From Polyangiaceae bacterium (lineage in GTDB: Bacteria > Myxococcota_A > Polyangia > Polyangiales > Polyangiaceae), in assembly GCA_025937835.1 (NCBI GenBank), contig JAICQO010000001.1, positions 1 to 64,000 of the forward strand: a stretch of 64,000 bases of DNA, written 5' to 3'. Of this stretch, positions 1-64,000 are shown piece by piece; positions within the stretch are counted from its first letter, which is position 1, and each line of letters starts with the position of its first letter. The translations under genes and the position numbers were made by a program. The notes under the pieces were generated by a model. The model ran no database searches, was not told the DNA's origin, and worked only from the letters and a program-made list of their open reading frames with translations.

Positions 1-821
1 AGTACGCGCGCGAGCGGCTCGGCACGAGTTTGTCCTCAGTGAAGGCCAAGCGGCGGCTGGTGAAGCGGCTCGGTCAGCTCAGATTTCTGGCCGACGCGGT
101 GGACCGCGGCGAGCTCGGGTACGAAGCGGCTCGGCTCGTCGCAGAGGTTGCGACTGGCGACACGGTCGAGGGCTGGGTGACGCGCGCGACCGAGCGTACG
201 GTGCGACACCTGCGCGAGGAGATCGACTCGGCCGAGTTGCTGGCGCGGTGGTCCGAGAACACAGCCACGCTCCCGCCGAGTGAGGCCGAAGTGGGACGCG
301 TGGAAGATCTGGAACGGGCCGTGGTGACGGGCCAGATTTCTGCGCCGCCGGCGTTGCCGGCAACGGCAGGTGCGCCGTCGGCGACCGTGACTCTGCACCT
401 TCGGGTGAGCGCCGACACGGCGCGGGATTTCCGGCATTGGGAGGCCGTTTATCTGCGCCATCGCGGGTCCGCCCTGCGTGATACGAGTTTTCTGCGGTTC
501 GCTTGCGAGCTCTTCCTGGACACGTGGCGCCCCCGCCGTTCCGACGTGGACTACGGGCACATTTACGAGCGGGATCGGCACCGCTGTCAGAGTCCGTGTT
601 GCGGGCGCCGCGACGTGACGCCGCATCACCTGCGCTTCCGGTCGCACGGCGGCGACGACTCGGACGAGAACCTGACCAGCCTCTGCAGCTGGTGCCACCT
701 CGAGGGGATTCATCGGGGACAGATTTCTGCGATGCCTCCAGCGTCCAGGATCCGCTGGAGCTTCGGGCGCAACGCACACACCGTGGTCGAGGGCAGGCGG
801 CGAACGCGAGCGGGCGACTGA
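1..821 (+). CDS. HNH endonuclease-domain protein, N-terminus outside window
   Basis: The frame is open from the left edge to a TGA at 819-821, so the true start lies upstream; codons before the first in-window TTG (position 30) already read as coding (ARERLGTSL). The visible protein has a charged, helical front half and a C-terminal HNH fold: a Cys cluster (CQSPCC), an HH pair, then DENLTSLCSWCH, which supplies the second Cys pair and the last His. This is the beta-beta-alpha metal nuclease fold with a structural zinc. The front half resembles the DUF222-type region often paired with HNH domains. The target is unknown; such genes are commonly mobile or defence-associated, which is inference here. 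The last ~190 bp recur in decayed form at 1203-1396. Confidence 0.75.
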   Translation, partial: YARERLGTSLSSVKAKRRLVKRLGQLRFLADAVDRGELGYEAARLVAEVATGDTVEGWVTRATERTVRHLREEIDSAELLARWSENTATLPPSEAEVGRVEDLERAVVTGQISAPPALPATAGAPSATVTLHLRVSADTARDFRHWEAVYLRHRGSALRDTSFLRFACELFLDTWRPRRSDVDYGHIYERDRHRCQSPCCGRRDVTPHHLRFRSHGGDDSDENLTSLCSWCHLEGIHRGQISAMPPASRIRWSFGRNAHTVVEGRRRTRAGD

Positions 822-929
822 TTCTCAACGCATGCCCAGAACCTCAAGGACCCCCGCCCGGCAAGTTTGCGGTTTTGGCGAGGCTTTCGCGAGCACCGGA
901 GCGGAGCGTAGGTGTCAACGATCGCCTGT

Positions 930-1190
930 CTGGATCCGCTCGAGATCGGCCAAGCGGATCCAGCTTGTGGGGGTCCATTCGGGGGTAGATCGAGTGCGGC
1001 GCGGAGCGTGCGGATCGGCCAAGCGGATCCGCTCTGCGCAAAGGGTGGTTCATCATGATGAGGTCTCCTGGGGAGAGTTCGCGGGCCGACCGCCCCCACG
1101 CCGCCCTTCAAGCGGATCCGCTTGGACGATCTCACCTGGCTCTGCTTGGCCGATCCTGACTGGATCCGCGCTGCCGATCGCACGCGGATC
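930..1190. repeat. Cluster of GGATCC-centred palindromic repeats
   Basis: Six GGATCC cores lie within about 260 bp, near 932, 956, 1025, 1114, 1162 and 1185. The 12-mer GATCGGCCAAGC occurs directly at 944-955 and 1013-1024 and inverted at 1144-1155. A perfect 11-bp inverted repeat (CTGGATCCGCT / AGCGGATCCAG) spans 930-963, and AAGCGGATCCGCTT is a self-palindrome at 1110-1123. TCATCATGATGA at 1050-1061 is a further, unrelated palindrome. No credible gene occupies 822-1435; the one longer open frame there has no recognisable protein character. Confidence 0.7.
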
Positions 1191-1202
1191 CCATAGGGCG
1201 AT

Positions 1203-1396
1203 CGGTGACACTCCGCATCACTCCGATTTCGGTCGCACGGCGGGGACGACTCCGACGAGAACGTGACTAGCCCTCTGTACCTGGTGCCACCTCGAGGGCA
1301 TTCATCGGGGACAGATTTCTGCAGAGCCCCCCAACGTCGAACATCCGCTGGAGCTTCGGGCGCAATGCGCACACCGTGGTCGAGGGCCGGCGTCGA
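1203..1396 (+). pseudogene. Decayed duplicate of the HNH gene 3' end
   Basis: This stretch aligns base for base with about 614-806, the zinc/HNH end of the first gene. Both copies contain the same runs over GGTCGCACGGCGG, CTGGTGCCACCTCGAGG, TTCATCGGGGACAGATTTCTG and CGCTGGAGCTTCGGGCGCAA. Compared with the intact copy it has lost a base just before GGTCGCACGG and gained a C in AGCCCTCTG, so it cannot be read as one HNH frame. It ends immediately before the next lipoprotein gene. Together with the intact copy it brackets the palindrome cluster at 930-1190. Confidence 0.8.
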
Positions 1397-1435
1397 GCTC
1401 GCCCCCTTCCCCAACCCGGTGCTAGCCTTCGCTGC

Positions 1436-1927
1436 ATGCGGGCAATCCGGGAAAAGCTGCGGGCGGCGGTCCTGCAGGGCACGGCTCTGGCCGTTGCGGG
1501 CGTGGTTGCGACGGCCGCTTGCGGCGAGAAGGGCGAGTCAGCGGACGAGTATCCGCTCTCGTTGCTCGGGTGCGGCGGGGAGAACTACGGCGGCGGGTTC
1601 GGGTTCCACGGGCAATGCTGTTTCAAAGCGCTCTGCTACGCGTCGGCGGAGTGCCTGCCGGCGGACTCGCCCGAGCTTTCACAGCGATTGCAGGATGCTG
1701 GGTTTCCTCCGGGCTCGGGGCGTTGCACTTGTCAGCGTGACGGGCAGCCGAGCGTGTCCGGGCCGTTCTCACGGAACGACGGAGATCCGAATGCTTCAGG
1801 GAACGGGAACTGCTGTTACGTCGTCGGCGGCATCGGTTGCGATGGGCGGCCGTTGATGATTCAGGGCGAGGCTCGGGTTGCTCCGGTGATCGCGCGCAGC
1901 GACTGGGGCGCATGGTCGGAGCGCTGA
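1436..1927 (+). CDS. Cys-rich lipoprotein (probable front half of a split ferritin-like protein)
   Basis: The 163-residue product begins MRAIREK with a hydrophobic stretch ending VATAAC, a lipobox for lipid anchoring. An earlier in-frame GTG at 1376 lies inside the decayed HNH copy and gives no signal peptide, so ATG 1436 is preferred. The mature part is rich in Cys and Gly (GCGGENYGG, GQCC, CTCQ, NGNCC) and ends GRPLMIQGEARVAPV..RSDW before TGA 1925-1927. From memory, related myxobacterial proteins run straight from this RSDW-type motif into a ferritin-like domain. Here that domain lies in the -1 frame and starts 16 bp before this stop. Function unknown. Confidence 0.65.
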   Translation: MRAIREKLRAAVLQGTALAVAGVVATAACGEKGESADEYPLSLLGCGGENYGGGFGFHGQCCFKALCYASAECLPADSPELSQRLQDAGFPPGSGRCTCQRDGQPSVSGPFSRNDGDPNASGNGNCCYVVGGIGCDGRPLMIQGEARVAPVIARSDWGAWSER

Positions 1928-2628
1928 CGGAAGCGGGGCGGCGCGAGCTCGCGTCAATCGTGGAGGCGCTGTCGCCGGAGACGCGCGGCGCGCTGTCGCG
2001 AGAGTGGGCGCGAGCCGCGCAGTTCGAGCACGCTTCGATCGCGTCGTTCAGCCGGTTTTCGCTGGAGCTGCTCGCGGTGGGAGCTCCGCCGGAGCTGATC
2101 GAAGGCGCGCACCGCGCGGCGCTCGATGAAGTGACGCATGCGCGGTCGTCGTTCGCGTTGGCCTCGGTGTACGCGGGGTCGCCGCTCGGTCCGGGACCAC
2201 TGACGCTCGGGGCGGACGTATTCGAGTCGTTCGAGTTGGTCGCGAGCGTGACGAGCGCCGTGGCCGAAGGCTGCATCAACGAGACGCTGGCGGCTCTCGA
2301 AGCGGAAGCAGGGGCGGCCGCAGCAGAGCCGAGCGTGGTGCGCGAGCTCTTGACCGCGGTCGCGCAGGACGAGGGCGAGCACGCCGCGCTGTCGTTCCGG
2401 TTCGTGCGCTGGGCGCTCGAGCTCGGAGACAGCGCCGTGCGTCGCGCCGCGGAAGAGTGCGCGGAGAGCGTGGTCGCACGCGTGAAGCGCGAGCCCGTCC
2501 TGGAAGGGCCGACCGACGCGCTGTTCGCGCGGCACGGGCGCATCGTCGGGGCGCGGCGGCGAGCGGTGAGGCTCGAGGCGTTGAGTGAAGTGCTGGAGCC
2601 GGCGCTTTCGGATTTGCTCCGGAGCTAG
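1912..2628 (+). CDS. Ferritin-like diiron domain protein
   Basis: The 238-residue helical protein has the ferritin-like four-helix pattern: E39-H40 (FEHASIASFSRFSLELL), E73-x-x-H76, E119 in AEGCINE, and E154-x-x-H157 (QDEGEHAALSF). Two ExxH motifs plus two further Glu match a carboxylate-bridged diiron site. ATG 1912 was chosen because it is the first good start near the family's helix 1; an in-frame start at 1837 would overlap the upstream gene by 91 bp. No clear ribosome binding site precedes it, so translation may be coupled to the upstream lipoprotein, or the two were one protein before a -1 frameshift. It lacks a signal peptide of its own. Oxidase, oxygenase or storage activity cannot be told apart from sequence alone. 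Confidence 0.7.
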   Translation: MVGALTEAGRRELASIVEALSPETRGALSREWARAAQFEHASIASFSRFSLELLAVGAPPELIEGAHRAALDEVTHARSSFALASVYAGSPLGPGPLTLGADVFESFELVASVTSAVAEGCINETLAALEAEAGAAAAEPSVVRELLTAVAQDEGEHAALSFRFVRWALELGDSAVRRAAEECAESVVARVKREPVLEGPTDALFARHGRIVGARRRAVRLEALSEVLEPALSDLLRS

Positions 2629-2629
2629 C

Positions 2630-3784
2630 TCACTCGCAAGCGCTGGCCGGCGGCGGGTCGGTGCAAGTGCCGCACTTGTCGCAGGTGGGTATGGAACACG
2701 AACCTGCGTCGCAATATTCGCTCACGTCCCGATCGCAGAAACCGGAGCTGCAGTCACCACCGTAGTCGCAAGCAACGCCATTGCTGCGATCTCGAGGAGG
2801 CATACATCCTGCGATCTCGCACAGGATTCGGTCGCCGCAATCGTCGCACACACCAGGAGTTTTTGGGGACCGGCAAGTGTGGTCGACGCAAACCGCCCCA
2901 TTGCACCAGTCTGTGCAGGGTTCTCCCACGTCGATCGAGCAGCCAACGGCGACGCATCTGCCTTGCACGCACCGTTGACCCGCGCGACAAACCACCGTGC
3001 ACTCCTGCCCGAGGTCTGGTAGCGGGACGCACCTACCGCCTTCACAGTGCAGAGCCTCCTGGTTGCCGCAGGGATCGAAGCCGGAACACGGGCGATTGAG
3101 GACTTCCGCGTAAGGCTCGATCAGCCAGGAAGGCTGCGCACAGATGCCCGCTTCACACTGCCAGTAACGGCACTCCTCGTTCGCCGTGCAGGGCGCGCCA
3201 GGCGGGAGCAGCTCGCGGCAGGTTTGGCCGATGCAGCGCGCGCCTCCTTCGCAGCGCGTGGCTTCGTCGCAGGCTTGCCCGATGAGGATCTCCGCTTCAC
3301 AGACTCCGCAATAGGCCGAGCCGAAGTCTGTGAGGCCGTCTTCGAGCGCACAGTAGGTGCCGGACTGGCACACGGCGCGCTCGCTGAGTCCCCAGAGGCA
3401 AGCGTCTCCAACGCCCGGGGCATCAGGTGGCGGAGCGAGCTTCTCTTCGAGGTCTGGAACTCCGCAGCCGGGCCCCCAGGCGTAGCCACCCTCGTCGTAG
3501 CCGGTTAGACACGGTCGCGACTCGAGCGACGGAATGCAGGTCGCAGGCACCACGCTCGGTATGCTGAACGCGCCTCGCGTGAGCTCGCAGGCGACGTACT
3601 CCTCGCACGCTTCGACTGCGCCACCGGAGAACACGCCCATTCTGTCCGGCTCACAGCGCCCGATATACCCACACATCGCGCGGGCGAGCGCGAGGTGTTC
3701 GCCACTCGGCGGCGGCTCGGGCGCTCGATACGGCGGCGGCTCGACCGTTTCACCGCTGCAGGCGAACAAAAGGCACGACAGCAC
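2630..3784 (-). CDS. Very Cys-rich lipoprotein
   Basis: About 384 residues contain 48 Cys, spaced in short CxxxC/CxxGxC units (RCEGGARCIGQTC, CRAGQRCVQGRC, DYGGDCSSGFC), like the Dickkopf-type Cys-rich repeats common in myxobacterial exported proteins. The first ordinary start codon, GTG 3784, yields a leader of only eight residues before the lipobox LLFAC, too short for export. Codons upstream in the same frame encode ARRASLAVLSCLLFAC, a much better lipoprotein signal, and an ATT at 3835 with GGAG just before it is the only start-like codon there. The true start is therefore probably upstream and unusual. Its stop lies one base from that of the convergent ferritin-like gene. Function unknown. 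Confidence 0.7.
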   Translation of the reverse strand: MLSCLLFACSGETVEPPPYRAPEPPPSGEHLALARAMCGYIGRCEPDRMGVFSGGAVEACEEYVACELTRGAFSIPSVVPATCIPSLESRPCLTGYDEGGYAWGPGCGVPDLEEKLAPPPDAPGVGDACLWGLSERAVCQSGTYCALEDGLTDFGSAYCGVCEAEILIGQACDEATRCEGGARCIGQTCRELLPPGAPCTANEECRYWQCEAGICAQPSWLIEPYAEVLNRPCSGFDPCGNQEALHCEGGRCVPLPDLGQECTVVCRAGQRCVQGRCVAVGCSIDVGEPCTDWCNGAVCVDHTCRSPKTPGVCDDCGDRILCEIAGCMPPRDRSNGVACDYGGDCSSGFCDRDVSEYCDAGSCSIPTCDKCGTCTDPPPASACE

Positions 3785-3844
3785 GGCGAGGGACGCGCGA
3801 CGGGCGCCGGTTGATTGGAAGCTTAGCGACGAAATAGGAACTCC

Positions 3845-3869
3845 ACCCGCTCAGTAAGGCTAAGCGGGT
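3845..3869 (-). terminator. Hairpin downstream of the binding-protein gene
   Basis: ACCCGCT and AGCGGGT form a perfect 7-bp stem with an 11-nt loop. It lies 46 bp beyond the stop of the minus-strand gene ending at 3915 and upstream of the next minus-strand gene. No strong U-run follows, so termination is only plausible. Confidence 0.35.
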
Positions 3870-3914
3870 TGCGTCGAGATGGTCAATCGCAAACCCACCG
3901 CACGGCGCGCGATG

Positions 3915-5240
3915 CTAGGGCAAGCCGAGCGCTTCTTTGGCGATGCTGTCATCGACCAGGGTCGCTAGCTCTGAGCGCGTGCGCGGAGTGCGGTTGGTCT
4001 GGGCGGCGACCCAGGGCTCTTCTTCTTCGAGCACGTCGAGGATGTCGGGGACGAGCTCGCCGCCGTATCGTTCGTCGTGCCACGCGGCCTCGAGCACGGG
4101 CTGCTGGATGCCGATGGCGTCGACGATGCGCGGATAGATCGACTCGGGATCGTCGCGGAACTTTGCCTGCGCCTGGATGAGGGAGCGCACGAACTGGACG
4201 ATGGCGCGGCGCTTTTCGGGGTCGGCGAGCTTCTCGGCGGTGGAGTGGAGGTTCACGATCTCGCGGTACAGGCTACGATCCTGGAAGATCACGGCGTCGT
4301 CCCCGAGGGCCTGGGCGGCGATTTCGGTCGAGGGCTCCCAGAGGGCGATCGCGTCCGCCTTTCCGCTCTCGACGAGGCCCGGCAGGGTGCTCGAACCACA
4401 CGGTGTAGCCATGCAGATACCGCCCGTGACCAGGGTGTAGTTCGTGACGTTGACGGTGCCGAGGTACTTGTAGATGAAGTACGCAGCAGAGGTGTTGCTG
4501 ATGCTCGCGATGCGCTTACCCGCGAGATCGGCGAGAGTCTCGATGCCCGCCTGACGATTGGCGACGATGCGGTAGAAGGTCTCGGTCACGGTGAAGATGA
4601 TGCGCAAGTTCGGGTACGTCACCGATTGGCGCAGCGTCTGAGTCTCGGCGTTGGTGCCGAGATCGACGCTCGTGTCTTGCAGCAACGTGACGATGCCGCC
4701 GCTCGAGACCGTGGCCTTGCCGGGATAGAAGTCTTCGGCGGCGACGAGCGCGGGCGTAAATTCGATCGATTTGGTGTCGCTCGTGATTTTCAGATCCGGG
4801 AATGTCTGGGCGCCGCCCTGGCCGCCGGATGCGCCGCCGTTGCCGCCACTGCCACCGTTTCCGGCTCCCGCGCTGAGGCTGCCACTGGCTCCTCCTTCGG
4901 AGGGCGCTCCAGCGGAGCTGCCGCCTTGCCCGCCCGACGCGCTTGCTCCCGCGAATCCTCCGCTCGGTGTGCTTCCGCCGCTGCCGCCACTTGCTGGACT
5001 GCCGCCTGTGAGCTCGGAGTTGCCGCCTTGGGTGGCGGGGCTACCGCCAGTGAGCGCGGGCGCGGCGCCGCTACCCGTGCCGCCGCTCGTGCGCGTGCCG
5101 CCAGTGTTCGGCGTGCCGCCGCTCGGCAACGCGACGCTCCCGCCACCGCCGGCTGCGGTGGTATCGGGCGGAGCCTCTTCCGAGCTGCACGCGAACACGA
5201 CTGCGGCCGAGAAGAATGCTAAGCCAAGCGAAGCGCGCAT
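3915..5240 (-). CDS. Lipid-anchored NMT1-like ABC substrate-binding protein
   Basis: The 441-residue protein starts MRASLGLAFFSAAVVFAC, a lipoprotein signal; ATG 5240 is preferred over an in-frame GTG at 5258. A Gly/Ser/Thr tether of about 120 residues follows (GGTxNTGG-type units). The remainder is a periplasmic binding protein of the NMT1/THI5 or SsuA kind: KITSDTKSIEFTPALVAAEDFYPG, then LADLAGKRIASISNTSAAYF, then GKADAIALWEPSTEIAAQALG. These families bind small organic molecules such as sulphonates or pyrimidine precursors for an ABC importer. No permease or ATPase gene is adjacent, so the ligand and partner transporter are unknown. The long surface tether is unusual for a binding protein. 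Confidence 0.75.
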   Translation of the reverse strand: MRASLGLAFFSAAVVFACSSEEAPPDTTAAGGGGSVALPSGGTPNTGGTRTSGGTGSGAAPALTGGSPATQGGNSELTGGSPASGGSGGSTPSGGFAGASASGGQGGSSAGAPSEGGASGSLSAGAGNGGSGGNGGASGGQGGAQTFPDLKITSDTKSIEFTPALVAAEDFYPGKATVSSGGIVTLLQDTSVDLGTNAETQTLRQSVTYPNLRIIFTVTETFYRIVANRQAGIETLADLAGKRIASISNTSAAYFIYKYLGTVNVTNYTLVTGGICMATPCGSSTLPGLVESGKADAIALWEPSTEIAAQALGDDAVIFQDRSLYREIVNLHSTAEKLADPEKRRAIVQFVRSLIQAQAKFRDDPESIYPRIVDAIGIQQPVLEAAWHDERYGGELVPDILDVLEEEEPWVAAQTNRTPRTRSELATLVDDSIAKEALGLP

Positions 5241-5395
5241 GATGGCTGCGATTAACACGACACTCTTGCAGCCGAAAGGCAGCGTATTTCGTGTTCACTC
5301 CTCGTTAACCGCGGAGCGCTTTTTCGACTCCAGTGCGGACGGAAAGACGGCGCTCACGCGGGCACATCGGGCCCGAGCACGCTAGGCTCCGCGCC

Positions 5396-5557
5396 GTGAC
5401 GAACGTCTGGATCCTGATTGGAGTCGGTGCCTTCGTGGGGATTGGCGCGTTTGCTCTCATCCCGTCCCCCGGCTCGTTCTTGGTCGTGGCCATGTGCGCG
5501 GCGTTGATCGGACTCGGACTCGCGAACGTGCGCCGGCAGCGGCGGACCGGCGGCTAA
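5396..5557 (+). CDS. Small two-helix membrane protein
   Basis: GTG 5396 gives 53 residues with two hydrophobic segments (VWILIGVGAFVGIGAFALI, then FLVVAMCAALIGLGLA) separated by PSPGS and closed by a basic tail RRQRRTGG, which suggests a hairpin with the C-terminus in the cytoplasm. An upstream ATG at 5333 would add a charged, unlikely leader. It ends 15 bp before the dihydrouridine synthase start and may be co-transcribed with it. Function unknown. Confidence 0.5.
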   Translation: MTNVWILIGVGAFVGIGAFALIPSPGSFLVVAMCAALIGLGLANVRRQRRTGG

Positions 5558-5572
5558 CCGTCCGAGGCTTGG

Positions 5573-6604
5573 TTGACCCGCTTTCCGTTCGAGCCGCCCT
5601 TCATTCTGGCGCCGATGGAGGGGATCACGAGCGCGGCCGTGCGCGGCGTGCTGGCGAGCTATGGGCCGCTCGGAATGGTGTGCACGGAGTTCGTGCGGGT
5701 CGCGGGCGAAAAGATTTCCGAGGCGCATTTTCGGCGGCAGGTCACGAAGCTGCCCGGCGTCGCGCTGAGCGTGCAGATCATGGGCAACGAGCCGCGGTTG
5801 ATGGCGGAAGCGAGCGCCGTGGTGGCCGCGGCCGGCGCTGACGTGGTCGACGTGAACCTCGGTTGTCCGACGGCGTGCGCCGCGCGGAAGAACGTGGGGG
5901 CGGCGCTCTTGAAGCAGCCAGAGCTGCTGGGGCGGATCTTGCTCGCGATGCGCGGCGCGGTTCCGGGGCTGTTCTCGGCGAAGCTGCGCGCAGGGTTCGA
6001 CACGTGGGAAGACGCGCTCGCGCACGGAAGGCTCGTCGAGGCTTGCGGGGCTGACTTTCTGACGGTGCACCCGCGGCGAGGCATCGACCGGTACCGCGGG
6101 ATCGCCGATTGGCGCATCATCTCGCTGCTGCGGCGCGAGCTCGGTCTGCCGGTCGTCGGCAACGGGGACGTCTGGTACGCGCAGGATGCGCTGCGGATGA
6201 TCGAAGAGACGGGCTGCGCCGCAGTGATGTTGGGCCGACCGGCGCTGCGCAACCCCTGGATTTTTCGGCAAATCAACGAACTGCTCGCGGGGCGCGAGCC
6301 CTTCTCACCTTCGGGAGTGGACCTGGTGGTGCACTTGCGCCGGCTGCGCGAGGCAATGGACACTGGGCGGCTCGATGGACGGCCGTTGCCGGTCGGGCCG
6401 CTGAAGGAGCAGTTCTTATTTTTGATCCGCGCGGTGCCGGACGCGCTGACGATCCGGCGGCGGGTGCTTTCGCTCGAGACGTGTGACGACTTCCTCGACG
6501 GAGTGGAGGAAGCGCTTTCGTCACTCGCCGCAGAGCAGCTCGACCTGGATGCGCGCGGCCGCTATGGCCTGGAACGCTGCGGGAGCGCGCTTTCTGCCGC
6601 GTAG
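5573..6604 (+). CDS. dus: tRNA-dihydrouridine synthase
   Basis: The 343-residue protein is a TIM-barrel flavoenzyme that reduces uridine to dihydrouridine in tRNA D-loops using FMN and NADPH. It begins with the family signature FILAPMEGITSAAVR, carries VQIMGNEP, VDVNLGCPT (C98, in the conserved NxGCP motif), KLRAGFD, the VHPRRG loop, and the phosphate-binding GNGDVW and AAVMLGRPALRNPWIF motifs. TTG 5573 is chosen because homologues begin a few residues before APMEG and no ATG fits. The Dus subfamily (B- or C-like) is not clear. It stands alone apart from the small membrane gene upstream. Confidence 0.9.
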   Translation: MTRFPFEPPFILAPMEGITSAAVRGVLASYGPLGMVCTEFVRVAGEKISEAHFRRQVTKLPGVALSVQIMGNEPRLMAEASAVVAAAGADVVDVNLGCPTACAARKNVGAALLKQPELLGRILLAMRGAVPGLFSAKLRAGFDTWEDALAHGRLVEACGADFLTVHPRRGIDRYRGIADWRIISLLRRELGLPVVGNGDVWYAQDALRMIEETGCAAVMLGRPALRNPWIFRQINELLAGREPFSPSGVDLVVHLRRLREAMDTGRLDGRPLPVGPLKEQFLFLIRAVPDALTIRRRVLSLETCDDFLDGVEEALSSLAAEQLDLDARGRYGLERCGSALSAA

Positions 6605-6660
6605 AAGCTTGACGGAGCGCAGGTCGCGCGAAATAGTTCGGCGCTCTGCTTCCGTTCCGT

Positions 6661-7569
6661 GTGCGCTCAGGTCTCGTCAGTCGGTCTTCGCTCGTTGGTG
6701 CGGTGTTGGTCGCGCTGGTCGGGTGCATGCGCTACGAGGTGGCGCGGCCGGTAGAAACCGCGCCGGTGCCACGCGTCGAAACCAGCGCCTCGCCTTCACA
6801 AGGCACCTCCCCCGAGCCCGCAGCCACCGGCACGCCAGGTGAAGGCGAAGTCGAGCCCGAAGCCGCGGAAGCGCCCACCAGCGTGGACCCGGGACCAGTG
6901 ACACTGGCGGTTCCGGAGGATGCCCCGTTCCGCGTGGCGCTCGATACCCAGACCACGGAGCTCGAGCGCCTCTCCGAGCGCATCGCCAACTCTTCGCCCG
7001 GCGGCTGCCGCAGGGAGCTCAAGCGTCGCAAATTGCCGGTCTCGTTCGTGGGCGGGAACGTGAAGGGCATCGCCACGCCCGTTCGGCTGACGGGCGAGCT
7101 GCGCGGCGTGCGCTTCATCGCGCCGGGGAAGAAGAGCGTCTACGGCATGCTCGATTGCCGGCTGGCGATCGTGCTCGATGAGCTCTCGGCAGTGCTCGCC
7201 GAGCAGGGTGTGGCGGCCGTGCACGTCGATAATTTTTACCGCCCGCGCGCGCACCTTCCCGGCAGCCGCAAGCGCAGTCAGCACGCCTACGGGCTCGCGA
7301 TCGACATCTACGGCTTTACGCTGAGCGACGGGACAACGCTGGTCGTGGAACGCGATTTTCACGGGGCCATCGGCAGCGCAAGCTGCGGCCCCGAGGCGAC
7401 GATCGGAGCCGCAGGCGACGCCAAGTCGATCGCGTTGCGGAACCTGGTGTGCGAGATCGCGCGGACTCGAGTCTTCAACTACCTGCTCACTCCGGCCTAC
7501 AACGCCGCGCATCGCAATCACCTGCACGCCGATATTGCGCGCGGCGGGACCGGGCACGTGCTGCGCTGA
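6661..7569 (+). CDS. Extensin-like (DD-peptidase-fold) lipoprotein
   Basis: GTG 6661 starts a leader ending LVALVGC (lipobox), followed by about 70 residues of Pro/Glu/Thr-rich linker. The C-terminal domain resembles the bacterial extensin-like C-terminal family, related to M15 D,D-peptidases: CRRELKRRKLP near its start, HVDNFYRPR, then SQHAYGLAIDIYGF, a His-x(6)-Asp zinc-type motif, and AHRNHLHADI near the end, giving the last metal His. This points to cell-wall peptide cleavage or binding in the periplasm. Four Cys in the domain (CRRE, LDCR, ASCG, LVCE) probably form disulphides. The substrate is not known. Confidence 0.7.
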   Translation: MRSGLVSRSSLVGAVLVALVGCMRYEVARPVETAPVPRVETSASPSQGTSPEPAATGTPGEGEVEPEAAEAPTSVDPGPVTLAVPEDAPFRVALDTQTTELERLSERIANSSPGGCRRELKRRKLPVSFVGGNVKGIATPVRLTGELRGVRFIAPGKKSVYGMLDCRLAIVLDELSAVLAEQGVAAVHVDNFYRPRAHLPGSRKRSQHAYGLAIDIYGFTLSDGTTLVVERDFHGAIGSASCGPEATIGAAGDAKSIALRNLVCEIARTRVFNYLLTPAYNAAHRNHLHADIARGGTGHVLR

Positions 7570-7729
7570 GCTGGCAAGCATCCTTACCTTGCCGCGCGCG
7601 GGGGCGCCTTTTGCCCTGAACTGAATCGTTTAAGCCGACCGGAAGAGATCTATGGGATTTCTTGGGCCAAAGTCTGGCGCCGCTGGAGAAAGCGCACGGC
7701 TGTGCCAGGCTCCGGTTCTCTCACGGGTC

Positions 7730-9955
7730 ATGCGCACTCCGATTCTTCGTTCTCTGAGTCTGTTGTTGGCGATCGGTTGTAGCTCCGACGGCGATCCCAG
7801 CGAGCCACCGCCCAGCGGCGCTAGAGGCGCTACCGGCGGAAGCAACTCCTCCATCACCGGTGGTGTAACGGGCAAGGGCGGGACGAGCGGCGGTACGCAA
7901 GCTTCGACTCCCACCGGTGGAGCGACATCCAAAGGCGGCGCGCCCGCCACGAACGGCGGCAACACCGTCATGGGCGGTAGCGGGGGCTCGGGCGGCGCGG
8001 CCAGCGGCGGAGCTCCGAGCGGCGCGACGGGCGGAGCCAAGAGCGCTGCGGGTGGCTCGGGGGGGATGACCATGGCTACGGGCGGCGCGGCTAGCGCGGG
8101 GGGTCCGAGCGGCGGCGCTGCGCCCACCGCGGGCGGCGGCGCGGGCGGGGGTTCGTCGAGCTGCGGCGCCAGCGGCTTTCATGTGAAAGACGGCAAGCTC
8201 CTCGACGTGAACTGTGAAGAGTTCGTGATGCGCGGCGTGAATTACCCGTACGCCTGGTTCTCGTCGCGGAACGCCGAGCAAGATCTGCAGGCCATCGCCG
8301 CGACGGGCGCAAACGCCGTTCGCCTCGTGCTGGCCACGGGCGGGCGCTGGACGAAGACCGCTCAAGGTACGCTGACGAGCTTGATCGGCTGGGCCAAGGC
8401 CGCAAAGCTCGTGTCGATCGTCGAGGTGCACGACACGACCGGGTACAGCGAACAGATGGGCTCGGTGGAGCTCGGCAACGCCACGAGCTACTGGACTGGC
8501 TCGGACATCGTCTCGGCCTTGAAGGGCCAAGAAGCCTTCGTGATCGTGAACATCGGCAACGAGCCGAACGGCAACAACACCTCGACGGATTGGGCGCCGA
8601 GCCACGTGACGGCTGTGCAGGCGCTACGCGCGGCCGGCCTCAATCACACCTTGATGGTCGACGCACCGAACTGGGGCCAGGACTGGGAAAACCGCATGCG
8701 CGACGGCGGCGGCTCCTCGATCTGGGACGCCGACGCGCAGAAGAATTTGGTCTTCTCCGTGCACATGTACGACGTGTACGGCTCGAGCTCGACCGTGACC
8801 AGTTACTTCAACAACTTCTTGATGAAGTACGACGCTCCACTGGTGGTCGGCGAATTCGCCGCCGACCACGGCTCCTCGGGCAACGTCGACGAAGACACGA
8901 TCATGTCGCTCGCCGAGAGTCTGAGCGTCGGTTACCTCGGCTGGTCGTGGGCCGGCAACGGCGACGGGCTCGGCTCGCTCGACATCACGAACAACTTCGA
9001 CTCGGGCAGCCTCACGACCTGGGGCACGCGCTTGATCCGGGGCATGAACGGGATCGAGGCGACGTCCGAGACCTGCACGTGCTTCGGGCTCGGCTCCCGC
9101 TACGCGGCTCGCTCCCGCCGCAAATCGGCTCCCGACGCCGAGCTCCAACGGGTGCTGGTGACGCAGCTCGGCTCGGAGGACGAAGCGATCGTGCGTGCGG
9201 CGCTCCCGACGGCGCGCGTGTCGCTCCTCACCGAGCCGCTCCAGGCCAGCGTCGTGAACGCGCTCGTCGGGCTTACGGGCAAGGACCAGCCGGTATCGCG
9301 CCGCGCTCTTGGGCTCGAGGCGTTGAACTATCTACGACCGGACCGGCGCAGTGGCGCTTTGTCGGCGTTTCAGGCAGCGCTCCACGCGGAAGAGCCGGAG
9401 CTCTTGTCGCTGGGCCTGCTCGCCTTGTCCCAGAGCAGACCGTCGGTCGACGCTGCCGACGAGGTAACGCGAGCGGCGCTCGGCGAGCGCGTCACTGCTC
9501 TGCTGGGGCATGGGAACCCGGGCGTGCGCGGGCGCGCGCTCCTGGTCTTGGCGGAGCTCCCAGCGCTCTCGTCCGAAAAAACGCGCTTCGAAGCCGCCTT
9601 GCACGCCCTGCTCGATCGCGAGCCCTACGTCTCTGCGCAAGCGGCGCATCTGTTGGCGCGAACCCGCAACGCCGCCGCGATCTACCGGTTGATCGAGCTG
9701 GTGCGCGACCTGCGGCCGGCGCGCTACGAGCTAGGGGGCAGCTCCGGCGTGATTATCCACGACCTGCCCGGGCGGCGGAGCGTGGCGGAAGCGGCGTTAT
9801 TTGCCGTCCAGTCGCTCGGCGAGCGCGTGAGCGGCGTCGAGCGACTCCCGCTCACGCTGCGCGATCGCTACACGGACGAGCGGCTCTTGCTCGAGAACGC
9901 GGACGCGGCCAAACGCTGGTACCTCCGCTTCGCCGCGCGTATTCCGAAAGAGTAG
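7730..9955 (+). CDS. GH5 glycoside hydrolase lipoprotein fused to a HEAT-like repeat region
   Basis: ATG 7730 gives MRTPILRSLSLLLAIGC, a lipoprotein signal; an in-frame upstream start at 7652 would bury it. Residues ~20-145 are a Gly/Ser/Thr/Ala tether. Residues ~146-450 are a GH5 (cellulase/mannanase) barrel: FHVKDGKLLDVN, MRGVNYPYAWF, NIGNEPNG with acid/base E278, and VVGEFAADH with nucleophile E375, closing with ETCTCF. From about residue 455 (DNA ~9080-9110) the protein turns into Leu/Ala/Glu-rich helical repeats (LGLLALSQSRPSVDAADEV, GHGNPGVRGRALLVLAELP), like HEAT/PBS repeats usual in cytoplasmic proteins. No linker separates the two. An ancient or recent deletion fusing two genes is the simplest reading. 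The glycosidase half looks intact and should be surface-exposed. Confidence 0.75.
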   Translation: MRTPILRSLSLLLAIGCSSDGDPSEPPPSGARGATGGSNSSITGGVTGKGGTSGGTQASTPTGGATSKGGAPATNGGNTVMGGSGGSGGAASGGAPSGATGGAKSAAGGSGGMTMATGGAASAGGPSGGAAPTAGGGAGGGSSSCGASGFHVKDGKLLDVNCEEFVMRGVNYPYAWFSSRNAEQDLQAIAATGANAVRLVLATGGRWTKTAQGTLTSLIGWAKAAKLVSIVEVHDTTGYSEQMGSVELGNATSYWTGSDIVSALKGQEAFVIVNIGNEPNGNNTSTDWAPSHVTAVQALRAAGLNHTLMVDAPNWGQDWENRMRDGGGSSIWDADAQKNLVFSVHMYDVYGSSSTVTSYFNNFLMKYDAPLVVGEFAADHGSSGNVDEDTIMSLAESLSVGYLGWSWAGNGDGLGSLDITNNFDSGSLTTWGTRLIRGMNGIEATSETCTCFGLGSRYAARSRRKSAPDAELQRVLVTQLGSEDEAIVRAALPTARVSLLTEPLQASVVNALVGLTGKDQPVSRRALGLEALNYLRPDRRSGALSAFQAALHAEEPELLSLGLLALSQSRPSVDAADEVTRAALGERVTALLGHGNPGVRGRALLVLAELPALSSEKTRFEAALHALLDREPYVSAQAAHLLARTRNAAAIYRLIELVRDLRPARYELGGSSGVIIHDLPGRRSVAEAALFAVQSLGERVSGVERLPLTLRDRYTDERLLLENADAAKRWYLRFAARIPKE

Positions 9956-10101
9956 CCGAGCTCGGCGGAGCGTGGCCGCGACGTGCCCGCCCTTGTCCGC
10001 AGGCGCTCCGTCGGAGCTGGCACAACCTGGCAGAGCATCCGAGCGCCTTTGGCCGGGTTTTCCGGCGGTCGGTCGGGCATAGCGTTTGCTTCTCGCTGCT
10101 C

Positions 10102-10829
10102 ATGCAATGGCGGGATCGGTGTGCCTGGTGCGTTGGATTGGGAGCTGCTTTGGTGAGCCTGGCGTGTGGACTCACGACGGATGGTGAGGACACCCCCGAG
10201 GCTCCTCCGGCCGCGCCCGGGCCCAAAGCTCCACCACAGACGGAGCCGCGGCCCCAGACGGCGCTCCCGGAACCCGAGATGCCGGAACCCGCGCCGGGGA
10301 GCGACGCGCCGAGCGAGGAGTCCTACGACGGCGCCCCGATTTGCGTGGAAAAGTCCCCCTTCGAAGAGATGCCTCCAGGATGCCCCCGAATCGACCGACA
10401 GCGGGCACCGAGTGTCCGCCGGAGTCCTCTGGAGCGCGTTGCCCCGGCGGCACGCAGAAGTTGGGGGAGCACTATCGCCAGACGGTGATGTACTGCGAGA
10501 GCTCCGTCTGGGTCGAGAGATCCCAGCCTTGTAGCAACGAATGCAGCGCGCGCGGGCCGAACGCCATCGATTTGCCCGACGACTGCGGATCGCGCCGGGT
10601 GGTCGACTGCAACGGCGAGTCCATGAGCTCGCTCCTCAACGCGGCGATCCACCGGTGTGAGATCGACGCTTTCGCCAATCAGATCCAGGTCGAGGTGGAA
10701 GACGGCTGTCCGCGTGTCGTCTCGTCCGACAAGGCCCTGAGCCGTTGTGCGATCGGCGCCTTGAGCTCGACGCGCTGGGAATGCGGCTCCGGATTTTCGT
10801 GCGAGAAAGCCAGTTTTCTATCGCTCTGA
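10102..10829 (+). pseudogene. Small Cys-containing lipoprotein gene with a frameshift in a C-run
   Basis: ATG 10102 starts a convincing lipoprotein (CAWCVGLGAALVSLAC, then a Pro/Glu-rich linker to APICVEKSPFEEMPPG). At CCCCC (10383-10387) this frame degenerates into basic nonsense, while the frame one base earlier continues as PNRPTAGTECPPESSG..CPGGTQKLGEHYRQTVMYCESS to TGA 10829. Adding one C to the run joins the two into a ~243-residue protein with regular Cys spacing. It is either a true one-base deletion or a sequencing error in the homopolymer. Function unknown; the Cys-rich exported style matches the gene at 2630-3784. Confidence 0.65.
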
Positions 10830-10834
10830 TTCGC

Positions 10835-12682
10835 TCACTCCCAAGCTTGAAGCTCGCCGTGGATCCACTCGGCGCGCTCGAGGAGGAAGTTCTTCAAGAT
10901 CGTGATTTCCGCTGCGTGACTGCCGCTCTCGGGTTGCAGGTCCCAGCGGTCGTAGTCGCGCTGAGCGGCGTCTCCGACGCGACTTGCGATTTCATCCACC
11001 AGATCGGCCAGCTCTTCGGGGGACAGCGTGGAGCCGAGCAGCGACAGGAAGCGGGCCTTGTAGCGCGCCCTGAACGATGGATCTTCGAAGAGCCGTAGCC
11101 AGGGACCCTGCCGGAAGTAGTCGGTGCCGTCGCTGCCCTCGAGGTACCAACCGCGGGCATCGGTAGCCCGTGCGTCGTACGGGGTGCCGAGGCTGCGATC
11201 GAAATCCCAGACGGGCCCGGCCACCAGCTTCTGCTCGCGGTCCTTGTGGAAGAACGTGCTGATGCGCAGGCCGTCGACGTTCTTGGTCAGGGCGTTGATC
11301 AGGTTGTGATCGACGAACGATTCGACGTCGATGTACTCGGAGTAGTGGCTGCCGGTCTCGGGGTTCGTGAAATCGGCAGCGTTCAGCGCGACGGCGTTGG
11401 CGCTCAGGTAGCCTTGGATGTAGTCGCGCTGAGCGGCGCGCGGCTCGTCGTCCATCACGTCGGAGTCCGGGTAGACGTATTGGAACGGCTGCCCGTCGAT
11501 GCCGAAGCTCGGGTCGCCCTTGTCGATGCTGAGGATGTAGCCGCCCGTGACGCCGGGTGGTGCGTTCTCGGACTCTTCGAGCTTGTCGATATCGACGCGC
11601 TCCTGGCCGCGCTTGATCTTCTCGATCACCGTATAGAAGCCGAGGTACTTGGCGAGCGTCACGGAGCCGCCGTCATCGACCAGAAAGGCTTCGGCGAAGC
11701 GCGTCCGCGGCGCGTAACGACCGATTCGGTTCGAGATCTCGAAGGAGACGGCGTTGCGGATCAGGCTGCGATCCATGATCACCGGATCGGAAAGCACCCA
11801 ATCCGCGTCGGCAGGCATGCCGAGCAGCGACAGGGCGCGGTCGTCGTCCCGGTCTTCCCGGCGCAGCTCGACGGCGTACTGTTTTTTCGGAAACGAGCGG
11901 GAGCTCTGGCCACGGACGTGGATGCCGATCGGCGTGTCGAGCTCGGCCTCCCCGAGCCACGACTCCCCGTCGGGGTTGGGCGCGAACACGGACAGCGTGG
12001 CCGCCACGTGCTCCGTGCCCATCGCATCGAGCTGGCCGGAGCCGAAGGTGTGTATCACGACGATCGGGAGGTGCGTGCTGAAGCTGCGCGCGTCCTCTTC
12101 TACCTTCAGGTAGGTGGCGCCGAGCACGGCGATCGGCTGTTCGACGCCGCGCAGGTAGGCGCTGGCGCGCACGCGCGTCGAACGTTCGATCAGGATCGGG
12201 TGTTCGAAGATCGGCGAGTCGAGGGTCGGCAGCGAGCCGTCGACCGTGTAGTGGATCTCGGCGTCCGGCTCGAGCGCGGACAGGCGCACTTCTGCGCTCG
12301 ACTCGAACGCCGACGCCGGAGGATCGAAGCGGATTTCCGCAGAAATGACCGGTGCCGCGCCGCCGGTGGGAGCCGCACCCCCGGTCGAAGCGCCGCCTTT
12401 GGGTGCGCCGCCGAAACTGCCGGCGCCGGCTTGTGAAGCGCCGCCGCTCGCTCGGCCACCCGCGCCACCTGCGCTGCCGGAACCGCCGGCACCTGCGGCA
12501 CCGCCGCGCGGGGCTCCGGCTGTGCCCGCGACGACGCCGTTACCTCCGTTGGCTGCGCCGGCCTGGTTTGCCGACCCGCCTTGCGTGAACAGGTCGCCCC
12601 CGGACGAACTGCTGGAACATGCCAGTTGAAGGGAAAGGACGGCGAGCCACTGCTTCGACCACGACCGAGCCGCCAAACGCAT
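10835..12682 (-). CDS. CotH-family lipoprotein with chitobiase-type C-terminal domain
   Basis: The 615-residue protein has a lipoprotein signal (WLAVLSLQLAC), a Gly/Ala tether of about 80 residues, a short beta-domain of the chitobiase/hexosaminidase C-terminal kind (EVRLSALEPDAEIHYTVDGSLPT), and a CotH kinase-like region. The CotH part shows GIHVRGQSSRSFPKKQYAVELR, ADWVLSDPVIMDRSLIRNAVSFEI, GFYTVIEKIKRG, and the family's terminal GPVWDFDRSLG. CotH of Bacillus phosphorylates spore-coat proteins; exported bacterial homologues with such tethers are widespread and mostly uncharacterised. It is likely surface-attached. It converges on the frameshifted gene upstream with stops 5 bp apart. Confidence 0.85.
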   Translation of the reverse strand: MRLAARSWSKQWLAVLSLQLACSSSSSGGDLFTQGGSANQAGAANGGNGVVAGTAGAPRGGAAGAGGSGSAGGAGGRASGGASQAGAGSFGGAPKGGASTGGAAPTGGAAPVISAEIRFDPPASAFESSAEVRLSALEPDAEIHYTVDGSLPTLDSPIFEHPILIERSTRVRASAYLRGVEQPIAVLGATYLKVEEDARSFSTHLPIVVIHTFGSGQLDAMGTEHVAATLSVFAPNPDGESWLGEAELDTPIGIHVRGQSSRSFPKKQYAVELRREDRDDDRALSLLGMPADADWVLSDPVIMDRSLIRNAVSFEISNRIGRYAPRTRFAEAFLVDDGGSVTLAKYLGFYTVIEKIKRGQERVDIDKLEESENAPPGVTGGYILSIDKGDPSFGIDGQPFQYVYPDSDVMDDEPRAAQRDYIQGYLSANAVALNAADFTNPETGSHYSEYIDVESFVDHNLINALTKNVDGLRISTFFHKDREQKLVAGPVWDFDRSLGTPYDARATDARGWYLEGSDGTDYFRQGPWLRLFEDPSFRARYKARFLSLLGSTLSPEELADLVDEIASRVGDAAQRDYDRWDLQPESGSHAAEITILKNFLLERAEWIHGELQAWE

Positions 12683-12708
12683 CCCGGCGAGTATACCACC
12701 CCGCTCGA

Positions 12709-13350
12709 CTACTCGGCCGTGAACCCGATCCGGACGTGGGTCCCGTCACAGTAAGGCTTGTTGCCGGAATGGCCGCAGCGGCAAAGCCGCGTCTTCTGCA
12801 GGCGGTGGATAGTCCGCCCCGTGCCGGCGCACAGCTCGAGGTTGCCCTCCACTTGATAGGGGCCGTTCGGCAAAGGCGTGATCGTCAGCGGCCCAGCGCG
12901 GTTCGCGAGCGGCTCGCTCGACTGCGTCTCCGGCTCGCCCGTGGCCTGGAACGGGAGCGCGTTGTGGCTGCCGTCGCAGAACGGCTTGTTCTTCGAGGCG
13001 CCACAGCGGCAGAGCGTGGCTCGGAAGCCGACGTCGCGATCGCCGAGCCGCAGATCCGCGTGCACGGCGAGCGGGCCGTTCTCACGCAAGCGCAACACGT
13101 TCACCTCCGGCGGCGCTTCGTCCGCGTGGCCGTCGAGGCGCTGGTAGCGGATGGCACCGGACGGGCACAGGTGCGCGAGCTCGGCCACTTCTTCCGGCGT
13201 CGCGCGGTCGGGATGGATCCACTCGCCGGGCACGTTGGGCACGAACACGTCGGGGCGCGTCAGCACGCAGAACCGCGAGTGAATGCACTTCTTGCCTTCG
13301 TAGCGGATCAGCACGCGCTTGCCCCGCACCATTTCGACGCCGTCGCTCAA
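12709..13350 (-). CDS. Iron-sulphur protein with a Fer4_19-type and two CDGSH domains
   Basis: The 213-residue cytoplasmic protein has three predicted cluster sites. Residues ~10-70 hold a divergent ferredoxin-like domain (KKCIHSRFC, C22 and C28; LCPSGAI, C62). Residues ~111-130 and ~187-206 are CDGSH fingers: C114, C116, C125, H129 and C190, C192, C201, H205, each 3Cys-1His ligating a 2Fe-2S cluster. This three-part layout is a known family thought to act in redox or iron homeostasis. TTG 13350 is taken as start because GGAGG lies 7 nt before it; ATG 13332 is possible. It follows the XPB operon on the same strand, 23 bp after the DUF790 stop, and could be its last member. Confidence 0.85.
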   Translation of the reverse strand: MSDGVEMVRGKRVLIRYEGKKCIHSRFCVLTRPDVFVPNVPGEWIHPDRATPEEVAELAHLCPSGAIRYQRLDGHADEAPPEVNVLRLRENGPLAVHADLRLGDRDVGFRATLCRCGASKNKPFCDGSHNALPFQATGEPETQSSEPLANRAGPLTITPLPNGPYQVEGNLELCAGTGRTIHRLQKTRLCRCGHSGNKPYCDGTHVRIGFTAE

Positions 13351-13373
13351 AGCTGCCTCCGGCCGCGACCGTA

Positions 13374-14585
13374 CTACGGCGCGCGCAGAGCGTCGAGCTT
13401 GCGCTCGAGCGCGCGCGCGCTCGGTTTGCCCTTGAACACGTAGAGCGCGGCGTGCGTGTCGGCGTCCAGCACGCTCTCACTCACGCGCAGCTTCGAGCTC
13501 ACGCCGAACACGATCCGCTTGCCGAGGCCGCGCTCGGCCCATTCGACGCGACGAAACACGGCCTCGCGGCTCCAGAAACCGAGCAGCTCGAAGAAGATCG
13601 GCTGCGGATCGTCGGGGTGTTCGAAGCGCAGATCCGGTACGCACACGCCGCTACCCGGCAAATCCAGCAAATCTTCCGAGATTTTCGGGTGCCAGCGCGA
13701 GCCGAGCGCCTCGAAATCCTTGCACAGCGTGGCGATCTCGTCGCGCACGGCGCTCGGCTCGCCGGCTCGGGAGCGGCGCACGTGCCGGTGCACGAACGAC
13801 AGCGGCGTTCGGTGCGCGCCCCACAGCACCTCCGCTCGGAGCTCGAACACGTCGCAGGCCTCGAGCGCCGGGAGCAACAACGAAAGCTCGAGCCCGTACT
13901 TCGTGACTGCCTCGAACAGGCTGTACGGGCCGTCGATCGTGAGCCGGTATCCGCCGCCCGACAGGCGCTCCGAGTGGTACATCAGCTTTCGGAATTTGAG
14001 CTTCTGGAACAGGCTGCGGTACGCCTCCGGCGCGGCGCACTGCACATCGACCACGACCTTGACCGCGCGCAGCAGCACCGCCTGGACCTGGCCCTGTTCG
14101 TAGCGCGTGACCCAAAGTTCGGGGTCGAGGGCCGGCGCGCGCAACAGGCGCTCGGCCCCGCGCAGATCGGCGTAAAGCGCCTCTTCCAGGGCGTCCGGCT
14201 CCAGGGCGAACGCCGGAGCAACCTCGCCGATCACCGCTTCTCGGGAGAACGGCGTCTCGAGGGTCGCGGCGCGGCGCGCAGTCGCGGCCCGCTCGAACAG
14301 CGCGCGCCGGAGCTCGACCGGCTCGACCGGGCTGTGGGAGCCGAACTCGGCTTCGTCGAGCAGGAGCTTGGCGAGGCCGAGCGCGATCCGCCGTTCACTC
14401 GGGCGAAGCTCGAGCCCCGAGAGCCGGGCTTCAACGGTGTCGCGATCGTCGCCCACGCTCGCCGCGAGGAGCTCCGAGAGCTCGAGCGCCAACTCTCGGG
14501 CGCGGGCTCTCTTGGACGGCGGCAGCTCTTGCAAGAGCAGCTGGTTTCCCTCGCGCTTGGCGCGCACGTGCTCGACGCTCAGCAT
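13374..14585 (-). CDS. Bax1-like DUF790 nuclease
   Basis: The 403-residue protein matches the DUF790/Bax1 family: basic N-terminus (MLSVEHVRAKREGNQLLLQ), a middle region (TRYEQGQVQAVLLRA, then KFRKLMYHSER, GGYRLTIDGPYSLFEAVTKYGLEL) and a C-terminal nuclease-like part with VCVPDLRFEHPDD, FFELLGFWS and KRIVFGVSSKL. In archaea Bax1 binds XPB helicase and acts as the endonuclease of a nucleotide-excision-repair-like pair. The PDLRFE..FFELLGFW residues probably give the PD-(D/E)xK-type site, by family knowledge. It begins 3 bp after the XPB stop, so the two are co-translated and very likely form the same complex. Confidence 0.85.
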   Translation of the reverse strand: MLSVEHVRAKREGNQLLLQELPPSKRARARELALELSELLAASVGDDRDTVEARLSGLELRPSERRIALGLAKLLLDEAEFGSHSPVEPVELRRALFERAATARRAATLETPFSREAVIGEVAPAFALEPDALEEALYADLRGAERLLRAPALDPELWVTRYEQGQVQAVLLRAVKVVVDVQCAAPEAYRSLFQKLKFRKLMYHSERLSGGGYRLTIDGPYSLFEAVTKYGLELSLLLPALEACDVFELRAEVLWGAHRTPLSFVHRHVRRSRAGEPSAVRDEIATLCKDFEALGSRWHPKISEDLLDLPGSGVCVPDLRFEHPDDPQPIFFELLGFWSREAVFRRVEWAERGLGKRIVFGVSSKLRVSESVLDADTHAALYVFKGKPSARALERKLDALRAP

Positions 14586-14588
14586 CGC

Positions 14589-15950
14589 CTACCGGTACGC
14601 GACGTGCTCGCGGCGCCGTTCGCTCGTGAAGTGCTCGGAGGTGCCGGCGGACACCAGCTCGTAGAGGATGGCGCGCTTGTCGCCGCTCCTGCGCAAGATC
14701 CGCCCCAGGCGTTGCACGTGCTCGCGCACCGAGCCGCTGCCGCTGATCACCACGGCGACGCTCGCGTCGGGGACATCCACGCCCTCGTTCAGCACCTTGG
14801 AGGTGGCGATCGCGCCGTATTGCCGGCGCGAGAAGCGCTCCAAGATCTCGCTGCGCTCCTTGACCTTGGTCTGGTGGGTGATGACCGGGATCAGAAAGCG
14901 CCGCGAGACGGCGTAGGCGGTGGCGTTGTCCTGGGTGAAAATCAAGACCTGCTCGTTCTGGTGCTGGTCGAGCAAACGCTCGAGCGCGAGCAGCTTGCCG
15001 GTCGCAGCCAGGGACAGCTCGCGCTGCCGCAGATACGCCTGAAACGCGCGGCGGCCGGCCGACGAGCGCGCGGCGCGCTGGACGAACTCGCTCCAGCCGC
15101 TGCCACGGCTCATGCGGATCCCCTGAGCGCGCAGGAAGTCCGTGTAGAGCTTGCGTTGCTCGGCGTACTCGGCGCGCTCGGCCGGCGTGAGATCGACGTC
15201 GAGGCGCACGGTCTCGTAGTCGGCGAGGTATTCGCCGGACAGCTCGACGATGTCCTTGCGATACACGACCGGACCGATCAAACGATCGAGCACGGCGTCG
15301 CGGCCGTCCGGGCGCTCGGGGGTGGCGCTCAGCCCGAGCCGAAACGGCGCGAGGCAAAGCTCGGCCGCGAGCTGGTAGGTCTCGGACGGCAGATGATGGC
15401 ACTCGTCGAACACGACGAGCCCGAAACGCGCGCCGAAATGCTGCATGTGCAGGTACGCCGAGTCGTAGGTCGTGACCGTGAGCTCGCGGAGCTCGTGGCT
15501 ACCGCCGCCGACGATGCCCACCTCGCAGCCGAAGCTCGTGCGGAGCAAATCGTACCACTGCCGCACCAGATCCAGGGTGGGCACGACCACGAGCGTGGAG
15601 CGGCGCCGGTCCTGGATCGCGAGCACGGCCAGGTGGCTCTTGCCGGCGCCGGTCGGGAGCACGACCACGCCGCGCCCGTGCGCGCGCCGGAACTCGGCGA
15701 GCGCCTCGGTCTGAAACGGCCGCGGCTCGCGGTGCAACACCAGCGAGGCCGAGAGCTCGGCGTAGCGGCGCGCGAGGTCTTGGTAGGCAACGCCGGCGCG
15801 GTGCAGCGCGGTCACGACCTCGGCGTAGGCGCAGGCCGGCGCGCGGTGGCTGTTCGAGCGCTTGTCGAAGCGGCAGCTCGCGGGCAGCTCGAAGCCGCCG
15901 GGGACGCCCTCGAGCTCGAGCGTGCCGGCCTCGAAGCGCAGCGTGATCAT
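14589..15950 (-). CDS. XPB-type DNA helicase
   Basis: The 453-residue superfamily 2 helicase starts at ATG 15950 (MITLRFEAGTLELEGV), which overlaps the phosphatase stop by 4 bp (ATGA); an upstream extension is merely the overlapping gene in another frame. Motifs in order: REPRPFQTEALAEF (Q-like), VLPTGAGKS (Walker A), VVVPTLDLVRQW (Ia), TYDSAY, VVFDECHHLP (DECH, motif II), LGLSATPERPDGRD (III), VLIFTQD (IV), GVDVPDASVAVVISGSGS (V) and QRLGRILRRS (VI). These fit XPB/Rad25-like 3'-5' helicases, which unwind damaged DNA for excision repair. It is paired with the Bax1 nuclease directly downstream, as in archaea. Confidence 0.85.
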   Translation of the reverse strand: MITLRFEAGTLELEGVPGGFELPASCRFDKRSNSHRAPACAYAEVVTALHRAGVAYQDLARRYAELSASLVLHREPRPFQTEALAEFRRAHGRGVVVLPTGAGKSHLAVLAIQDRRRSTLVVVPTLDLVRQWYDLLRTSFGCEVGIVGGGSHELRELTVTTYDSAYLHMQHFGARFGLVVFDECHHLPSETYQLAAELCLAPFRLGLSATPERPDGRDAVLDRLIGPVVYRKDIVELSGEYLADYETVRLDVDLTPAERAEYAEQRKLYTDFLRAQGIRMSRGSGWSEFVQRAARSSAGRRAFQAYLRQRELSLAATGKLLALERLLDQHQNEQVLIFTQDNATAYAVSRRFLIPVITHQTKVKERSEILERFSRRQYGAIATSKVLNEGVDVPDASVAVVISGSGSVREHVQRLGRILRRSGDKRAILYELVSAGTSEHFTSERRREHVAYR

Positions 15951-16630
15951 GGCAATGCCGAGCCGGGCGCCGGCGCCGGCGCGGGCCGCGATTCGATGGG
16001 CGACCCCATCAGCTCGAGCGGGACATGCCAGACGACCTCGCCGATCCGCGTGCCGCGCCGCTGCCGCAGGCGCAGCAGCGTGGCGGAGCAGTTGTCCATG
16101 CGCAGCACGCACACGCGCGGGACGGGCAAGCAGATCAGGCGCTTGACCAGATGAAAATTGAAACCGCCGTGAGCCACGAGCAGCACGCGCCCGGACAGCG
16201 CCGAGACGCGGCCGATCACGCGATCGGCGCGGGCCTGGATCTGCTGGTAGCTCTCGCCGCCGTACTCGGCGAAATCACCGAGCTCTTCGAGCTTGCGGGC
16301 GGGGTAGCTCGGAAAGCGTCCGGCGATCTCCTCGGCGCTCAGCCCTTCCAGCTCTCCGGCGGCGACCTCGGCCAGGTCCGGATCGACCTGCGGCGGCGAA
16401 CCGCCGGCCGCGTGGGTGATGATCTGCGCCGTCTCGGAGGCGCGGCGCAGCGGCGAGCAAAACGCGACGTCCCACAGGATGCCCTGCGACGCGAACCAGC
16501 GGCCGACGACGTGGGCTTGGGCGCGGCCGCGATCGTTCAGCGGCGAATCGAAGCGCCCCTGCATCCGCGCTTCCGCGTTGGCCTTGCTTTCGCCGTGGCG
16601 CACGACCACGATTTCTAGCGACTCGCTCAA
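15947..16630 (-). CDS. Histidine phosphatase (phosphoglycerate-mutase-like)
   Basis: The 227-residue protein opens with VVVRHGESKANAEARMQGRFDSPLNDRG, the RHG catalytic motif of the histidine phosphatase superfamily, has CSPLRRASETA, the acid-containing VAAGELEG segment, and ends the domain with LLVAHGGFNFHLVKRL, the second catalytic His. Typical targets are sugar phosphates, nucleotides or cobalamin precursors; nothing here selects one. TTG 16630 is used because the RHG motif sits 12 residues in, as usual. It is the first gene of the phosphatase-XPB-Bax1 operon and starts only 8 bp from the divergent OsmC gene. Confidence 0.85.
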   Translation of the reverse strand: MSESLEIVVVRHGESKANAEARMQGRFDSPLNDRGRAQAHVVGRWFASQGILWDVAFCSPLRRASETAQIITHAAGGSPPQVDPDLAEVAAGELEGLSAEEIAGRFPSYPARKLEELGDFAEYGGESYQQIQARADRVIGRVSALSGRVLLVAHGGFNFHLVKRLICLPVPRVCVLRMDNCSATLLRLRQRRGTRIGEVVWHVPLELMGSPIESRPAPAPAPGSALP

Positions 16631-16638
16631 GGTGACCC

Positions 16639-17061
16639 GTGGTCTCGATCGATATCACTTACGAAGGCGATCTGCATACGGAGGCGGTCCACGGACCGTC
16701 GAAGGCCAAACTCTCGACCGACGCGCCCGTGGACAATCACGGCCGCGGCGAGAGCTTCTCCCCCACGGATCTGGTGGCTACCGGTCTCGGCTGCTGCATG
16801 TCGACGGTGATGGGGATCCTGTCGATGAAGCGCGGCTACGACATCACCGGCATGCGGGTGAACGTGAAGAAGCTGATGACGCCGCCGCCGCGCCGCATCG
16901 CCCGGCTCGAGGTGAGCCTGGTCGTGCCCGCGGAAAAGGCCGCCGCGCTCGACGCCACCGCGCGGGCCGACCTCGAGCACGAGGCCAATCACTGCCCGGT
17001 ACGGCTGAGCCTGCTCGACGCGATCGAAGTGCCCGTGACGTTTCGCTGGGGTGACGCCTAG
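16639..17061 (+). CDS. OsmC/Ohr-family peroxidase-like protein
   Basis: The 140-residue protein fits small OsmC proteins: TYEGDLHTEAVHGPS near the N-terminus, FSPTDLVATGLGCCMST with the peroxidatic Cys (C52 or C53), and HEANHCPVRLSL with the resolving Cys (C119). Such dimers reduce organic hydroperoxides in the cytoplasm. GTG 16639 fits the normal family N-terminus. Its stop shares CTAG with the stop of the convergent lipoprotein gene, and its start is 8 bp from that of the divergent phosphatase, so its promoter must lie inside the phosphatase gene. Confidence 0.88.
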   Translation: MVSIDITYEGDLHTEAVHGPSKAKLSTDAPVDNHGRGESFSPTDLVATGLGCCMSTVMGILSMKRGYDITGMRVNVKKLMTPPPRRIARLEVSLVVPAEKAAALDATARADLEHEANHCPVRLSLLDAIEVPVTFRWGDA

Positions 17062-17789
17062 CTTCCGCCTTCGCGCTCGGCGACGGCACCAGCGCCCAGG
17101 CAGCGCGTGCCGCCTTCCCAATCGAAGCAGCGCACGCCTACGACGTCTTCCATGCCGAGCCGGCCGGCGGCGACGCGCAGTCCGTCGCGCAGCAGCGCTT
17201 CCGAACATGCTTCCGCGCAGCGCACTTCGAAGCTGCCGACCACCCGGTGGCTCGGCGGCAGTGCCGGCAGGTCGCGCACCTCGGTGACCGGTCGCGCGGC
17301 GCGCCCGGGCGAGGCAGCGGCAGGCGAGAAGCTGACCGAGATCGCCGCACCGAGCCGGCCAAAGACGTCGGGGCCCGGGGTTCCGACCGCGGGCGCTGAA
17401 TCCGGGGCACGGCGCGCGAGCGTGGCGCTGCACGAGAGCTTCGCCTCGCCGTGGCACTCGAGCGCGACCAGCGTGTCGCCGCCCGACGCGGAGGCGACCT
17501 CGCTCAGCATGCGGATCAGGCGCCCGAAGGAGCAATCGATGTCGGCGAGAGAGCGCTCCGCGAAGGGCTCGAAACCGGCTTCGCGCCGGCACGAGACGGC
17601 GAGCGTGCCGAGCCGTTCGGCGCCGCGCGGCAAGGCGGGCGCGCGGTCGAGCTGTTCGATGGTCGCGACGGGCGGGCGCGTTTCGCCGGTGAAGCGCACG
17701 CTCGGATACCGAGCAGCGCACGATGCGCCGAGGATCGCGAGCGCTGACGAGACCAAACGAAACTCCAGGCGGTGAAGCACTCGGGCCAC
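17058..17789 (-). CDS. Hypothetical lipoprotein
   Basis: GTG 17789 starts a 243-residue protein with a hydrophobic leader ending LAILGASC, a good lipobox. The mature part has three short stretches of the form (L)xxLxVSC / LVALECHGEAKLSC / GSFEVRCAEACSEALLRDGLR, and several Cys that may pair. No family is recognised; the repeated 'structure-gene-dose' style (values, then VVGVRCFDWEGGTRCLG) recalls small myxobacterial periplasmic proteins. It converges on the OsmC gene with overlapping stops. Function unknown. Confidence 0.6.
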   Translation of the reverse strand: MARVLHRLEFRLVSSALAILGASCAARYPSVRFTGETRPPVATIEQLDRAPALPRGAERLGTLAVSCRREAGFEPFAERSLADIDCSFGRLIRMLSEVASASGGDTLVALECHGEAKLSCSATLARRAPDSAPAVGTPGPDVFGRLGAAISVSFSPAAASPGRAARPVTEVRDLPALPPSHRVVGSFEVRCAEACSEALLRDGLRVAAGRLGMEDVVGVRCFDWEGGTRCLGAGAVAEREGGS

Positions 17790-17822
17790 CTTAGCGCGCC
17801 GGGATGGGGTCCCCCAAATAGC

Positions 17823-17860
17823 GAAAGGCCCGACACGGCGTGAGCCATGTCGAGCCTTTC
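17823..17860 (-). terminator. Hairpin after the tether lipoprotein gene
   Basis: GAAAGGCCCGACA pairs with TGTCGAGCCTTTC (12 of 13 positions, one T/C difference that allows a G-U pair) around a 12-nt loop. It lies 61 bp beyond the stop of the minus-strand gene ending at 17922 and 33 bp upstream of the start of the next minus-strand gene. No clear U-run follows. Confidence 0.5.
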
Positions 17861-17921
17861 CTCTAGCCGGCGAGGAGCGGGTTGCCTTCTAGAACGGCTT
17901 CCCGCTCTTCACCGTGCGGGC

Positions 17922-18446
17922 TCAGCCTTCTTCTTCGCTGCCGCCGCTGCCCGCGGTGGGCTCTTCCGCCTCGCCGCCAGCGCCAGCCGTCTCGGCCGGC
18001 TCGCCACCGGCGCCGGTGTCGCCACCGACGCTGGTCTCGCCGCCCGGAGAAGCGCCGCCGTCGGCCGCGCCACCGGACGCGCCGCCAGCCGCTTCGCCAG
18101 CCGCGCCGCCGACCGGGGGAGCGCCAGCTGCCGCGCCGCCCGCGCCTTCACCGGCCGTGCCGGAGTCGCCGCCGACGCCGGGCTCGCCGCCCGGAGAAGC
18201 GCCTGCTTCACCCGTATCGCCGCCTGCGCCACCAGCTTGGGTGCCGCCCGTGGGGGTGCTGCCGCCGCTGGAGCCGCCGCTGGCCTTGCCGCCAGTCGAC
18301 TCGCCGCCTGCAGCCTTGCCGCCCGTGGTGGACGCGCCGCCGGTGCCGCTGCCGTTGGAATCATCGCCGTCGTCATCACCGCAGGCGACGACCGCCATGC
18401 TCGCGCCGAACACGACGAGCGCAAGCAAGTTAGTGACCTTCTTCAT
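17922..18446 (-). CDS. Lipoprotein consisting almost only of a Gly-rich tether
   Basis: ATG 18446 (MKKVTNLLALVVFGASMAVVAC) is set by a GGAGG box 7 nt upstream; an in-frame ATG five codons earlier overlaps that box. After the lipobox Cys come GDDDGDDSNGSG and then about 140 residues of Gly, Ala, Ser, Thr, Pro and Glu in units like GGASTTGG, GGSSGGSTPTGG and GGEPGVGGDSG, ending in an acidic tail. No folded domain is present. The same kind of tether carries enzymes elsewhere in this window (5240, 7730, 12682, 59710 genes), so this may be a stand-alone surface or matrix protein, or a tether that lost its domain. A sigma-54 promoter match precedes it. Confidence 0.7.
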   Translation of the reverse strand: MKKVTNLLALVVFGASMAVVACGDDDGDDSNGSGTGGASTTGGKAAGGESTGGKASGGSSGGSTPTGGTQAGGAGGDTGEAGASPGGEPGVGGDSGTAGEGAGGAAAGAPPVGGAAGEAAGGASGGAADGGASPGGETSVGGDTGAGGEPAETAGAGGEAEEPTAGSGGSEEEG

Positions 18447-18498
18447 ATGAGGTGCCTCCAAAGTAACCTAGGTTTGCCGTTGGGCTTGGCTGCCACCT

Positions 18499-18514
18499 AG
18501 CACGGAACGTGCCA
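18499..18514 (-). promoter_or_regulatory. Sigma-54 (-24/-12) promoter candidate
   Basis: On the minus strand TGGCACGTTCCGTGCT matches the consensus TGGCACG-N4-TTGCW with one mismatch in the -12 box and exact GG-to-GC spacing. It would start transcription near 18489, about 43 nt before ATG 18446, leaving room for the GGAGG site. Sigma-54 promoters need an NtrC-type activator; one (PilR-like) is encoded at 46527-47960, but a link is only inference. Confidence 0.6.
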
Positions 18515-18541
18515 GGGAGAACAGGGGGACCCAATCGCAGG

Positions 18542-18559
18542 GTAAGATCAGGATCTTAC
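18542..18559. promoter_or_regulatory. Perfect palindrome upstream of the sigma-54 promoter
   Basis: GTAAGATC-AG-GATCTTAC is an 8-bp perfect inverted repeat with a 2-nt centre, about 28 bp upstream of the -24 element. The form suits a dimeric regulator; activator sites for sigma-54 usually sit further away, so this could also be a repressor site. It is noticeably AT-richer than its surroundings. Confidence 0.45.
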
Positions 18560-18938
18560 TTCTGATTCTGACATTCGAGGGCGTAAACCCCTGAGCGGGC
18601 GCCCAGGAGATCTCGGACTCGCGTGTCATAGTGGCGGCCTTCTACGACGCTTGGTGGTGAACTTCAATCGGTACACGCACATGTGCGGCCGTCGTCCCAC
18701 CTCTCGAAGTCTAGCGCTGTGGCGGGGTTCGGGGACGCGCTGAGCGCGCCACCAGACGGTGCGTTGCGTCGCCGAAGTGAGCGCTCGACGGCGGCGTGAG
18801 TGAGCGCGGATGTGGGTGAGCTCCGCGCACGGAATCTTCCCAAAGAACCGGAACTTTCGAGCGCACCCTCAAGGAAAATCGAGCCAGCCCTCGAGACCCG
18901 TTGAGACGCTTTGAGCGGACGCATACGATGCCGAGACC
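18560..18938. other. Intergenic region between divergent genes
   Basis: With the promoter and palindrome above, this forms a 492-bp gap between the tether lipoprotein (minus) and the 467-residue hypothetical gene (plus). It holds a short GC palindrome near 18735-18750 (CGCGCTGAGCGCG). A 102-codon minus-strand frame at 18664-18972 has no protein character. I see no RNA gene. Confidence 0.5.
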
Positions 18939-20342
18939 ATGGCCAAGCTCTCCCCCTCCGGGGGCTCTTCATCGGGTTTCAAGTCCAGCCTCAAGACTGG
19001 GGCGGACCGCTTTCTTTCACAGGTCGTCGTCCACGCGCTCGAAGACAACTGGCGCACGCCGGAGGACTTCTTCCGTCACTTTCCGCCGCACGACTTGATG
19101 GTGAGCCTCGAGGCCGCTCCCGAGCTCCGCAAAGACGTGCTCGTGCTGGCTGCGGGCGTGCACGAGAAGATCGCGCGCAAGAAGAGCACCGAGTCGGCCA
19201 CGGAAGATCTGAAGATCGCGCTCGACGAAGAGGTCACGACCCCGACCGATCTGTTGGCGATCATTCAGCCGGACGATCGTGTGCGCTACCTCGATCGACA
19301 GAAGCTCTGGAGCTTCGCTTTCGAGGACGAGTTTTATGCCCCACTGAATGCAGAAGCGAACCGCGAGCGGGCCATCGAGCGCATGACGTTTCTGCTGGAA
19401 AGCGCGATGAATGAGGGGCTTTTGACCCTGCAGGACATCGCCGACGGCGTCTCGTTCGCGACCATCGCGACCAAGCTGCCGTTGCGCGAGTTGCAAAAGG
19501 TGATCGAGCACTCGCTGAGCATCGGTCGTCAGGGCTCGGCGCTGACCGAAGAGGTGCTGCTCGAGCTCGTACCGATGCGCTCGTTGCTCGGGTACATCCC
19601 GCTCGATCACGTCTGGGACAAGGTGATCACGCTCAAGGTCGGTGCACCGGCGCAGATGCTGGGTGGTGGCCGCCCCGCGAAGTCGTCTCCGTCGAAGCCT
19701 TCGAAGAAGCCCGCGGCGCCGACGCCCGAGGTCGAGCCGGCGCCCGCTAAGGAAGAGCCGCGCAACGCGCCGCCGCCGAAGCCGACCGCCGTCGGGCTCT
19801 CGCCGTCGAACGGCCGCGAGGGCGAGCTCAAGTCCGCCGAAGACGACGTCGACGAGTTGTTCGACTCTTCGGGCAGCCCCGCCGCACCGGCGACCGGCGC
19901 CGAAGAAGAGGCGCGCGTCAAGGTCGTCGAGCGCTTACAGGGCATCGAGCGCTTGCCGCCGCGCCACGCCGATCTGACGACCGCGATGCTGCTGTCGATC
20001 GAGTCGATGTACTCGGAGCTCTTGGCGGCCTCGACGGACGAAGCACGCGAGGAGGCGATCCGTGACTCGTTCCCGAACGAGCAACACCTGACGACGGCGC
20101 TGCTCGCGCTGATCGAGCTGTTGGATCCGAGCATCGACACCAAGGATCCGGTGATCCGCGACGCCGACATCGACTCGCTGATCAAGGTGGTGCTGTTCGA
20201 GGAGCGGAACCGCTACGAGCAGGCGCACCCGTCGCAGCGCCCTTCGGGGAGCCCGACGCCGCCCCCCCTCCCCGGCCGGCGTTCGGCGCCGCCGCCGCTG
20301 CCCAAGGGCGCCCCGCCCTTCCCGGCCGACAAACCGCGCTGA
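18939..20342 (+). CDS. Hypothetical cytoplasmic protein with Pro/Lys-rich linker
   Basis: The 467-residue protein has an N-terminal helical part (residues ~20-240; QVVVHALEDNWRTPEDFFRHFPPHDLM, LLAIIQPDDRVRYLDRQKLWSFAFEDEF, then IADGVSFATIATKLPLRELQKVIEHSL), a linker rich in Ser, Lys, Pro and Ala (~240-330), and a second helical domain (RHADLTTAMLLSIESMYSELLAASTDEAREEAIRDSF) before a Pro-rich tail (PPPLPGRRSAPPPLPKG). No signal peptide or membrane segment. I do not recognise the family. Pro-rich tails of this kind are frequent in myxobacterial regulatory proteins. A strong terminator and a tRNA follow. Confidence 0.7.
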   Translation: MAKLSPSGGSSSGFKSSLKTGADRFLSQVVVHALEDNWRTPEDFFRHFPPHDLMVSLEAAPELRKDVLVLAAGVHEKIARKKSTESATEDLKIALDEEVTTPTDLLAIIQPDDRVRYLDRQKLWSFAFEDEFYAPLNAEANRERAIERMTFLLESAMNEGLLTLQDIADGVSFATIATKLPLRELQKVIEHSLSIGRQGSALTEEVLLELVPMRSLLGYIPLDHVWDKVITLKVGAPAQMLGGGRPAKSSPSKPSKKPAAPTPEVEPAPAKEEPRNAPPPKPTAVGLSPSNGREGELKSAEDDVDELFDSSGSPAAPATGAEEEARVKVVERLQGIERLPPRHADLTTAMLLSIESMYSELLAASTDEAREEAIRDSFPNEQHLTTALLALIELLDPSIDTKDPVIRDADIDSLIKVVLFEERNRYEQAHPSQRPSGSPTPPPLPGRRSAPPPLPKGAPPFPADKPR

Positions 20343-20358
20343 CCCGCGGGACGAAAAC

Positions 20359-20397
20359 GCCCGAGGGCCTCTCAAAGATGCAGAGGCCCTTGCGGGC
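20359..20397 (+). terminator. Strong GC-rich hairpin after the 467-residue gene
   Basis: GCCCGAGGGCCTCT pairs with AGAGGCCCTTGCGGGC, with a 2-nt bulge in the right arm and a loop CAAAGATGC. It lies 16 bp beyond the stop and 32 bp before the tRNA gene, so it probably separates the two transcripts. Confidence 0.7.
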
Positions 20398-20429
20398 GCC
20401 GGGGTGAGTGAGGTAGACCCCGCTCCAAC

Positions 20430-20513
20430 GCGGCTCTGGCGGAACTGGCAGACGCACCAGGTTCAGGTCCTGGCGCCAGCAATGGCGTCCCGGTTCAACT
20501 CCGGGGAGCCGCA
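20430..20513 (+). tRNA. tRNA-Leu(CAG)
   Basis: The sequence folds as a class II tRNA: acceptor GCGGCTC with GAGCCGC and discriminator A; D-arm with CTGGCAGACG; anticodon stem CCAGG/CCTGG with loop TTCAGGT, anticodon CAG; long variable arm CGCCAGCAATGGCG; T-arm CCCGG-TTCAACT-CCGGG. The anticodon and long arm identify it as leucine, reading CUG. No CCA is encoded. CUG is expected to be the main Leu codon in this high-GC genome. Confidence 0.95.
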
Positions 20514-20562
20514 CTATTCAACGCGGGCGTTACGTCGGATTGAGACGTAGCCCGGGGATGCA

Positions 20563-20610
20563 ACAAGAAGGTTGGAAGGGGGGAAGATGGGAAGGGTTTA
20601 TTTGGGGGTG
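20563..20610 (+). repeat. Dispersed purine-rich repeat, copy A
   Basis: A ~48-bp element starting ACAAGAAGG and running through a GGAAGGG / GGGAAGATGGGAAGG tract to TTTGGGGGTGGG. It matches copies at 38961-39008 (plus) and 39080-39125 (minus). The 7 bases before it (GGATGCA) are also shared with the minus-strand copy. It begins about 50 bp after tRNA-Leu. Confidence 0.6.
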
Positions 20611-20671
20611 GGCCCGAGGCGGGTTTCTGGCCGTGACGTTGGGGCCGCTTTTGGTGTCACGCGCTTCTCTC

Positions 20672-20758
20672 GTTGAGCGGTGCGCAGGCTTCACGTCGTC
20701 GAGCGGTGCGCAGGCTTCACGTCGTTCAGCGGTGCGCAGGCTTTACGTCGTCGAGCGG
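20672..20758 (+). repeat. Tandem 26-bp repeat, 3.3 copies
   Basis: Units at 20672-20697, 20698-20723 and 20724-20749 follow the pattern GTYSAGCGGTGCGCAGGCTT then YACGTC, with a partial fourth to 20758. Units differ at three positions. There is no spacer, so this is a tandem repeat, not a CRISPR array. Confidence 0.8.
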
Positions 20759-21231
20759 GCCCTAGCGACCATTGTGTCGAAGACAAACCCCGGCGAGGCA
20801 AAGCCGAGCCCGCGGCGAGCGAAGCGAGTCGCGTTGGGGGCGCGGGGGCGAAGCCCCCGAGGAGGATTCCGGTGGGGGTGGGCGGGCGGGACAAAAATAG
20901 AGCCGGCAGACGAGTCGGTCCGGTGGTGGACCGCGACCCACTCGCCTGCCGGACCCCCGATTACCGAAGCTTCGGAACCGCCCGCGCCAACCACCCGCGC
21001 CGCCGCCCGGCTAGGGTGATCCCGAAGCTCCGGCATTCGCCGAGTCGCCGACCCGCGCTCCAGGGAATAGAGCACAGCTGCCCAAGCTGTCCGGATCGGT
21101 CCAGATCCGGATTTGCAGATCGACGCAGAGGTGCGAGCTCGAAAGAGGGGAACGAAACGCTCGCTGCTGCGCCGGAATGCATCGGGACTCGAGACGTCAT
21201 CCCGGCACCCCGGCGTCGAGATCACGAAAAA

Positions 21232-22215
21232 TTACTGGCCGAGCAGCTCGCGCGCCCGCACGGCCTGCGGCCCCGTGGCGCCCCGGGCGACGATGCGTTG
21301 AGCCAGGGCGCGTGCCTGGCTCAGGTTGCCGATCCGCGCCAGCGCTTCCATCCGCAAGAACAGCACTTCCGGCGAGAGCTGCTGCTTCGGGAATGCCGCT
21401 TCGTAGCCGGCGAGCGCCTCGAGCGCCCCTGCCCCGTCACCGCGCTGCAACGCCGCGCGCCCCCGATCCACCAGGGCGACCTCAGCGGCCAGCACCGGTG
21501 CCGGCGCCGAGCGAGTGGCGGACTGGGACGCCGAGGCGCGCGACGCCGCGGCCGCGCTGGCGGTCTGCGCAGGAAGCGGCGTTGCGCGCGCCGGCAGCGC
21601 AGGCTTCGATGCTTCGAGCCCGTGCGGCGCCTCGACGGCGAAGGCGGCAGTCGATGGCGCGCTCGTCTGCGCGGACGCGGGCTCATCACTCGCAGCCGCG
21701 TCGGCAAAGCTCGCGCTGACCCCCGGATCGCGGACGCGCGAAGCACGCGGCAACGCCGCGGGAGCGGCCGGACGCGGCGGCGCCGAAGCGCTCCACGCCG
21801 ACGCCGTGGCACGCGCGCCGACAGCCGAGAGCGAACCCGGCGCCAGGCGATGCGCGGCCGTCGCAGCCATCACACCGCCGACCGCTCCGACGCCGACCCA
21901 TTTTGCGATCGCGACCACCGTGAGCGCCGCTACGCCGTTGCCCGCCGCCACCGAGGTCGCCGCGGCCACGCCCGCGCCCGCCGCTCCACTCGCGACGCCT
22001 CCGCCGCCCATTGCAGCCAAGCTCGACTTCGCGCCGAGCGCCGCCGCGCTGGCCGACGTGGCCTGCAGCGATGCGCCGAGCGCCGTACCGACGGCCGCAA
22101 CCTTCAACGTGCGCCGGAGCGCCGCGGACGACGGCTTCTCCTCGGCACCCGCGCGTAGCAGCTTGGCCGTGAAGTCGCTCGGCGGACGCTGCAGAAATCG
22201 TTCGGGATCCCTCAT
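21232..22215 (-). CDS. Probable sigma-factor regulator, Ala-rich membrane protein
   Basis: ATG 22215 (MRDPERFLQRPPSDFTAKLLRAG) overlaps the sigma-factor stop by 4 bp (ATGA). The 327 residues comprise a short cytoplasmic head with the pattern of zinc-less anti-sigma-like proteins (FTAKLLRAGAEEKPSSAALRRTLK), an Ala/Gly-rich hydrophobic region (~50-135, VVAIAKWVGVGAVGGVMAATAA) likely crossing the membrane, a long Ala/Pro/Ser-rich periplasmic linker, and a TPR-like end (VDRGRAALQRGDGAGALEALAGYEAAFPKQQLSPEVLFLRMEALARIG). Position and layout suggest it controls the sigma factor and senses something outside the membrane. Family not recognised by name. Confidence 0.65.
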   Translation of the reverse strand: MRDPERFLQRPPSDFTAKLLRAGAEEKPSSAALRRTLKVAAVGTALGASLQATSASAAALGAKSSLAAMGGGGVASGAAGAGVAAATSVAAGNGVAALTVVAIAKWVGVGAVGGVMAATAAHRLAPGSLSAVGARATASAWSASAPPRPAAPAALPRASRVRDPGVSASFADAAASDEPASAQTSAPSTAAFAVEAPHGLEASKPALPARATPLPAQTASAAAASRASASQSATRSAPAPVLAAEVALVDRGRAALQRGDGAGALEALAGYEAAFPKQQLSPEVLFLRMEALARIGNLSQARALAQRIVARGATGPQAVRARELLGQ

Positions 22216-22793
22216 CGCTTGGCTCCCTGAAACCGCATGCGGCTCTCGACGCGGGTCACGCGCTTCTCGAAATCCTCCCGGGCGCGCCGCAGTCGTGACG
22301 CGGCGGTTCCGCGCGGCACACCGAGCAGCTCGGCGATCTCGATCGAAGTGAGCTCTTCGAACTCGAACAGCACGAACACCGTGCGCAGCTCCTCCGGCAT
22401 CGAGTCGAGGATCTGGTCGAGGAGCTGCCGCGCCTTCTGACGATCGAGCAGCTCGTCGCCGCAAGGGTGTTCGCTCTCCACGATCTCGGCGTCGGTCTCG
22501 AACCGCCCCTGCTGGCGCGCGCGCGCGGAGCGCCATTTGGCGGCGCCGTTCAGCGCGCAGCCGTACAGGAACGAGCGCTCGCTGCCCTTCTGGATCGCGC
22601 CGAAGCGGCGGCAGGCGATCGTGAACACCTGCTGGGCAGCGTCGTCGGCGTCGCTCTCGGGGAGCCCCAGGCGGCGCAAGAGCCGCCAGACGAACTCGAA
22701 GTTCGCCCGGACCAGGGCGTCGAGCTCCTCGGCGTTCCCAGGCGCCTCGGACTCGGCCAGGCTCATCGCCAGCTCAGACACGGCACTAGTCAT
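22212..22793 (-). CDS. ECF-type RNA polymerase sigma factor
   Basis: The 193-residue protein has sigma-70 region 2 (LVRANFEFVWRLLRRLGLPESDADDAAQQVFTIACRRF) and region 4 (LLDQILDSMPEELRTVFVLFEFEELTSIEIAELLGVPRGTAASRLRRAREDFEKRV) with a helix-turn-helix, and lacks region 3. This is the ECF layout. It starts 21 bp after the stop of the secreted-protein gene and is coupled to its probable regulator by an ATGA overlap. The unusual order, with the giant TPR gene first, suggests the whole operon answers to one signal. Confidence 0.88.
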   Translation of the reverse strand: MTSAVSELAMSLAESEAPGNAEELDALVRANFEFVWRLLRRLGLPESDADDAAQQVFTIACRRFGAIQKGSERSFLYGCALNGAAKWRSARARQQGRFETDAEIVESEHPCGDELLDRQKARQLLDQILDSMPEELRTVFVLFEFEELTSIEIAELLGVPRGTAASRLRRAREDFEKRVTRVESRMRFQGAKR

Positions 22794-22814
22794 CCCGTCA
22801 CCCGAAGCGATCGA

Positions 22815-23948
22815 TCACAAGAAAGGTACCCCGATCCCGAGACGGCCGGCTGCGCCGACATCGGGAGCCTGAAACACCTCTTCCCGCGGGTTCTGAAACA
22901 CGAACTCGTTGCGGGAGATAGGGATGCCGAGCTCGGCCTGAGCCTCGATCACGAGGGGGCCGAGCCCCGAGCGAGCCCGGGCCAGCAGCACGGCCGCACC
23001 CCAGAACACCGTCTGTTCGCTGGCTTCGCGGAGCGCGGAGCCCGCCTGTCCCGCGCCCGCCAGCGCGCCGAGCTCTGCCGCACCGCAGGCTTCGGCCGAC
23101 AAGCGCGCGAGGAGCCGGGCGCCGAGCGGACAGCCCTCGAGACGCCCGCCGTAGAACCTGAGGTCCGCCCGGCGGTCCCCGACCTCTGCCATGGCGGAGC
23201 CCACCGCCGCGGAGGCCCGAACCGACCAGCTGGCGGACTTCGGGCCCAGCCGCGCGAACGCATCGACCCCCAGCATGCGGGTCGGTGCGAGCCAGCTCGA
23301 GATCCAGCCGCCGGCTCCCGCTTCGGCCGAGAGCGCGCGGCGCGAGCGCTCGCCAGCCGTCGCTTCCACACCGCGGTCTTCGGGGACGTCTGCCGGGTCG
23401 CCCTTGGGGGGGAGCTCCGACTTCGGGACGACGCGCGGGCGGCTCTTCGGCGGTGGCTTGAGCGGGATCAGCTTCTTCGAGCGCGTCTCGGCCTCGGCCT
23501 TTGCCGGCGTGGCCGCGCTCTCCGGTGGCGTCGGTTGTTCGGGCTCGCCGGGGCCCGGCTGCTCCGGTTTCACTTCGGCTGCGGCCTCGGCCTTGGCCTG
23601 CTCGTGCGCGCCGAATGCCAGCGCCGTGATCAGCGCCACGCCGGACACGAGCTCTTCGCAGGTGCGCCCCTGAACCGCCCGCTCGACGCGCGCGCCGTCC
23701 CCTCCCTCGAGCTCGACGCGCGCGCGCTGCTTGTGGGGCTCGACGAGCACGCGCACCACGAGCTGCTCGAGCGACTTCGGATCGATCGATTCGCTGAGCA
23801 GCCGCTCGCGCACTCGCCGCTCGAAATCGGCGCGATCGGGGCAACCGGACGGGGCCGCATACTCGATGCGAGCCCCGATTTCTGCGTTCGCGTTACGCGG
23901 CGCTAACAGCCAGCAAGCGGTGACGACTGCGGCGTGGACCCGGTGCAT
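22815..23948 (-). CDS. Secreted protein, possibly outer-membrane associated
   Basis: The 377-residue protein has a signal peptide (MHRVHAAVVTACWLLAPRNANA, likely cut before EIGARIEY). Residues ~22-110 form a domain with GCPDRADFERRVRERL and LVVRVLVEPHKQRARVELEG, seen before in myxobacterial proteins linked to sigma factors. A Pro/Glu/Lys-rich linker follows, then alternating hydrophobic/polar strands (SWSVRASAAVGSAMAEVGDRRADLRFYGGRLEGCP, PLVIEAQAELGIPISRNEFVFQNP) ending GVPFL; a terminal Phe-x-Leu and strand pattern suit a small beta-barrel. It lies between the TPR gene (28 bp) and sigma gene (21 bp). Function unknown. Confidence 0.7.
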   Translation of the reverse strand: MHRVHAAVVTACWLLAPRNANAEIGARIEYAAPSGCPDRADFERRVRERLLSESIDPKSLEQLVVRVLVEPHKQRARVELEGGDGARVERAVQGRTCEELVSGVALITALAFGAHEQAKAEAAAEVKPEQPGPGEPEQPTPPESAATPAKAEAETRSKKLIPLKPPPKSRPRVVPKSELPPKGDPADVPEDRGVEATAGERSRRALSAEAGAGGWISSWLAPTRMLGVDAFARLGPKSASWSVRASAAVGSAMAEVGDRRADLRFYGGRLEGCPLGARLLARLSAEACGAAELGALAGAGQAGSALREASEQTVFWGAAVLLARARSGLGPLVIEAQAELGIPISRNEFVFQNPREEVFQAPDVGAAGRLGIGVPFL

Positions 23949-23976
23949 CGGCTGGCGGCATCATGGCACGAAAAGC

Positions 23977-26900
23977 TCAAAGCCCGAGCCTCCGGCGCAC
24001 GGCGAACGCGGCGTCGCTGATCCAGAACCGCAGCAGGTCTTCGGTGAGCTGCATGCCCTCGGCCAGCGCCTCCCCTTCGATTCCCGCCAGATCGCCCTCG
24101 AGGCGCCGCACGAGGCCGATGCTGGACGGCAGATCGTCGGCGACGATCAGAGCCGCCCGAGCCGCCGTCAGCCGGGCCTCGGTGGTCCAGGTCACGGGGT
24201 TCAAGCGCGGGGCGTCGGCGTAGGCCCGAGCCGCATCTTCGATCGGCCCGCGCCCGATCCACGGCAACGACTTCGAGACGCGCCGGGTCAGCGAGGCGAG
24301 GTACTCCTCGTCCAGCTTGCCCGAGGCGAACGACGGTTCGACGAGCCGCGCGGCTGCGGCGAGCAAGAGCTCGATGCCCGCGGGCGCGAGCCGATCGACG
24401 ACGGCGATCCCGCGCGCGACGTTGGCCATCGCACGCGAGATCAAGAACGCCTGCTCCGGCTCGCTGAGACCGGCCACGTGCGACGGGACCAGGATGCTCA
24501 CCGGATCGGTGAGCTCGACCTCGACCAGGCCCTGGTGCGCGCCGTGGACGTAGAGCTCGTAGGCGTGGACGCCGAACGCGTGCGCCGCTCGCTCGGTGAC
24601 CTGGCGCAGCGGGTGCGACGAGCGGTTGCTCACCCGGTCGCGATTCGACACGTTCCAGCGATCGAGCTCGGGCGGGTTCACCTTGCCGACGATGTCGCGG
24701 AGCGCTGCCAGGAGCCGCAGCGTCGGATCTTCACCGCGCCGCGGCGAAATCTGCGCAATCTCGTTGGGGCCGATGCTGCCGGAGCCGACCGCGAGCGGGC
24801 GGACCGGGCGCAGGCTCCAAGCGGTGCGCTCGACATCGTTGGCGTAGCCGAGCGCCACCAGCGGACCGAGCGCCAGCGTCGCCTCCGCCGGCCGTTCGAG
24901 GCCGCGGTAAGCTTCGACGAGCTGGCGGTAGCTCTTCGCCTGGTGCACGTCGTCCGCGAGCAAGCGCATGAGCTCGTTGATGGCGCGCTGGTGCTGGCCG
25001 GCCGCGAGCAGGCGCTCGGCGAGCTCGGCGCGCAGCGGAAGATGTTCGCTGTGCAGGGCCAAACCGCGCTCCAGCACGTGCACGGCTTCTGCGTGATCGC
25101 GCAGGGGCCCGGCGAGCGTCCGTGATAGCTCGGCGTAGGTCTCGGGGGACGCCGGCGCCACCGACTCGATGTGGCGCTTCAGCGCGTTCGCGTAGCGCGC
25201 GAACGACGGGCCGTCGTTCGGCTTCGACGCTTCGACCAGCTCGCGCAGCTCGCGCGCCGCGGGGCCGGAGACGCCCGACAGCACCACGGCCTGCTCGTAG
25301 GCGTGCGCCGAGGCCTCCGGCTGTTTGCGCTGGCGCTCGACGCGGGCCAGCAAGCACAGCGCCCGGACGCGCGACTCGGGATCGGGGCTGACACGAACCA
25401 GCGCGAGCGCGCTCTCAGCGGCGCGATCGAGCTCGCCGAGGCGCGCCTCGAGCGCGGCCCTGCGCTCGAGCGCCTCACGGTGCTCGGGGTCGAGCGCCAG
25501 CACCGCGTCGAGCTCGGCCCGCGCGCGCTTCGGCTCGGCGCGCTGCTCTTCGAAGATCGAGGCCAGCTTGAAGCGCGCGCGCACGGCGATCGCCGGATCC
25601 GGATTCAGACCCTGGATTTGCTCCAGCCGTTCGACGGCCTTGTCCCACTGACCCGCTCGCGCCAGGAGCTCGCCGAGCGTGAGCAACAGCGGCGCGCGCG
25701 AGCTCGTGACGCCGAGCACCCGCTCGAGCGCGGCGATCGCCGAGGCCAGATCGCGCTTGTGATCGGCGTAGATCTCGGCGATCCGCGCCCACAGCGCCGC
25801 GATGCGCTCCGGCTTCTTGGCGACGCGCGCGGCCTGCGTGAGCACGGACAGCAGCCGATCGAGCTCGTTCCTGCCGATCAGCAGCTGGGAGAGCTGCTTT
25901 TCGGCACGCTCGTCGTCCGGATCCATCTCGAGCGCGCGGCCGAGGACGCGCGTCGCGCCTTCGTGGTCGGAGCGCGCGATCCGCGCCTCGGCGGCCCGGG
26001 TGGCGAGAGAAGCGGCGCGCGACAGGTCCAGGCCGACCCGTGCCTCGTGCTCGGCGGCTTCTTCGAGCAGCTTCTCGTCGGCGAGCCGCTCGGCGACGCG
26101 GCTGAAGCCGCGCACCGCGCCGAACGCCTCGGGATCGCGCGACAGCGCGGAGCGATAGGCCTCGAGCGCTCCCGGATTTTCCGCAGCCTCGAGCGCTTCG
26201 CCGAGCCGCACCTCGTGCGCGGCCACGCTGATCGGATCGGCCAGCGAAGACGCGAGCTGGGCGTGGATGTGCTGGAGCAGTGGGTGATCGTTCTCGCGCA
26301 GCGCGAGCGCCTCCAGCGACTCGAGCGCGCCGCGGTCCCCTGGCAAAAGCTCGAGGATCGCGCCGAGCGCTTGCCGCCCGCGGTCGCCCTGGGCTTTGCC
26401 GTTCCCGCGCAGCCGCGCGAGCTCGCGCAACGCGCCGACCCGGCCGCGCTTGTCCGAGAGCACCCGCGACTCCTTCGCGTACACGGTGGCGAGTGCTTCC
26501 CAGGCGCCGGCCGAGGCGTAGAGCGGCTCCAGCGCGAACAGCGCCTCGAGCTCGGAGGGCTCGCGCTCGAGCACCTGCTCGAAGCAGCGGATGGCGCGCG
26601 CGGCCTCGCCGAGATCGTCGCGGTAGACCTGACCTGCGCGCAGCAACGCCGAGACCACGAGCCGTGGGTCGGCGTGCACCGTGGCCTCGCGCTCGAGCAC
26701 CTCCACGAGCCGCCGGTGTTCGCCCTTGGCCGCGAGCAACCGCAGCAAGCCCTCGCGCGCGGCGCCGAGCGTCGGATCGAGCGCGAGCGCCTGGTCGTAT
26801 CCCGCCAGCGCGCGCTCCTGAGCGCGCAGCCGATTTTCCTGGATCTCCGCGACGCGGAGCAGGGCGCGCGCCTTTTGCTCGGGGCTCTCGAGCGCCGCGA

Positions 26901-29466
26901 CCTCGGAGTCCAGGAGCCGGACGAGCTCGTCCCAACGGCCCTTCTCTTCGAGCTTTCGCTCGAGAGCGCGGCGGGCGCTCTGCTGGGTGGGGTCGGCCTC
27001 GACCGAACGCTTGTACGACGCGATCGCCTCGTCGTCGCGGCCGAGCTCGTTCTCGCACAGCCGGCCGATGCGCAGCTCGAGCGCCGCGCGGCCCGGCCCG
27101 AGCGGCGAAATCGACAGCTCGGCGCGATAGATCTCGAGCAGCTCCTGATGTCGACCCGCGCGGTGGTAAACGCGGCCCAGCGCGGCGTAGGCCGGGGCGT
27201 AGGTCGTGTCGAGCTCGAGCAACCTCTTGTAGAAGCTCGACGCGTACATGTCGTCGTCGAGCTGGCGCTCGGCGACTTCACCCGCGCGGATTAGAATATC
27301 GAGCTTGCCGCGCCGGTCGCGGGTGCGCTCGGCCTCGAGCTCGAGCGCGGAGATCAGCTCCTTCCACTGGCCCGCGCGCTCGGCTGCGCGCTGGAGGGCG
27401 TGGAGCGCGCCCGGATCCTCCGGCGCGACCTTCAAGATGCGTTTGTAAGCGAGCAGCGCCTGCGCGGGCGCTTCCAGCGCGTCCTCGTGCAGGTGCCCGA
27501 TCTTGTACAGGTAATTGACCTTGGCCTCGGTATCGGCCGCGCTATCCACGGCGCGCTCGTAGAGCGCCACGAGCTCCGTGAAGCGGCGGCTCGTGGTGAA
27601 CAACCGGACCAGCGCCTTGAACGACGTCGGGTGCGCAGGCACCACGCCGAGCGCGAGCGAGTACTCGGCGACCGCGTCGTCGGCGCGGTCCAAATGCCGC
27701 TCGTAGAGCTCCGCGACGCGCGCGTGGGCCTGGGCCTTGCGCGACGGCTCGCGCGCGGCGGCGGCCTCGGCCTGGTGCAACTCCACGAGCGGTAAGTAGT
27801 CGCCGCGCTGCTCGTAGAGCTCCGCGAGCGGCTGGATCACCGGCAGGTACGCCGGATCGAGCTTGCGCGCGCGCTCGTACCAGTCGATCGCGCGGCCCGG
27901 GTCGTCGAGCTTGCGCGTGTACAGCTCCGCGACCCGCTGCAAATACGTGAGCCGCTCCGCGGGAGACTGCACGAGCTCGGCGAGCCGCTCCAGCACGTGG
28001 CACAACTCTCGAGGTTTATTCTCGCGCTCGTAGGCGCGCGCGAGCTCGGCGAGGATCGCGGTGTCGGACGGCGCGTCCTTGGCGGCGCGCTCGAGCGCCC
28101 GCGCGCCCTCGTCCAGGGCGCCGAGCTGATCGAGCCACAGCTTGCCGACCCGGTAATAACAGGCGGCGCGCACAGCCGAGTCGCTGCACAGCTCCGCCTC
28201 GCGCTCGAGCACCGAAATCAAATCGCGGAAGCGCTGCGCGGCGTGGTGGAGCCGCTTCAGCGCGTGGACGGGCGCGGACGTCTTCGGCTCGGTCTCGAGC
28301 GCGCGCTCGTAGAGATCGACGGCCGTGCGCAGATCCCCGCGGCGCGACTCGAACAGGCGCGCGCGCATGGCGATCACGGCCGCGCGGTGGCGCGGATCGC
28401 CGAGCACGGCGTTGGCCTCGCGCTCGAGGGTCTTGTCGAGCGCTTCCCACGCGCCCTGCAAGCTCGCGGCGCGCGCGATGCCGCGGACGCGCGTCGCGTC
28501 GTCCTCACTCAGCTCGCTCGCCGCCTCGAACGCGAGCAGCGCTTCTTTGGGGCGGTTCAGCACGTCTTCGAGCAGGCAGCCCTTCTCGTAGTGCAGCTCG
28601 GCGCGGCGCAGCGGGCCGTCGGCGAGACGGATCTCCGCGTCGTAGAGCGCGAGCACCTCGTCGGAGCGGCCGAGCGCGAGCAGGGCCCGCCGCGCGCCGT
28701 GGATCGTCGGCACGTGATCGCCGAGCAGCGCGTGCGCGCGCAAGTACGCCTCGGCGGCGCCGCTCTTGTCGCCGATCGGGCTCTCGAGCAAGCGCGCGCG
28801 TTCGTATTCGAGGCGGCCGCGCCGCACGCCCGAGCTCGCTCCGAGCAGCTCGCGCCCCAGCGCGTCGAGCAGCGACTTGGCCGTTTGCAGCCGGCGCTCG
28901 GCGACGTCACCGCCCTGGGTGAGCCGCGTCGGGCCGCCGTTCGCGATGAAGCGGGTGGGCAGCTCGTCGGAGGCCGACGGAGGCTCGTCCATCAGCGGCT
29001 CGTCGAGCAGCGGCACCACGCTGGCGACGCGCGGCACGGTCACGGCGTCGAACGGGATCCCGCCCGGCCTCGCGACGGCCACGGGCTTTACGCCCATCGG
29101 AGCCTTGCGCTCCGGCGCGGGCGCCTTGCTCGCGGCCGGCGGCGCGGGCGCCTTGCTCGGCGCGCTCCCGCGCGGCGGCGCGGGTGCCTTGCTCGCCGAA
29201 CCTGGCGCCTTGCTCGCCGGACCCGGCGCCTTACTCGGCGGGGGGCGCAGCACCTTCTTCTCGGAAGGGCCTTCGCCCGAGTTGCCCTTCGTCTTCGGCG
29301 GAAGCGGCAGCGGAATACTGCGCGCGTCCGAAGCAGAGGGTCGATCGGCATTGGAATCGGGCGCGCTCGAGCGCGGTGCACGCACCGGAGGCGGTGGCGG
29401 CACCGAACGCTTGTCGGGCGGGCGCGGGATCCCGGGTTTGTGGGAACGTTTCGCGTCGTCAGCCAT
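23977..29466 (-). CDS. Giant TPR protein, first gene of the ECF-sigma operon
   Basis: ATG 29466 (MADDAKRSHKPG) is preferred to an in-frame start 9 bp earlier. Of 1829 residues, the first ~170 are Pro/Lys/Ala-rich (repeats of SKAPAP) and disordered. The body is a long superhelix of tetratricopeptide repeats with the classic 34-residue rhythm, such as AIDWYERARKLDPAYLPVIQPLAELYEQRGD and AIRCFEQVLEREPSELEALFALEPLYASAGA; I estimate 35-40 repeats. The last ~350 residues depart from it (VERTAWSLRPVRPLAVG, SNRSSHPLRQVTERAAHAFGVHAYELYVHG), resembling the C-terminal domain of large myxobacterial TPR proteins, perhaps binding another protein. No signal peptide or enzyme motif. A scaffold role is likely. 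Confidence 0.85.
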   Translation of the reverse strand: MADDAKRSHKPGIPRPPDKRSVPPPPPVRAPRSSAPDSNADRPSASDARSIPLPLPPKTKGNSGEGPSEKKVLRPPPSKAPGPASKAPGSASKAPAPPRGSAPSKAPAPPAASKAPAPERKAPMGVKPVAVARPGGIPFDAVTVPRVASVVPLLDEPLMDEPPSASDELPTRFIANGGPTRLTQGGDVAERRLQTAKSLLDALGRELLGASSGVRRGRLEYERARLLESPIGDKSGAAEAYLRAHALLGDHVPTIHGARRALLALGRSDEVLALYDAEIRLADGPLRRAELHYEKGCLLEDVLNRPKEALLAFEAASELSEDDATRVRGIARAASLQGAWEALDKTLEREANAVLGDPRHRAAVIAMRARLFESRRGDLRTAVDLYERALETEPKTSAPVHALKRLHHAAQRFRDLISVLEREAELCSDSAVRAACYYRVGKLWLDQLGALDEGARALERAAKDAPSDTAILAELARAYERENKPRELCHVLERLAELVQSPAERLTYLQRVAELYTRKLDDPGRAIDWYERARKLDPAYLPVIQPLAELYEQRGDYLPLVELHQAEAAAAREPSRKAQAHARVAELYERHLDRADDAVAEYSLALGVVPAHPTSFKALVRLFTTSRRFTELVALYERAVDSAADTEAKVNYLYKIGHLHEDALEAPAQALLAYKRILKVAPEDPGALHALQRAAERAGQWKELISALELEAERTRDRRGKLDILIRAGEVAERQLDDDMYASSFYKRLLELDTTYAPAYAALGRVYHRAGRHQELLEIYRAELSISPLGPGRAALELRIGRLCENELGRDDEAIASYKRSVEADPTQQSARRALERKLEEKGRWDELVRLLDSEVAALESPEQKARALLRVAEIQENRLRAQERALAGYDQALALDPTLGAAREGLLRLLAAKGEHRRLVEVLEREATVHADPRLVVSALLRAGQVYRDDLGEAARAIRCFEQVLEREPSELEALFALEPLYASAGAWEALATVYAKESRVLSDKRGRVGALRELARLRGNGKAQGDRGRQALGAILELLPGDRGALESLEALALRENDHPLLQHIHAQLASSLADPISVAAHEVRLGEALEAAENPGALEAYRSALSRDPEAFGAVRGFSRVAERLADEKLLEEAAEHEARVGLDLSRAASLATRAAEARIARSDHEGATRVLGRALEMDPDDERAEKQLSQLLIGRNELDRLLSVLTQAARVAKKPERIAALWARIAEIYADHKRDLASAIAALERVLGVTSSRAPLLLTLGELLARAGQWDKAVERLEQIQGLNPDPAIAVRARFKLASIFEEQRAEPKRARAELDAVLALDPEHREALERRAALEARLGELDRAAESALALVRVSPDPESRVRALCLLARVERQRKQPEASAHAYEQAVVLSGVSGPAARELRELVEASKPNDGPSFARYANALKRHIESVAPASPETYAELSRTLAGPLRDHAEAVHVLERGLALHSEHLPLRAELAERLLAAGQHQRAINELMRLLADDVHQAKSYRQLVEAYRGLERPAEATLALGPLVALGYANDVERTAWSLRPVRPLAVGSGSIGPNEIAQISPRRGEDPTLRLLAALRDIVGKVNPPELDRWNVSNRDRVSNRSSHPLRQVTERAAHAFGVHAYELYVHGAHQGLVEVELTDPVSILVPSHVAGLSEPEQAFLISRAMANVARGIAVVDRLAPAGIELLLAAAARLVEPSFASGKLDEEYLASLTRRVSKSLPWIGRGPIEDAARAYADAPRLNPVTWTTEARLTAARAALIVADDLPSSIGLVRRLEGDLAGIEGEALAEGMQLTEDLLRFWISDAAFAVRRRLGL

Positions 29467-29641
29467 CGGGCACATCGACCGCGCGAGCGCGCGGACGGGA
29501 ACAGATTAGCCCAAGTTTTCCCCGGCTGGCGGCCTCGCGTGCGTCACAACCCGAGTGTCTACGGCGCTTTCGGTAGGGTTCGGCACTCCTGCGTACACGC
29601 CCCCTGCCCCGGTCTCATTCGGCGTGCTATCAAGCGCCGCC

Positions 29642-30952
29642 GTGTCGTCCGAGTTGCTCGTGTTTCGCGCCGTCCGGGCGCTCGATCCTGCATCGTCACT
29701 GGACGCCGTCGTCGACGTCATCGTCGATCGCGGCGTGATCGCGAAGATCGGGCCGAACTGCGCGGCGGACGCCGTCCGCGCCGAGCACGCCCGCGTGATC
29801 GAGGGGCACGGCCGCTGGTTGGTGCCCGCGTTCGTGGACCTACACGCCCATCTGCGCGAGCCGGGACACGAATACAAAGAGGAGATCGCGACCGGCCTCC
29901 GGGCCGCGGCGGCGGGCGGCTACGCGCACGTGTGCGTGATGCCGAACACGCGCCCGGTCAACGACACCCGCGCCGTGACCGAGCTGATGCTCGCCCGCGC
30001 CGCCGAAGCCGGTGGACCGAGCCTGCACCCGATCGCCGCCATCACCGTCGGTCAGAAGGGCAAGGACCTGACCGAGATGGCGGAGCTCCGCGACGCGGGC
30101 GCCGTCGGCGTGAGCGACGACGGCGTGTGCGTGATGTCGAGCGCCGTCATGCGCCGCGCGCTCGAGTACGCGAAGAACTTCGACATGCCCGTGATCCAAC
30201 ACGCCGAGGATCACGAGCTCACGCTCGGCGCCGACATGCACGAAGGCGTGATCTCGGCGCGCCTCGGGCTCCGCGGCTGGCCGCGCGTGGCCGAAGACGT
30301 GATCGTCGCGCGCGACGTGATCCTCGCGGAGTACGTGAAAGCCCGCTACCACGTGGCCCACGTCTCGACCGCAGGCGCCATCGCGCTGATCCGCGAGGCG
30401 AAATCGCGCGGCGTGCCGGTGACGTGCGAGGTCACGCCTCACCACCTGCTGCTCACGGACGCGGCGCTGATCGGCTACGACACCGCCTGCAAGGTGAACC
30501 CGCCGCTGCGCGAGGAAGAAGACGTGGTCGCCCTGCGCGAGGCCCTGGCCGACGGCACGATCGACGCGATCGCCACCGATCACGCGCCGCACTCGCCGCT
30601 CGAGAAGGACTGCGAGCTGTCCGAGGCGTCTCCGGGCATCATGGGCCTCGAGCTGTGTTTCGGGCTGCTCCTCGGCCTGGTCGGCAAAGAGCGGCTGTCC
30701 TTGCCGCGGCTGCTCGACGCGCTGTCGGTGCGCCCCGCCAAGATCGCCGGCGTCGAGCCGCCGTCGCTGCGTGAAGGCGCACGCGCCGAGCTCACGCTCG
30801 TCGATCCCGAGCTTGCCTGGACGCCTCGCACGACGCAGCTTCACACCAAGGGCAGGAACACGCCGTTCATGAATCACGAGCTCAGGGGCAAAGTACTGAT
30901 GACGCTGGCGCGTGGAGAGATCGCATTCGACGCGCTCGGAGGTGGCTCGTGA
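29642..30952 (+). CDS. pyrC: Dihydroorotase
   Basis: The 436-residue amidohydrolase closes N-carbamoyl-aspartate to dihydroorotate, step 3 of UMP synthesis. The metal motif HAHLREPG gives H68 and H70, VIQHAEDH and VAHVSTAG give further His, and IATDHAPH gives the conserved Asp (D313). Its length and motifs fit class I dihydroorotases. GTG 29642 is the start: it is where homologues begin (SSELLVFRAVRALD), and the longer frame from 29555 adds Pro-rich residues. It starts the operon pyrC-carA-rimO and ends GTGA, overlapping the carA start. It is divergent from the giant TPR gene (175 bp between starts), with no obvious attenuator. Confidence 0.92.
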   Translation: MSSELLVFRAVRALDPASSLDAVVDVIVDRGVIAKIGPNCAADAVRAEHARVIEGHGRWLVPAFVDLHAHLREPGHEYKEEIATGLRAAAAGGYAHVCVMPNTRPVNDTRAVTELMLARAAEAGGPSLHPIAAITVGQKGKDLTEMAELRDAGAVGVSDDGVCVMSSAVMRRALEYAKNFDMPVIQHAEDHELTLGADMHEGVISARLGLRGWPRVAEDVIVARDVILAEYVKARYHVAHVSTAGAIALIREAKSRGVPVTCEVTPHHLLLTDAALIGYDTACKVNPPLREEEDVVALREALADGTIDAIATDHAPHSPLEKDCELSEASPGIMGLELCFGLLLGLVGKERLSLPRLLDALSVRPAKIAGVEPPSLREGARAELTLVDPELAWTPRTTQLHTKGRNTPFMNHELRGKVLMTLARGEIAFDALGGGS

Positions 30953-32100
30953 GCGCGCCGCGTCCGGGTTATCTGGCGCTCGCCGACGGCACCGTCTTTT
31001 CGGGCAACCTGTTCGGTAGAGACGGCATCGCGATCGGCGAGGCGGTGTTCACCACCGGCATGACCGGTTACCAAGAGGTGCTCACCGATCCGTCTTACGC
31101 CGGCCAGCTCGTGACCATGACCGCGCCGCAGATCGGCAACACCGGCATCAACGCGGAGGATCCGGAGAGCACGAGCGGCAAGCCGCAGGTGGCCGGCTTC
31201 ATCGTGCGCGACAACAGCCCGGTGATCTCGAACTACCGCGCCGACGAGTCGCTCGACGCCTACCTCGAGAAGAACGGCATCGTCGCGATCTCGGACATCG
31301 ACACGCGGCGCCTGACGCGGCACCTGCGCGACAAAGGCTCGCAGAACGCCGCCATCGGCAGCGAATCGCCGGACGTGCTGGTCGATCGTGCGCGCAACGC
31401 GCCGAGCATGGAGGGCCTGGATCTGGTCGCGCGCGTCACGCCCGAGAAGAGCTACGCCTTCAAGGAGACACGCGGCGAGTGGAACGCGCCGATCTCGCCG
31501 GAGCTGCCCCCGCAGTCCGGCGCGATGCCCCCGCGGCAGAAGGTCGTGGCCATCGACTACGGCGCCAAGCGCAACATCTTGCGCTGCCTGGTCGATCTCG
31601 GCTGCGACGTGACGGTGGTGCCGGCCAGCGTCAGCGCCGAAGAGATCTTGAAGCTCGACCCCGACGGCGTGTTCCTGTCGAACGGCCCGGGCGATCCGGC
31701 CGCAGTCACCTATGGCGTGAACACGATCCGCTCGCTGCTCGGCAAAAAGCCGATCTTCGGGATCTGCCTCGGCCACCAGATGCTCGCGCTCGCGCTCGGA
31801 GCCAAGACCTACAAGCTCAAGTTCGGTCACCGCGGCCTGAACCAGCCGGTGAAGGATCTGGCCACGGGTCGGATCGAGATCACCACGCAGAACCACGGCT
31901 TCGTGGTCGACGTGGACTCGCTGAAGGGCGTGGCTCGCTCGACGCACCTGCACCTGAACGACGGCACGAGCGAAGGGCTCGAAGCCCCGGAGCTCCGCGC
32001 CTTCAGCGTGCAATACCACCCCGAAGCTGCCGCCGGCCCGCACGACTCGCTGTACCTGTTCCACCGCTTCAAGACGTTGATGTCGAGCCCCAAGCCATGA
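30949..32100 (+). CDS. carA: Carbamoyl-phosphate synthase small subunit
   Basis: The 383-residue glutaminase subunit hydrolyses glutamine and passes ammonia to CarB for carbamoyl phosphate. The N-terminal domain has the usual LADGTVFSGNLFG and GMTGYQEVLTDPSYAGQLVTMT; the C-terminal class I amidotransferase domain has SNGPGDPA, the nucleophile C273 in GICLGHQ, and the H357/E359 pair in YHPEA. GTG 30949 overlaps pyrC by 4 bp. The large subunit gene carB is not in this window, so the two subunits are encoded apart, or carB lies elsewhere. Confidence 0.95.
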   Translation: MSAPRPGYLALADGTVFSGNLFGRDGIAIGEAVFTTGMTGYQEVLTDPSYAGQLVTMTAPQIGNTGINAEDPESTSGKPQVAGFIVRDNSPVISNYRADESLDAYLEKNGIVAISDIDTRRLTRHLRDKGSQNAAIGSESPDVLVDRARNAPSMEGLDLVARVTPEKSYAFKETRGEWNAPISPELPPQSGAMPPRQKVVAIDYGAKRNILRCLVDLGCDVTVVPASVSAEEILKLDPDGVFLSNGPGDPAAVTYGVNTIRSLLGKKPIFGICLGHQMLALALGAKTYKLKFGHRGLNQPVKDLATGRIEITTQNHGFVVDVDSLKGVARSTHLHLNDGTSEGLEAPELRAFSVQYHPEAAAGPHDSLYLFHRFKTLMSSPKP

Positions 32101-33542
32101 CCGCCGAGGGCTCCGAAACGCCCGAGCGCACCATCCATTTCGTGAGCCTCGGCTGCCCGAAGAATCGGGTGGATTCCGAGGTGATGCTGGGCGTCGCCGA
32201 GCAGGCCGGATACCAGCACGTGGACGATCCGAGCCAGGCGCGCGTGATCGTCGTCAACACCTGCGGCTTCATCGACGCCGCCAAAAAAGAGTCGATCGAT
32301 ACGATCCTCGAGCTCTCCGAGTACAAGAAGGCCGGCGCCTGCGAGCGCTTGGTCGTGACCGGCTGCCTCAGCCAGCGCTACCCCGACGAAGTCGCCGAGG
32401 GGCTGCCGGAGGTGGACAACGTGCTCGGCTCGAGCGACATGCTGAAGCTCGAAACCGTGCTGCGCGGCAGCGGCGAGCGGATCATGGTCGGGAACCCCGC
32501 CGACTGGGTGATGGGCTCGGCCGATCCGCGCCGGATCTCGACCCGCGGCCGCAGCGCCTACGTGAAGATCGCCGAGGGCTGTAACCGCACCTGTGCCTTC
32601 TGCGTGATCCCCGAGATCCGCGGCAAGCAGCGCTCGCGCGCCGAGCTCGACGTGGTGCGCGAGGTCGAGGCGCTGGCCGCGGCCGGCGTGCTCGAGGTGA
32701 ACCTGGTCTCGCAAGACACCATCGCCTACGGCCGCGACCTCGGCGGCGGCGAGTCGCTCGCGTCGCTCGTGCAAAAAGTGGCGGAGGTTCCGGGCATCCA
32801 CTGGGTGCGCCTGCACTACCTTTACCCGGAGAAGCTCGACGACGGACTGATCGAGCTGATGTCGAGCCACCCGCGGATCGTGCCGTACATCGACATGCCG
32901 TTGCAGCATGCGGCGGACGGCATGCTGCGGCGCATGCGCCGCGGCCACGGCGGCAAGCGCCTGTACGAGCTGGTCGAGCGGCTGAAGGCCAAGATCGACG
33001 GGGTCGTGCTGCGCTCGGCGTTCATCGTCGGTCACCCCGGCGAGACGGAGCAAGAGTTCGACGAGCTGGTCGAGTTCGTGCGCTTCGCGGAGTTCGATCA
33101 CGTGGGCGTCTTCCGCTATTCCGACGAGCCGAGCGCGCGCGCGCATGCCCTCTCGGACAAGGTGCCGGAGCGCACCGCCGGAGCCCGCGCACGCAAGCTG
33201 ATGAGCGTTCAGCGCCCGATCAGCAAGCGCAAGAATCGCGCGCGCATCGGCAGCGAGCTCGAGGTGCTGGTCGAGGGCCCGAGCGAGAGCGAAGAGCTCG
33301 TGTTCGTCGGTCGCCACGCGGGACAGGCTCCCGAGGTCGACGGCTGCGTGTACCTGTCGGGCGGCGAAGTGCGCCCCGGCGAAATCCGCCGCGTGCGCAT
33401 CACGCAAGCCTCCGACTACGATCTGGTCGGCGAGCTCGAAGACGCGGACGCCGAAGAGCCCCTGCCCTCCGCTCCCGAGCGGTCGCCGATCTCCTTCAAG
33501 CGCAGCGACGGCCGTCAAACGGCGCTTCGCACCGTGCGCTAG
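32097..33542 (+). CDS. rimO: Ribosomal protein S12 methylthiotransferase
   Basis: The 481-residue radical-SAM enzyme adds a methylthio group to an Asp of ribosomal protein S12. Its N-terminal cluster domain has SLGCPKNRVDSEVM, NTCGFIDAAKKES and VTGCLSQRY (three Cys), and the radical-SAM domain has C162-x3-C166-x2-C169 (EGCNRTCAFCVIP). YIDMPLQHAADGMLRRM and FIVGHPGETEQEF are typical of RimO. The C-terminal TRAM domain follows (~residues 395-455). It is a little longer than E. coli RimO through a C-terminal tail. ATG 32097 overlaps the carA stop (ATGA), ending the operon. Confidence 0.95.
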   Translation: MTAEGSETPERTIHFVSLGCPKNRVDSEVMLGVAEQAGYQHVDDPSQARVIVVNTCGFIDAAKKESIDTILELSEYKKAGACERLVVTGCLSQRYPDEVAEGLPEVDNVLGSSDMLKLETVLRGSGERIMVGNPADWVMGSADPRRISTRGRSAYVKIAEGCNRTCAFCVIPEIRGKQRSRAELDVVREVEALAAAGVLEVNLVSQDTIAYGRDLGGGESLASLVQKVAEVPGIHWVRLHYLYPEKLDDGLIELMSSHPRIVPYIDMPLQHAADGMLRRMRRGHGGKRLYELVERLKAKIDGVVLRSAFIVGHPGETEQEFDELVEFVRFAEFDHVGVFRYSDEPSARAHALSDKVPERTAGARARKLMSVQRPISKRKNRARIGSELEVLVEGPSESEELVFVGRHAGQAPEVDGCVYLSGGEVRPGEIRRVRITQASDYDLVGELEDADAEEPLPSAPERSPISFKRSDGRQTALRTVR

Positions 33543-33561
33543 GACAGCGCCGTCGTCGCGG

Positions 33562-33915
33562 CTACGGCTCGGGCTCGGGCTGTGGGCTCGGGATTTCGAA
33601 CTCGAGCATGTCGCTCGTCTGCGAGCCGACCGTGTACCACATCTGAATTCGATCACCCTCTTGGGTGATGAGCGTCAGGCTGTACACGCCGTCGTCGCCG
33701 GCGATCTCGAACGCGCCCTGGTCGGAGCCGCGGTTGATGGCATAGACCCAGGCCCCGCCCTCGACCTTGCCCGACAACGTGGTCACGCCGTTCTCGTCCG
33801 GTCCGTCGATGCTGGGCTCCGCCGGCGGTGGCAGCGGCAGCGTCGGCGCGAGGCAGGCCCCGAGCATCAGGGCGCCCGCAACCGAGAGCAGGAGACGGCG
33901 CGGCAGCGTTCGCAT
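33562..33915 (-). CDS. Small hypothetical lipoprotein
   Basis: ATG 33915 gives MRTLPRRLLLSVAGALMLGAC, a good lipoprotein signal; the longer frame from 34014 adds a charged, unlikely leader. The 117-residue product continues through a Pro-rich linker to one small beta-rich domain (TTLSGKVEGGAWVYAINRGSDQGAFEIAGDDGVYSLTLITQEGDRIQMWYTVG) like an immunoglobulin- or carboxypeptidase-regulatory-type fold. It converges on rimO with stops 20 bp apart. Function unknown. Confidence 0.65.
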   Translation of the reverse strand: MRTLPRRLLLSVAGALMLGACLAPTLPLPPPAEPSIDGPDENGVTTLSGKVEGGAWVYAINRGSDQGAFEIAGDDGVYSLTLITQEGDRIQMWYTVGSQTSDMLEFEIPSPQPEPEP

Positions 33916-34165
33916 GTCCGCCCCGAGCCTAGCATTCGCCGTGCCGTGTGACCGGAGCTCGGGTCTGCCCGCGTTTGTGGCCCGATTCGTGCGGGATCCC
34001 CGGTTTCCCAGCATACTGATCGGGTCCGGAACGTGAACGGAGTTTCCAGTGCCGACAACGGCGTTGGCAGCCGGGGCCTCCAGAACAGCCAGAAAATGGC
34101 GTGGAAGACCGGAGGAGTGTTAACCGCCTGGTTCGTGGGAGCCCGCAAGAGCCGAGGATCCGCGG

Positions 34166-36943
34166 ATGGCGAATGAGGTCGTGACCTCTTCGACTCTGCC
34201 TCCGTCGACTCGGACGCCGGTGCGCTCCCAGGCGCCGCAGGCACCGCGGGCATCGCAGGCCCCGCAGGCATCGCGGCCCCAAGGCCGGCAACGCATCGCG
34301 CTCAGCCGCTTTCCGCGGCTGCCGGTCCGCCACCACGCCCTCAGCGTGCTCCGCGCGCTGATGCCGCTGCCCGTGTTGCTCGGCCTCTCGTACCTCGCCC
34401 AGCGCGGCGACACGCTCCCCGAAGGGGTCGCGGTGTCGATGGATCGCGCGCGCTCCCTGGCGGAGGCGCTGCGCTTGGGCGGCCTCGTGGCGAGCCCGTC
34501 GGAGGTGCACTTCGTACCGGTCGAGCCTTCGCGCCTCGACCTCCTCTCGTCCGGAGTGCGCGAGCGCGCGGTCTTGCTCGCAGGCAGGCCGCGCGAGCCC
34601 GCGGACGTGTATCTCGTGGAAGCACGCCGCTCGCGCGAAGGCCGGCTGATCGAGCTCGGCGGCGTCTACAACCTCACCGACACCTCCGCCGCGGACGAGC
34701 AACGCCTGACCGTGCGCGGGCTCTTCGCGGCTTGGACGATCGCTCAGGAGGGCATCGTGTCGAGCGTGCAGTACGCCGACCTGCGCGGCGAGCCGCCACC
34801 GAGCGGCCGCGACTGGACCAGGCTGCGGCGCCTGCAGAATGCGATCACCAACCTGCAAGAGACCGGGCAAGTCAGCGGAGTGCTGCGCAAGAGCTTCCGG
34901 CTCGAACCGCAAGCCTTCAAGGTGAACGTCGAGCTCAGCGAGCAACGGCTGTCGATCGAAGCGGATGCGCGCCGGATCGTGATCCCCAACGGGGGTCCGC
35001 CGAGCGAGGGCGCGGAGTGGGTGCGCGATCAGACGCCGCCCAAGCCGCGCCCTGGAAATTTGGCGACCTGGGCCGTGGACCGCGTGCGGGCGCTACCCTG
35101 GTTCGGAGACGACAACCTGGCGTTCGTCAAGGCCGTCGCGTTCGAGGGCGTCGATCAGCTCGAGCAAATCGTGAACAACGTCACGGGCGACGACGGCGCC
35201 GCCGCGGTCGCGGAGGATCTCGGCGCGCTCTACTCCGTGCCGCCAGCGGTGCTGACCGATCCCGAGACCGGCTGGCCACCACCCGCGATGGAGCCGATGC
35301 TCGATCCGCCGCTGCGCGGCGAGGGCAAGTGGGTGAGCCTCGAGAACGATCCGTTCGTGATCAAGAACATCGGCGCTCCCTCGCCGTTCGTGTTCTCGTT
35401 CATCCGCACCGATCGCAAGCGGATCTACTCGCAGGTCTACGTCACGCTCTGGGATCCACGGCAGGTGGAGCTCGACATGGTGAGCGGCACGGTCGAGCCG
35501 AAGAGCGCGACCGGCGAGACCGGACCCGGCGTCGTGCCGCGCAACCCGCGCGTGCTCAGCCGGTTCGTGGGCGCCTTCAACGGTGGCTTCCAGGCCGTGC
35601 ACGGCGAGTTCGGGATGATGGCAAACCGCGTGGTGTACCTGCCGCCGAAGCCGTACGGCGCGACCGTGGCCAAGCTCGAGGACGGCTCGACCGCGTTCGG
35701 CACCTGGCCCGAAAACACGGCGATCCCGGACAACGTGGTGTCCTTTCGCCAGAACATGACGGCGCTGGTCGCCAACGACCGGATCAACCCCTACAAGCGC
35801 CATTGGTGGGGCGGCGTGCCGCCGGGTTGGACGGAAGAGAGCCGCACCGTGCGCAGCGCCATCTGCGCGACGCGCGAGGGCTTCGTCGGTTATTTCTACG
35901 GCGCGAGCGTCGATCCGGACGTACTCGGCGCGGCGATGGTGCGCGCGCATTGCCGCTACGGCGTGCACCTCGACATGAACCCCGGTCACACGGGCTTCGA
36001 GTTTTACCGCGTCGCCAAGAAGGGCTCGTTGCCGAAGCTGAAGCGTCCCCTCGACGACGTTTGGGAGTCGCGCGGCGGCGTGCCGGACGCGCCGGACTGG
36101 GAGTTCATGGCGCGGCGCATGATCCGCTTCATGGCGCTCATGAACTTCCCTCGCTACGTGAACCCGGAAGCGCGCGACTTCTTCTACTTGACGCTGCGTC
36201 ACTTGCTGCCCGGCGAGCCGGCGCCCACGGTCTTTCCCGAGCGCGAAGAGGGCGAGGGCGCCTGGCGCATGCACGGCTTGCCTCAGTACGGCTGGCCCAA
36301 CGCCGTCGCGACCACCAACGTCCGGCCCGACGTCACCCGCCCCTCGACGCGCGTCGGTTTGCTCAAGATCGACCCGAAGCAAGTGCGCCTCGAGCGCCCT
36401 GAAGACGCGGAGCCGAAGCGCATCGTCGAGTTCCGCTTCGCCCTGGCCAAGGGAGCGAGCGCGCTGTGGTTGTCGCCCACGCGCGGCTTCGCGATCGATC
36501 CGGCAGCGCCCGAGCCCTCGGCCCAGCGCATCACCGCGGGCATCCCGGTCGGCGCAGCCGAAGCCGCGCGCGCCCAGGCGGCAATCGGCATCGACGAGGC
36601 GGGGATGTTGATCTACGCGCGCCTCACCGAGGGGCCCGATCCACGTCGCGACAGCGCGCTGCTGCTCGACTTACTGCGGCGCTTGCGCTGCGAGCGCGTG
36701 CTCTTGTTGCCTCGTCCGCTCGGCGCAACGCTCGGTGCGTCGAGCGCAGAAAAAGCTGACGCGAGCGTAACGACCGCTCCGGAAACGCGCGAGGATGCGC
36801 AGGCGAACGCATCGCCTTCGACTCTGCGCGTCACGCTCGTTCGCAACGAGGGACCCGGCTTGCGGAGCCTGTTTCCAGACACGCCCATCGTGGGACCGAA
36901 GACCTGGGCTCCCATGCAACAGCGACGCGGCGCGAGTCACTGA
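34166..36943 (+). CDS. Membrane-anchored protein, possible phosphodiester glycosidase (NAGPA-like)
   Basis: The 925-residue protein has a Pro/Gln-rich start, one hydrophobic segment (ALSVLRALMPLPVLLGLSYLA) and a large extracytoplasmic part. A central region reads FVGAFNGGFQAVHGEFGMMANRVVYLPP, then RQNMTALVANDRINPYKRHWWGG, then ATREGFVGYFYG, and CRYGVHLDMNPGHTGFEFY. The NGGF and LDMNPGHTG stretches resemble the phosphodiester glycosidase (NAGPA/DUF2233) fold, which cleaves sugar phosphodiesters. This is a motif impression, not a firm match. The N-terminal third and the C-terminus (a Ser/Glu-rich tail ending in RNEGPGLRSLFPDTPI) are unassigned. It stands alone, 173 bp before the PEGA gene. Confidence 0.6.
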   Translation: MANEVVTSSTLPPSTRTPVRSQAPQAPRASQAPQASRPQGRQRIALSRFPRLPVRHHALSVLRALMPLPVLLGLSYLAQRGDTLPEGVAVSMDRARSLAEALRLGGLVASPSEVHFVPVEPSRLDLLSSGVRERAVLLAGRPREPADVYLVEARRSREGRLIELGGVYNLTDTSAADEQRLTVRGLFAAWTIAQEGIVSSVQYADLRGEPPPSGRDWTRLRRLQNAITNLQETGQVSGVLRKSFRLEPQAFKVNVELSEQRLSIEADARRIVIPNGGPPSEGAEWVRDQTPPKPRPGNLATWAVDRVRALPWFGDDNLAFVKAVAFEGVDQLEQIVNNVTGDDGAAAVAEDLGALYSVPPAVLTDPETGWPPPAMEPMLDPPLRGEGKWVSLENDPFVIKNIGAPSPFVFSFIRTDRKRIYSQVYVTLWDPRQVELDMVSGTVEPKSATGETGPGVVPRNPRVLSRFVGAFNGGFQAVHGEFGMMANRVVYLPPKPYGATVAKLEDGSTAFGTWPENTAIPDNVVSFRQNMTALVANDRINPYKRHWWGGVPPGWTEESRTVRSAICATREGFVGYFYGASVDPDVLGAAMVRAHCRYGVHLDMNPGHTGFEFYRVAKKGSLPKLKRPLDDVWESRGGVPDAPDWEFMARRMIRFMALMNFPRYVNPEARDFFYLTLRHLLPGEPAPTVFPEREEGEGAWRMHGLPQYGWPNAVATTNVRPDVTRPSTRVGLLKIDPKQVRLERPEDAEPKRIVEFRFALAKGASALWLSPTRGFAIDPAAPEPSAQRITAGIPVGAAEAARAQAAIGIDEAGMLIYARLTEGPDPRRDSALLLDLLRRLRCERVLLLPRPLGATLGASSAEKADASVTTAPETREDAQANASPSTLRVTLVRNEGPGLRSLFPDTPIVGPKTWAPMQQRRGASH

Positions 36944-37116
36944 TCCGCCTGGCGTCTCCCGCGCATTAGCTTTTGCGCGCCACGAATTTTCCGATCAAGG
37001 GCCCTCGCCAAGGCACGACGACCGAGCTATGGTAGCCACGTCGAAATCCGCTGAAGTCATGCGGAAGTCGCGGCACGCCTCGGCAAGGCGCGAAAACGAA
37101 CAGAGAGCATCCTTCG

Positions 37117-38901
37117 ATGAGCGATAAGGGTTCGGACCTGGACATTTTCGACGGTCTTGCCGCGAAGAAATCGCGAACCGGACAACTCACGAGCGTGCCG
37201 CCGCCGCCCGGCTCGCGAGTGCCGCCGCCGCCCGGCGCGAGGCAGAAAACGCTGCTCGGGCTGCCCGTGCCGCCGGCTCCCCCTCAGCGCGTCCCGAGCG
37301 CGCCGCCGCCCGGCCGTCCCACACCCGCGCCGCCGATGCGCAGCGCAGGGCCGCCGCCGCCGCCCATGAAGCAAACCCCGGCGGGCGCGTTCCCCGCACC
37401 GCCGATGCCGCCGATGCCGTCGATCCCGCCGCCTCCCGCCCCCATGCGCCGAGAGGAAGAGACGCCGCTCGTACCGGTAGACAACGCACTGCTGGCGAAA
37501 AATTCTCCTGACATCGATTGGGACGACGAGGACGAGGCGACCCAGGTCTTCGACCGCGGTTCCGAGGCTGATCCGCGCTCGATGCTGCGCAGCGCGCCGC
37601 CGGCCCCGGCTGCGGGCGCACCGCCGCCCGCGCGCATGCCTTCGCCCGCACCCCCGCCCATGTCGCGCACGGCCTCCACGCGCGCGCCGACGATCGGGCG
37701 CGGTGTTCCCGCGCCCTCGCTGCCGCCACCGCGCGCTCTGCCGAGCGGACGCCCGAGCGCGATCGCGTCGAGCGTACCGAACGCGATCTCGGACATGCCC
37801 TTCGCGCGCTCGCGCAACACGATGCTGATCGCGGCAGCGATCGCCTTCGCCGTGGTCGTGGCCGGCGTCGTGTTCTTGATGCTTCCGAAGGACGGCTCGC
37901 TGGTGGTCACGGTCGCCGGCCCCGGCAACACCGCGGTCACCGATCTCGAGGTGATCGTCGACGGCAAGAAGCGCTGCAGCTCGTCGCCGTGTCGCGTCGA
38001 GGCGCTCTCGAGCGGCACTCACCTGGTCAAGGTCCGCGGCGCCGGCTTCGAGCCAACCGCCGACCAGGGCGTCAAGGTCGAGGCCGGTGACGAGGCGGTC
38101 TACAACGTGTCGCTCTCTCGCGGCGGCGCGACTGGTCTCAGCGTGAAGGCCGAGGGCCGCGGGCTCAAGCTCTGGCTCGACGGCAAAGAGGTGGGGCCGC
38201 TGCCGCAAGAGATCAGCGAGATCACCCCCGGCGAGCATCGGATCAAGATCGACGGCAGCGACCGCTACGAGCCGCTCGAGCGCAGCGTCACCATCGAGCC
38301 GAACCAGCTGGTCACGATCGAGCCCAAGCTCCGGGTGAAGAAGGGCCTCGCGACCATCAAACCGGGCGCCAACGCCGACGGCGCCACGGTCTTGCTCGTG
38401 AGTGGCTCGGAGCGGCGCCCGGTGCCGCAGCTGCCCCTCGCGGTCGATATCCAGGTCGACAAACCGTATCGCATCGTGGCCAGCAAGCCCGGCTACAAGA
38501 CCTACGAGCAACGCATCGAGTTCGAGGACGGCCAGGCCGAGCGCACGTTCATCATCGACCTCGAGAGCGGAGGCTCGGCCTCGGCCGCGGAAGAGAACCC
38601 GCTGCCGCCCGTCGCCGCCCACCGTTCGACCTCGACCAGCAGCCACAGCGCGCCCACTCCGCCGCGCTCCTCTGGTGGCGGAGGCGAAGCCAAGTCCGGC
38701 AAGGCCAAGCTCAACTTCAACTCGATCCCGTCCTCGAACGTGATCCTCGACGGCAAGCCCCTCGGCCCGACGCCGAAGTCGGCCTCGGTGGACCCTGGCA
38801 TGCACACCGTGATCTTCGTCCACCCCGAGAAGGGCCGCAAAGCCAAGGGCGTCAACGCCAGCGCGGGCAAGACGATCAGCGTCGTCGCCAAATTCGACTA
38901 A
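37117..38901 (+). CDS. PEGA-domain protein with Pro-rich cytoplasmic region
   Basis: The 594-residue protein has ~230 residues of Pro/Ala/Arg-rich sequence, within it the acidic site DWDDEDEATQVFDR, then a transmembrane helix (NTMLIAAAIAFAVVVAGVVFLML, ~233-255). The periplasmic part has PEGA repeats: GSLVVTVAGPGNTAVTDLEVIVDGKKRCSSSPCRVEALSSGTHLVKVRGAGF, a second copy around GLKLWLDGKEVGPLPQEI, another around VDIQVDKPYRIVASKPGYKTYEQRI, and a last one at SSNVILDGKPLGPTPKSASVDPGMHTV. PEGA domains bind envelope or S-layer components. The DEATQVF site resembles FHA-recognised phospho-Thr motifs of myxobacterial kinase systems, which is inference. Its start is good (ATG, purine-rich leader). Confidence 0.8.
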   Translation: MSDKGSDLDIFDGLAAKKSRTGQLTSVPPPPGSRVPPPPGARQKTLLGLPVPPAPPQRVPSAPPPGRPTPAPPMRSAGPPPPPMKQTPAGAFPAPPMPPMPSIPPPPAPMRREEETPLVPVDNALLAKNSPDIDWDDEDEATQVFDRGSEADPRSMLRSAPPAPAAGAPPPARMPSPAPPPMSRTASTRAPTIGRGVPAPSLPPPRALPSGRPSAIASSVPNAISDMPFARSRNTMLIAAAIAFAVVVAGVVFLMLPKDGSLVVTVAGPGNTAVTDLEVIVDGKKRCSSSPCRVEALSSGTHLVKVRGAGFEPTADQGVKVEAGDEAVYNVSLSRGGATGLSVKAEGRGLKLWLDGKEVGPLPQEISEITPGEHRIKIDGSDRYEPLERSVTIEPNQLVTIEPKLRVKKGLATIKPGANADGATVLLVSGSERRPVPQLPLAVDIQVDKPYRIVASKPGYKTYEQRIEFEDGQAERTFIIDLESGGSASAAEENPLPPVAAHRSTSTSSHSAPTPPRSSGGGGEAKSGKAKLNFNSIPSSNVILDGKPLGPTPKSASVDPGMHTVIFVHPEKGRKAKGVNASAGKTISVVAKFD

Positions 38902-38960
38902 CCCCTTCCCCACTCTTCCAGGCCCTGCCACGACGCCTTACGGCGTGGACGATCCGGGCT

Positions 38961-39008
38961 ACAAGAAGGTCGAAAGGGAGGAAGATCGGGAAGATTTTTG
39001 GGGGGGGA
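38961..39008 (+). repeat. Dispersed purine-rich repeat, copy B
   Basis: ACAAGAAGGTCGAAAGGGAG then GAAGATCGGGAAGATTTTTGGGGGGGG. It lies 60 bp after the PEGA gene stop and forms, with copy C, an inverted pair around a ~70-bp centre. A short hairpin (ACGCC-TTAC-GGCGT region, 38931-38946) precedes it. Confidence 0.6.
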
Positions 39009-39079
39009 TGTTCTGCGGCGTTTACTTGTCGCCCCCCGAGCGGCTGCTGGCTGTCGTCGACGACGCAGCAGTCTCGCCA

Positions 39080-39125
39080 ACAAAAAAATTCCCTTTCCGA
39101 CCTTCTCCCCTTCCATTCTTCTTGT
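39080..39125 (-). repeat. Dispersed purine-rich repeat, copy C (inverted)
   Basis: Read on the minus strand: ACAAGAAGAATGGAAGGGGA then GAAGGTCGGAAAGGGAATTTTTTTG. It is the inverted partner of copy B, so a transcript from either direction could fold into a long imperfect hairpin. The genes on both sides converge here, so it could be a bidirectional terminator. Upstream on its strand GAGGGATGCG matches the flank of copy A (CGGGGATGCA). Confidence 0.6.
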
Positions 39126-39160
39126 CGCATCCCTCGTAAAGGGCCGAAAATCGTTTCTTC

Positions 39161-40081
39161 TCAGTCGTCCGAGACGAGCTCCCCCCAGTCGCGGAAGGTC
39201 GTCGCGCATTCGGGGCTCGGGGAGCGGGGGCCGGCGCAGCGGGCGGGGTCGAAGCCGGGGCCCAGGAGCTGGAGCTGTTCACGCGAGACGAAGCGCAGAT
39301 CGTTCGCCCAGAGCTTTCGCAAGCGGCGGAAACGATCCTCGATCTTCGAGCGCTGGCCTTCACCGGCGATCGACTGCAGGTAGCCGCCGGCGATGCTGCG
39401 GATCTCGGGATCTTCGGAGATCGTGAGCACGCGCTCGAGGAAGCGCTGCGCGGCTCCGAGCTGGCCGGCCTGGTCGAACAGGCGCGCCGCGGTGATGCAG
39501 TGGTGCGGGATGTTCTGGTTCGAGCTGATGAGCTCGCAGGAGCGTGAAAGCTTCTTGGCTCCGTCGAGCCGGTACTCCTCGCGATGCTCTTCGGGTACCC
39601 AGTTCGCGGCCAGGTAGGCCGAGAATTGACCGGCGATCAGCCACAGCTCGCTGTCGTTCGGAAACTGCTTCAAACCGCGTTCCTGGAGCGCGCGCGCGGC
39701 CTGGTAGTCTTCGAAGCGCGGCGGCTCGGGCTGGAGCGTGATCAGCGTGTCGGCCATCCGATACGGCTCGCGGAACTTCGGATCGAGCCGCGTGATCGCA
39801 TCCAGATATTCCGCGACGAACTCGAAGCGGCGCTTCTCCTGGAAGTGTTGACCGTAGGAGACCAAGACGTGGGCATAGAGCAGATCGGCGAGCGCGGCGC
39901 GGTAGCCGAGGCTCGAGCTCCGCGTGAGCTCCGCCGACGGCAGGAAGTACACGTCTTTCAGCCGGCGTACTGCCTGGTAGCGCGAGAACAGCGCGCCGCG
40001 CGTGAAATGGATGGCCACGACCGAGGCGGCCAGGATGCACAACACGAAGAGCGTGGAGCGAGCGCCGCTATTCGATTTCAT
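39161..40081 (-). CDS. Membrane-anchored TPR-like protein of the pilin locus
   Basis: ATG 40081 (MKSNSGARSTLFVLCILAASVVAIHFTRG) gives one N-terminal membrane helix and a 306-residue product; a longer frame from 40132 is overlap with the preceding gene. The rest is helical repeats of TPR kind (AALADLLYAHVLVSYGQHFQEKRRFEFVAEYLDAITRLDPKFREPYRMADTL, CELISSNQNIPHHCITAARLFDQAGQLGAAQRFLERVLTISED). It is probably periplasmic. It overlaps the pilin-like gene by 14 bp, so the two proteins likely act together. No specific family recognised. Confidence 0.75.
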   Translation of the reverse strand: MKSNSGARSTLFVLCILAASVVAIHFTRGALFSRYQAVRRLKDVYFLPSAELTRSSSLGYRAALADLLYAHVLVSYGQHFQEKRRFEFVAEYLDAITRLDPKFREPYRMADTLITLQPEPPRFEDYQAARALQERGLKQFPNDSELWLIAGQFSAYLAANWVPEEHREEYRLDGAKKLSRSCELISSNQNIPHHCITAARLFDQAGQLGAAQRFLERVLTISEDPEIRSIAGGYLQSIAGEGQRSKIEDRFRRLRKLWANDLRFVSREQLQLLGPGFDPARCAGPRSPSPECATTFRDWGELVSDD

Positions 40082-40553
40082 TCTGCACGTCCAGCGGTGA
40101 GAGCTTGACGGCCGAATGCGGCACGAACTCACCGTCGATCGACAGGGTACTCTGAACCGAATCGCCGTCGAGATCGCCGTGCGCGACGGCGCTGAACTTG
40201 GCCGAAGACTCGCCGCGCTCGCTCTCGAAGGCGAAGCTGTAGGAGTGCGCGCGCTCGAACGAGAACTCGAGCGCTCGCCACGTCGGGTGCGACCAGGTGC
40301 CGGGCGGATCGGTGACCCGCGTGCCGCGCGGCACCTGCGACGGCGTGAGCGGCGCCGGCTCCGGCAGCGCCTCGATCGCCTGCGCCTGCTCGAGCTTCAT
40401 CGCCGTACGCGCCGCGAGCTCACCCACGCCGCGCGTGGCTTCACTTACGTAAGATGCGTGCACGTTGCGCGCGAACGTGGGAACGCACACAGCGAGCACA
40501 CAGCCAGCGAGAGAAACGAGTGCGGCGGCTTCGATGGGGCTGAGTGAGCGCAT
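40068..40553 (-). CDS. Atypical pilin-like protein
   Basis: The 161-residue protein begins MRSLSPIEAAALVSLAGCVLAVCVPTFARNVHASYV: one hydrophobic helix with a Glu placed as in pilins (E8; E+5 if cut after MRS), but no Gly-Phe cleavage site. Its C-terminal half follows the neighbouring pilins (YSFAFESERGESSAKFSAVAHGDLDGDSVQSTLSIDGE; compare ARGDLDGDSSSSTFSIAG in the 41385 pilin). It looks like a pilin or minor pilin with altered processing. It is followed, with a 14-bp overlap, by a TPR membrane protein, and is divergent from the pilin at 40706. Confidence 0.65.
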   Translation of the reverse strand: MRSLSPIEAAALVSLAGCVLAVCVPTFARNVHASYVSEATRGVGELAARTAMKLEQAQAIEALPEPAPLTPSQVPRGTRVTDPPGTWSHPTWRALEFSFERAHSYSFAFESERGESSAKFSAVAHGDLDGDSVQSTLSIDGEFVPHSAVKLSPLDVQNEIE

Positions 40554-40615
40554 GTCGGGCGCGAGTGTAGCGGAGCTTACAAGCGCGCCTGACGCTCGTC
40601 GTCACCCGACCCAGG

Positions 40616-40640
40616 CCCGGTGACAATTCTCGTCACCGGG
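40616..40640. promoter_or_regulatory. Strong hairpin between divergent pilin genes
   Basis: CCCGGTGAC and GTCACCGGG form a perfect 9-bp inverted repeat with a 7-nt centre, in the 152-bp gap between the pilin-like gene (start 40553, minus) and the pilin (start 40706, plus). As a DNA palindrome it could bind a regulator of both; as RNA it would be a stem in either leader. No -24/-12 match is visible near it. Confidence 0.5.
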
Positions 40641-40705
40641 AGACCGGCTCCTGAGCCGCAAGTATGCGAAATCATTGACGACCAAACCGGGCATGCGCTT
40701 TGCTG

Positions 40706-41275
40706 ATGCGAACCCCACGAATGCGTTTGCGCGCGCGCCCCAGCTGCTCCTCGAGAGGCTTCACGCTGATCGAGCTGATGATCACCGTGGTGATCATGGG
40801 CGTGCTGGCCACGCTCGCGGTCTACGGCGTGAGCCGCTACATCGCCCAAGCGAAGACCGGGGAAGCGACCAAGATCGTCGGCGAGATCAAGACGGCGCAA
40901 GAGTCCTACCGGAACGACTTCGACGCGTACCTCGACGTCACGGGAGACCTCGCGACGTTCTACCCCACCAACCCGGATCCCGGGCAGGTGAAGGTTGCCT
41001 GGGGCGGCGGCGCGATCGGCTCGAAATTCGAAGCGATCGGCGTGAGCGTGTCCGGCCCCGTGCTCTTCCAATACGCGTGCAGCGCAGGAACGGCGGTCGA
41101 AGTTCCGGACGCCGTCGGCAGCGATATCACGATCGGCAACTGGCCGAGCGCTGCGATTGACCAGCCCTGGTACGCGGTGAAGGCCGTGGCCGATCTGCGC
41201 AAAGGCGGCAACCGCACGGTCTACGTCGCCGCGAGCTTTACGAGTCAGATCTTTTCCGCGCATGAGGGTGAGTAG
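40706..41275 (+). CDS. Type IV pilin
   Basis: The 189-residue prepilin has an 18-residue basic leader cut at G-FTLIELM (Glu +5), then a hydrophobic helix (ITVVIMGVLATLAVYGVSRYI), so it is processed by a PilD-type peptidase and assembled as a filament or pseudopilus subunit. The head domain has only one Cys (YACSAGTAVEVPDA). ATG 40706 is preferred to a TTG six bases earlier. It ends AHEGE, like the DNEGE end of the pilin at 45921. It precedes the 41385 pilin by 109 bp. Major or minor status is not decided. Confidence 0.88.
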   Translation: MRTPRMRLRARPSCSSRGFTLIELMITVVIMGVLATLAVYGVSRYIAQAKTGEATKIVGEIKTAQESYRNDFDAYLDVTGDLATFYPTNPDPGQVKVAWGGGAIGSKFEAIGVSVSGPVLFQYACSAGTAVEVPDAVGSDITIGNWPSAAIDQPWYAVKAVADLRKGGNRTVYVAASFTSQIFSAHEGE

Positions 41276-41370
41276 CCCGCATCGCACAACGGGCTCCTCA
41301 CCGACCGAAGGGGAGAGGCCGCGCGGATCCAAGAGCAAGTAACGAAAACCAACCCCAAGCAAGGCATCTC

Positions 41371-41376
41371 AAGGAG
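41371..41376 (+). promoter_or_regulatory. Strong ribosome binding site for the pilin at 41385
   Basis: AAGGAG lies 8 nt before ATG 41385. It is the best Shine-Dalgarno in the pilin locus and matches the need for high expression of a major pilin. Confidence 0.75.
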
Positions 41377-41384
41377 ATCGATCG

Positions 41385-41930
41385 ATGGTCCAGAAACTCA
41401 AAAACCTGAAACGCGGCTTCACCCTGGTGGAGCTGATGATCGTCGTCGCGATCGTCGGCATCTTGGCCGCGCTCGCCGTCTACGGCGTGAGCAAGTACGT
41501 GAAGAACGCGAAGACGGCCGAAGCCCGCGACGCCCTGGGCCGCATGGCGAAGGACGCAGTGTCCGCCTACAACAAGGAATCGATGGACGTCACCACGGTG
41601 CTGGCCGCGGGCGACAGCTCGAGCGTCATCCACTCTCTCTGCGCGGACGCCTCGGCCGTTCCGACGACGATCCCCGCAGCCGCCAAGTACCAGTCGGCTC
41701 CCAATGACTGGAGCGGCGGCTGGGACTGTCTCCATTTCTCGATGAACGAGCCGCAGTACTTCCAGTACGAGTACACGTCGGATGCGAACACGTCGTTCTC
41801 GTGCATCGCTCGTGGTGACCTCGACGGCGATTCGAGCTCCTCGACCTTCTCGATCGCGGGCGCGGCGGACTCGACCACGAAGACGGCGACCTACGCCCCG
41901 ACGATCGCCGAACTCCGCCCGGAAGAGTGA
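41385..41930 (+). CDS. pilA: Type IV pilin, probable major subunit
   Basis: The 181-residue prepilin has an 11-residue leader MVQKLKNLKRG cut before FTLVELM, and the helix IVVAIVGILAALAVYGVSKYV. The head contains CADASAVP, DCLHFSMNEPQYFQYEYTSDANTSFSCIARGDLDGDSSSSTFSIAGAADSTTKT, with three Cys and a Ser/Thr-rich end. This matches myxococcal PilA, which forms the pilus for S-motility; the short leader, strong ribosome site and terminator support a major subunit. The Ser/Thr-rich end is a plausible O-glycosylation target for the two glycosyltransferases downstream, which is inference. Symbol given for similarity; the other pilins here could share the role. Confidence 0.85.
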   Translation: MVQKLKNLKRGFTLVELMIVVAIVGILAALAVYGVSKYVKNAKTAEARDALGRMAKDAVSAYNKESMDVTTVLAAGDSSSVIHSLCADASAVPTTIPAAAKYQSAPNDWSGGWDCLHFSMNEPQYFQYEYTSDANTSFSCIARGDLDGDSSSSTFSIAGAADSTTKTATYAPTIAELRPEE

Positions 41931-41934
41931 TCCA

Positions 41935-41988
41935 CACGAACGCCTAGCAGCGCGCCCGGTACGTGACCCCACGTGCCGGGCGTTCGTG
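41935..41988 (+). terminator. Nested hairpin terminator after the pilin gene
   Basis: Inner stem: CGCCCGGTACGTG (41953-) pairs with CACGTGCCGGGCG (-41982), 12 of 13, with a 4-nt loop, followed by TTCGTGTTT. Outer arms CACGAACG (41935-41942) and CGTTCGTG (41981-41988) also match perfectly, sharing two bases with the inner stem. It sits 5-60 bp after the pilin stop. Confidence 0.8.
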
Positions 41989-42053
41989 TTTCTGGGCCCG
42001 GTGGATCGCGAGCTTGCCCGAACAGTACCCGCGCGCGCTACTCTGGCCGCCAC

Positions 42054-43958
42054 ATGAGCTCGGTGCCCAGGCCATCGGTGCTGCTCCTCGCGACGGTCAT
42101 GTGCGTGCTCGGCGCGTACTCCCCCGCTGCCGGCGCGCCGTTCATCTGGGACGACTTCCAGATCGTGCGCGACTCACCCGCGGTGTCGAATCCCGGTGGG
42201 CTGTCCGACTTCTTCGGTAGCGCGTTCTTCTCGAACCTGGAGACCGAGCCCGGAGGCCGCGGCTATTACCGGCCGATCACCGTGCTGACGTGGGCTCTGG
42301 ACCATGCCGTGCACGAGGCGAACCCGTCCGGCTATCACCTGACCAACGTCTTTCTGCACGCGCTGAACGCGCTCCTGCTGGTGGGGCTGCTCCGGCGCGT
42401 CGGGGTCTCGGCGCTCGCCGCCAACGTGGGCGCGCTGCTCTGGGCGCTGTTCCCTCGCCTGACCGAGGCCGTGGCCTGGATCTCGGGCAGGACCGACGTA
42501 CTCGCCGCAACCTGGGTGCTGCTGGCGCTCACGCTGTGGCGACCCGACTCGTGGTCGCGGCGCGCCCTGGCGAGCGCCGCGCTGCTGCTCGGACTGCTGT
42601 CCAAGGAGGTGGCCCTGGCGGGGGTCGCAGCGCTCGCAGTGCTCGAGCTGCGCGCCCCCCAGAAGTCCCGCGGGGCGCGTGTTCTCTCCTTGCTTCCACT
42701 GGCGGCCGCGTGCAGCGCCTACGCCGTGCTGCGGATTTCGGCGGTGCGGCTCTCGTTACAAGGCAGCGTGATCCCTCCCTCGCGCCGCGCGACCGCCGCG
42801 CTCGAGGCGCTCGGCCGTTACGCCGCGGGTCTGGTCGATGCTTACCGCCCTGACTCGCAGATCGGCAGGTTGCTCGCGCCCAACCTGGCGTTCATCGTGC
42901 TCGGAGGGCTGGTCCTCGTGGGGTTGGCGTTCGCGATCCCGCGACTCTGGCGGCGCGGCCTGAAGGACCTCGAGCTCGCCGGGCTCGCGATGACCGCGGT
43001 GTCGCTGGGCCTCGTGCTGCACCTCTTGCCCCTGTCGGTGAACATCGTCGCCGCCGACCGCTTCATGTATTTGCCGCTGCTCGGGTTGTGTCTGGCCACG
43101 GCTCGCACGCTCACGGAGGCGCTGGCACGGCTCCGGGCGCCGCTACGCGCGACCGTACTTGCCGCGTTCGTGGCTTCGCTCGGCGTCGCTACCTGGATCC
43201 GGACCAGCGACTGGACCGACGAGATCGATTTCTGGACCAAGACCTACCGCCAGCACCCGGAAAGCAACGGCGCTGCCGTGGTCGAGCTCGGCAACCTCTA
43301 TTTCCGCGCCGGCCTGTATCGCCACGCGATCGGCGTGTACCAGACCTATCGCGACGCGGGTGACGCCAACTTCGGCATGATCGGCAATAACCTCGCCACC
43401 GCGCTGCAGTCGCTCGGACAGTACCGCGCCGCGCGGCAGGTCCTGCGCCAGGTGCTCACGGTGTTCCCGAACACACCGAAGTTTCACGTCAGCATGGCCT
43501 TTGCGGAGCTCTCGGTCGCGAACTTCGACGAGAGCCGGCGCGAGTTCGACGAGGCGCTGCGGCTCTTACCCGGTTATCCGATCGCCCGCGACATGAAGCG
43601 ACGCTTGCCGAAGCTCGAGGAGCTCGAGAAGAACCCACCGGGGGACACGAAACCGGAGCTCATCCAGCGCGCCAAGCACGCGATCGACATGGGCCGCACG
43701 CGCGACGCCTTCAAGCTGCTCGACCGCGTCCTCGACCAGGGCGGCTTGCCGCTGAGGGAGGCCGAGGGTGCGCTCTACTATGCACTGCGTTTCGCCGATC
43801 CACGGACGACCGAGCGCGTGTTCCGGGCTTATGTCGAGGCGCTCGAGCGCCGCCCAGCGCCCGCGGCCGTGGTCGAGGCCTATCGCCTGCGCCAGGAGTC
43901 GTCACAGCGCCTGCTCGCGCTCTGGCCTGAGCTCGGCATCAAGTTGCCGCCGTTTTGA
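42054..43958 (+). CDS. TMTC-like polytopic glycosyltransferase with C-terminal TPRs
   Basis: ATG 42054 starts a 634-residue protein: a signal-anchor helix, then FIWDDFQIV in the first external loop (the DD pair of GT-C mannosyltransferases), YYRPITVLTW and SGYHLTNVFLHALNALLLVGLL, about nine more membrane segments up to FVASLGVATW, then ~230 residues of TPRs (AAVVELGNLYFRAGLYRHAIGVYQTYRDAGDANFGMIGNNLATALQSLGQYRAARQVLRQVL). This is the layout of TMTC/PMT-like protein O-glycosyltransferases, which use lipid-linked sugar on Ser/Thr of exported proteins. Lying 124 bp after the main pilin gene, it is a good candidate pilin glycosyltransferase; target and sugar are unproven. A stop/start gap of 2 bp couples it to the next gene. 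Confidence 0.8.
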   Translation: MSSVPRPSVLLLATVMCVLGAYSPAAGAPFIWDDFQIVRDSPAVSNPGGLSDFFGSAFFSNLETEPGGRGYYRPITVLTWALDHAVHEANPSGYHLTNVFLHALNALLLVGLLRRVGVSALAANVGALLWALFPRLTEAVAWISGRTDVLAATWVLLALTLWRPDSWSRRALASAALLLGLLSKEVALAGVAALAVLELRAPQKSRGARVLSLLPLAAACSAYAVLRISAVRLSLQGSVIPPSRRATAALEALGRYAAGLVDAYRPDSQIGRLLAPNLAFIVLGGLVLVGLAFAIPRLWRRGLKDLELAGLAMTAVSLGLVLHLLPLSVNIVAADRFMYLPLLGLCLATARTLTEALARLRAPLRATVLAAFVASLGVATWIRTSDWTDEIDFWTKTYRQHPESNGAAVVELGNLYFRAGLYRHAIGVYQTYRDAGDANFGMIGNNLATALQSLGQYRAARQVLRQVLTVFPNTPKFHVSMAFAELSVANFDESRREFDEALRLLPGYPIARDMKRRLPKLEELEKNPPGDTKPELIQRAKHAIDMGRTRDAFKLLDRVLDQGGLPLREAEGALYYALRFADPRTTERVFRAYVEALERRPAPAAVVEAYRLRQESSQRLLALWPELGIKLPPF

Positions 43959-43960
43959 AC

Positions 43961-45919
43961 ATGATCGAGGGCCCCGCGACCGACCCAGTCACACCCAGGC
44001 ACTGGCTTGGCCGGCCCGGCGCACTCGTGCTCCTGGCTGTGGCGTTCGGGCTCGTGCTCGACGCCACGCTCCGCCTGCGCACCGGTCCGTTTTCAATCGA
44101 CGAGATCACCTACCAGCTGATGGCGAAGAATGCCGCGGCAGGCAGGTTGTTCATCTGGAACGGCTACGAGGAGCTCGCCTCGCCGGAGCTCCAGTCGCTC
44201 CAGATCCGCGCGACGCCCGGCGGGCTCAGCGCGCAGTATCCTCAAGGCTACGCGCTGCTCGCGGCGCCGTTCTACGCGCTGTTCGGATACACCGGTCTGT
44301 TCGCGCTAAACGCCCTCGCCTTCGTCGGCGTGGCAGCACTGTGCCAGCGACTCGCATACCGCGTACTCGGCGACGCGCGCTGGGCAGCGCTCGCAACCGC
44401 GCTCTGGGCTTTCGCGAGTTACTCCTGGGAGTACGCGCTCGGGATCTGGCCGCATAGCGTTGCCGTCTTGGCCGTGCTGGCGAGCGCTTTTTTCCTGTTC
44501 GAAGGCGTCTCCCACGCAGAGCGGCCGAGCTCCGGACGCAGCTTGCTCGCGGGTGGGCTGTGCGTCGGATTCGGCGCCACGGTCCGGCTCGACGTGGTGT
44601 TGTGCGCAGCGCCGTTGCTCCTACCGCTGCTCGGGCGTGGGACACTCGGCGTGCGCCGCGGGTGCGCGTTTGCGCTCGGGCTCCTACCAGGAGCACTGCT
44701 CGCTTCTTACCTCAACCTTCGCAAGTGGGGCTCCGCGATGCCGCTGAGCTACGGCTCGGCGGCTCACGACCAGGTCGTGCCCTGGCTGCTCGTGGTCGCC
44801 GCCTGCCTCACCGTGTTGGCGATCCAAGGGCGCGGCCGGATCAAGCGTCTCCTCGGCGTGCGCGGGCTCGCGCTTGTCGGCGCTGTTTCTGCGCTGGTCG
44901 TGCTGGCGGTACCAACCACGCGGCAGCCCTTGATTGAGGCAGCAAGCGGGACGTTCGCGTTGCTGGCCGACGCCTCGGCGTTGCCCGTGGATCCGACAGA
45001 GCTCGCGATCCAACGAACCGAGTCGGGGGCGGTCGTGTACGCGGGCGTGCTGAAGAAGGCGTTGCTGCAGAGCTGCCCATATTTCTCGATCGGCCTGGCT
45101 GGACTCGTGTTGTTGCTGAGGGACGGCCGGCAAAGATCGATCGCCTGGCTGCTCGTGGGGATACCGCTCGCCTACGCACTGTTCTATGGAGCGAGCGCCT
45201 GGCACGGTGGGATGTGCTTCAACATGCGCTACCTGTTACCGACGCTGCCGTTCTGCGCGATCCTGAGCGTGGTCGGACTGCGCGCGCTCGGGGTCGATCG
45301 GCGGGCAATCTTGGTGTTCGCCGCCGGAAGCTTGGTCTCTGTCGCGCTCGCCGTCGTCACCTCACCGCTCGCCACGAAGCCCGAGGACGCGGAGCTCGGG
45401 TTGCTCGTGCTTCCACTGCTGCTCGCGGCACTGCTCGGGCTCGCTGGCGTCCTGTGCGTGTTGCGGCCGTCGCGCGGGGCGAGCCTCGCCGCCGCCACGC
45501 TAGCCGGCTTCGGTGTCGCGCACGCAGCATGCACCTCGTTCGGTTACGACCTCCCTGCATCGCGCGCGCTCCGGGCGGGCAACTACGCGACCGCGGCAGC
45601 GCTCGCCGAGCACGTCCGCGACGATTCGCTGTTCTTCGCGCAGTTCCCCGATCCCATGTACACGCTCGTCGAGCTCCGCCAGCGGATAAGGGTGGCGCTG
45701 CCTCTTCGCGACGGGTTCCGTGATTTCGACCGGCTCGCGAGCTTTCACGCTCGCCGCGGGCGCGCGATCTACGCCGCCTTCACCCCCAACATCTGGCGCG
45801 CGCTCGAGCACAACGGCAAGCTCGAGGGCTTCGTGGCGCGCCCCCTCGCGCGTGTCGGGTGGTTCGAGCTACGCGAGCTCTCCGAGGGCGAACGGAGCGC
45901 GCGCGGGGGCGCCCCTTGA
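43961..45919 (+). CDS. Polytopic GT-C glycosyltransferase (GT39/GT83-like)
   Basis: The 652-residue protein has about 12 membrane segments and an acidic pair in the first external loop (GPFSIDEITYQLMAKNAAAGRLFIWNG), as in dolichyl-phosphate-mannose and lipid-A arabinose transferases. Later loops include AQYPQGYALLAAPFYALFGYTG and SAWHGGMCFNMRYLLPTLPFCA. The C-terminus is a small extracytoplasmic domain ending in RGGAP. It starts 3 bp after the TMTC-like gene; ATG 43961 is preferred to a TTG two codons upstream. It probably adds or transfers a sugar in the same pathway; acceptor unknown. Its stop is 1 bp from that of the convergent pilin. Confidence 0.8.
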   Translation: MIEGPATDPVTPRHWLGRPGALVLLAVAFGLVLDATLRLRTGPFSIDEITYQLMAKNAAAGRLFIWNGYEELASPELQSLQIRATPGGLSAQYPQGYALLAAPFYALFGYTGLFALNALAFVGVAALCQRLAYRVLGDARWAALATALWAFASYSWEYALGIWPHSVAVLAVLASAFFLFEGVSHAERPSSGRSLLAGGLCVGFGATVRLDVVLCAAPLLLPLLGRGTLGVRRGCAFALGLLPGALLASYLNLRKWGSAMPLSYGSAAHDQVVPWLLVVAACLTVLAIQGRGRIKRLLGVRGLALVGAVSALVVLAVPTTRQPLIEAASGTFALLADASALPVDPTELAIQRTESGAVVYAGVLKKALLQSCPYFSIGLAGLVLLLRDGRQRSIAWLLVGIPLAYALFYGASAWHGGMCFNMRYLLPTLPFCAILSVVGLRALGVDRRAILVFAAGSLVSVALAVVTSPLATKPEDAELGLLVLPLLLAALLGLAGVLCVLRPSRGASLAAATLAGFGVAHAACTSFGYDLPASRALRAGNYATAAALAEHVRDDSLFFAQFPDPMYTLVELRQRIRVALPLRDGFRDFDRLASFHARRGRAIYAAFTPNIWRALEHNGKLEGFVARPLARVGWFELRELSEGERSARGGAP

Positions 45920-45920
45920 C

Positions 45921-46475
45921 TTACTCGCCCTCGTTGTCCACGTGGATTTCGTGGTTGAAGCTCGTGGCGACGGCGGTCGAGAAAACGCTGTCGCCGTCCA
46001 CGTTGGCGCGCGCGATGATCACGTACCAGGGATCTGCGGGCGTGGGCCAGGTGGGCAGCGTCACCCCGGTCGGCGAGGGCATGGTGTCCCCCGCCGAGCC
46101 CGCGTTGACCAGGTAGCGATACTGCACGGACTGTGTGATGGGGGCATTCAGCGCCTGGAAGCCGGGCCCGTCCACGTGGGTTCCGAAGTTCGCCGACCAC
46201 GAGATCGCGTCCGAGTTGAAGGTGGACGACGGGTACCAGGCGTTCGGATCCGAGATGTCCAGGTACTCCTGGTTCTCGCCCTTGTACGCCTCCTCGCCGG
46301 CGCGCAGGGCGCCGATCACGGTGGTGACCTCGGTGGCCTTCGAGGCGGTCACGCGCTTTCGGAAGGCCGCGACGCCGATCATGGCGAGGACGCCGATCAG
46401 CACCACCACCACCATCAGCTCGGTCAGGGTGAAGCCGCGTTCGGCTCCGCGCGTTCGCCAGGCAGACACCCGCAC
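45921..46475 (-). CDS. Type IV pilin (PilR-linked)
   Basis: The 184-residue prepilin has a 14-residue leader cut at G-FTLTELM, hydrophobic helix MVVVVLIGVLAMIGVAAFRKRV, and a head with PNAWYPSSTFNSDAISWSANFGTHV and a C-terminal ARANVDGDSVFSTAVATSFNHEIHVDNEGE. The DGDSxxST motif is shared with the 40068 and 41385 proteins. It contains no Cys in the head, unlike the major pilin. It follows the pilR-like gene by 51 bp on the same strand, so both are probably co-transcribed. Likely a minor pilin or alternative subunit. Confidence 0.88.
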   Translation of the reverse strand: MRVSAWRTRGAERGFTLTELMVVVVLIGVLAMIGVAAFRKRVTASKATEVTTVIGALRAGEEAYKGENQEYLDISDPNAWYPSSTFNSDAISWSANFGTHVDGPGFQALNAPITQSVQYRYLVNAGSAGDTMPSPTGVTLPTWPTPADPWYVIIARANVDGDSVFSTAVATSFNHEIHVDNEGE

Positions 46476-46526
46476 AAGCTATCACGCGTTGCGCACGCTC
46501 GCCGCGTTCTCGGGGGTCCGGGCCGG

Positions 46527-47960
<1,434 letters not shown>

Positions 47961-48033
47961 GTCGGGCTAGCCTAGTCCATCCGCGGACCAGACGGCGCGT
48001 GCTAGGCTGAAGGCCCTTTTCGAGGTCTGCTCC

Positions 48034-49617
48034 GTGATCGAGTCGCGCTTCCGGTCTTGCCTGGCACTGCTCGCCGCAGTGTCGGGGCTCGGCTGCGCGT
48101 CGGAGTCGGACGGAGGCCCTGCCCCGGCGCCCGTTCCCACGGAGGAGCCGGCCCCGACCTACGACCTCAGCTTCGACCTCAGCGACGACATCGTGCTCGG
48201 GCCGCGGCAGACGAAGCAGATCGGCGTCGCCGTGCAACCCCAGGGCGCCCACCCCGTGCGCTTCGCGCTGCTGTCGGAGGCGGGCGAGCCGCACGACGGC
48301 GTGCTCGACCGGGACGAGGTCTGGACGAACGCGAAAGGGCGAGCGTCGGTGCAATTCACGGCACCGAGCGCTCCCACCACGCTGCTGCTGCGCGCCATCA
48401 CCCAGGGTGCGCCGTCGATCGAGAAGCGGATCCGCGTCACCGCCACCGGCTCGACGACGCTGCGGGTCCAGGCGTCTTATACCGGCGGCCGCCCGGTCAA
48501 GCTGTGGGTCGCCGGAGTGCATTTCGACAAGCGCTGCGAAGACTTCACGACCATGCCCCCGAACGACGGGGATTTGTTCGCGCCTTCACAGACCGCGCCG
48601 ATCGACGTACCGAAAGTGCCGGTGGGCAACCGCCCGATGGCCGTGACGCTGCGCGCGGGCCGCTACCTGGGCGGCTGCGCGAACCGGGACGGCGCCGTGG
48701 AGGGCACGATCAACCAGGTTTACGTGCCGGTGACGGCGGTGCCGTTGCAGCTCGAGAGCACCGTGCTCGACGTCGTGATCGGCCTCAAGTCGAGCGATGC
48801 GACGCTCGACGAGTCACTCGATCAGGCGCTCGGCGTCGCGAGCTCGAAGCTGCGCGGCGCAGCCGGCAACGACGTCGCTGCGCTGCTGGATGCGATGCGC
48901 GCCGCGCTGCCCGGCGCCCCGGGGGATGCGTTCGCCGCGGCGCGCGACCGCTACGGCTGGGACGACGCGATCGTGCAAGCCGTCGGAGAATCGAGCCTCA
49001 CGGCGCTCGGCGACGCGCTCGAGCGCTGGACCGCCATGGGCCGCTCGGCCTTGTTTTCACCGCATGCTTTCGAGGGCCGGCTGCGCGCCTCCAAGAGCTC
49101 GCCGGGGCGGGCGGAGCTCGCCATCGAGAGAGCCGCAGGTCAGCCCGCGAGCGAGCTCAGCGTGACGGCAAACGAGACCAGCTGGGAAGCCGACGCCTCC
49201 GACAAGATCGCCTTCGGCGGTTCCCTCACCTGGTCCGCCTCGCATTTCCTGGTCGGGCTGGCGACGCCACCCGCGCTGTCGGAGACGGGCAGCGCCAGCC
49301 TGCTCGATGCGCTGTCGCGCGTCGAAAGTTGTCCGACCGTCGCCGCGACGCTGATCCGATCCGGCATCACGGTCACCGGCTGCGACGAAGCGTGCTTCGA
49401 GGACCTGTGTGGTCTCGGCGCGGCGGCGCTCTGGGATTCGGCGCGCAACGCCTCGGGCGGCGAGCTCGAGCGGCTGGCGCTCACGGCGTCGGGGAGCGCC
49501 AGCGTCGGCAACGAAGCTCAAGCGGTGGCGCTCGACGGGAGCTGGATCGGAAGGCTCTCGAGCTCCGGCGGCTCGACGGGCGGCTCCGTGGTCGGCTTCG
49601 CGCCCCGAGCGCCCTGA
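48034..49617 (+). CDS. Large hypothetical lipoprotein
   Basis: GTG 48034 starts a 527-residue product with leader CLALLAAVSGLGC (lipobox), Pro/Glu-rich linker, then a beta-rich domain (DLSFDLSDDIVLGPRQTKQIGVAVQPQGAHPVRFALLSEAG, ASVQFTAPSAPTTLLLRAITQG) resembling bacterial Ig-like/invasin domains. Later parts have LDVVIGLKSSDATLDESLDQALG and two Cys pairs (VESCPTVAATLIRSGITVTGCDEACFEDLCG). Its last 100 bp overlap the rhomboid gene on the other strand, both ending there. Function unknown; surface anchoring is predicted. Confidence 0.75.
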   Translation: MIESRFRSCLALLAAVSGLGCASESDGGPAPAPVPTEEPAPTYDLSFDLSDDIVLGPRQTKQIGVAVQPQGAHPVRFALLSEAGEPHDGVLDRDEVWTNAKGRASVQFTAPSAPTTLLLRAITQGAPSIEKRIRVTATGSTTLRVQASYTGGRPVKLWVAGVHFDKRCEDFTTMPPNDGDLFAPSQTAPIDVPKVPVGNRPMAVTLRAGRYLGGCANRDGAVEGTINQVYVPVTAVPLQLESTVLDVVIGLKSSDATLDESLDQALGVASSKLRGAAGNDVAALLDAMRAALPGAPGDAFAAARDRYGWDDAIVQAVGESSLTALGDALERWTAMGRSALFSPHAFEGRLRASKSSPGRAELAIERAAGQPASELSVTANETSWEADASDKIAFGGSLTWSASHFLVGLATPPALSETGSASLLDALSRVESCPTVAATLIRSGITVTGCDEACFEDLCGLGAAALWDSARNASGGELERLALTASGSASVGNEAQAVALDGSWIGRLSSSGGSTGGSVVGFAPRAP

Positions 49618-50462
49618 GAACCGAGCGCGCTCAGCCGCAACAGCTCTTCCTGACGGATCTCGCGCCACAGCGGCGAGGTCATGCTGGCCCCAACCGCGGC
49701 GACGCACGCGAGCGCTGACGCAAGCGCGAGCGCGCCGAACAGCTGCGTGACGAGCTCGAGCCGTCGCTCGCGCTCGAACAAGAAGCCGAGCAAGATCCCG
49801 ATCGCGAAGCCGCCGAGGTGGGCCGCGGTATTCACGCTTTGCGCCAGAGCCAGGATCAACGCCAGCGCCAGGTTCTGAGCGAGCATTTGCTTCCACTGCC
49901 GGTCCCGGCGCGCGATCGCGATGCCGAGGATCCCCCCCAGCTGGCCAAAGACGCCGCCGCTCGCACCCGCGGTCGGGGGCCCGAAAGGCCCGTACCACCA
50001 CAAGCTGACGACGAACCCAGCCACGCCCGCCACGAGGAAGAGCAAGAGCGCTCGCGCGGACCCGAAGCGCTGTTCCAAGACCCGGCCGAACGAGACCAGC
50101 GCCATCATGTTGAAGGCGATGTGAAGCACGCTGGCGTGGAAGAACACCGCCGACAAGAGCTGCCAGGGCGAGAACAAGGGCGGGAACAGGGCGCCGAAGC
50201 GCGCGAAGGTCGACACCCGGAACCTACCGGGCATGCCGAGCTCCGGGGCCAGGGGAAACGACCCATCGGTCACGATCGCGAGACCGAACACGATCAGGCA
50301 CGCGAGCACGAGCCCTCGCGTCGCGAGCTGCTCGCCGCCGAAGGAGTTGGCGACCCAGGCAGCGAGCGGGCCGGGCAGTCGGCGACCGCAGCGGTAGCAG
50401 CGGCTCTCGCTGGGTCCGTTCAGGGTGCGGCACGCGGGGCACACCCGCGATGTCGTCGGCAT
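49518..50462 (-). CDS. Rhomboid family intramembrane serine protease with N-terminal zinc ribbon
   Basis: The 314-residue protein has a cytoplasmic zinc ribbon (C8-x2-C11 and C22-x2-C25), then six or seven membrane segments. Rhomboid motifs: SAVFFHASVLHIAFNMMAL (oxyanion/His region), GASGGVFG with catalytic S168, and NTAAHLGGFAIG with catalytic H215. It cleaves single-pass membrane proteins within the bilayer; substrates are unknown. A Pro/Glu-rich tail (GAKPTTEPPVEPPELES) is encoded across the 100-bp overlap with the lipoprotein gene. It is divergent from the second sigma module. Confidence 0.88.
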   Translation of the reverse strand: MPTTSRVCPACRTLNGPSESRCYRCGRRLPGPLAAWVANSFGGEQLATRGLVLACLIVFGLAIVTDGSFPLAPELGMPGRFRVSTFARFGALFPPLFSPWQLLSAVFFHASVLHIAFNMMALVSFGRVLEQRFGSARALLLFLVAGVAGFVVSLWWYGPFGPPTAGASGGVFGQLGGILGIAIARRDRQWKQMLAQNLALALILALAQSVNTAAHLGGFAIGILLGFLFERERRLELVTQLFGALALASALACVAAVGASMTSPLWREIRQEELLRLSALGSQGARGAKPTTEPPVEPPELESLPIQLPSSATA

Positions 50463-50586
50463 GGCCGGAGTTCAGGCCCAAAGCTGACCGGGAGGCAAGC
50501 GTAAGCAGAGCGCGCCTCGCGCGTTGATCCCGCGAATGCTCGAAAGTTCGGCCAGCTCCCCCGGCCTTCGGCCGTCGTTTGCGGCG

Positions 50587-50641
50587 CGGCAGGTCGGGCC
50601 GTCCGGTCAGGGGCGGCGCTCGCACCCCGTGCGACCTGCCG
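50587..50641. promoter_or_regulatory. Inverted repeat upstream of the second ECF sigma gene
   Basis: CGGCAGGTCG (50587-50596) and CGACCTGCCG (50632-50641) are perfect 10-bp arms 35 bp apart, in the 247-bp gap between the rhomboid gene and the sigma gene. They could be paired operator sites or the stem of a long leader hairpin. No direct evidence. Confidence 0.35.
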
Positions 50642-50709
50642 GCTCATCGCCCCGGATCACGACCGTGCAGCTAGGCGCGGCCCGAGTTCTTGATGTTAGC
50701 ATCCGCGGC

Positions 50710-51312
50710 GTGAGTGTCGTGGCCGCTCCGGAGCTCGAGGCCGAGCGCGCCCTCATCGAGCGCGCGCGGGGCGGAGACCGCGAGGCGCTCGGTGGGTTGC
50801 TGCGCCGCCACGGCCCGCGCCTTTATCGCAGCGTGCTCTTGCCGAGGCTCGGCAGCAAGGCAGCGGCGGAAGATGCGCTGTCGCAGACGTATCTCAAGGT
50901 CGTCGAGCGCTTGCACGCTTTCGATTGGCAGGGCGTCGGCTTCTACCCCTGGCTTCGCACGATCGCGCTCCACGTGGCGATCGATCAGCTGCGCCGCCGC
51001 AAGCGCGAATCGCTGTTCGGCCCCGAGGATCTCGAGCGGGAGATCGACGCCGGAGCGCCGGAGCGCGCGACGCCCGAGCTGTTCGAAGCCCACGACCTCT
51101 TGCGCGCGAAAAAGCGCGTGACCGAGCTGCTCGAAACCATCCACCCGCGCTACGCGCTCGCGATCCGGCTGCGCGTCATCGAAGATCGCCCGCGCGAAGC
51201 CGTGGCCGCCGAGCTCGGGGTCAGCGCCGCCACCTTCGACGTGGTACTCCATCGCGCCATGGCGGCGCTGAAGAAGGCCATGGCAGCCCAGCCTGGCACC
51301 GGCACCGGATGA
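50710..51312 (+). CDS. ECF-like RNA polymerase sigma factor
   Basis: GTG 50710 gives a 200-residue sigma factor with region 2 (ALIERARGGDREALGGLLRRHGPRLYRSVLLPRLGSKAAAEDALSQTYLKVVERLHAFDWQGVGFYPWLRTIALHVAIDQLRRRKR) and region 4 (RVTELLETIHPRYALAIRLRVIEDRPREAVAAELGVSAATFDVVLHRAMAALKKAM). The longer frame from 50524 is Pro/Ser/Arg-rich and not convincing. It overlaps the next gene by ATGA, the usual arrangement with an anti-sigma factor. Confidence 0.85.
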   Translation: MSVVAAPELEAERALIERARGGDREALGGLLRRHGPRLYRSVLLPRLGSKAAAEDALSQTYLKVVERLHAFDWQGVGFYPWLRTIALHVAIDQLRRRKRESLFGPEDLEREIDAGAPERATPELFEAHDLLRAKKRVTELLETIHPRYALAIRLRVIEDRPREAVAAELGVSAATFDVVLHRAMAALKKAMAAQPGTGTG

Positions 51313-51872
51313 TGCGCGACGACGACGACACCCTGCCGCTCGATCCGAGCGAAGAGGCGGAGCTGCTCGAGGCGCTCAACGCCGTGGTGCGACCGGACGT
51401 GCTGACCGAGAGCCGCCACCAACGGCTGATCGATTTAGCCCTCCAAGAGCCGCCGGCCGAGCCCGACGAGGCGGAGCTCGCCGAGGCGGAAGCGCTGCGC
51501 AAGGCGCTCGAGAGCCGCGGCGAGGTACCGGAGGCGTCGCTGGCCCGCGCCCTGCGCCACGCCGTGTTGCCCGCCAGCGAGCTCGAGTCGAAGGGCGCCG
51601 CCCAGCGAGCGCTCACGGCCCTCCCTCGCTCGCGAGTCGCGCTGATCGCCGTCGCGACCACCACCGTGCTTTCGCTGGCGGCGGCGCTCGCGCTCGTGCT
51701 GTCACCCGCCGAGCAGCAGGCGGTGCCGGGCCTCGCCGAGTCGCGCTCGCTCTCGCCGCTGTTCGCCGGAGCCCAGGTGGGGAGCGAGAGCGAGCGGCTC
51801 GATCGCATCGTCAGCGTGCGTTCGCGCGAGCTCCGCGACAATCGCTTCGCGCGCTGGGGAGTGCCGCGATGA
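51309..51872 (+). CDS. Probable anti-sigma factor
   Basis: ATG 51309 overlaps the sigma stop by 4 bp. The 187-residue protein has an acidic helical cytoplasmic part (MMRDDDDTLPLDPSEEAELLEALNAVVRPDVLTESRHQRLIDLALQ), one membrane helix (RVALIAVATTTVLSLAAALALVLS, ~110-133), and a ~55-residue extracytoplasmic tail. Position, coupling and topology fit a membrane anti-sigma factor. It lacks the Hx3Cx2C zinc motif of ZAS-type factors, so the identity is by context. Confidence 0.65.
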   Translation: MMRDDDDTLPLDPSEEAELLEALNAVVRPDVLTESRHQRLIDLALQEPPAEPDEAELAEAEALRKALESRGEVPEASLARALRHAVLPASELESKGAAQRALTALPRSRVALIAVATTTVLSLAAALALVLSPAEQQAVPGLAESRSLSPLFAGAQVGSESERLDRIVSVRSRELRDNRFARWGVPR

Positions 51873-52441
51873 GGGCCCGCTCGGCGCTCGGCGCGCTCAC
51901 GCTCGCGGTGCTGCTGGCTGGCTGCTCTCGCAAGCTCGAGGATTGCCCGCCCGTGCCGAGCGCTCAGCCCGTAGATAGCGTCTTGCTAGCCTTCCTGAGC
52001 CGCGCCCGCGCCGCGCACCACGCCGCGGATCGCGCCGAGCAAGCCGGGGATCGGACGCGAGCTCTGCAGCTGCTCAGCGAGCTCGTCCACGGTCCGATCC
52101 CCGGGGCCGGCGCGCCTCCGGTCGAAGCCCGTGAGGTGCTCGCCGACACCCGCGCGCGGCTCGCGGATCTGTCGAGCCAGAGCTCCGACTTCGACGCGGC
52201 CGACGCGCACCTCCGCGCGGGCCTCGAGCTGGTCCCCGAAACCGGCTACTTCCGAGGTCACCTGTTCGAGGTGCGCGGCGTGGTCGAAGAGCGACGCGGC
52301 AAGGCCCTCGCCGCCCAGGGTGACGAGCAGGGCGCCGCCGCCGCCAATCAACGCGCGCTCGACGCGCTCGAACAAGCGATGGCAATCCAGGCCGACGTGA
52401 TCCGCGGCGCGACCCCGGCGACCGACGCGGGTGCGCCGTAG
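51869..52441 (+). CDS. Hypothetical lipoprotein coupled to the sigma/anti-sigma pair
   Basis: ATG 51869 overlaps the upstream stop by 4 bp (ATGA). The 190-residue product has a lipoprotein signal (LGALTLAVLLAGC) and a helical, TPR-like body (FLSRARAAHHAADRAEQAGDRTRALQLLSELV, DAADAHLRAGLELVPETGYFRGHLFEVRGVVEERRGKALAAQGDEQGAAAANQRALDALEQAM). The three genes are strictly coupled, so this lipoprotein is a likely input or third partner for the anti-sigma factor in the periplasm. No family recognised. Confidence 0.7.
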   Translation: MRARSALGALTLAVLLAGCSRKLEDCPPVPSAQPVDSVLLAFLSRARAAHHAADRAEQAGDRTRALQLLSELVHGPIPGAGAPPVEAREVLADTRARLADLSSQSSDFDAADAHLRAGLELVPETGYFRGHLFEVRGVVEERRGKALAAQGDEQGAAAANQRALDALEQAMAIQADVIRGATPATDAGAP

Positions 52442-52592
52442 CTCGGCCGTGCGGCCTGGCGCCTACGGTCGTCCGTTCACCTACATTCGCGCTGCGCGCT
52501 CGCGCGCGCTCGGAGTGAATCCCATGGCTGGGTGCAGGCTGATCCGGGCTAAGCTTTGAAGCGCCATTGCGCAGGGCAACGACAAGGCCAAG

Positions 52593-54176
52593 GTGTCGCC
52601 GGATCCGAATCGACTCCCGAGACTCGTAGAGGGGCTCGATCTCCGAGCTCTGCCCATCTCTCCCGCGGAAGCCTTCGTGCTCTCGCGCGTCGACGGATCG
52701 AGCAGCGAGCTCGAGATCGCCTCGGCCACGGGCCTCGAAGCCGCCCAGGTCACGGCCACCTTGTCGCGCCTCGCGGAGCTCGGCGCCGTGCGCTTCGAGA
52801 CCCCGAGCAGCGAGCGCCCGCGCGTCGCGCCGCGCTCGTCGACTCCCTCGGGGCGCTTGACCCTGAAGCCTGCCGTCGAGGCCCAGGTCGTGCACATCTC
52901 CGAGCACCCGGGCAGCAGCGTTCGCTACGATGCCAAGGAGCTGGAAGAGGCCGCGGATCTCGAGCCCGAGCGCAAACGTCGCATCCTCGACGTGTTTTAT
53001 CGGCTCGAGACGCTCAGCCACTACGAGATCCTCGAGGTGGAGCCCTCCGCGGATCGGCGGCAGATCAAGGCCCGCTACTACGAGGTCGTGAACGTCTTCC
53101 ACCCGGATCGCTATTTCGGGCGGGCGCTCGGCAGCTTCAAGCCGAAGCTCGAGAAGATATTCCAGCGCATCACCGAGGCCCACGACATCCTGACGCGCAG
53201 CGAAGCCCGCGCGGAATACGACGCCTACCTGACCCGCCACCGCGGCACCGAGGCCCTGCACAGGCTCCTCACGGACGAGCAGGCGCGCGCCAAAGAGCTG
53301 CGCGAGATCGAAGATCGGATCTTGGCCGAGGCGCGGATCGGAGATCGAAACGAGTCGCTTCGACCGCCGCCGAGCCAGATGGCGCCGCGGATCGCGACGC
53401 CCGCGCCGTCCGACCCGGCACGCGCCAGTGATCCCGGCAGGGCCTCGCTCACGGGCGAGGCGCCGCAGCGCACGGCGAGCGACACCACGGATCTGCGCCG
53501 GCGCGTCCTGGCTCGGAAGCTCGGCGGCTCGCTGCCGCCTCCCGGTGCGCGCTCCGCCCCGGCCACTCCGGTCGCCCCGGTCACGAGCAGCCCCGAGACG
53601 CGTGAGCGCGCCGTTCAGGAGCTCAAGCGGCGCTACGAAGAGCGCCTGCTCGACGCTCGCCGAAAAAAGGCCGAGGAGCTGGTGGCCCAGGCCGACGCGG
53701 ATCTCGGGCGAAATAACCTGGCCGACGCCGTCAACTCACTGCGCATCGCGACCTCGCTCGTCCCGGGTGACGACCGGCTCTCCGGGCGGGCGCGCGAGCT
53801 CGAGAGCCGCGCTCAACGCCACCTGTCCGACCGCTACCTCGAGCAAGCGAGCTACGAAGAGCGCGAAGGGCGATTCCACGACGCGCTCCGGTCCTACACA
53901 CGCGCACTCCCGGGTAACCCGAGCCCCGCGCTGCACGATCGCATCGCCTACTGCCTGCTTTCGGTCGGCGGCGACGCAAAAAAAGCGATCGACCACGCTC
54001 GAAACGCCGTGCGCGAGGCCCCGGACAAGCCTGCCTTTCGCGTGACGCTGGCGCGCGCATTCATCGCCGCGAACATGACCGAGAGCGCACTCGCGGAGCT
54101 CGAGCGAGCGAAGACGCTGGCGCCCTCGGATGATACAATCACCAACCTCATCCGCCGCCTGAAGCGCGGCGCGTAG
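52593..54176 (+). CDS. J-domain co-chaperone with N-terminal accessory domain and TPRs
   Basis: GTG 52593 starts a 527-residue protein. Residues ~10-70 form a winged-helix-like module (LDLRALPISPAEAFVLSRVDGSSSELEIASATGLEAAQVTATLSRLAELGAVRF). Residues ~140-205 are a J-domain (HYEILEVEPSADRRQIKARYYEVVNVFHPDR) with HPD at 170-172, needed to stimulate Hsp70 ATPase. A linker rich in Pro/Ala/Ser follows, then helical TPRs to the end (RRYEERLLDARRKKAEELVAQADADLGRNNLADAVNSLRIATSLVPGDDRLSGRARELES). It lacks the Gly/Phe and zinc regions of DnaJ, so it is a class C J-protein. It is 13 bp upstream of the Hsp70 gene, its obvious partner. Confidence 0.85.
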   Translation: MSPDPNRLPRLVEGLDLRALPISPAEAFVLSRVDGSSSELEIASATGLEAAQVTATLSRLAELGAVRFETPSSERPRVAPRSSTPSGRLTLKPAVEAQVVHISEHPGSSVRYDAKELEEAADLEPERKRRILDVFYRLETLSHYEILEVEPSADRRQIKARYYEVVNVFHPDRYFGRALGSFKPKLEKIFQRITEAHDILTRSEARAEYDAYLTRHRGTEALHRLLTDEQARAKELREIEDRILAEARIGDRNESLRPPPSQMAPRIATPAPSDPARASDPGRASLTGEAPQRTASDTTDLRRRVLARKLGGSLPPPGARSAPATPVAPVTSSPETRERAVQELKRRYEERLLDARRKKAEELVAQADADLGRNNLADAVNSLRIATSLVPGDDRLSGRARELESRAQRHLSDRYLEQASYEEREGRFHDALRSYTRALPGNPSPALHDRIAYCLLSVGGDAKKAIDHARNAVREAPDKPAFRVTLARAFIAANMTESALAELERAKTLAPSDDTITNLIRRLKRGA

Positions 54177-54189
54177 TATTAGGAGCTTC

Positions 54190-56013
54190 ATGGAGCGCGT
54201 CATCGGTATCGACCTCGGGACCACCAACTCCTGTGTGTCCGTGTTCGAGGGCGATCAGCCCGCGGTGATCTCGAACCGCGGCGGGTACAAAACCACTCCG
54301 AGCGTGGTGGCGGTCACGGAGGCCGGCAAACGCCTGGTCGGGCACATCGCCAAGCGCCAGGCCATCACCAACGCCGAGAACACGGTCTATGCCGCCAAGC
54401 GGCTGATCGGCCGCAAGTGGAGCTCCCCCCAGGTCAAGAACGCAGTCTTGACCTCGAGCTACGCCATCAACGAGGGCCCTCACGGCGACGTGCGCATCCG
54501 GCTCCGCGACAAGACCTACTCGGTGCCCGAGATCAGCTCGATCGTCTTGCAAGAGATGAAGATCATCGCCGAGGACTACCTGGGCGAGCCGGTGCGCAAG
54601 GCCGTGATCACGGTGCCCGCGTACTTCAACGACAACCAGCGCCAGGCCACCAAAGACGCCGGCACGATCGCCGGCCTGGACGTGATCCGCATCATCAACG
54701 AGCCGACCGCCGCGGCCCTCGCCTACGGTTACGGTAAGGATCTCGATCGGACCGTCGCGGTCTACGATCTGGGCGGCGGCACGTTCGACGTGAGCATCCT
54801 CGAGATCGGCTCCTCCGGCGTGTTCAAGGTGATCAGCACCACGGGTGACACGTTCCTCGGTGGTGAAGATTTCGACGCGCGGATCATCGATTGGCTGGTG
54901 AGCGGCTTCCAGCGCGAACACACCATCGACCTGCGCCAGGATCGCATGGCGCTGCAGCGCCTGCGGGACGCGGCCGAAAAGGCCAAGTGCGAGCTTTCGA
55001 GCGTGAAGGAGACGGAGATCAACCTGCCCTTCATCATCTCGACCGGGAGGAACGAGGCGCTCCACCTCCAGCGCACGCTGACCCGCGACACGCTCGAGAA
55101 GCTGACGGACGACCTGGTGGAGCGCACCGTCGAAATCTGCCGCCAGGCCCTGGAAGACGCGCGGCTGCACGTAGACGACATCGAGGACGTGATCCTGGTC
55201 GGGGGCATGACGCGCATGCCGGCGGTGCAGACCTCGGTCGCCGCCTTCTTCGGGCGCGAGCCGAACAAGAGCGTGCATCCGGACGAGGTCGTGGCGGTCG
55301 GCGCCGCGATCCAGGGCGCCGCGCTGGTCCAGGAAAAGAAGGACATGATCCTGCTGGACGTGACCCCGCACGCGCTCGGGATCATGACCTTCGGCAGCAA
55401 CTTCGAGGAGCTGATCCCTCAGAACACCACCGTCCCGACCAGCCGCGCCAAGATCTTCACCACCAGCCGCGATGACCAGACAGCCGTGAAAATCCTGGTC
55501 ATGCAGGGCGAGAGCCGGCAAGCGGCCGACAACGAGATGCTCGGCGAGTTCATCCTCACCGGCCTGCGGCGCGCCCCCAAGGGCCACGTCGAGATCGAGG
55601 TCACGTTCGAGATCAACACCGACGGCATCGTCAGCGTCGCCGCCAAGGACCTCGACACCGGGCAAGCGCAATCGATCCAGGTCACCGCTTCGAGCGGCCT
55701 GACGCAGGACGAGATCAAGGCGATGATGGCCGGCGCGAAGGACTACATGGTCGAGCGGCGCGCCGACGAAGAGTTCGAGGGCGTGAAGCAAGAGGCCGAG
55801 ACGCTGATCGCCGAGATCGAGCGGCTGTTTCCCGAGATCGAGCGGGTGGTCGGCACCGCCGATTTCGGCCGCGATGCGATCGCCAAGGCGCGCAGCGCCG
55901 TCGATCGCGCGCGCGGCGCCATGAAAGACCGCGACCCGAACGCGGTCCGCCTGCAGGTCGAGCAGCTCCAGCGCACGCAGCGGATGTTCAAGGGGGTCGT
56001 TGCCCGCGGCTAA
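54190..56013 (+). CDS. Hsp70 chaperone (DnaK paralogue)
   Basis: The 607-residue protein has the actin-like ATPase signature (IGIDLGTTNSCVSVFEG, TVPAYFNDNQRQATKDAG, VYDLGGGTFDVSIL, VILVGGMTRMPAVQ) and a complete substrate-binding domain (DVTPHALGIMTFGSNFEELIPQNTTVPT, then ...EVTFEINTDGIVSVAAKDLDTGQ). The lid is short and the acidic, glycine-rich tail of housekeeping DnaK is missing (ends MFKGVVARG). AGGAG 6 nt before ATG fixes the start. Because the J-protein before it and the gene after it share a domain, this is probably a dedicated Hsp70 and not the general heat-shock DnaK of the genome; no grpE is adjacent. No CIRCE element is seen. Confidence 0.92.
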   Translation: MERVIGIDLGTTNSCVSVFEGDQPAVISNRGGYKTTPSVVAVTEAGKRLVGHIAKRQAITNAENTVYAAKRLIGRKWSSPQVKNAVLTSSYAINEGPHGDVRIRLRDKTYSVPEISSIVLQEMKIIAEDYLGEPVRKAVITVPAYFNDNQRQATKDAGTIAGLDVIRIINEPTAAALAYGYGKDLDRTVAVYDLGGGTFDVSILEIGSSGVFKVISTTGDTFLGGEDFDARIIDWLVSGFQREHTIDLRQDRMALQRLRDAAEKAKCELSSVKETEINLPFIISTGRNEALHLQRTLTRDTLEKLTDDLVERTVEICRQALEDARLHVDDIEDVILVGGMTRMPAVQTSVAAFFGREPNKSVHPDEVVAVGAAIQGAALVQEKKDMILLDVTPHALGIMTFGSNFEELIPQNTTVPTSRAKIFTTSRDDQTAVKILVMQGESRQAADNEMLGEFILTGLRRAPKGHVEIEVTFEINTDGIVSVAAKDLDTGQAQSIQVTASSGLTQDEIKAMMAGAKDYMVERRADEEFEGVKQEAETLIAEIERLFPEIERVVGTADFGRDAIAKARSAVDRARGAMKDRDPNAVRLQVEQLQRTQRMFKGVVARG

Positions 56014-56017
56014 GCGC

Positions 56018-56842
56018 ATGACGACCGAAAAACGAGGTCCAGGCCCGACGCCCCCTCCGGATTCCATGAAATCCGACGCGGAGCCGTTGGACGTCACCTG
56101 GGACGACGACACACAACCCGGCTTCGCGCCCGGCGAGTCGATCTTCGATCGCGTCACCGAAATCCCGGATATTCCGCTGGAAGTCCACGCCAAGCGGATG
56201 ATGCAGGTCCCGGCCGAGGACGACCCGGTCTCGGGCACCTTCTCGCGCAACTCCGACTCGGCCGCCGCAGGCCTCGAGCTCGATCTCGACGCGCTGTCTT
56301 CGCTGCCGCCCGCCCCGCCGCCGGCTGGCGAAGAGCCGCTGCCCGAACCCGACACCGAGCGCGCGCCGCCCCCCTCGTCCGGGCTCGATTCCGGAGTGCC
56401 CGACGGCGATCGCTTCTCGCTCGAGTTCGGCGTCCCACCGCTGCCGCTCGGCAAGTTCGACAGCGCGCTCGGCGAGATCAAGGACCGCTACGCCATGGGA
56501 GATTACTCCGGTGCGCTGCTCACGGCCGAGGGCATCCTCGAAGCCGACCCCGACCAGCCGGACGCCATCCGCTACGCGAACCGCTGCCGGCAAGTGCTCA
56601 CCGACATGTACTCCGCGCGCATCGGGCAGATGTCCCAGGTCGCGAGCGTGGCCGTGCCGCCGGATCAGATCCGTTGGCTGTCCCTCGATCACCGAGCGGG
56701 CTTCTTGCTGTCGCTGGTAGACGGGCAATCGACGCTCGATGAGGTGCTCGACATCAGCGGCATGCCGCGGCTCGACGCGCTCCGGATCCTGTTTTCGCTG
56801 ATCGAAGAGCGGGTCATCGCCCTCGCCCCGAAAACCCTGTGA
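56018..56842 (+). CDS. Hsp70-operon protein sharing a domain with the J-protein
   Basis: ATG 56018 lies 4 bp after the dnaK-like stop; a TTG at 56000 would overlap that gene. The 274 residues start with an acidic, Pro-rich disordered part (LDVTWDDDTQPGFAPGESIFDRVTEIPDIPLEVHAKRMMQV), then a TPR-like piece (SALGEIKDRYAMGDYSGALLTAEGILEADPDQPDAIRYANRCRQVL), then ~58 residues (QIRWLSLDHRAGFLLSLVDGQSTLDEVLDISGMPRLDALRILFSLIEERVIAL) that parallel the J-protein's first domain. The module therefore occurs in both Hsp70 partners. It could serve as an adaptor that links client proteins to the chaperone; unproven. It overlaps the M1 peptidase gene by 4 bp. Confidence 0.75.
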   Translation: MTTEKRGPGPTPPPDSMKSDAEPLDVTWDDDTQPGFAPGESIFDRVTEIPDIPLEVHAKRMMQVPAEDDPVSGTFSRNSDSAAAGLELDLDALSSLPPAPPPAGEEPLPEPDTERAPPPSSGLDSGVPDGDRFSLEFGVPPLPLGKFDSALGEIKDRYAMGDYSGALLTAEGILEADPDQPDAIRYANRCRQVLTDMYSARIGQMSQVASVAVPPDQIRWLSLDHRAGFLLSLVDGQSTLDEVLDISGMPRLDALRILFSLIEERVIALAPKTL

Positions 56843-58785
56843 AGTTCCGGGGTTTGGCGGGCGCGCGCGGGCTGTTCGAGCTGTTGCTCGGCCTGTCGCT
56901 GTGGGCTGCTGCCGTCGCGCTGGTCGCGCCGAGGCCGCCCGCGCCCCTGCCCGTCCCGAGCGCACGGCCCGCGCCCGCGCGAGCGCCGCAGCAAGTGCCG
57001 CTCGTCGCGTCGTACACACTCGTGGCAAAGCTCGACGAGAGCCAGCACCGCATCGCCGGCAGCGGTACGATCGCCTTCACCAACCGCTCGAGCGCCGCGC
57101 TTCCGAGCCTCTACTTCCACCTCTACCTGAACGGCTTCAAGAACGAGCGCAGCTTGTTCTTGCGCTCGCCGTTCGCGCGCGGCAGGAGCGGTCAGGGCCC
57201 GCGCGAGCATGGCTACATCGAGGTCAAACGGCTCGCCGCACAGGAGCTCGGCGGCATGGATCTGTGGCCTGGCCGCGTGCCGCACAGCCCTTCCGACGCC
57301 GCGGACGAGACCGACATCGAGGTGCCGCTGCCAGTACCTCTCGAGCCCGGGGCAAGCCTCACGCTCGACGTGGCGTTCGACGCGCAGCTGCCCTCTCTGA
57401 TCGAGCGCACCGGCCACGCCGGCAGCTTTCATTTCGCCGGACAGTGGTTCCCGAAGCTCGCAAAGCTCGAGCCCGACGGCGAGTTTGCTCACTTCCCGTT
57501 CCACGCCCAGGCCGAGTTTTACGCGGATTTCGGCCGCTACGACGTGACCCTCGACGTGCCCGCCGGGTTCAGCGTCGGCGCGAGCGGCCAGAAAGTCTCC
57601 GAGGTTTCGCGCGGCCCGCGACGCGAGCTCCGCTACGTCGCCGAGCCGGTGCACGACTTCGCCTGGACTGCGTGGGACGGCTTCGCGGAGCGCCGCGAGC
57701 GGATCGCGGGCGTCGACGTCACCCTGCTAAGCCCCAAGGGTTACGAGGAAATCGCGCGTCAGACCCTGAGCACGCTGGCGTTCGGCCTACCCGAGCTCGA
57801 GCGGCGTTTCGGCGCCTACCCGTACCGGACGCTGACGGTGGTCCACCCGCCGCAAGAGGCCGAACAGGCGGGCGGCATGGAATATCCGACGCTGATCACG
57901 ACCGGTGGTCCGTGGTTTTTGCCGTACACCGGCACGCGCGCCCTGGAAGCGGTGACTCTGCACGAGCTCGCGCACCAGTGGTTCTACGGGCTCGTGGCCA
58001 CGAACGAAGCACGCCATCCGTTCCTCGACGAGGGCCTCTCGAGCTACGGCGAGCTCCGCGCGCTCGGTGTGCGCTTCGGCGACGCCTCGCTCGCGAACGT
58101 GTCGGGGCTCGAGCTCTCGGCTGAAGCGCTGTTTCGTGCGGGCGCCGCCCTGCGCGCCGGCGAGGAGTCGCTCGCGCTGCCCGCCCGCAAATTCTCGAGC
58201 TTTCGTAGCCTCGGGCTCCTGGTCTACCTGCGCACGGCGACGGCGCTCGAGACGCTCGCTCGCTGTTTCGGCCGGGCAAAGCTGGATGCGGCGCTCGGCG
58301 CCTTCGCCGAGAAGCAACGCTTCGCGCACCCGGGCCCCGAAGCTCTGGTTGCCGAGCTCCGGAGCGAGCTGGGTGAGCCCGCGGCCCGGGCTTTCGAGCG
58401 CGTCGCGTTCGAGCGCGGGCGCGTGAACTTCTCGGTTCGGGAGCTCGACGCCGCGCGTGATCCGAGCGCGACGGGCCCGACCACGTACGTGAACCGCGTG
58501 GTCGTGCACCGCACGGGTGACGTGGAGCTGCCGGTCGAGATCCGGATGAGCTTCCGCAACGGCGCCGTGTTCCGCGAGCGCTGGGACGGGACGGGTCCGA
58601 CCTGGACCTACGAGAGCCGCGGCCCCGCACCGCTGGTCCGCGCGGTAGTCGATCCCGAACAGCGCGTGCTGCTCGACGACAATCTGCTCGACAACTCCGC
58701 GAGCCTCGCCCCCCGCTCGCTGACCCGCATCGAAGAACGCCTCGCGTACATCGCCGCGCTGACTCTCGGAGGCATCGCGCCGTGA
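56839..58785 (+). CDS. M1 family zinc aminopeptidase, membrane-anchored
   Basis: GTG 56839 overlaps the upstream stop (GTGA). The 648-residue protein has a hydrophobic N-terminal anchor (GLFELLLGLSLWAAAVALVA), a beta-rich N-domain and the gluzincin motif H375-E376-x2-H379-x18-E398 (HELAHQWFYGLVATNEARHPFLDEG), which binds the catalytic zinc. The upstream AGGMEYPTLITTGG stands in for the GAMEN exopeptidase motif, here GGMEY. The C-terminal part is helical plus a late beta-domain. It probably acts in the periplasm on peptides or unfolded chains. Its place in a chaperone operon suggests protein quality control. Confidence 0.88.
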   Translation: MKFRGLAGARGLFELLLGLSLWAAAVALVAPRPPAPLPVPSARPAPARAPQQVPLVASYTLVAKLDESQHRIAGSGTIAFTNRSSAALPSLYFHLYLNGFKNERSLFLRSPFARGRSGQGPREHGYIEVKRLAAQELGGMDLWPGRVPHSPSDAADETDIEVPLPVPLEPGASLTLDVAFDAQLPSLIERTGHAGSFHFAGQWFPKLAKLEPDGEFAHFPFHAQAEFYADFGRYDVTLDVPAGFSVGASGQKVSEVSRGPRRELRYVAEPVHDFAWTAWDGFAERRERIAGVDVTLLSPKGYEEIARQTLSTLAFGLPELERRFGAYPYRTLTVVHPPQEAEQAGGMEYPTLITTGGPWFLPYTGTRALEAVTLHELAHQWFYGLVATNEARHPFLDEGLSSYGELRALGVRFGDASLANVSGLELSAEALFRAGAALRAGEESLALPARKFSSFRSLGLLVYLRTATALETLARCFGRAKLDAALGAFAEKQRFAHPGPEALVAELRSELGEPAARAFERVAFERGRVNFSVRELDAARDPSATGPTTYVNRVVVHRTGDVELPVEIRMSFRNGAVFRERWDGTGPTWTYESRGPAPLVRAVVDPEQRVLLDDNLLDNSASLAPRSLTRIEERLAYIAALTLGGIAP

Positions 58786-59651
58786 CGCGATTCGTGGCGA
58801 TTTTCAGGCGATTTCCGCGGACTACCGCGGTGCTCCTCGCCGCAGCGCTGCGCTCGGCCTCGGGCTGGGTCGTGGCATTCCCGCTCGTGGCGGCGCTGTC
58901 CGCGCTCGGCGTGGGCTCGCTGCCGAGCGGCGACCGGGCCTTGTTCGCGCCGTCGGGCTTGCTCTTGGTAGAGACGCTGCGCGTCGGTGAGCTCCCGCTC
59001 CGAGCGGCGGCGCAGACCTCGCTGCTGTCGTGGGTGCTGTGCGCGCTGGCTCAGGCGCTGCCCACGGCGCTGGTGTTTGCGGCCTTCGCCTTACCGCCCA
59101 CCGACCCCGGTGCGCCCTTTCGACGCGCGCTCGCGCTGACGCCGCGCTTCATCGCGCTCGGCGCGCTCGACTGCGGGCTGTGCGCGCTCACGTTCGTGCT
59201 CGGGATCTTGCTCTGGCCAGCCGCGACGTCCGCGTCCGGTGATGCCCAGTTTGGCCTGGCCGCGCTCGTCATCGGCTGGGCGTTGCTGCTCTCCGCGGCG
59301 ATCTCGATGTTCGTCGACCTGGCCCGGCTCGCCAGCATCGAGCCCGACAAGACGCTCCGGCAAGCCGTCGACGAAGCAGCGCTCGGCTTTCGAAGGCGCG
59401 GCTTGCGCCTCGCGGCGCGCTACGTTCTGACCAGCGGCGCGGGCGCGCTGTGCGTGGCGGCCGCCGCGCGTGGCACCGAGCTCTGCCGCGTGGACGCAGC
59501 CGGGGAGCTGCGGGTCTTGGTGGTCTTCGCGCTCCATCAAGCGGTCTTGATCGCGCTGACCGGCATACAAGCCGTTTGGGTGCGCGCGCTATCCAACACG
59601 GACGCGGGAGGACGATATTGGCCTCTCCCGGGCACTGCGGCCGAGCACTAA
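58782..59651 (+). CDS. Polytopic membrane protein of the chaperone operon
   Basis: GTG 58782 overlaps the M1 peptidase stop (GTGA). The 289 residues have about six membrane segments (VLLAAALRSASGWVVAFPLVAALSALGVG, TSLLSWVLCALAQALPTALVFAAFAL, FIALGALDCGLCALTFVLGILLW, AALVIGWALLLSAAISMFVDLARL, AARYVLTSGAGALCVAAAA, VVFALHQAVLIALTGIQAVWVRAL), with SIEPDKTLRQAVDEAALGFRRRG between, likely cytoplasmic. No family recognised. Last gene of the operon; a 58-bp gap separates it from the esterase. Confidence 0.75.
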   Translation: MTRFVAIFRRFPRTTAVLLAAALRSASGWVVAFPLVAALSALGVGSLPSGDRALFAPSGLLLVETLRVGELPLRAAAQTSLLSWVLCALAQALPTALVFAAFALPPTDPGAPFRRALALTPRFIALGALDCGLCALTFVLGILLWPAATSASGDAQFGLAALVIGWALLLSAAISMFVDLARLASIEPDKTLRQAVDEAALGFRRRGLRLAARYVLTSGAGALCVAAAARGTELCRVDAAGELRVLVVFALHQAVLIALTGIQAVWVRALSNTDAGGRYWPLPGTAAEH

Positions 59652-59709
59652 CGTCGACCGACGCGCGGCGCGCTCCCCAGCCACCTGACAGCCGCGCGGC
59701 AAAGCTACC

Positions 59710-60831
59710 ATGACGAGAGAACTCGGACTTCGGTTTGCGACGAGTCTGCCGGCGCTCACCGCGGCGCTGATCTTGAGCTGTAGCGAGGAGGCGTCACCCG
59801 GTCAGGCCTCGGGCACCGGCGGCGGCGTCGCGAGCGGCGGCACCGTGTCCTCGAACGGTGGCACGACCGGCGGCGTTTCGACCGGCGGCGCAGCGCCGAA
59901 GGGCGGCACGGCGAGCTTTGGCGGCGTGACGGCGGCCGGCGGTACGACGGCCAAGGGCGGTTCGCCGGCGATCGGCGGCGCCGTCTCGATGGGGGGCTCC
60001 ACGACGGGCGGCTCCAAGGCGACGGGCGGCGCCGCAGCCACGGGCGGTTCGACGGCCGCGGGCGGCTCGAACGGCGGCAGCGGTGGCAGCGTGCGGAGCC
60101 CTGGTTGCGGGGTCACCGACCACCTGAAGAGCGCCACCACGACCATCGACGTCGGAGGCAAGCAGCGCGAGTACACCCTCGACGTGCCCGAAAATTACGA
60201 CCCGGACACGGCGTACAAGCTGATCTTCGGCTGGCACTGGCGCGGGGGCAAATCGAGCGACGTCGTCAGCGGTCAGATCATCGGCGGCGCGTACTACGGC
60301 CTCAAGCAGCGAGCCGAGGGCAGCGCCATCTTCGTCGCGCCGAACGGCATCGACAACGGCTGGGCCAACACCGGCGGGCGCGACATCGCTTTCTTGAACG
60401 CGATGCTCGAGCTGTTCGAGTCGAAGCTGTGCATCGACACGAGCCGGATCTTTTCGACCGGCTTCAGCTACGGCGGCATGATGTCGTTCACCGTCGGCTG
60501 CGACGCCCCGGGCGTGTTCCGAGCCATCGCTCCGATGTCGGGGGCGCTGTACAGCGGCTGCAACCGCAACGGCGCGGCTCCCGTGGCCGTCTGGATGGCG
60601 CACGGCACCAACGACGACGTGGTCCCCCTGTCGGACGGCAAGGCCGGGCTCGCCGTATTCCTCGAGAAGAACGGCTGCTCGGATCAAACCATGCCGACCA
60701 TGCCGAGCCCGTGTGTGTCGTACCAGGGCTGCAGCGCCGGCCACCCCGTCACGTACTGCGAGTTCAACGGCGGCCACGGCCCGCAGAATTTCGCGCCCCA
60801 GGCGGTCTGGGACTTTTTCAGTCAGTTCTAG
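59710..60831 (+). CDS. CE1-type esterase lipoprotein (PHB depolymerase/feruloyl esterase family)
   Basis: The 373-residue protein has a lipoprotein signal (LPALTAALILSC), a Gly/Ser/Thr tether of ~95 residues, and an alpha/beta-hydrolase domain from about residue 130 (REYTLDVPENYDPDTAYKLIFGWHWRGG). The triad is visible: S253 in GFSYGGMM, D302 or D303 in HGTNDDVVP, H356 in NGGHGPQ. Cys pairs suggest disulphides. Such enzymes release ferulic or acetyl groups from plant cell-wall polysaccharides or cut polyhydroxyalkanoate. With the GH5 and CotH proteins it belongs to a surface-tethered set in this window. Confidence 0.85.
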   Translation: MTRELGLRFATSLPALTAALILSCSEEASPGQASGTGGGVASGGTVSSNGGTTGGVSTGGAAPKGGTASFGGVTAAGGTTAKGGSPAIGGAVSMGGSTTGGSKATGGAAATGGSTAAGGSNGGSGGSVRSPGCGVTDHLKSATTTIDVGGKQREYTLDVPENYDPDTAYKLIFGWHWRGGKSSDVVSGQIIGGAYYGLKQRAEGSAIFVAPNGIDNGWANTGGRDIAFLNAMLELFESKLCIDTSRIFSTGFSYGGMMSFTVGCDAPGVFRAIAPMSGALYSGCNRNGAAPVAVWMAHGTNDDVVPLSDGKAGLAVFLEKNGCSDQTMPTMPSPCVSYQGCSAGHPVTYCEFNGGHGPQNFAPQAVWDFFSQF

Positions 60832-60903
60832 CGTTTCGGCCGATTTGCGAAGCTCGGCGTCAGCTTGCGACCCGAGCCCTCGAGCCGGCGCCGCGCCGCT
60901 CCA

Positions 60904-62715
60904 CTATGGCAAGAGCGTCTTCCAGGCGGCGTCGTCGAGCTGCTCGAGCTCGTAGGACCCGCCCGAGGCATGACGCAGGGCTCCGCAATGTATAGTGCCC
61001 GGCGCCGCACGCTCGAACAGCGAGCGATAACTCGCGAGCAGCGACGGTTGGTCGTCCGCGCGCAGCACGTGAACCTCACAGCCGAGAGCAGGATTCAGCG
61101 CGCGGCTCCGCACCTCGCCGTCACGGCTGCGGTCAACGACCACGGCGATCGCATCGCGGTGACGCGCTGCGATCGCAGCGATGGTCTCACCCACGCCCGT
61201 CGGATGCTCCGCCGAGAAGATCAGCGTCGGCGGTGCTTCGACGTGCTGCCCGGCGTCGAGCAGGGACACCGGATACATGGTGGATAGGACTTCGTCCTGA
61301 CGCCGTGAGCTGTCGTAAGCCGAGCCGCTGCCGGCGCGCGATTGCTCGTAGATCGTCGGACGGTTCACTTCGATCGGCACGAGCCAGCGCCCCGGACGCG
61401 GCACGACGTAGGCCGGGATGCGCTCCTGTTGCAGGTACTGCGCGAGCCAGATGTCGCCCATGTTGGCCGCCTTGAAATGACCCATGGTCATCTTGACGAC
61501 GTTGCTGTGGAACGCGCAAGCGTTGGTCGCGACGACGTGCACGCGGCGCCGGCGCATGAGCGGGCGCTCGAAGTGCAACACGGCGCGGCTCCCATCGCGG
61601 TAGTACCCGGGACAGGGTTGCAGGATCAGCGCCCCATGTACGCCCACGGCCGCGCGGCCATCGACTTGAGCCAGCTCCTCGACGAGACGCTCCACGAAGT
61701 TCGGCGGATAGATCAGATCGTCGTCGCAGGTCACGTACACCGCGTCCGGCGACTGCTCCAAGCCCCAGAATTTCCCGGCATCGCCGTAGCGGCGGCCGTC
61801 CGTATCGACGTGACACGTGACCTTGGAGAGCCGCCGTAGGAACGCCGGCACCTCGCGAAAATGATTCAGGTAGACATAGAGCCGATCCACCTGCGGCAGC
61901 AGCGACATCACCGTCGCGCGCAGGGCGACCTCGTTACCGGCGACGGTGGCCATGCCGGCGACGATCTGCTTCGTGGGCGGCAGTTTCGCGAGCACTCGCG
62001 GATCGATGCGGTCGATCGCGCGGGCGGAGGCGCTGCGGTCGTATTCGAAGAGATAAGTGGGCGTGTGGTTGTAGACCTTGCGCTTGCGATACCCGAGCGG
62101 CCGCAGCTCCGCTTCGACGGCCGCGAGTTGCTCGGCGGTCGCAGCTTCGGCGAGCACTCGCGGCTGGCACCGCGAAATGGTCGCCTTCGCGCCGCGCAAC
62201 ACCATGGGCTCCATGCCCTCGACGTCGATCTTGATCAGATCCACGTGACGCTCACCGACGATGTCGTCGAGCCGCCGGATCACGACCTGCCCCTCGGCCT
62301 CCACCTGGACTCGTGCACAACCGAGGTTCGAAGGAGAGTCGTTCACGACCGCGCCGCGCGCCTGGGTATCGCCCAGCGCTATGTCGTGGACCTCGGCGCG
62401 ATCTCCCAGATCGTTGAGCGCGATGTTGTCGCGTAGCAGCGCGAGGGCCACCGGGTTCGGCTCGAAAGCGATGGTCCTGGCACCGATGATCTTCGCAAAA
62501 AATACGGTGTGATTGCCGATGTTGGCGCCCACATCGACGATGCAGGCCCGCTCGGGTAGGCGCGAGCACACGTCCTCGAGCATGGGGAGCTCGTAGAAGC
62601 CGCCGTTTTCGCGGATTTGCCGCGGAATGTGATCCCGGGCATCGGGCAAATGCATCCGTATCGAGTGACCGTGGCTGTTGAACTGGAACACGTCCTGTTG
62701 CGATATACGGTTCAT
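60904..62715 (-). CDS. FkbM methyltransferase fused to a glycosyltransferase-like domain
   Basis: ATG 62715 (MNRISQQDVFQFNSHGHSIRMHLPD) starts a 603-residue protein. Residues ~50-220 are an FkbM-type SAM-dependent methyltransferase (ACIVDVGANIGNHTVFFAKIIGARTIAFEPNP, ALLRDNIALNDLGDRAEVHDIALG, HVDLIKIDVEGME). From ~255 comes a GT2-like domain (MATVAGNEVALRATVMSLLPQVDRLYVYLNH, DAVYVTCDDDLIYPPNFVERLVEEL), with CDDD as the metal-binding acidic motif and GHFKAANMGDIWLAQYLQ. The C-terminal ~110 residues look like a separate small domain. It probably makes a methylated sugar chain for capsule or exopolysaccharide. The upstream gene is 13 bp away, same strand. Confidence 0.85.
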   Translation of the reverse strand: MNRISQQDVFQFNSHGHSIRMHLPDARDHIPRQIRENGGFYELPMLEDVCSRLPERACIVDVGANIGNHTVFFAKIIGARTIAFEPNPVALALLRDNIALNDLGDRAEVHDIALGDTQARGAVVNDSPSNLGCARVQVEAEGQVVIRRLDDIVGERHVDLIKIDVEGMEPMVLRGAKATISRCQPRVLAEAATAEQLAAVEAELRPLGYRKRKVYNHTPTYLFEYDRSASARAIDRIDPRVLAKLPPTKQIVAGMATVAGNEVALRATVMSLLPQVDRLYVYLNHFREVPAFLRRLSKVTCHVDTDGRRYGDAGKFWGLEQSPDAVYVTCDDDLIYPPNFVERLVEELAQVDGRAAVGVHGALILQPCPGYYRDGSRAVLHFERPLMRRRRVHVVATNACAFHSNVVKMTMGHFKAANMGDIWLAQYLQQERIPAYVVPRPGRWLVPIEVNRPTIYEQSRAGSGSAYDSSRRQDEVLSTMYPVSLLDAGQHVEAPPTLIFSAEHPTGVGETIAAIAARHRDAIAVVVDRSRDGEVRSRALNPALGCEVHVLRADDQPSLLASYRSLFERAAPGTIHCGALRHASGGSYELEQLDDAAWKTLLP

Positions 62716-62728
62716 CTGATGCACCCGA

Positions 62729-64000
62729 TCATTCCGACATGACACACAGCGCGACGCCGCCGAATGCGTGGTCGTGATAGTGGAGATCGTCCGCCACTCG
62801 CCTCCAGACGGCCAGAGTATCCCGGCGAAGCGCGTCGTGGTCGGGGGCCCACAGGCAGAGCCGGGCTCCGGCGGCGAGCCTCGAGGCGACGGCTGGCAGC
62901 GCAAGCGTGGCGTGCGCCGGTTGTTCGCCCGCTTCGGCGGCCGAGACGAACACGACGTCGAAATTGCCGAGGTCTCCGGAAAGCGACCCGAGATTGGGGA
63001 AGCGGCCCTCGATCCCCTCGAACGCCGCGTCCACGTGGGGCGCGAACACGACGTTGGGCTCGAGCCCGGATGCGTACAGCCTGGCGTACAAAGCCTCGGC
63101 ACGCGGCCTATCGCCGGCCGCCGAGACCGTGCGCCCGCCGAGCGACTGCACCATCGCAAGCACCGGCGCAGCCATCGGTCCCGCTCCGATTTCGAGCAGG
63201 TTGGGGGCCTTGCTGCCTCCGCTCAACCACCGGAAAAGCTGCCACGCGCGCTCCACGCCGAGCTCTTCCGCCTGATGCCCGTCGAGCATCAGATCGAGCA
63301 AGCGTGGGCACCGCTCCGCGAGCTGGTTGGCCGCCGCCATGACCCAACCCTGAGCGCCGGAGCTGAGCTTGCCACTCTCGGCGATGTGCTTGGGCAAGGC
63401 CGCAGTGACTTGCTCGATGCTGGCGCTGACGAGCTGCGCTTGCCGCAGCATGCGCTCGCGTAGCTGCGCGTAGGCCTGATCACCACTCGGATGCTCTCCG
63501 AAGACGAAACGCTTACACGGCAACGGAGGTTTTGCGAGCACCTGCGCTGCGTTCGCTTGCTGCAGCCGCGAGCTCAGACCGTGAGCTTGCGGGTCCATGT
63601 TGTGCTGCGAGTTGAGATTGCTGGCGGTGTACCGATAAGCCTTGATCGGCAGATAGCAATAGCGGCGCGTCTGGTCCAGCACGGGGAACGCGAGCGCCAG
63701 ATCGCACGCCGCGGCGAACCACTGCCCTCGCGCGTCCTGGAAGTAACTCTCGGGAACGTTCTCGAGAAGCTCCGCTCGAAAGCTGAAAAAGTGGCTGGTG
63801 ATCCAGCCCTGACCGCGAGGTGACGCCAGTGGATCGAGGGGACCGTTCTGGCCCACTCCGCCGCCGTCCGTGACGAAATTGGTCCAGACCACATCGAACC
63901 CCGACACGTAGGCGTTCGCCATCTGCGAGAGCACGGTCACGTCGATCAGCTGATCGTCGGCGTCCAGCACGCCGACGAAGTCGCCCTCGGAGAGCGCGGC
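62729..64000 (-). CDS. GT2 glycosyltransferase/methyltransferase, N-terminus cut by window edge
   Basis: The frame is open to the right edge, so ~100 residues of the N-terminal GT2 domain are missing. What remains begins AALSEGDFVGVLDADDQL, the DxD motif region that binds nucleotide sugar and metal, followed by acceptor-side sequence (SHFFSFRAELLENVPESYFQDARGQWFAAACDLALAFPVLDQ). From ~250 a SAM-methyltransferase-like domain follows (APNLLEIGAGPMAAPVLAMVQSLGGRTVSAAGD, DVVFVSAAEAGE). It ends 13 bp before the FkbM gene. Both enzymes pair glycosyl and methyl transfer, in opposite domain order. The glycan locus continues beyond the window. Confidence 0.8.
   Translation of the reverse strand, partial: AALSEGDFVGVLDADDQLIDVTVLSQMANAYVSGFDVVWTNFVTDGGGVGQNGPLDPLASPRGQGWITSHFFSFRAELLENVPESYFQDARGQWFAAACDLALAFPVLDQTRRYCYLPIKAYRYTASNLNSQHNMDPQAHGLSSRLQQANAAQVLAKPPLPCKRFVFGEHPSGDQAYAQLRERMLRQAQLVSASIEQVTAALPKHIAESGKLSSGAQGWVMAAANQLAERCPRLLDLMLDGHQAEELGVERAWQLFRWLSGGSKAPNLLEIGAGPMAAPVLAMVQSLGGRTVSAAGDRPRAEALYARLYASGLEPNVVFAPHVDAAFEGIEGRFPNLGSLSGDLGNFDVVFVSAAEAGEQPAHATLALPAVASRLAAGARLCLWAPDHDALRRDTLAVWRRVADDLHYHDHAFGGVALCVMSE

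Follow-up and report, generated by a model that had tools for sequence, protein, structure and literature searches.

The GH5 half of the protein described here has its closest described counterpart in the beta-mannanase 1bqc, which is of the Thermomonospora/Thermobifida type usually placed in GH5_8, and in which E128 and E225 are the acid/base and nucleophile glutamates of catalysis. For the other half, the nearest described group is formed by the proteins of Pfam family HEAT_2 (PF13646). The two halves occur together, as separate neighboring genes, in the MAG ZC4RG46, a member of the Polyangiales from composting (PMC8434746). This genome (G004; contig C304 = QGUH01000532.1) belongs to the same genus as the genome studied here and served as our reference for the unfused state.

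The window, i.e., the whole stretch of DNA that was analysed, comprises 64,000 nucleotides from a Polyangiaceae bacterium (assembly GCA_025937835.1; contig JAICQO010000001.1, positions 1 to 64,000). In it, both halves reside in a single open reading frame that has the following features:

7730..9955, + strand: fused open reading frame, 741 amino acids (open frame, sequence)
7730..7780, + strand: probable lipoprotein-type signal MRTPILRSLSLLLAIGC (sequence and pattern check)
7781..8149, + strand: Gly/Ser/Ala/Thr-rich low-complexity spacer (sequence)
8168..9085, + strand: GH5 beta-mannanase domain, residues 147-452 (PF00150 and 1bqc matches)
8561-8563 and 8852-8854, + strand: codons of the catalytic Glu residues (alignment to 1bqc E128, E225)
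9083..9103, + strand: junction, consisting of F452 (9083-9085), 15 bp GGGCTCGGCTCCCGC and Y458 (9101-9103) (DNA alignment to ZC4RG46)
9101..9952, + strand: HEAT-repeat domain, residues 458-741, its N-terminus truncated relative to free-standing homologues and its C-terminus complete (homologue comparison, AlphaFold)

Translation of the window shows that the 741 codons are open without a stop, junction included. The fused protein carries LLAIGC after a hydrophobic stretch and deviates from the strict PS51257-like pattern in a single residue, the Arg that occupies its first position; three of the four mannanase homologues conform to this pattern. We count the imperfect lipobox against the explanation favored below. 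An alternative in-frame ATG is present upstream at position 7652, with the purine-rich sequence GGAAGAG just 5' of it (window 7652-7732). The true start may be this codon instead of that at 7730, and a long n-region would then precede the signal.

Residues 147-453 match the beta-mannanase 1bqc end to end (302 residues, E 4.5e-90), and the PF00150 (Cellulase, GH5) score of 113.2 bits passes the curated cut-off of 23.5. The two proteins have the whole catalytic domain in common, including both catalytic glutamates, with E278 and E375 of the window protein aligned to E128 and E225; from its sequence, we infer a mannan-cutting activity for the GH5 domain. Unlike 1bqc, the window protein does not stop at the end of the domain but continues into a HEAT tail, and its N-terminus is of the lipoprotein type and followed by a Gly/Ser spacer. 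An earlier note on this DNA, made from the sequence alone, had taken ETCTCF as the point where free-standing enzymes normally end. This proved correct, since all four other complete close homologues terminate at the equivalent point (CSCFD, CSVFE, CRCFE, CSCFD), and ZC4RG46 does so as well (CTCFN-stop); their common end is a CxCF or CxVF motif followed by one residue.

In ZC4RG46, the mannanase and HEAT genes have the same order and strand as the two halves of the fused frame, with identities of about 70% over the mannanase C-terminus and 50% over the HEAT part. There, however, the mannanase gene has its own stop and the HEAT gene its own start, with a hairpin in between: the mannanase ends with ...SDLCTCFN-TGA, and the HEAT gene starts 51 bp further on at a GTG codon on the same strand. 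The two frames are in register, separated by this one TGA alone, and the HEAT protein has its own hydrophobic N-terminus, which serves as its anchor in our comparison, and three additional N-terminal helices. The DNA of the window aligns with the ZC4RG46 mannanase gene up to CTCF and then again from Tyr117 of the HEAT protein; between these alignment blocks lie 405 bp in ZC4RG46 and 15 bp in the window, which is therefore shorter by a net 390 bp, equivalent to 130 codons. It lacks the stop codon of the mannanase gene, the hairpin between the genes, and the start, anchor and first ~116 residues of the HEAT protein, among them the long helices 53-70, 87-99 and 103-116 predicted by AlphaFold for the intact homologue. 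The intergenic hairpin of ZC4RG46 has a folding energy of -26.7 kcal/mol (z -2.5). Directly after the mannanase stop (L014:3520-3574, minus strand), a perfect inverted repeat with an 11-bp stem, CAGGGGCGCTC GT GAGCGCCCCTG, is found; it borders the stretch absent from the window.

The earlier note had proposed that a deletion joined two genes, and had held that the same fusion in many relatives would speak for a stable arrangement instead of a scar. Among 184 genomes of the order, nine of which possess the HEAT family (the window's own included), we found 0 others with the mannanase-HEAT fusion. The unfused tandem pair exists in a relative of the same genus, what is absent from the window is precisely the stretch that intervenes there, and the fusion occurs nowhere else in this set; we therefore consider it very probable that the mannanase and HEAT genes were joined in frame by a deletion, with about 390 bp lost in net terms against the sister genome. 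Two further points are counted against this explanation: the fusion is present in one genome only, and the ZC4RG46 contig ends within the mannanase gene, which places the export signal of that copy outside the data. A deletion via long direct repeats was not supported; the ends have only 5-bp words in common in ZC4RG46, which need not mirror the ancestral sequence of the window. A search of the window's own genome for the lost N-terminus of the HEAT protein did not recover it, the best match being an unrelated frame with E 0.02.

An assembler that dropped about 390 bp between two genes that are separate in reality would leave the same trace. Such an assembly or consensus error would suit a metagenome-type (MAG-like) assembly of 227 contigs, a fusion seen once, and short G+C-rich words that recur around the junction, and a strong hairpin such as that at the relative's site can disturb sequencing or assembly; the junction, however, is internal to a 162-kb contig, the join is exactly in frame, its ends share no words longer than 5 bp in ZC4RG46, and the missing segment is found nowhere else in the assembly. 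Moreover, gene order and strand match those of the sister genome, so that this is no chimera of unrelated contigs. We therefore regard an artefact of this type as improbable.

If the genes were joined by deletion, the ancestor would have possessed a gene for a GH5 mannanase lipoprotein beside a gene for a membrane-anchored HEAT-repeat protein. The deletion would have removed the mannanase stop, the hairpin, and the start, anchor and three helices of the HEAT protein, and, by comparison with the relative, have left the remainder of both genes intact. The chimera would be exported through the lipoprotein signal of the mannanase, whose catalytic domain would cut mannan while held on the Gly/Ser-rich spacer. 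The HEAT solenoid, once self-anchored and now part of the mannanase chain, would offer a protein- or polymer-binding surface outside of the cytoplasm. The two partners were probably functionally linked already before they were fused.

That the tail is HEAT-like, as the earlier note had read it, is supported by its relatives and by its predicted fold. The PF13646 score of the window tail (25.1 bits) is below the curated cut-off of 27.7, whereas relatives reach 45.8 and 63.3 bits. When the tail alone was used for a search, homologues with 50%, 41%, 27%, and 26% identity were recovered from four genomes of the same family; a single HEAT sequence as query over the genome contigs gave no match, and an alignment as query gave six loci. 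A profile search across the 184 genomes of the order found the family strongly represented in the nine genomes mentioned above. In every other genome where it was found, the family is free-standing, with a length of ~390-430 amino acids, and the N-termini that were read all feature either a lipobox or a hydrophobic anchor. Judged from these N-terminal sequences, the HEAT family is extracytoplasmic, its members being membrane-anchored proteins or lipoproteins, and in this it differs from the HEAT_2 proteins, with which it has the predicted helical solenoid in common. Homologues with their own start and an export-type N-terminus are thus present (the GTG start and hydrophobic N-terminus in ZC4RG46, a lipobox elsewhere), and the idea that the HEAT part suits a cytoplasmic protein does not hold. 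This removes the main reason for which the two halves had appeared mismatched, and corrects the notion that HEAT repeats need mean a cytoplasmic protein. Of the choice between a deletion scar and a new surface enzyme, the deletion stands, but the either/or is a false dichotomy; since both joined proteins were probably already outside of the cytoplasm, the fused product is possibly a working surface enzyme.

AlphaFold predicts the intact HEAT homologue of ZC4RG46 as a solenoid (mean pLDDT 84.8, core about 95) and the tail of the window protein as a helical solenoid from which the lost helices are missing (pLDDT 80-97 from residue ~470). Antiparallel helix pairs build up this predicted solenoid (AlphaFold, Foldseek). 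None of the solved structures that Foldseek retrieved with the HEAT model was close; the matches were HEAT/ARM solenoids of a generic kind, the best of them with TM values of about 0.4-0.5. At residues of about 440-467 the pLDDT is under 50; a flexible joint of ~20 residues between the GH5 and HEAT halves is therefore likelier than the direct, linker-free continuation that had been assumed. The GH5 half was modeled poorly, with one other mannanase row usable, and the model thus speaks to the fold of the tail, not to domain packing.

The window tail keeps 10 of the 11 positions that are invariant in all other family members and 28 of the 32 strongly conserved ones, as good a record as that of most free-standing homologues; no stop or frameshift interrupts its 285 codons, and the codon-position GC pattern is unbroken over the junction. 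These data run counter to the reading that the HEAT tail is a functionless passenger, the recent and harmless scar of a real fusion, which we consider rather unlikely, although the loss of three N-terminal helices and of the anchor would fit it. So would the lack of six residues in a predicted hairpin, a conserved loop kept by close relatives, and the Tajima relative-rate test of the HEAT part with outgroup G009 (44 versus 19 unique changes, window faster; chi2 9.9, significant), both of which we also count against our explanation. With the other outgroup the test was flat (26 versus 29). On decay of the tail, conservation was thus normal and the rate tests were mixed; the data are compatible with a working fusion and with a young fusion alike.

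In two genomes of another genus (G009 and G124), the mannanase and HEAT genes are likewise unfused neighbors, but in convergent orientation and with 117 and 209 bp between them, respectively. Together with the window and ZC4RG46, the pair is hence adjacent in four genomes, two genera and two orientations, tandem in one genus and convergent in the other (L013:6660-10619, L075:2340-5911, L014:2279-3979). No other open reading frames common to the four neighborhoods were found (E <1e-8), the contigs of G004 and G124 being short. Since adjacency is kept while orientation and the other neighbors found differ, the two proteins may have worked together before the fusion, as the gene arrangement suggests. 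A HEAT tail under selection because it lends the mannanase a binding or scaffolding module, and hence a stable new surface enzyme, would accord with this conserved adjacency and with the intact, confidently predicted fold; against it stand the restriction to one genome and the HEAT homologues without an adjoining mannanase (G013, G016, G112, and others). In G016 the two genes lie on separate contigs, while G013 has a HEAT gene without a mannanase and G046 a mannanase without a strong HEAT match. We entertain this reading tentatively; like the passenger tail, it is a sub-reading of the fusion, and the likelihoods given for both overlap with that of the deletion.

Downstream of the fused gene, positions 10098-10829 hold a small Cys-containing lipoprotein-like frame (MQWRDRCAWCVGLGAALVSLACG...) whose continuation apparently lies in a different frame from about 10340-10490 onward, which may reflect a frameshift or an error of sequencing. 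On the minus strand, positions 10835-12682 encode a CotH-type protein with chitobiase C-terminal/Fn3-associated domains, whose lipoprotein-like N-terminus and Gly-rich spacer give it a layout like that of the mannanase.

The fused protein unites known domains in a new way in a single genome; it is an isolated fusion and not a new kind of system. Literature searches for mannanases or GH5 enzymes combined with HEAT repeats returned nothing. The fusion provides a clear case in which the loss of a short segment turned two adjoining genes into one, the unfused state being documented by a relative of the same genus, and it suggests a role for the HEAT-repeat lipoprotein family in partnership with a surface mannanase. 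More speculatively, and with considerable doubt on our part, the mannanase and the HEAT lipoprotein might form a conserved two-protein module for mannan degradation at the surface of Polyangiales, for which the fusion, a surface mannanase with a HEAT binding tail, would be natural "Rosetta stone" evidence. The conserved mannanase-HEAT gene pair is a by-product of this analysis that is of more interest than the fusion itself.
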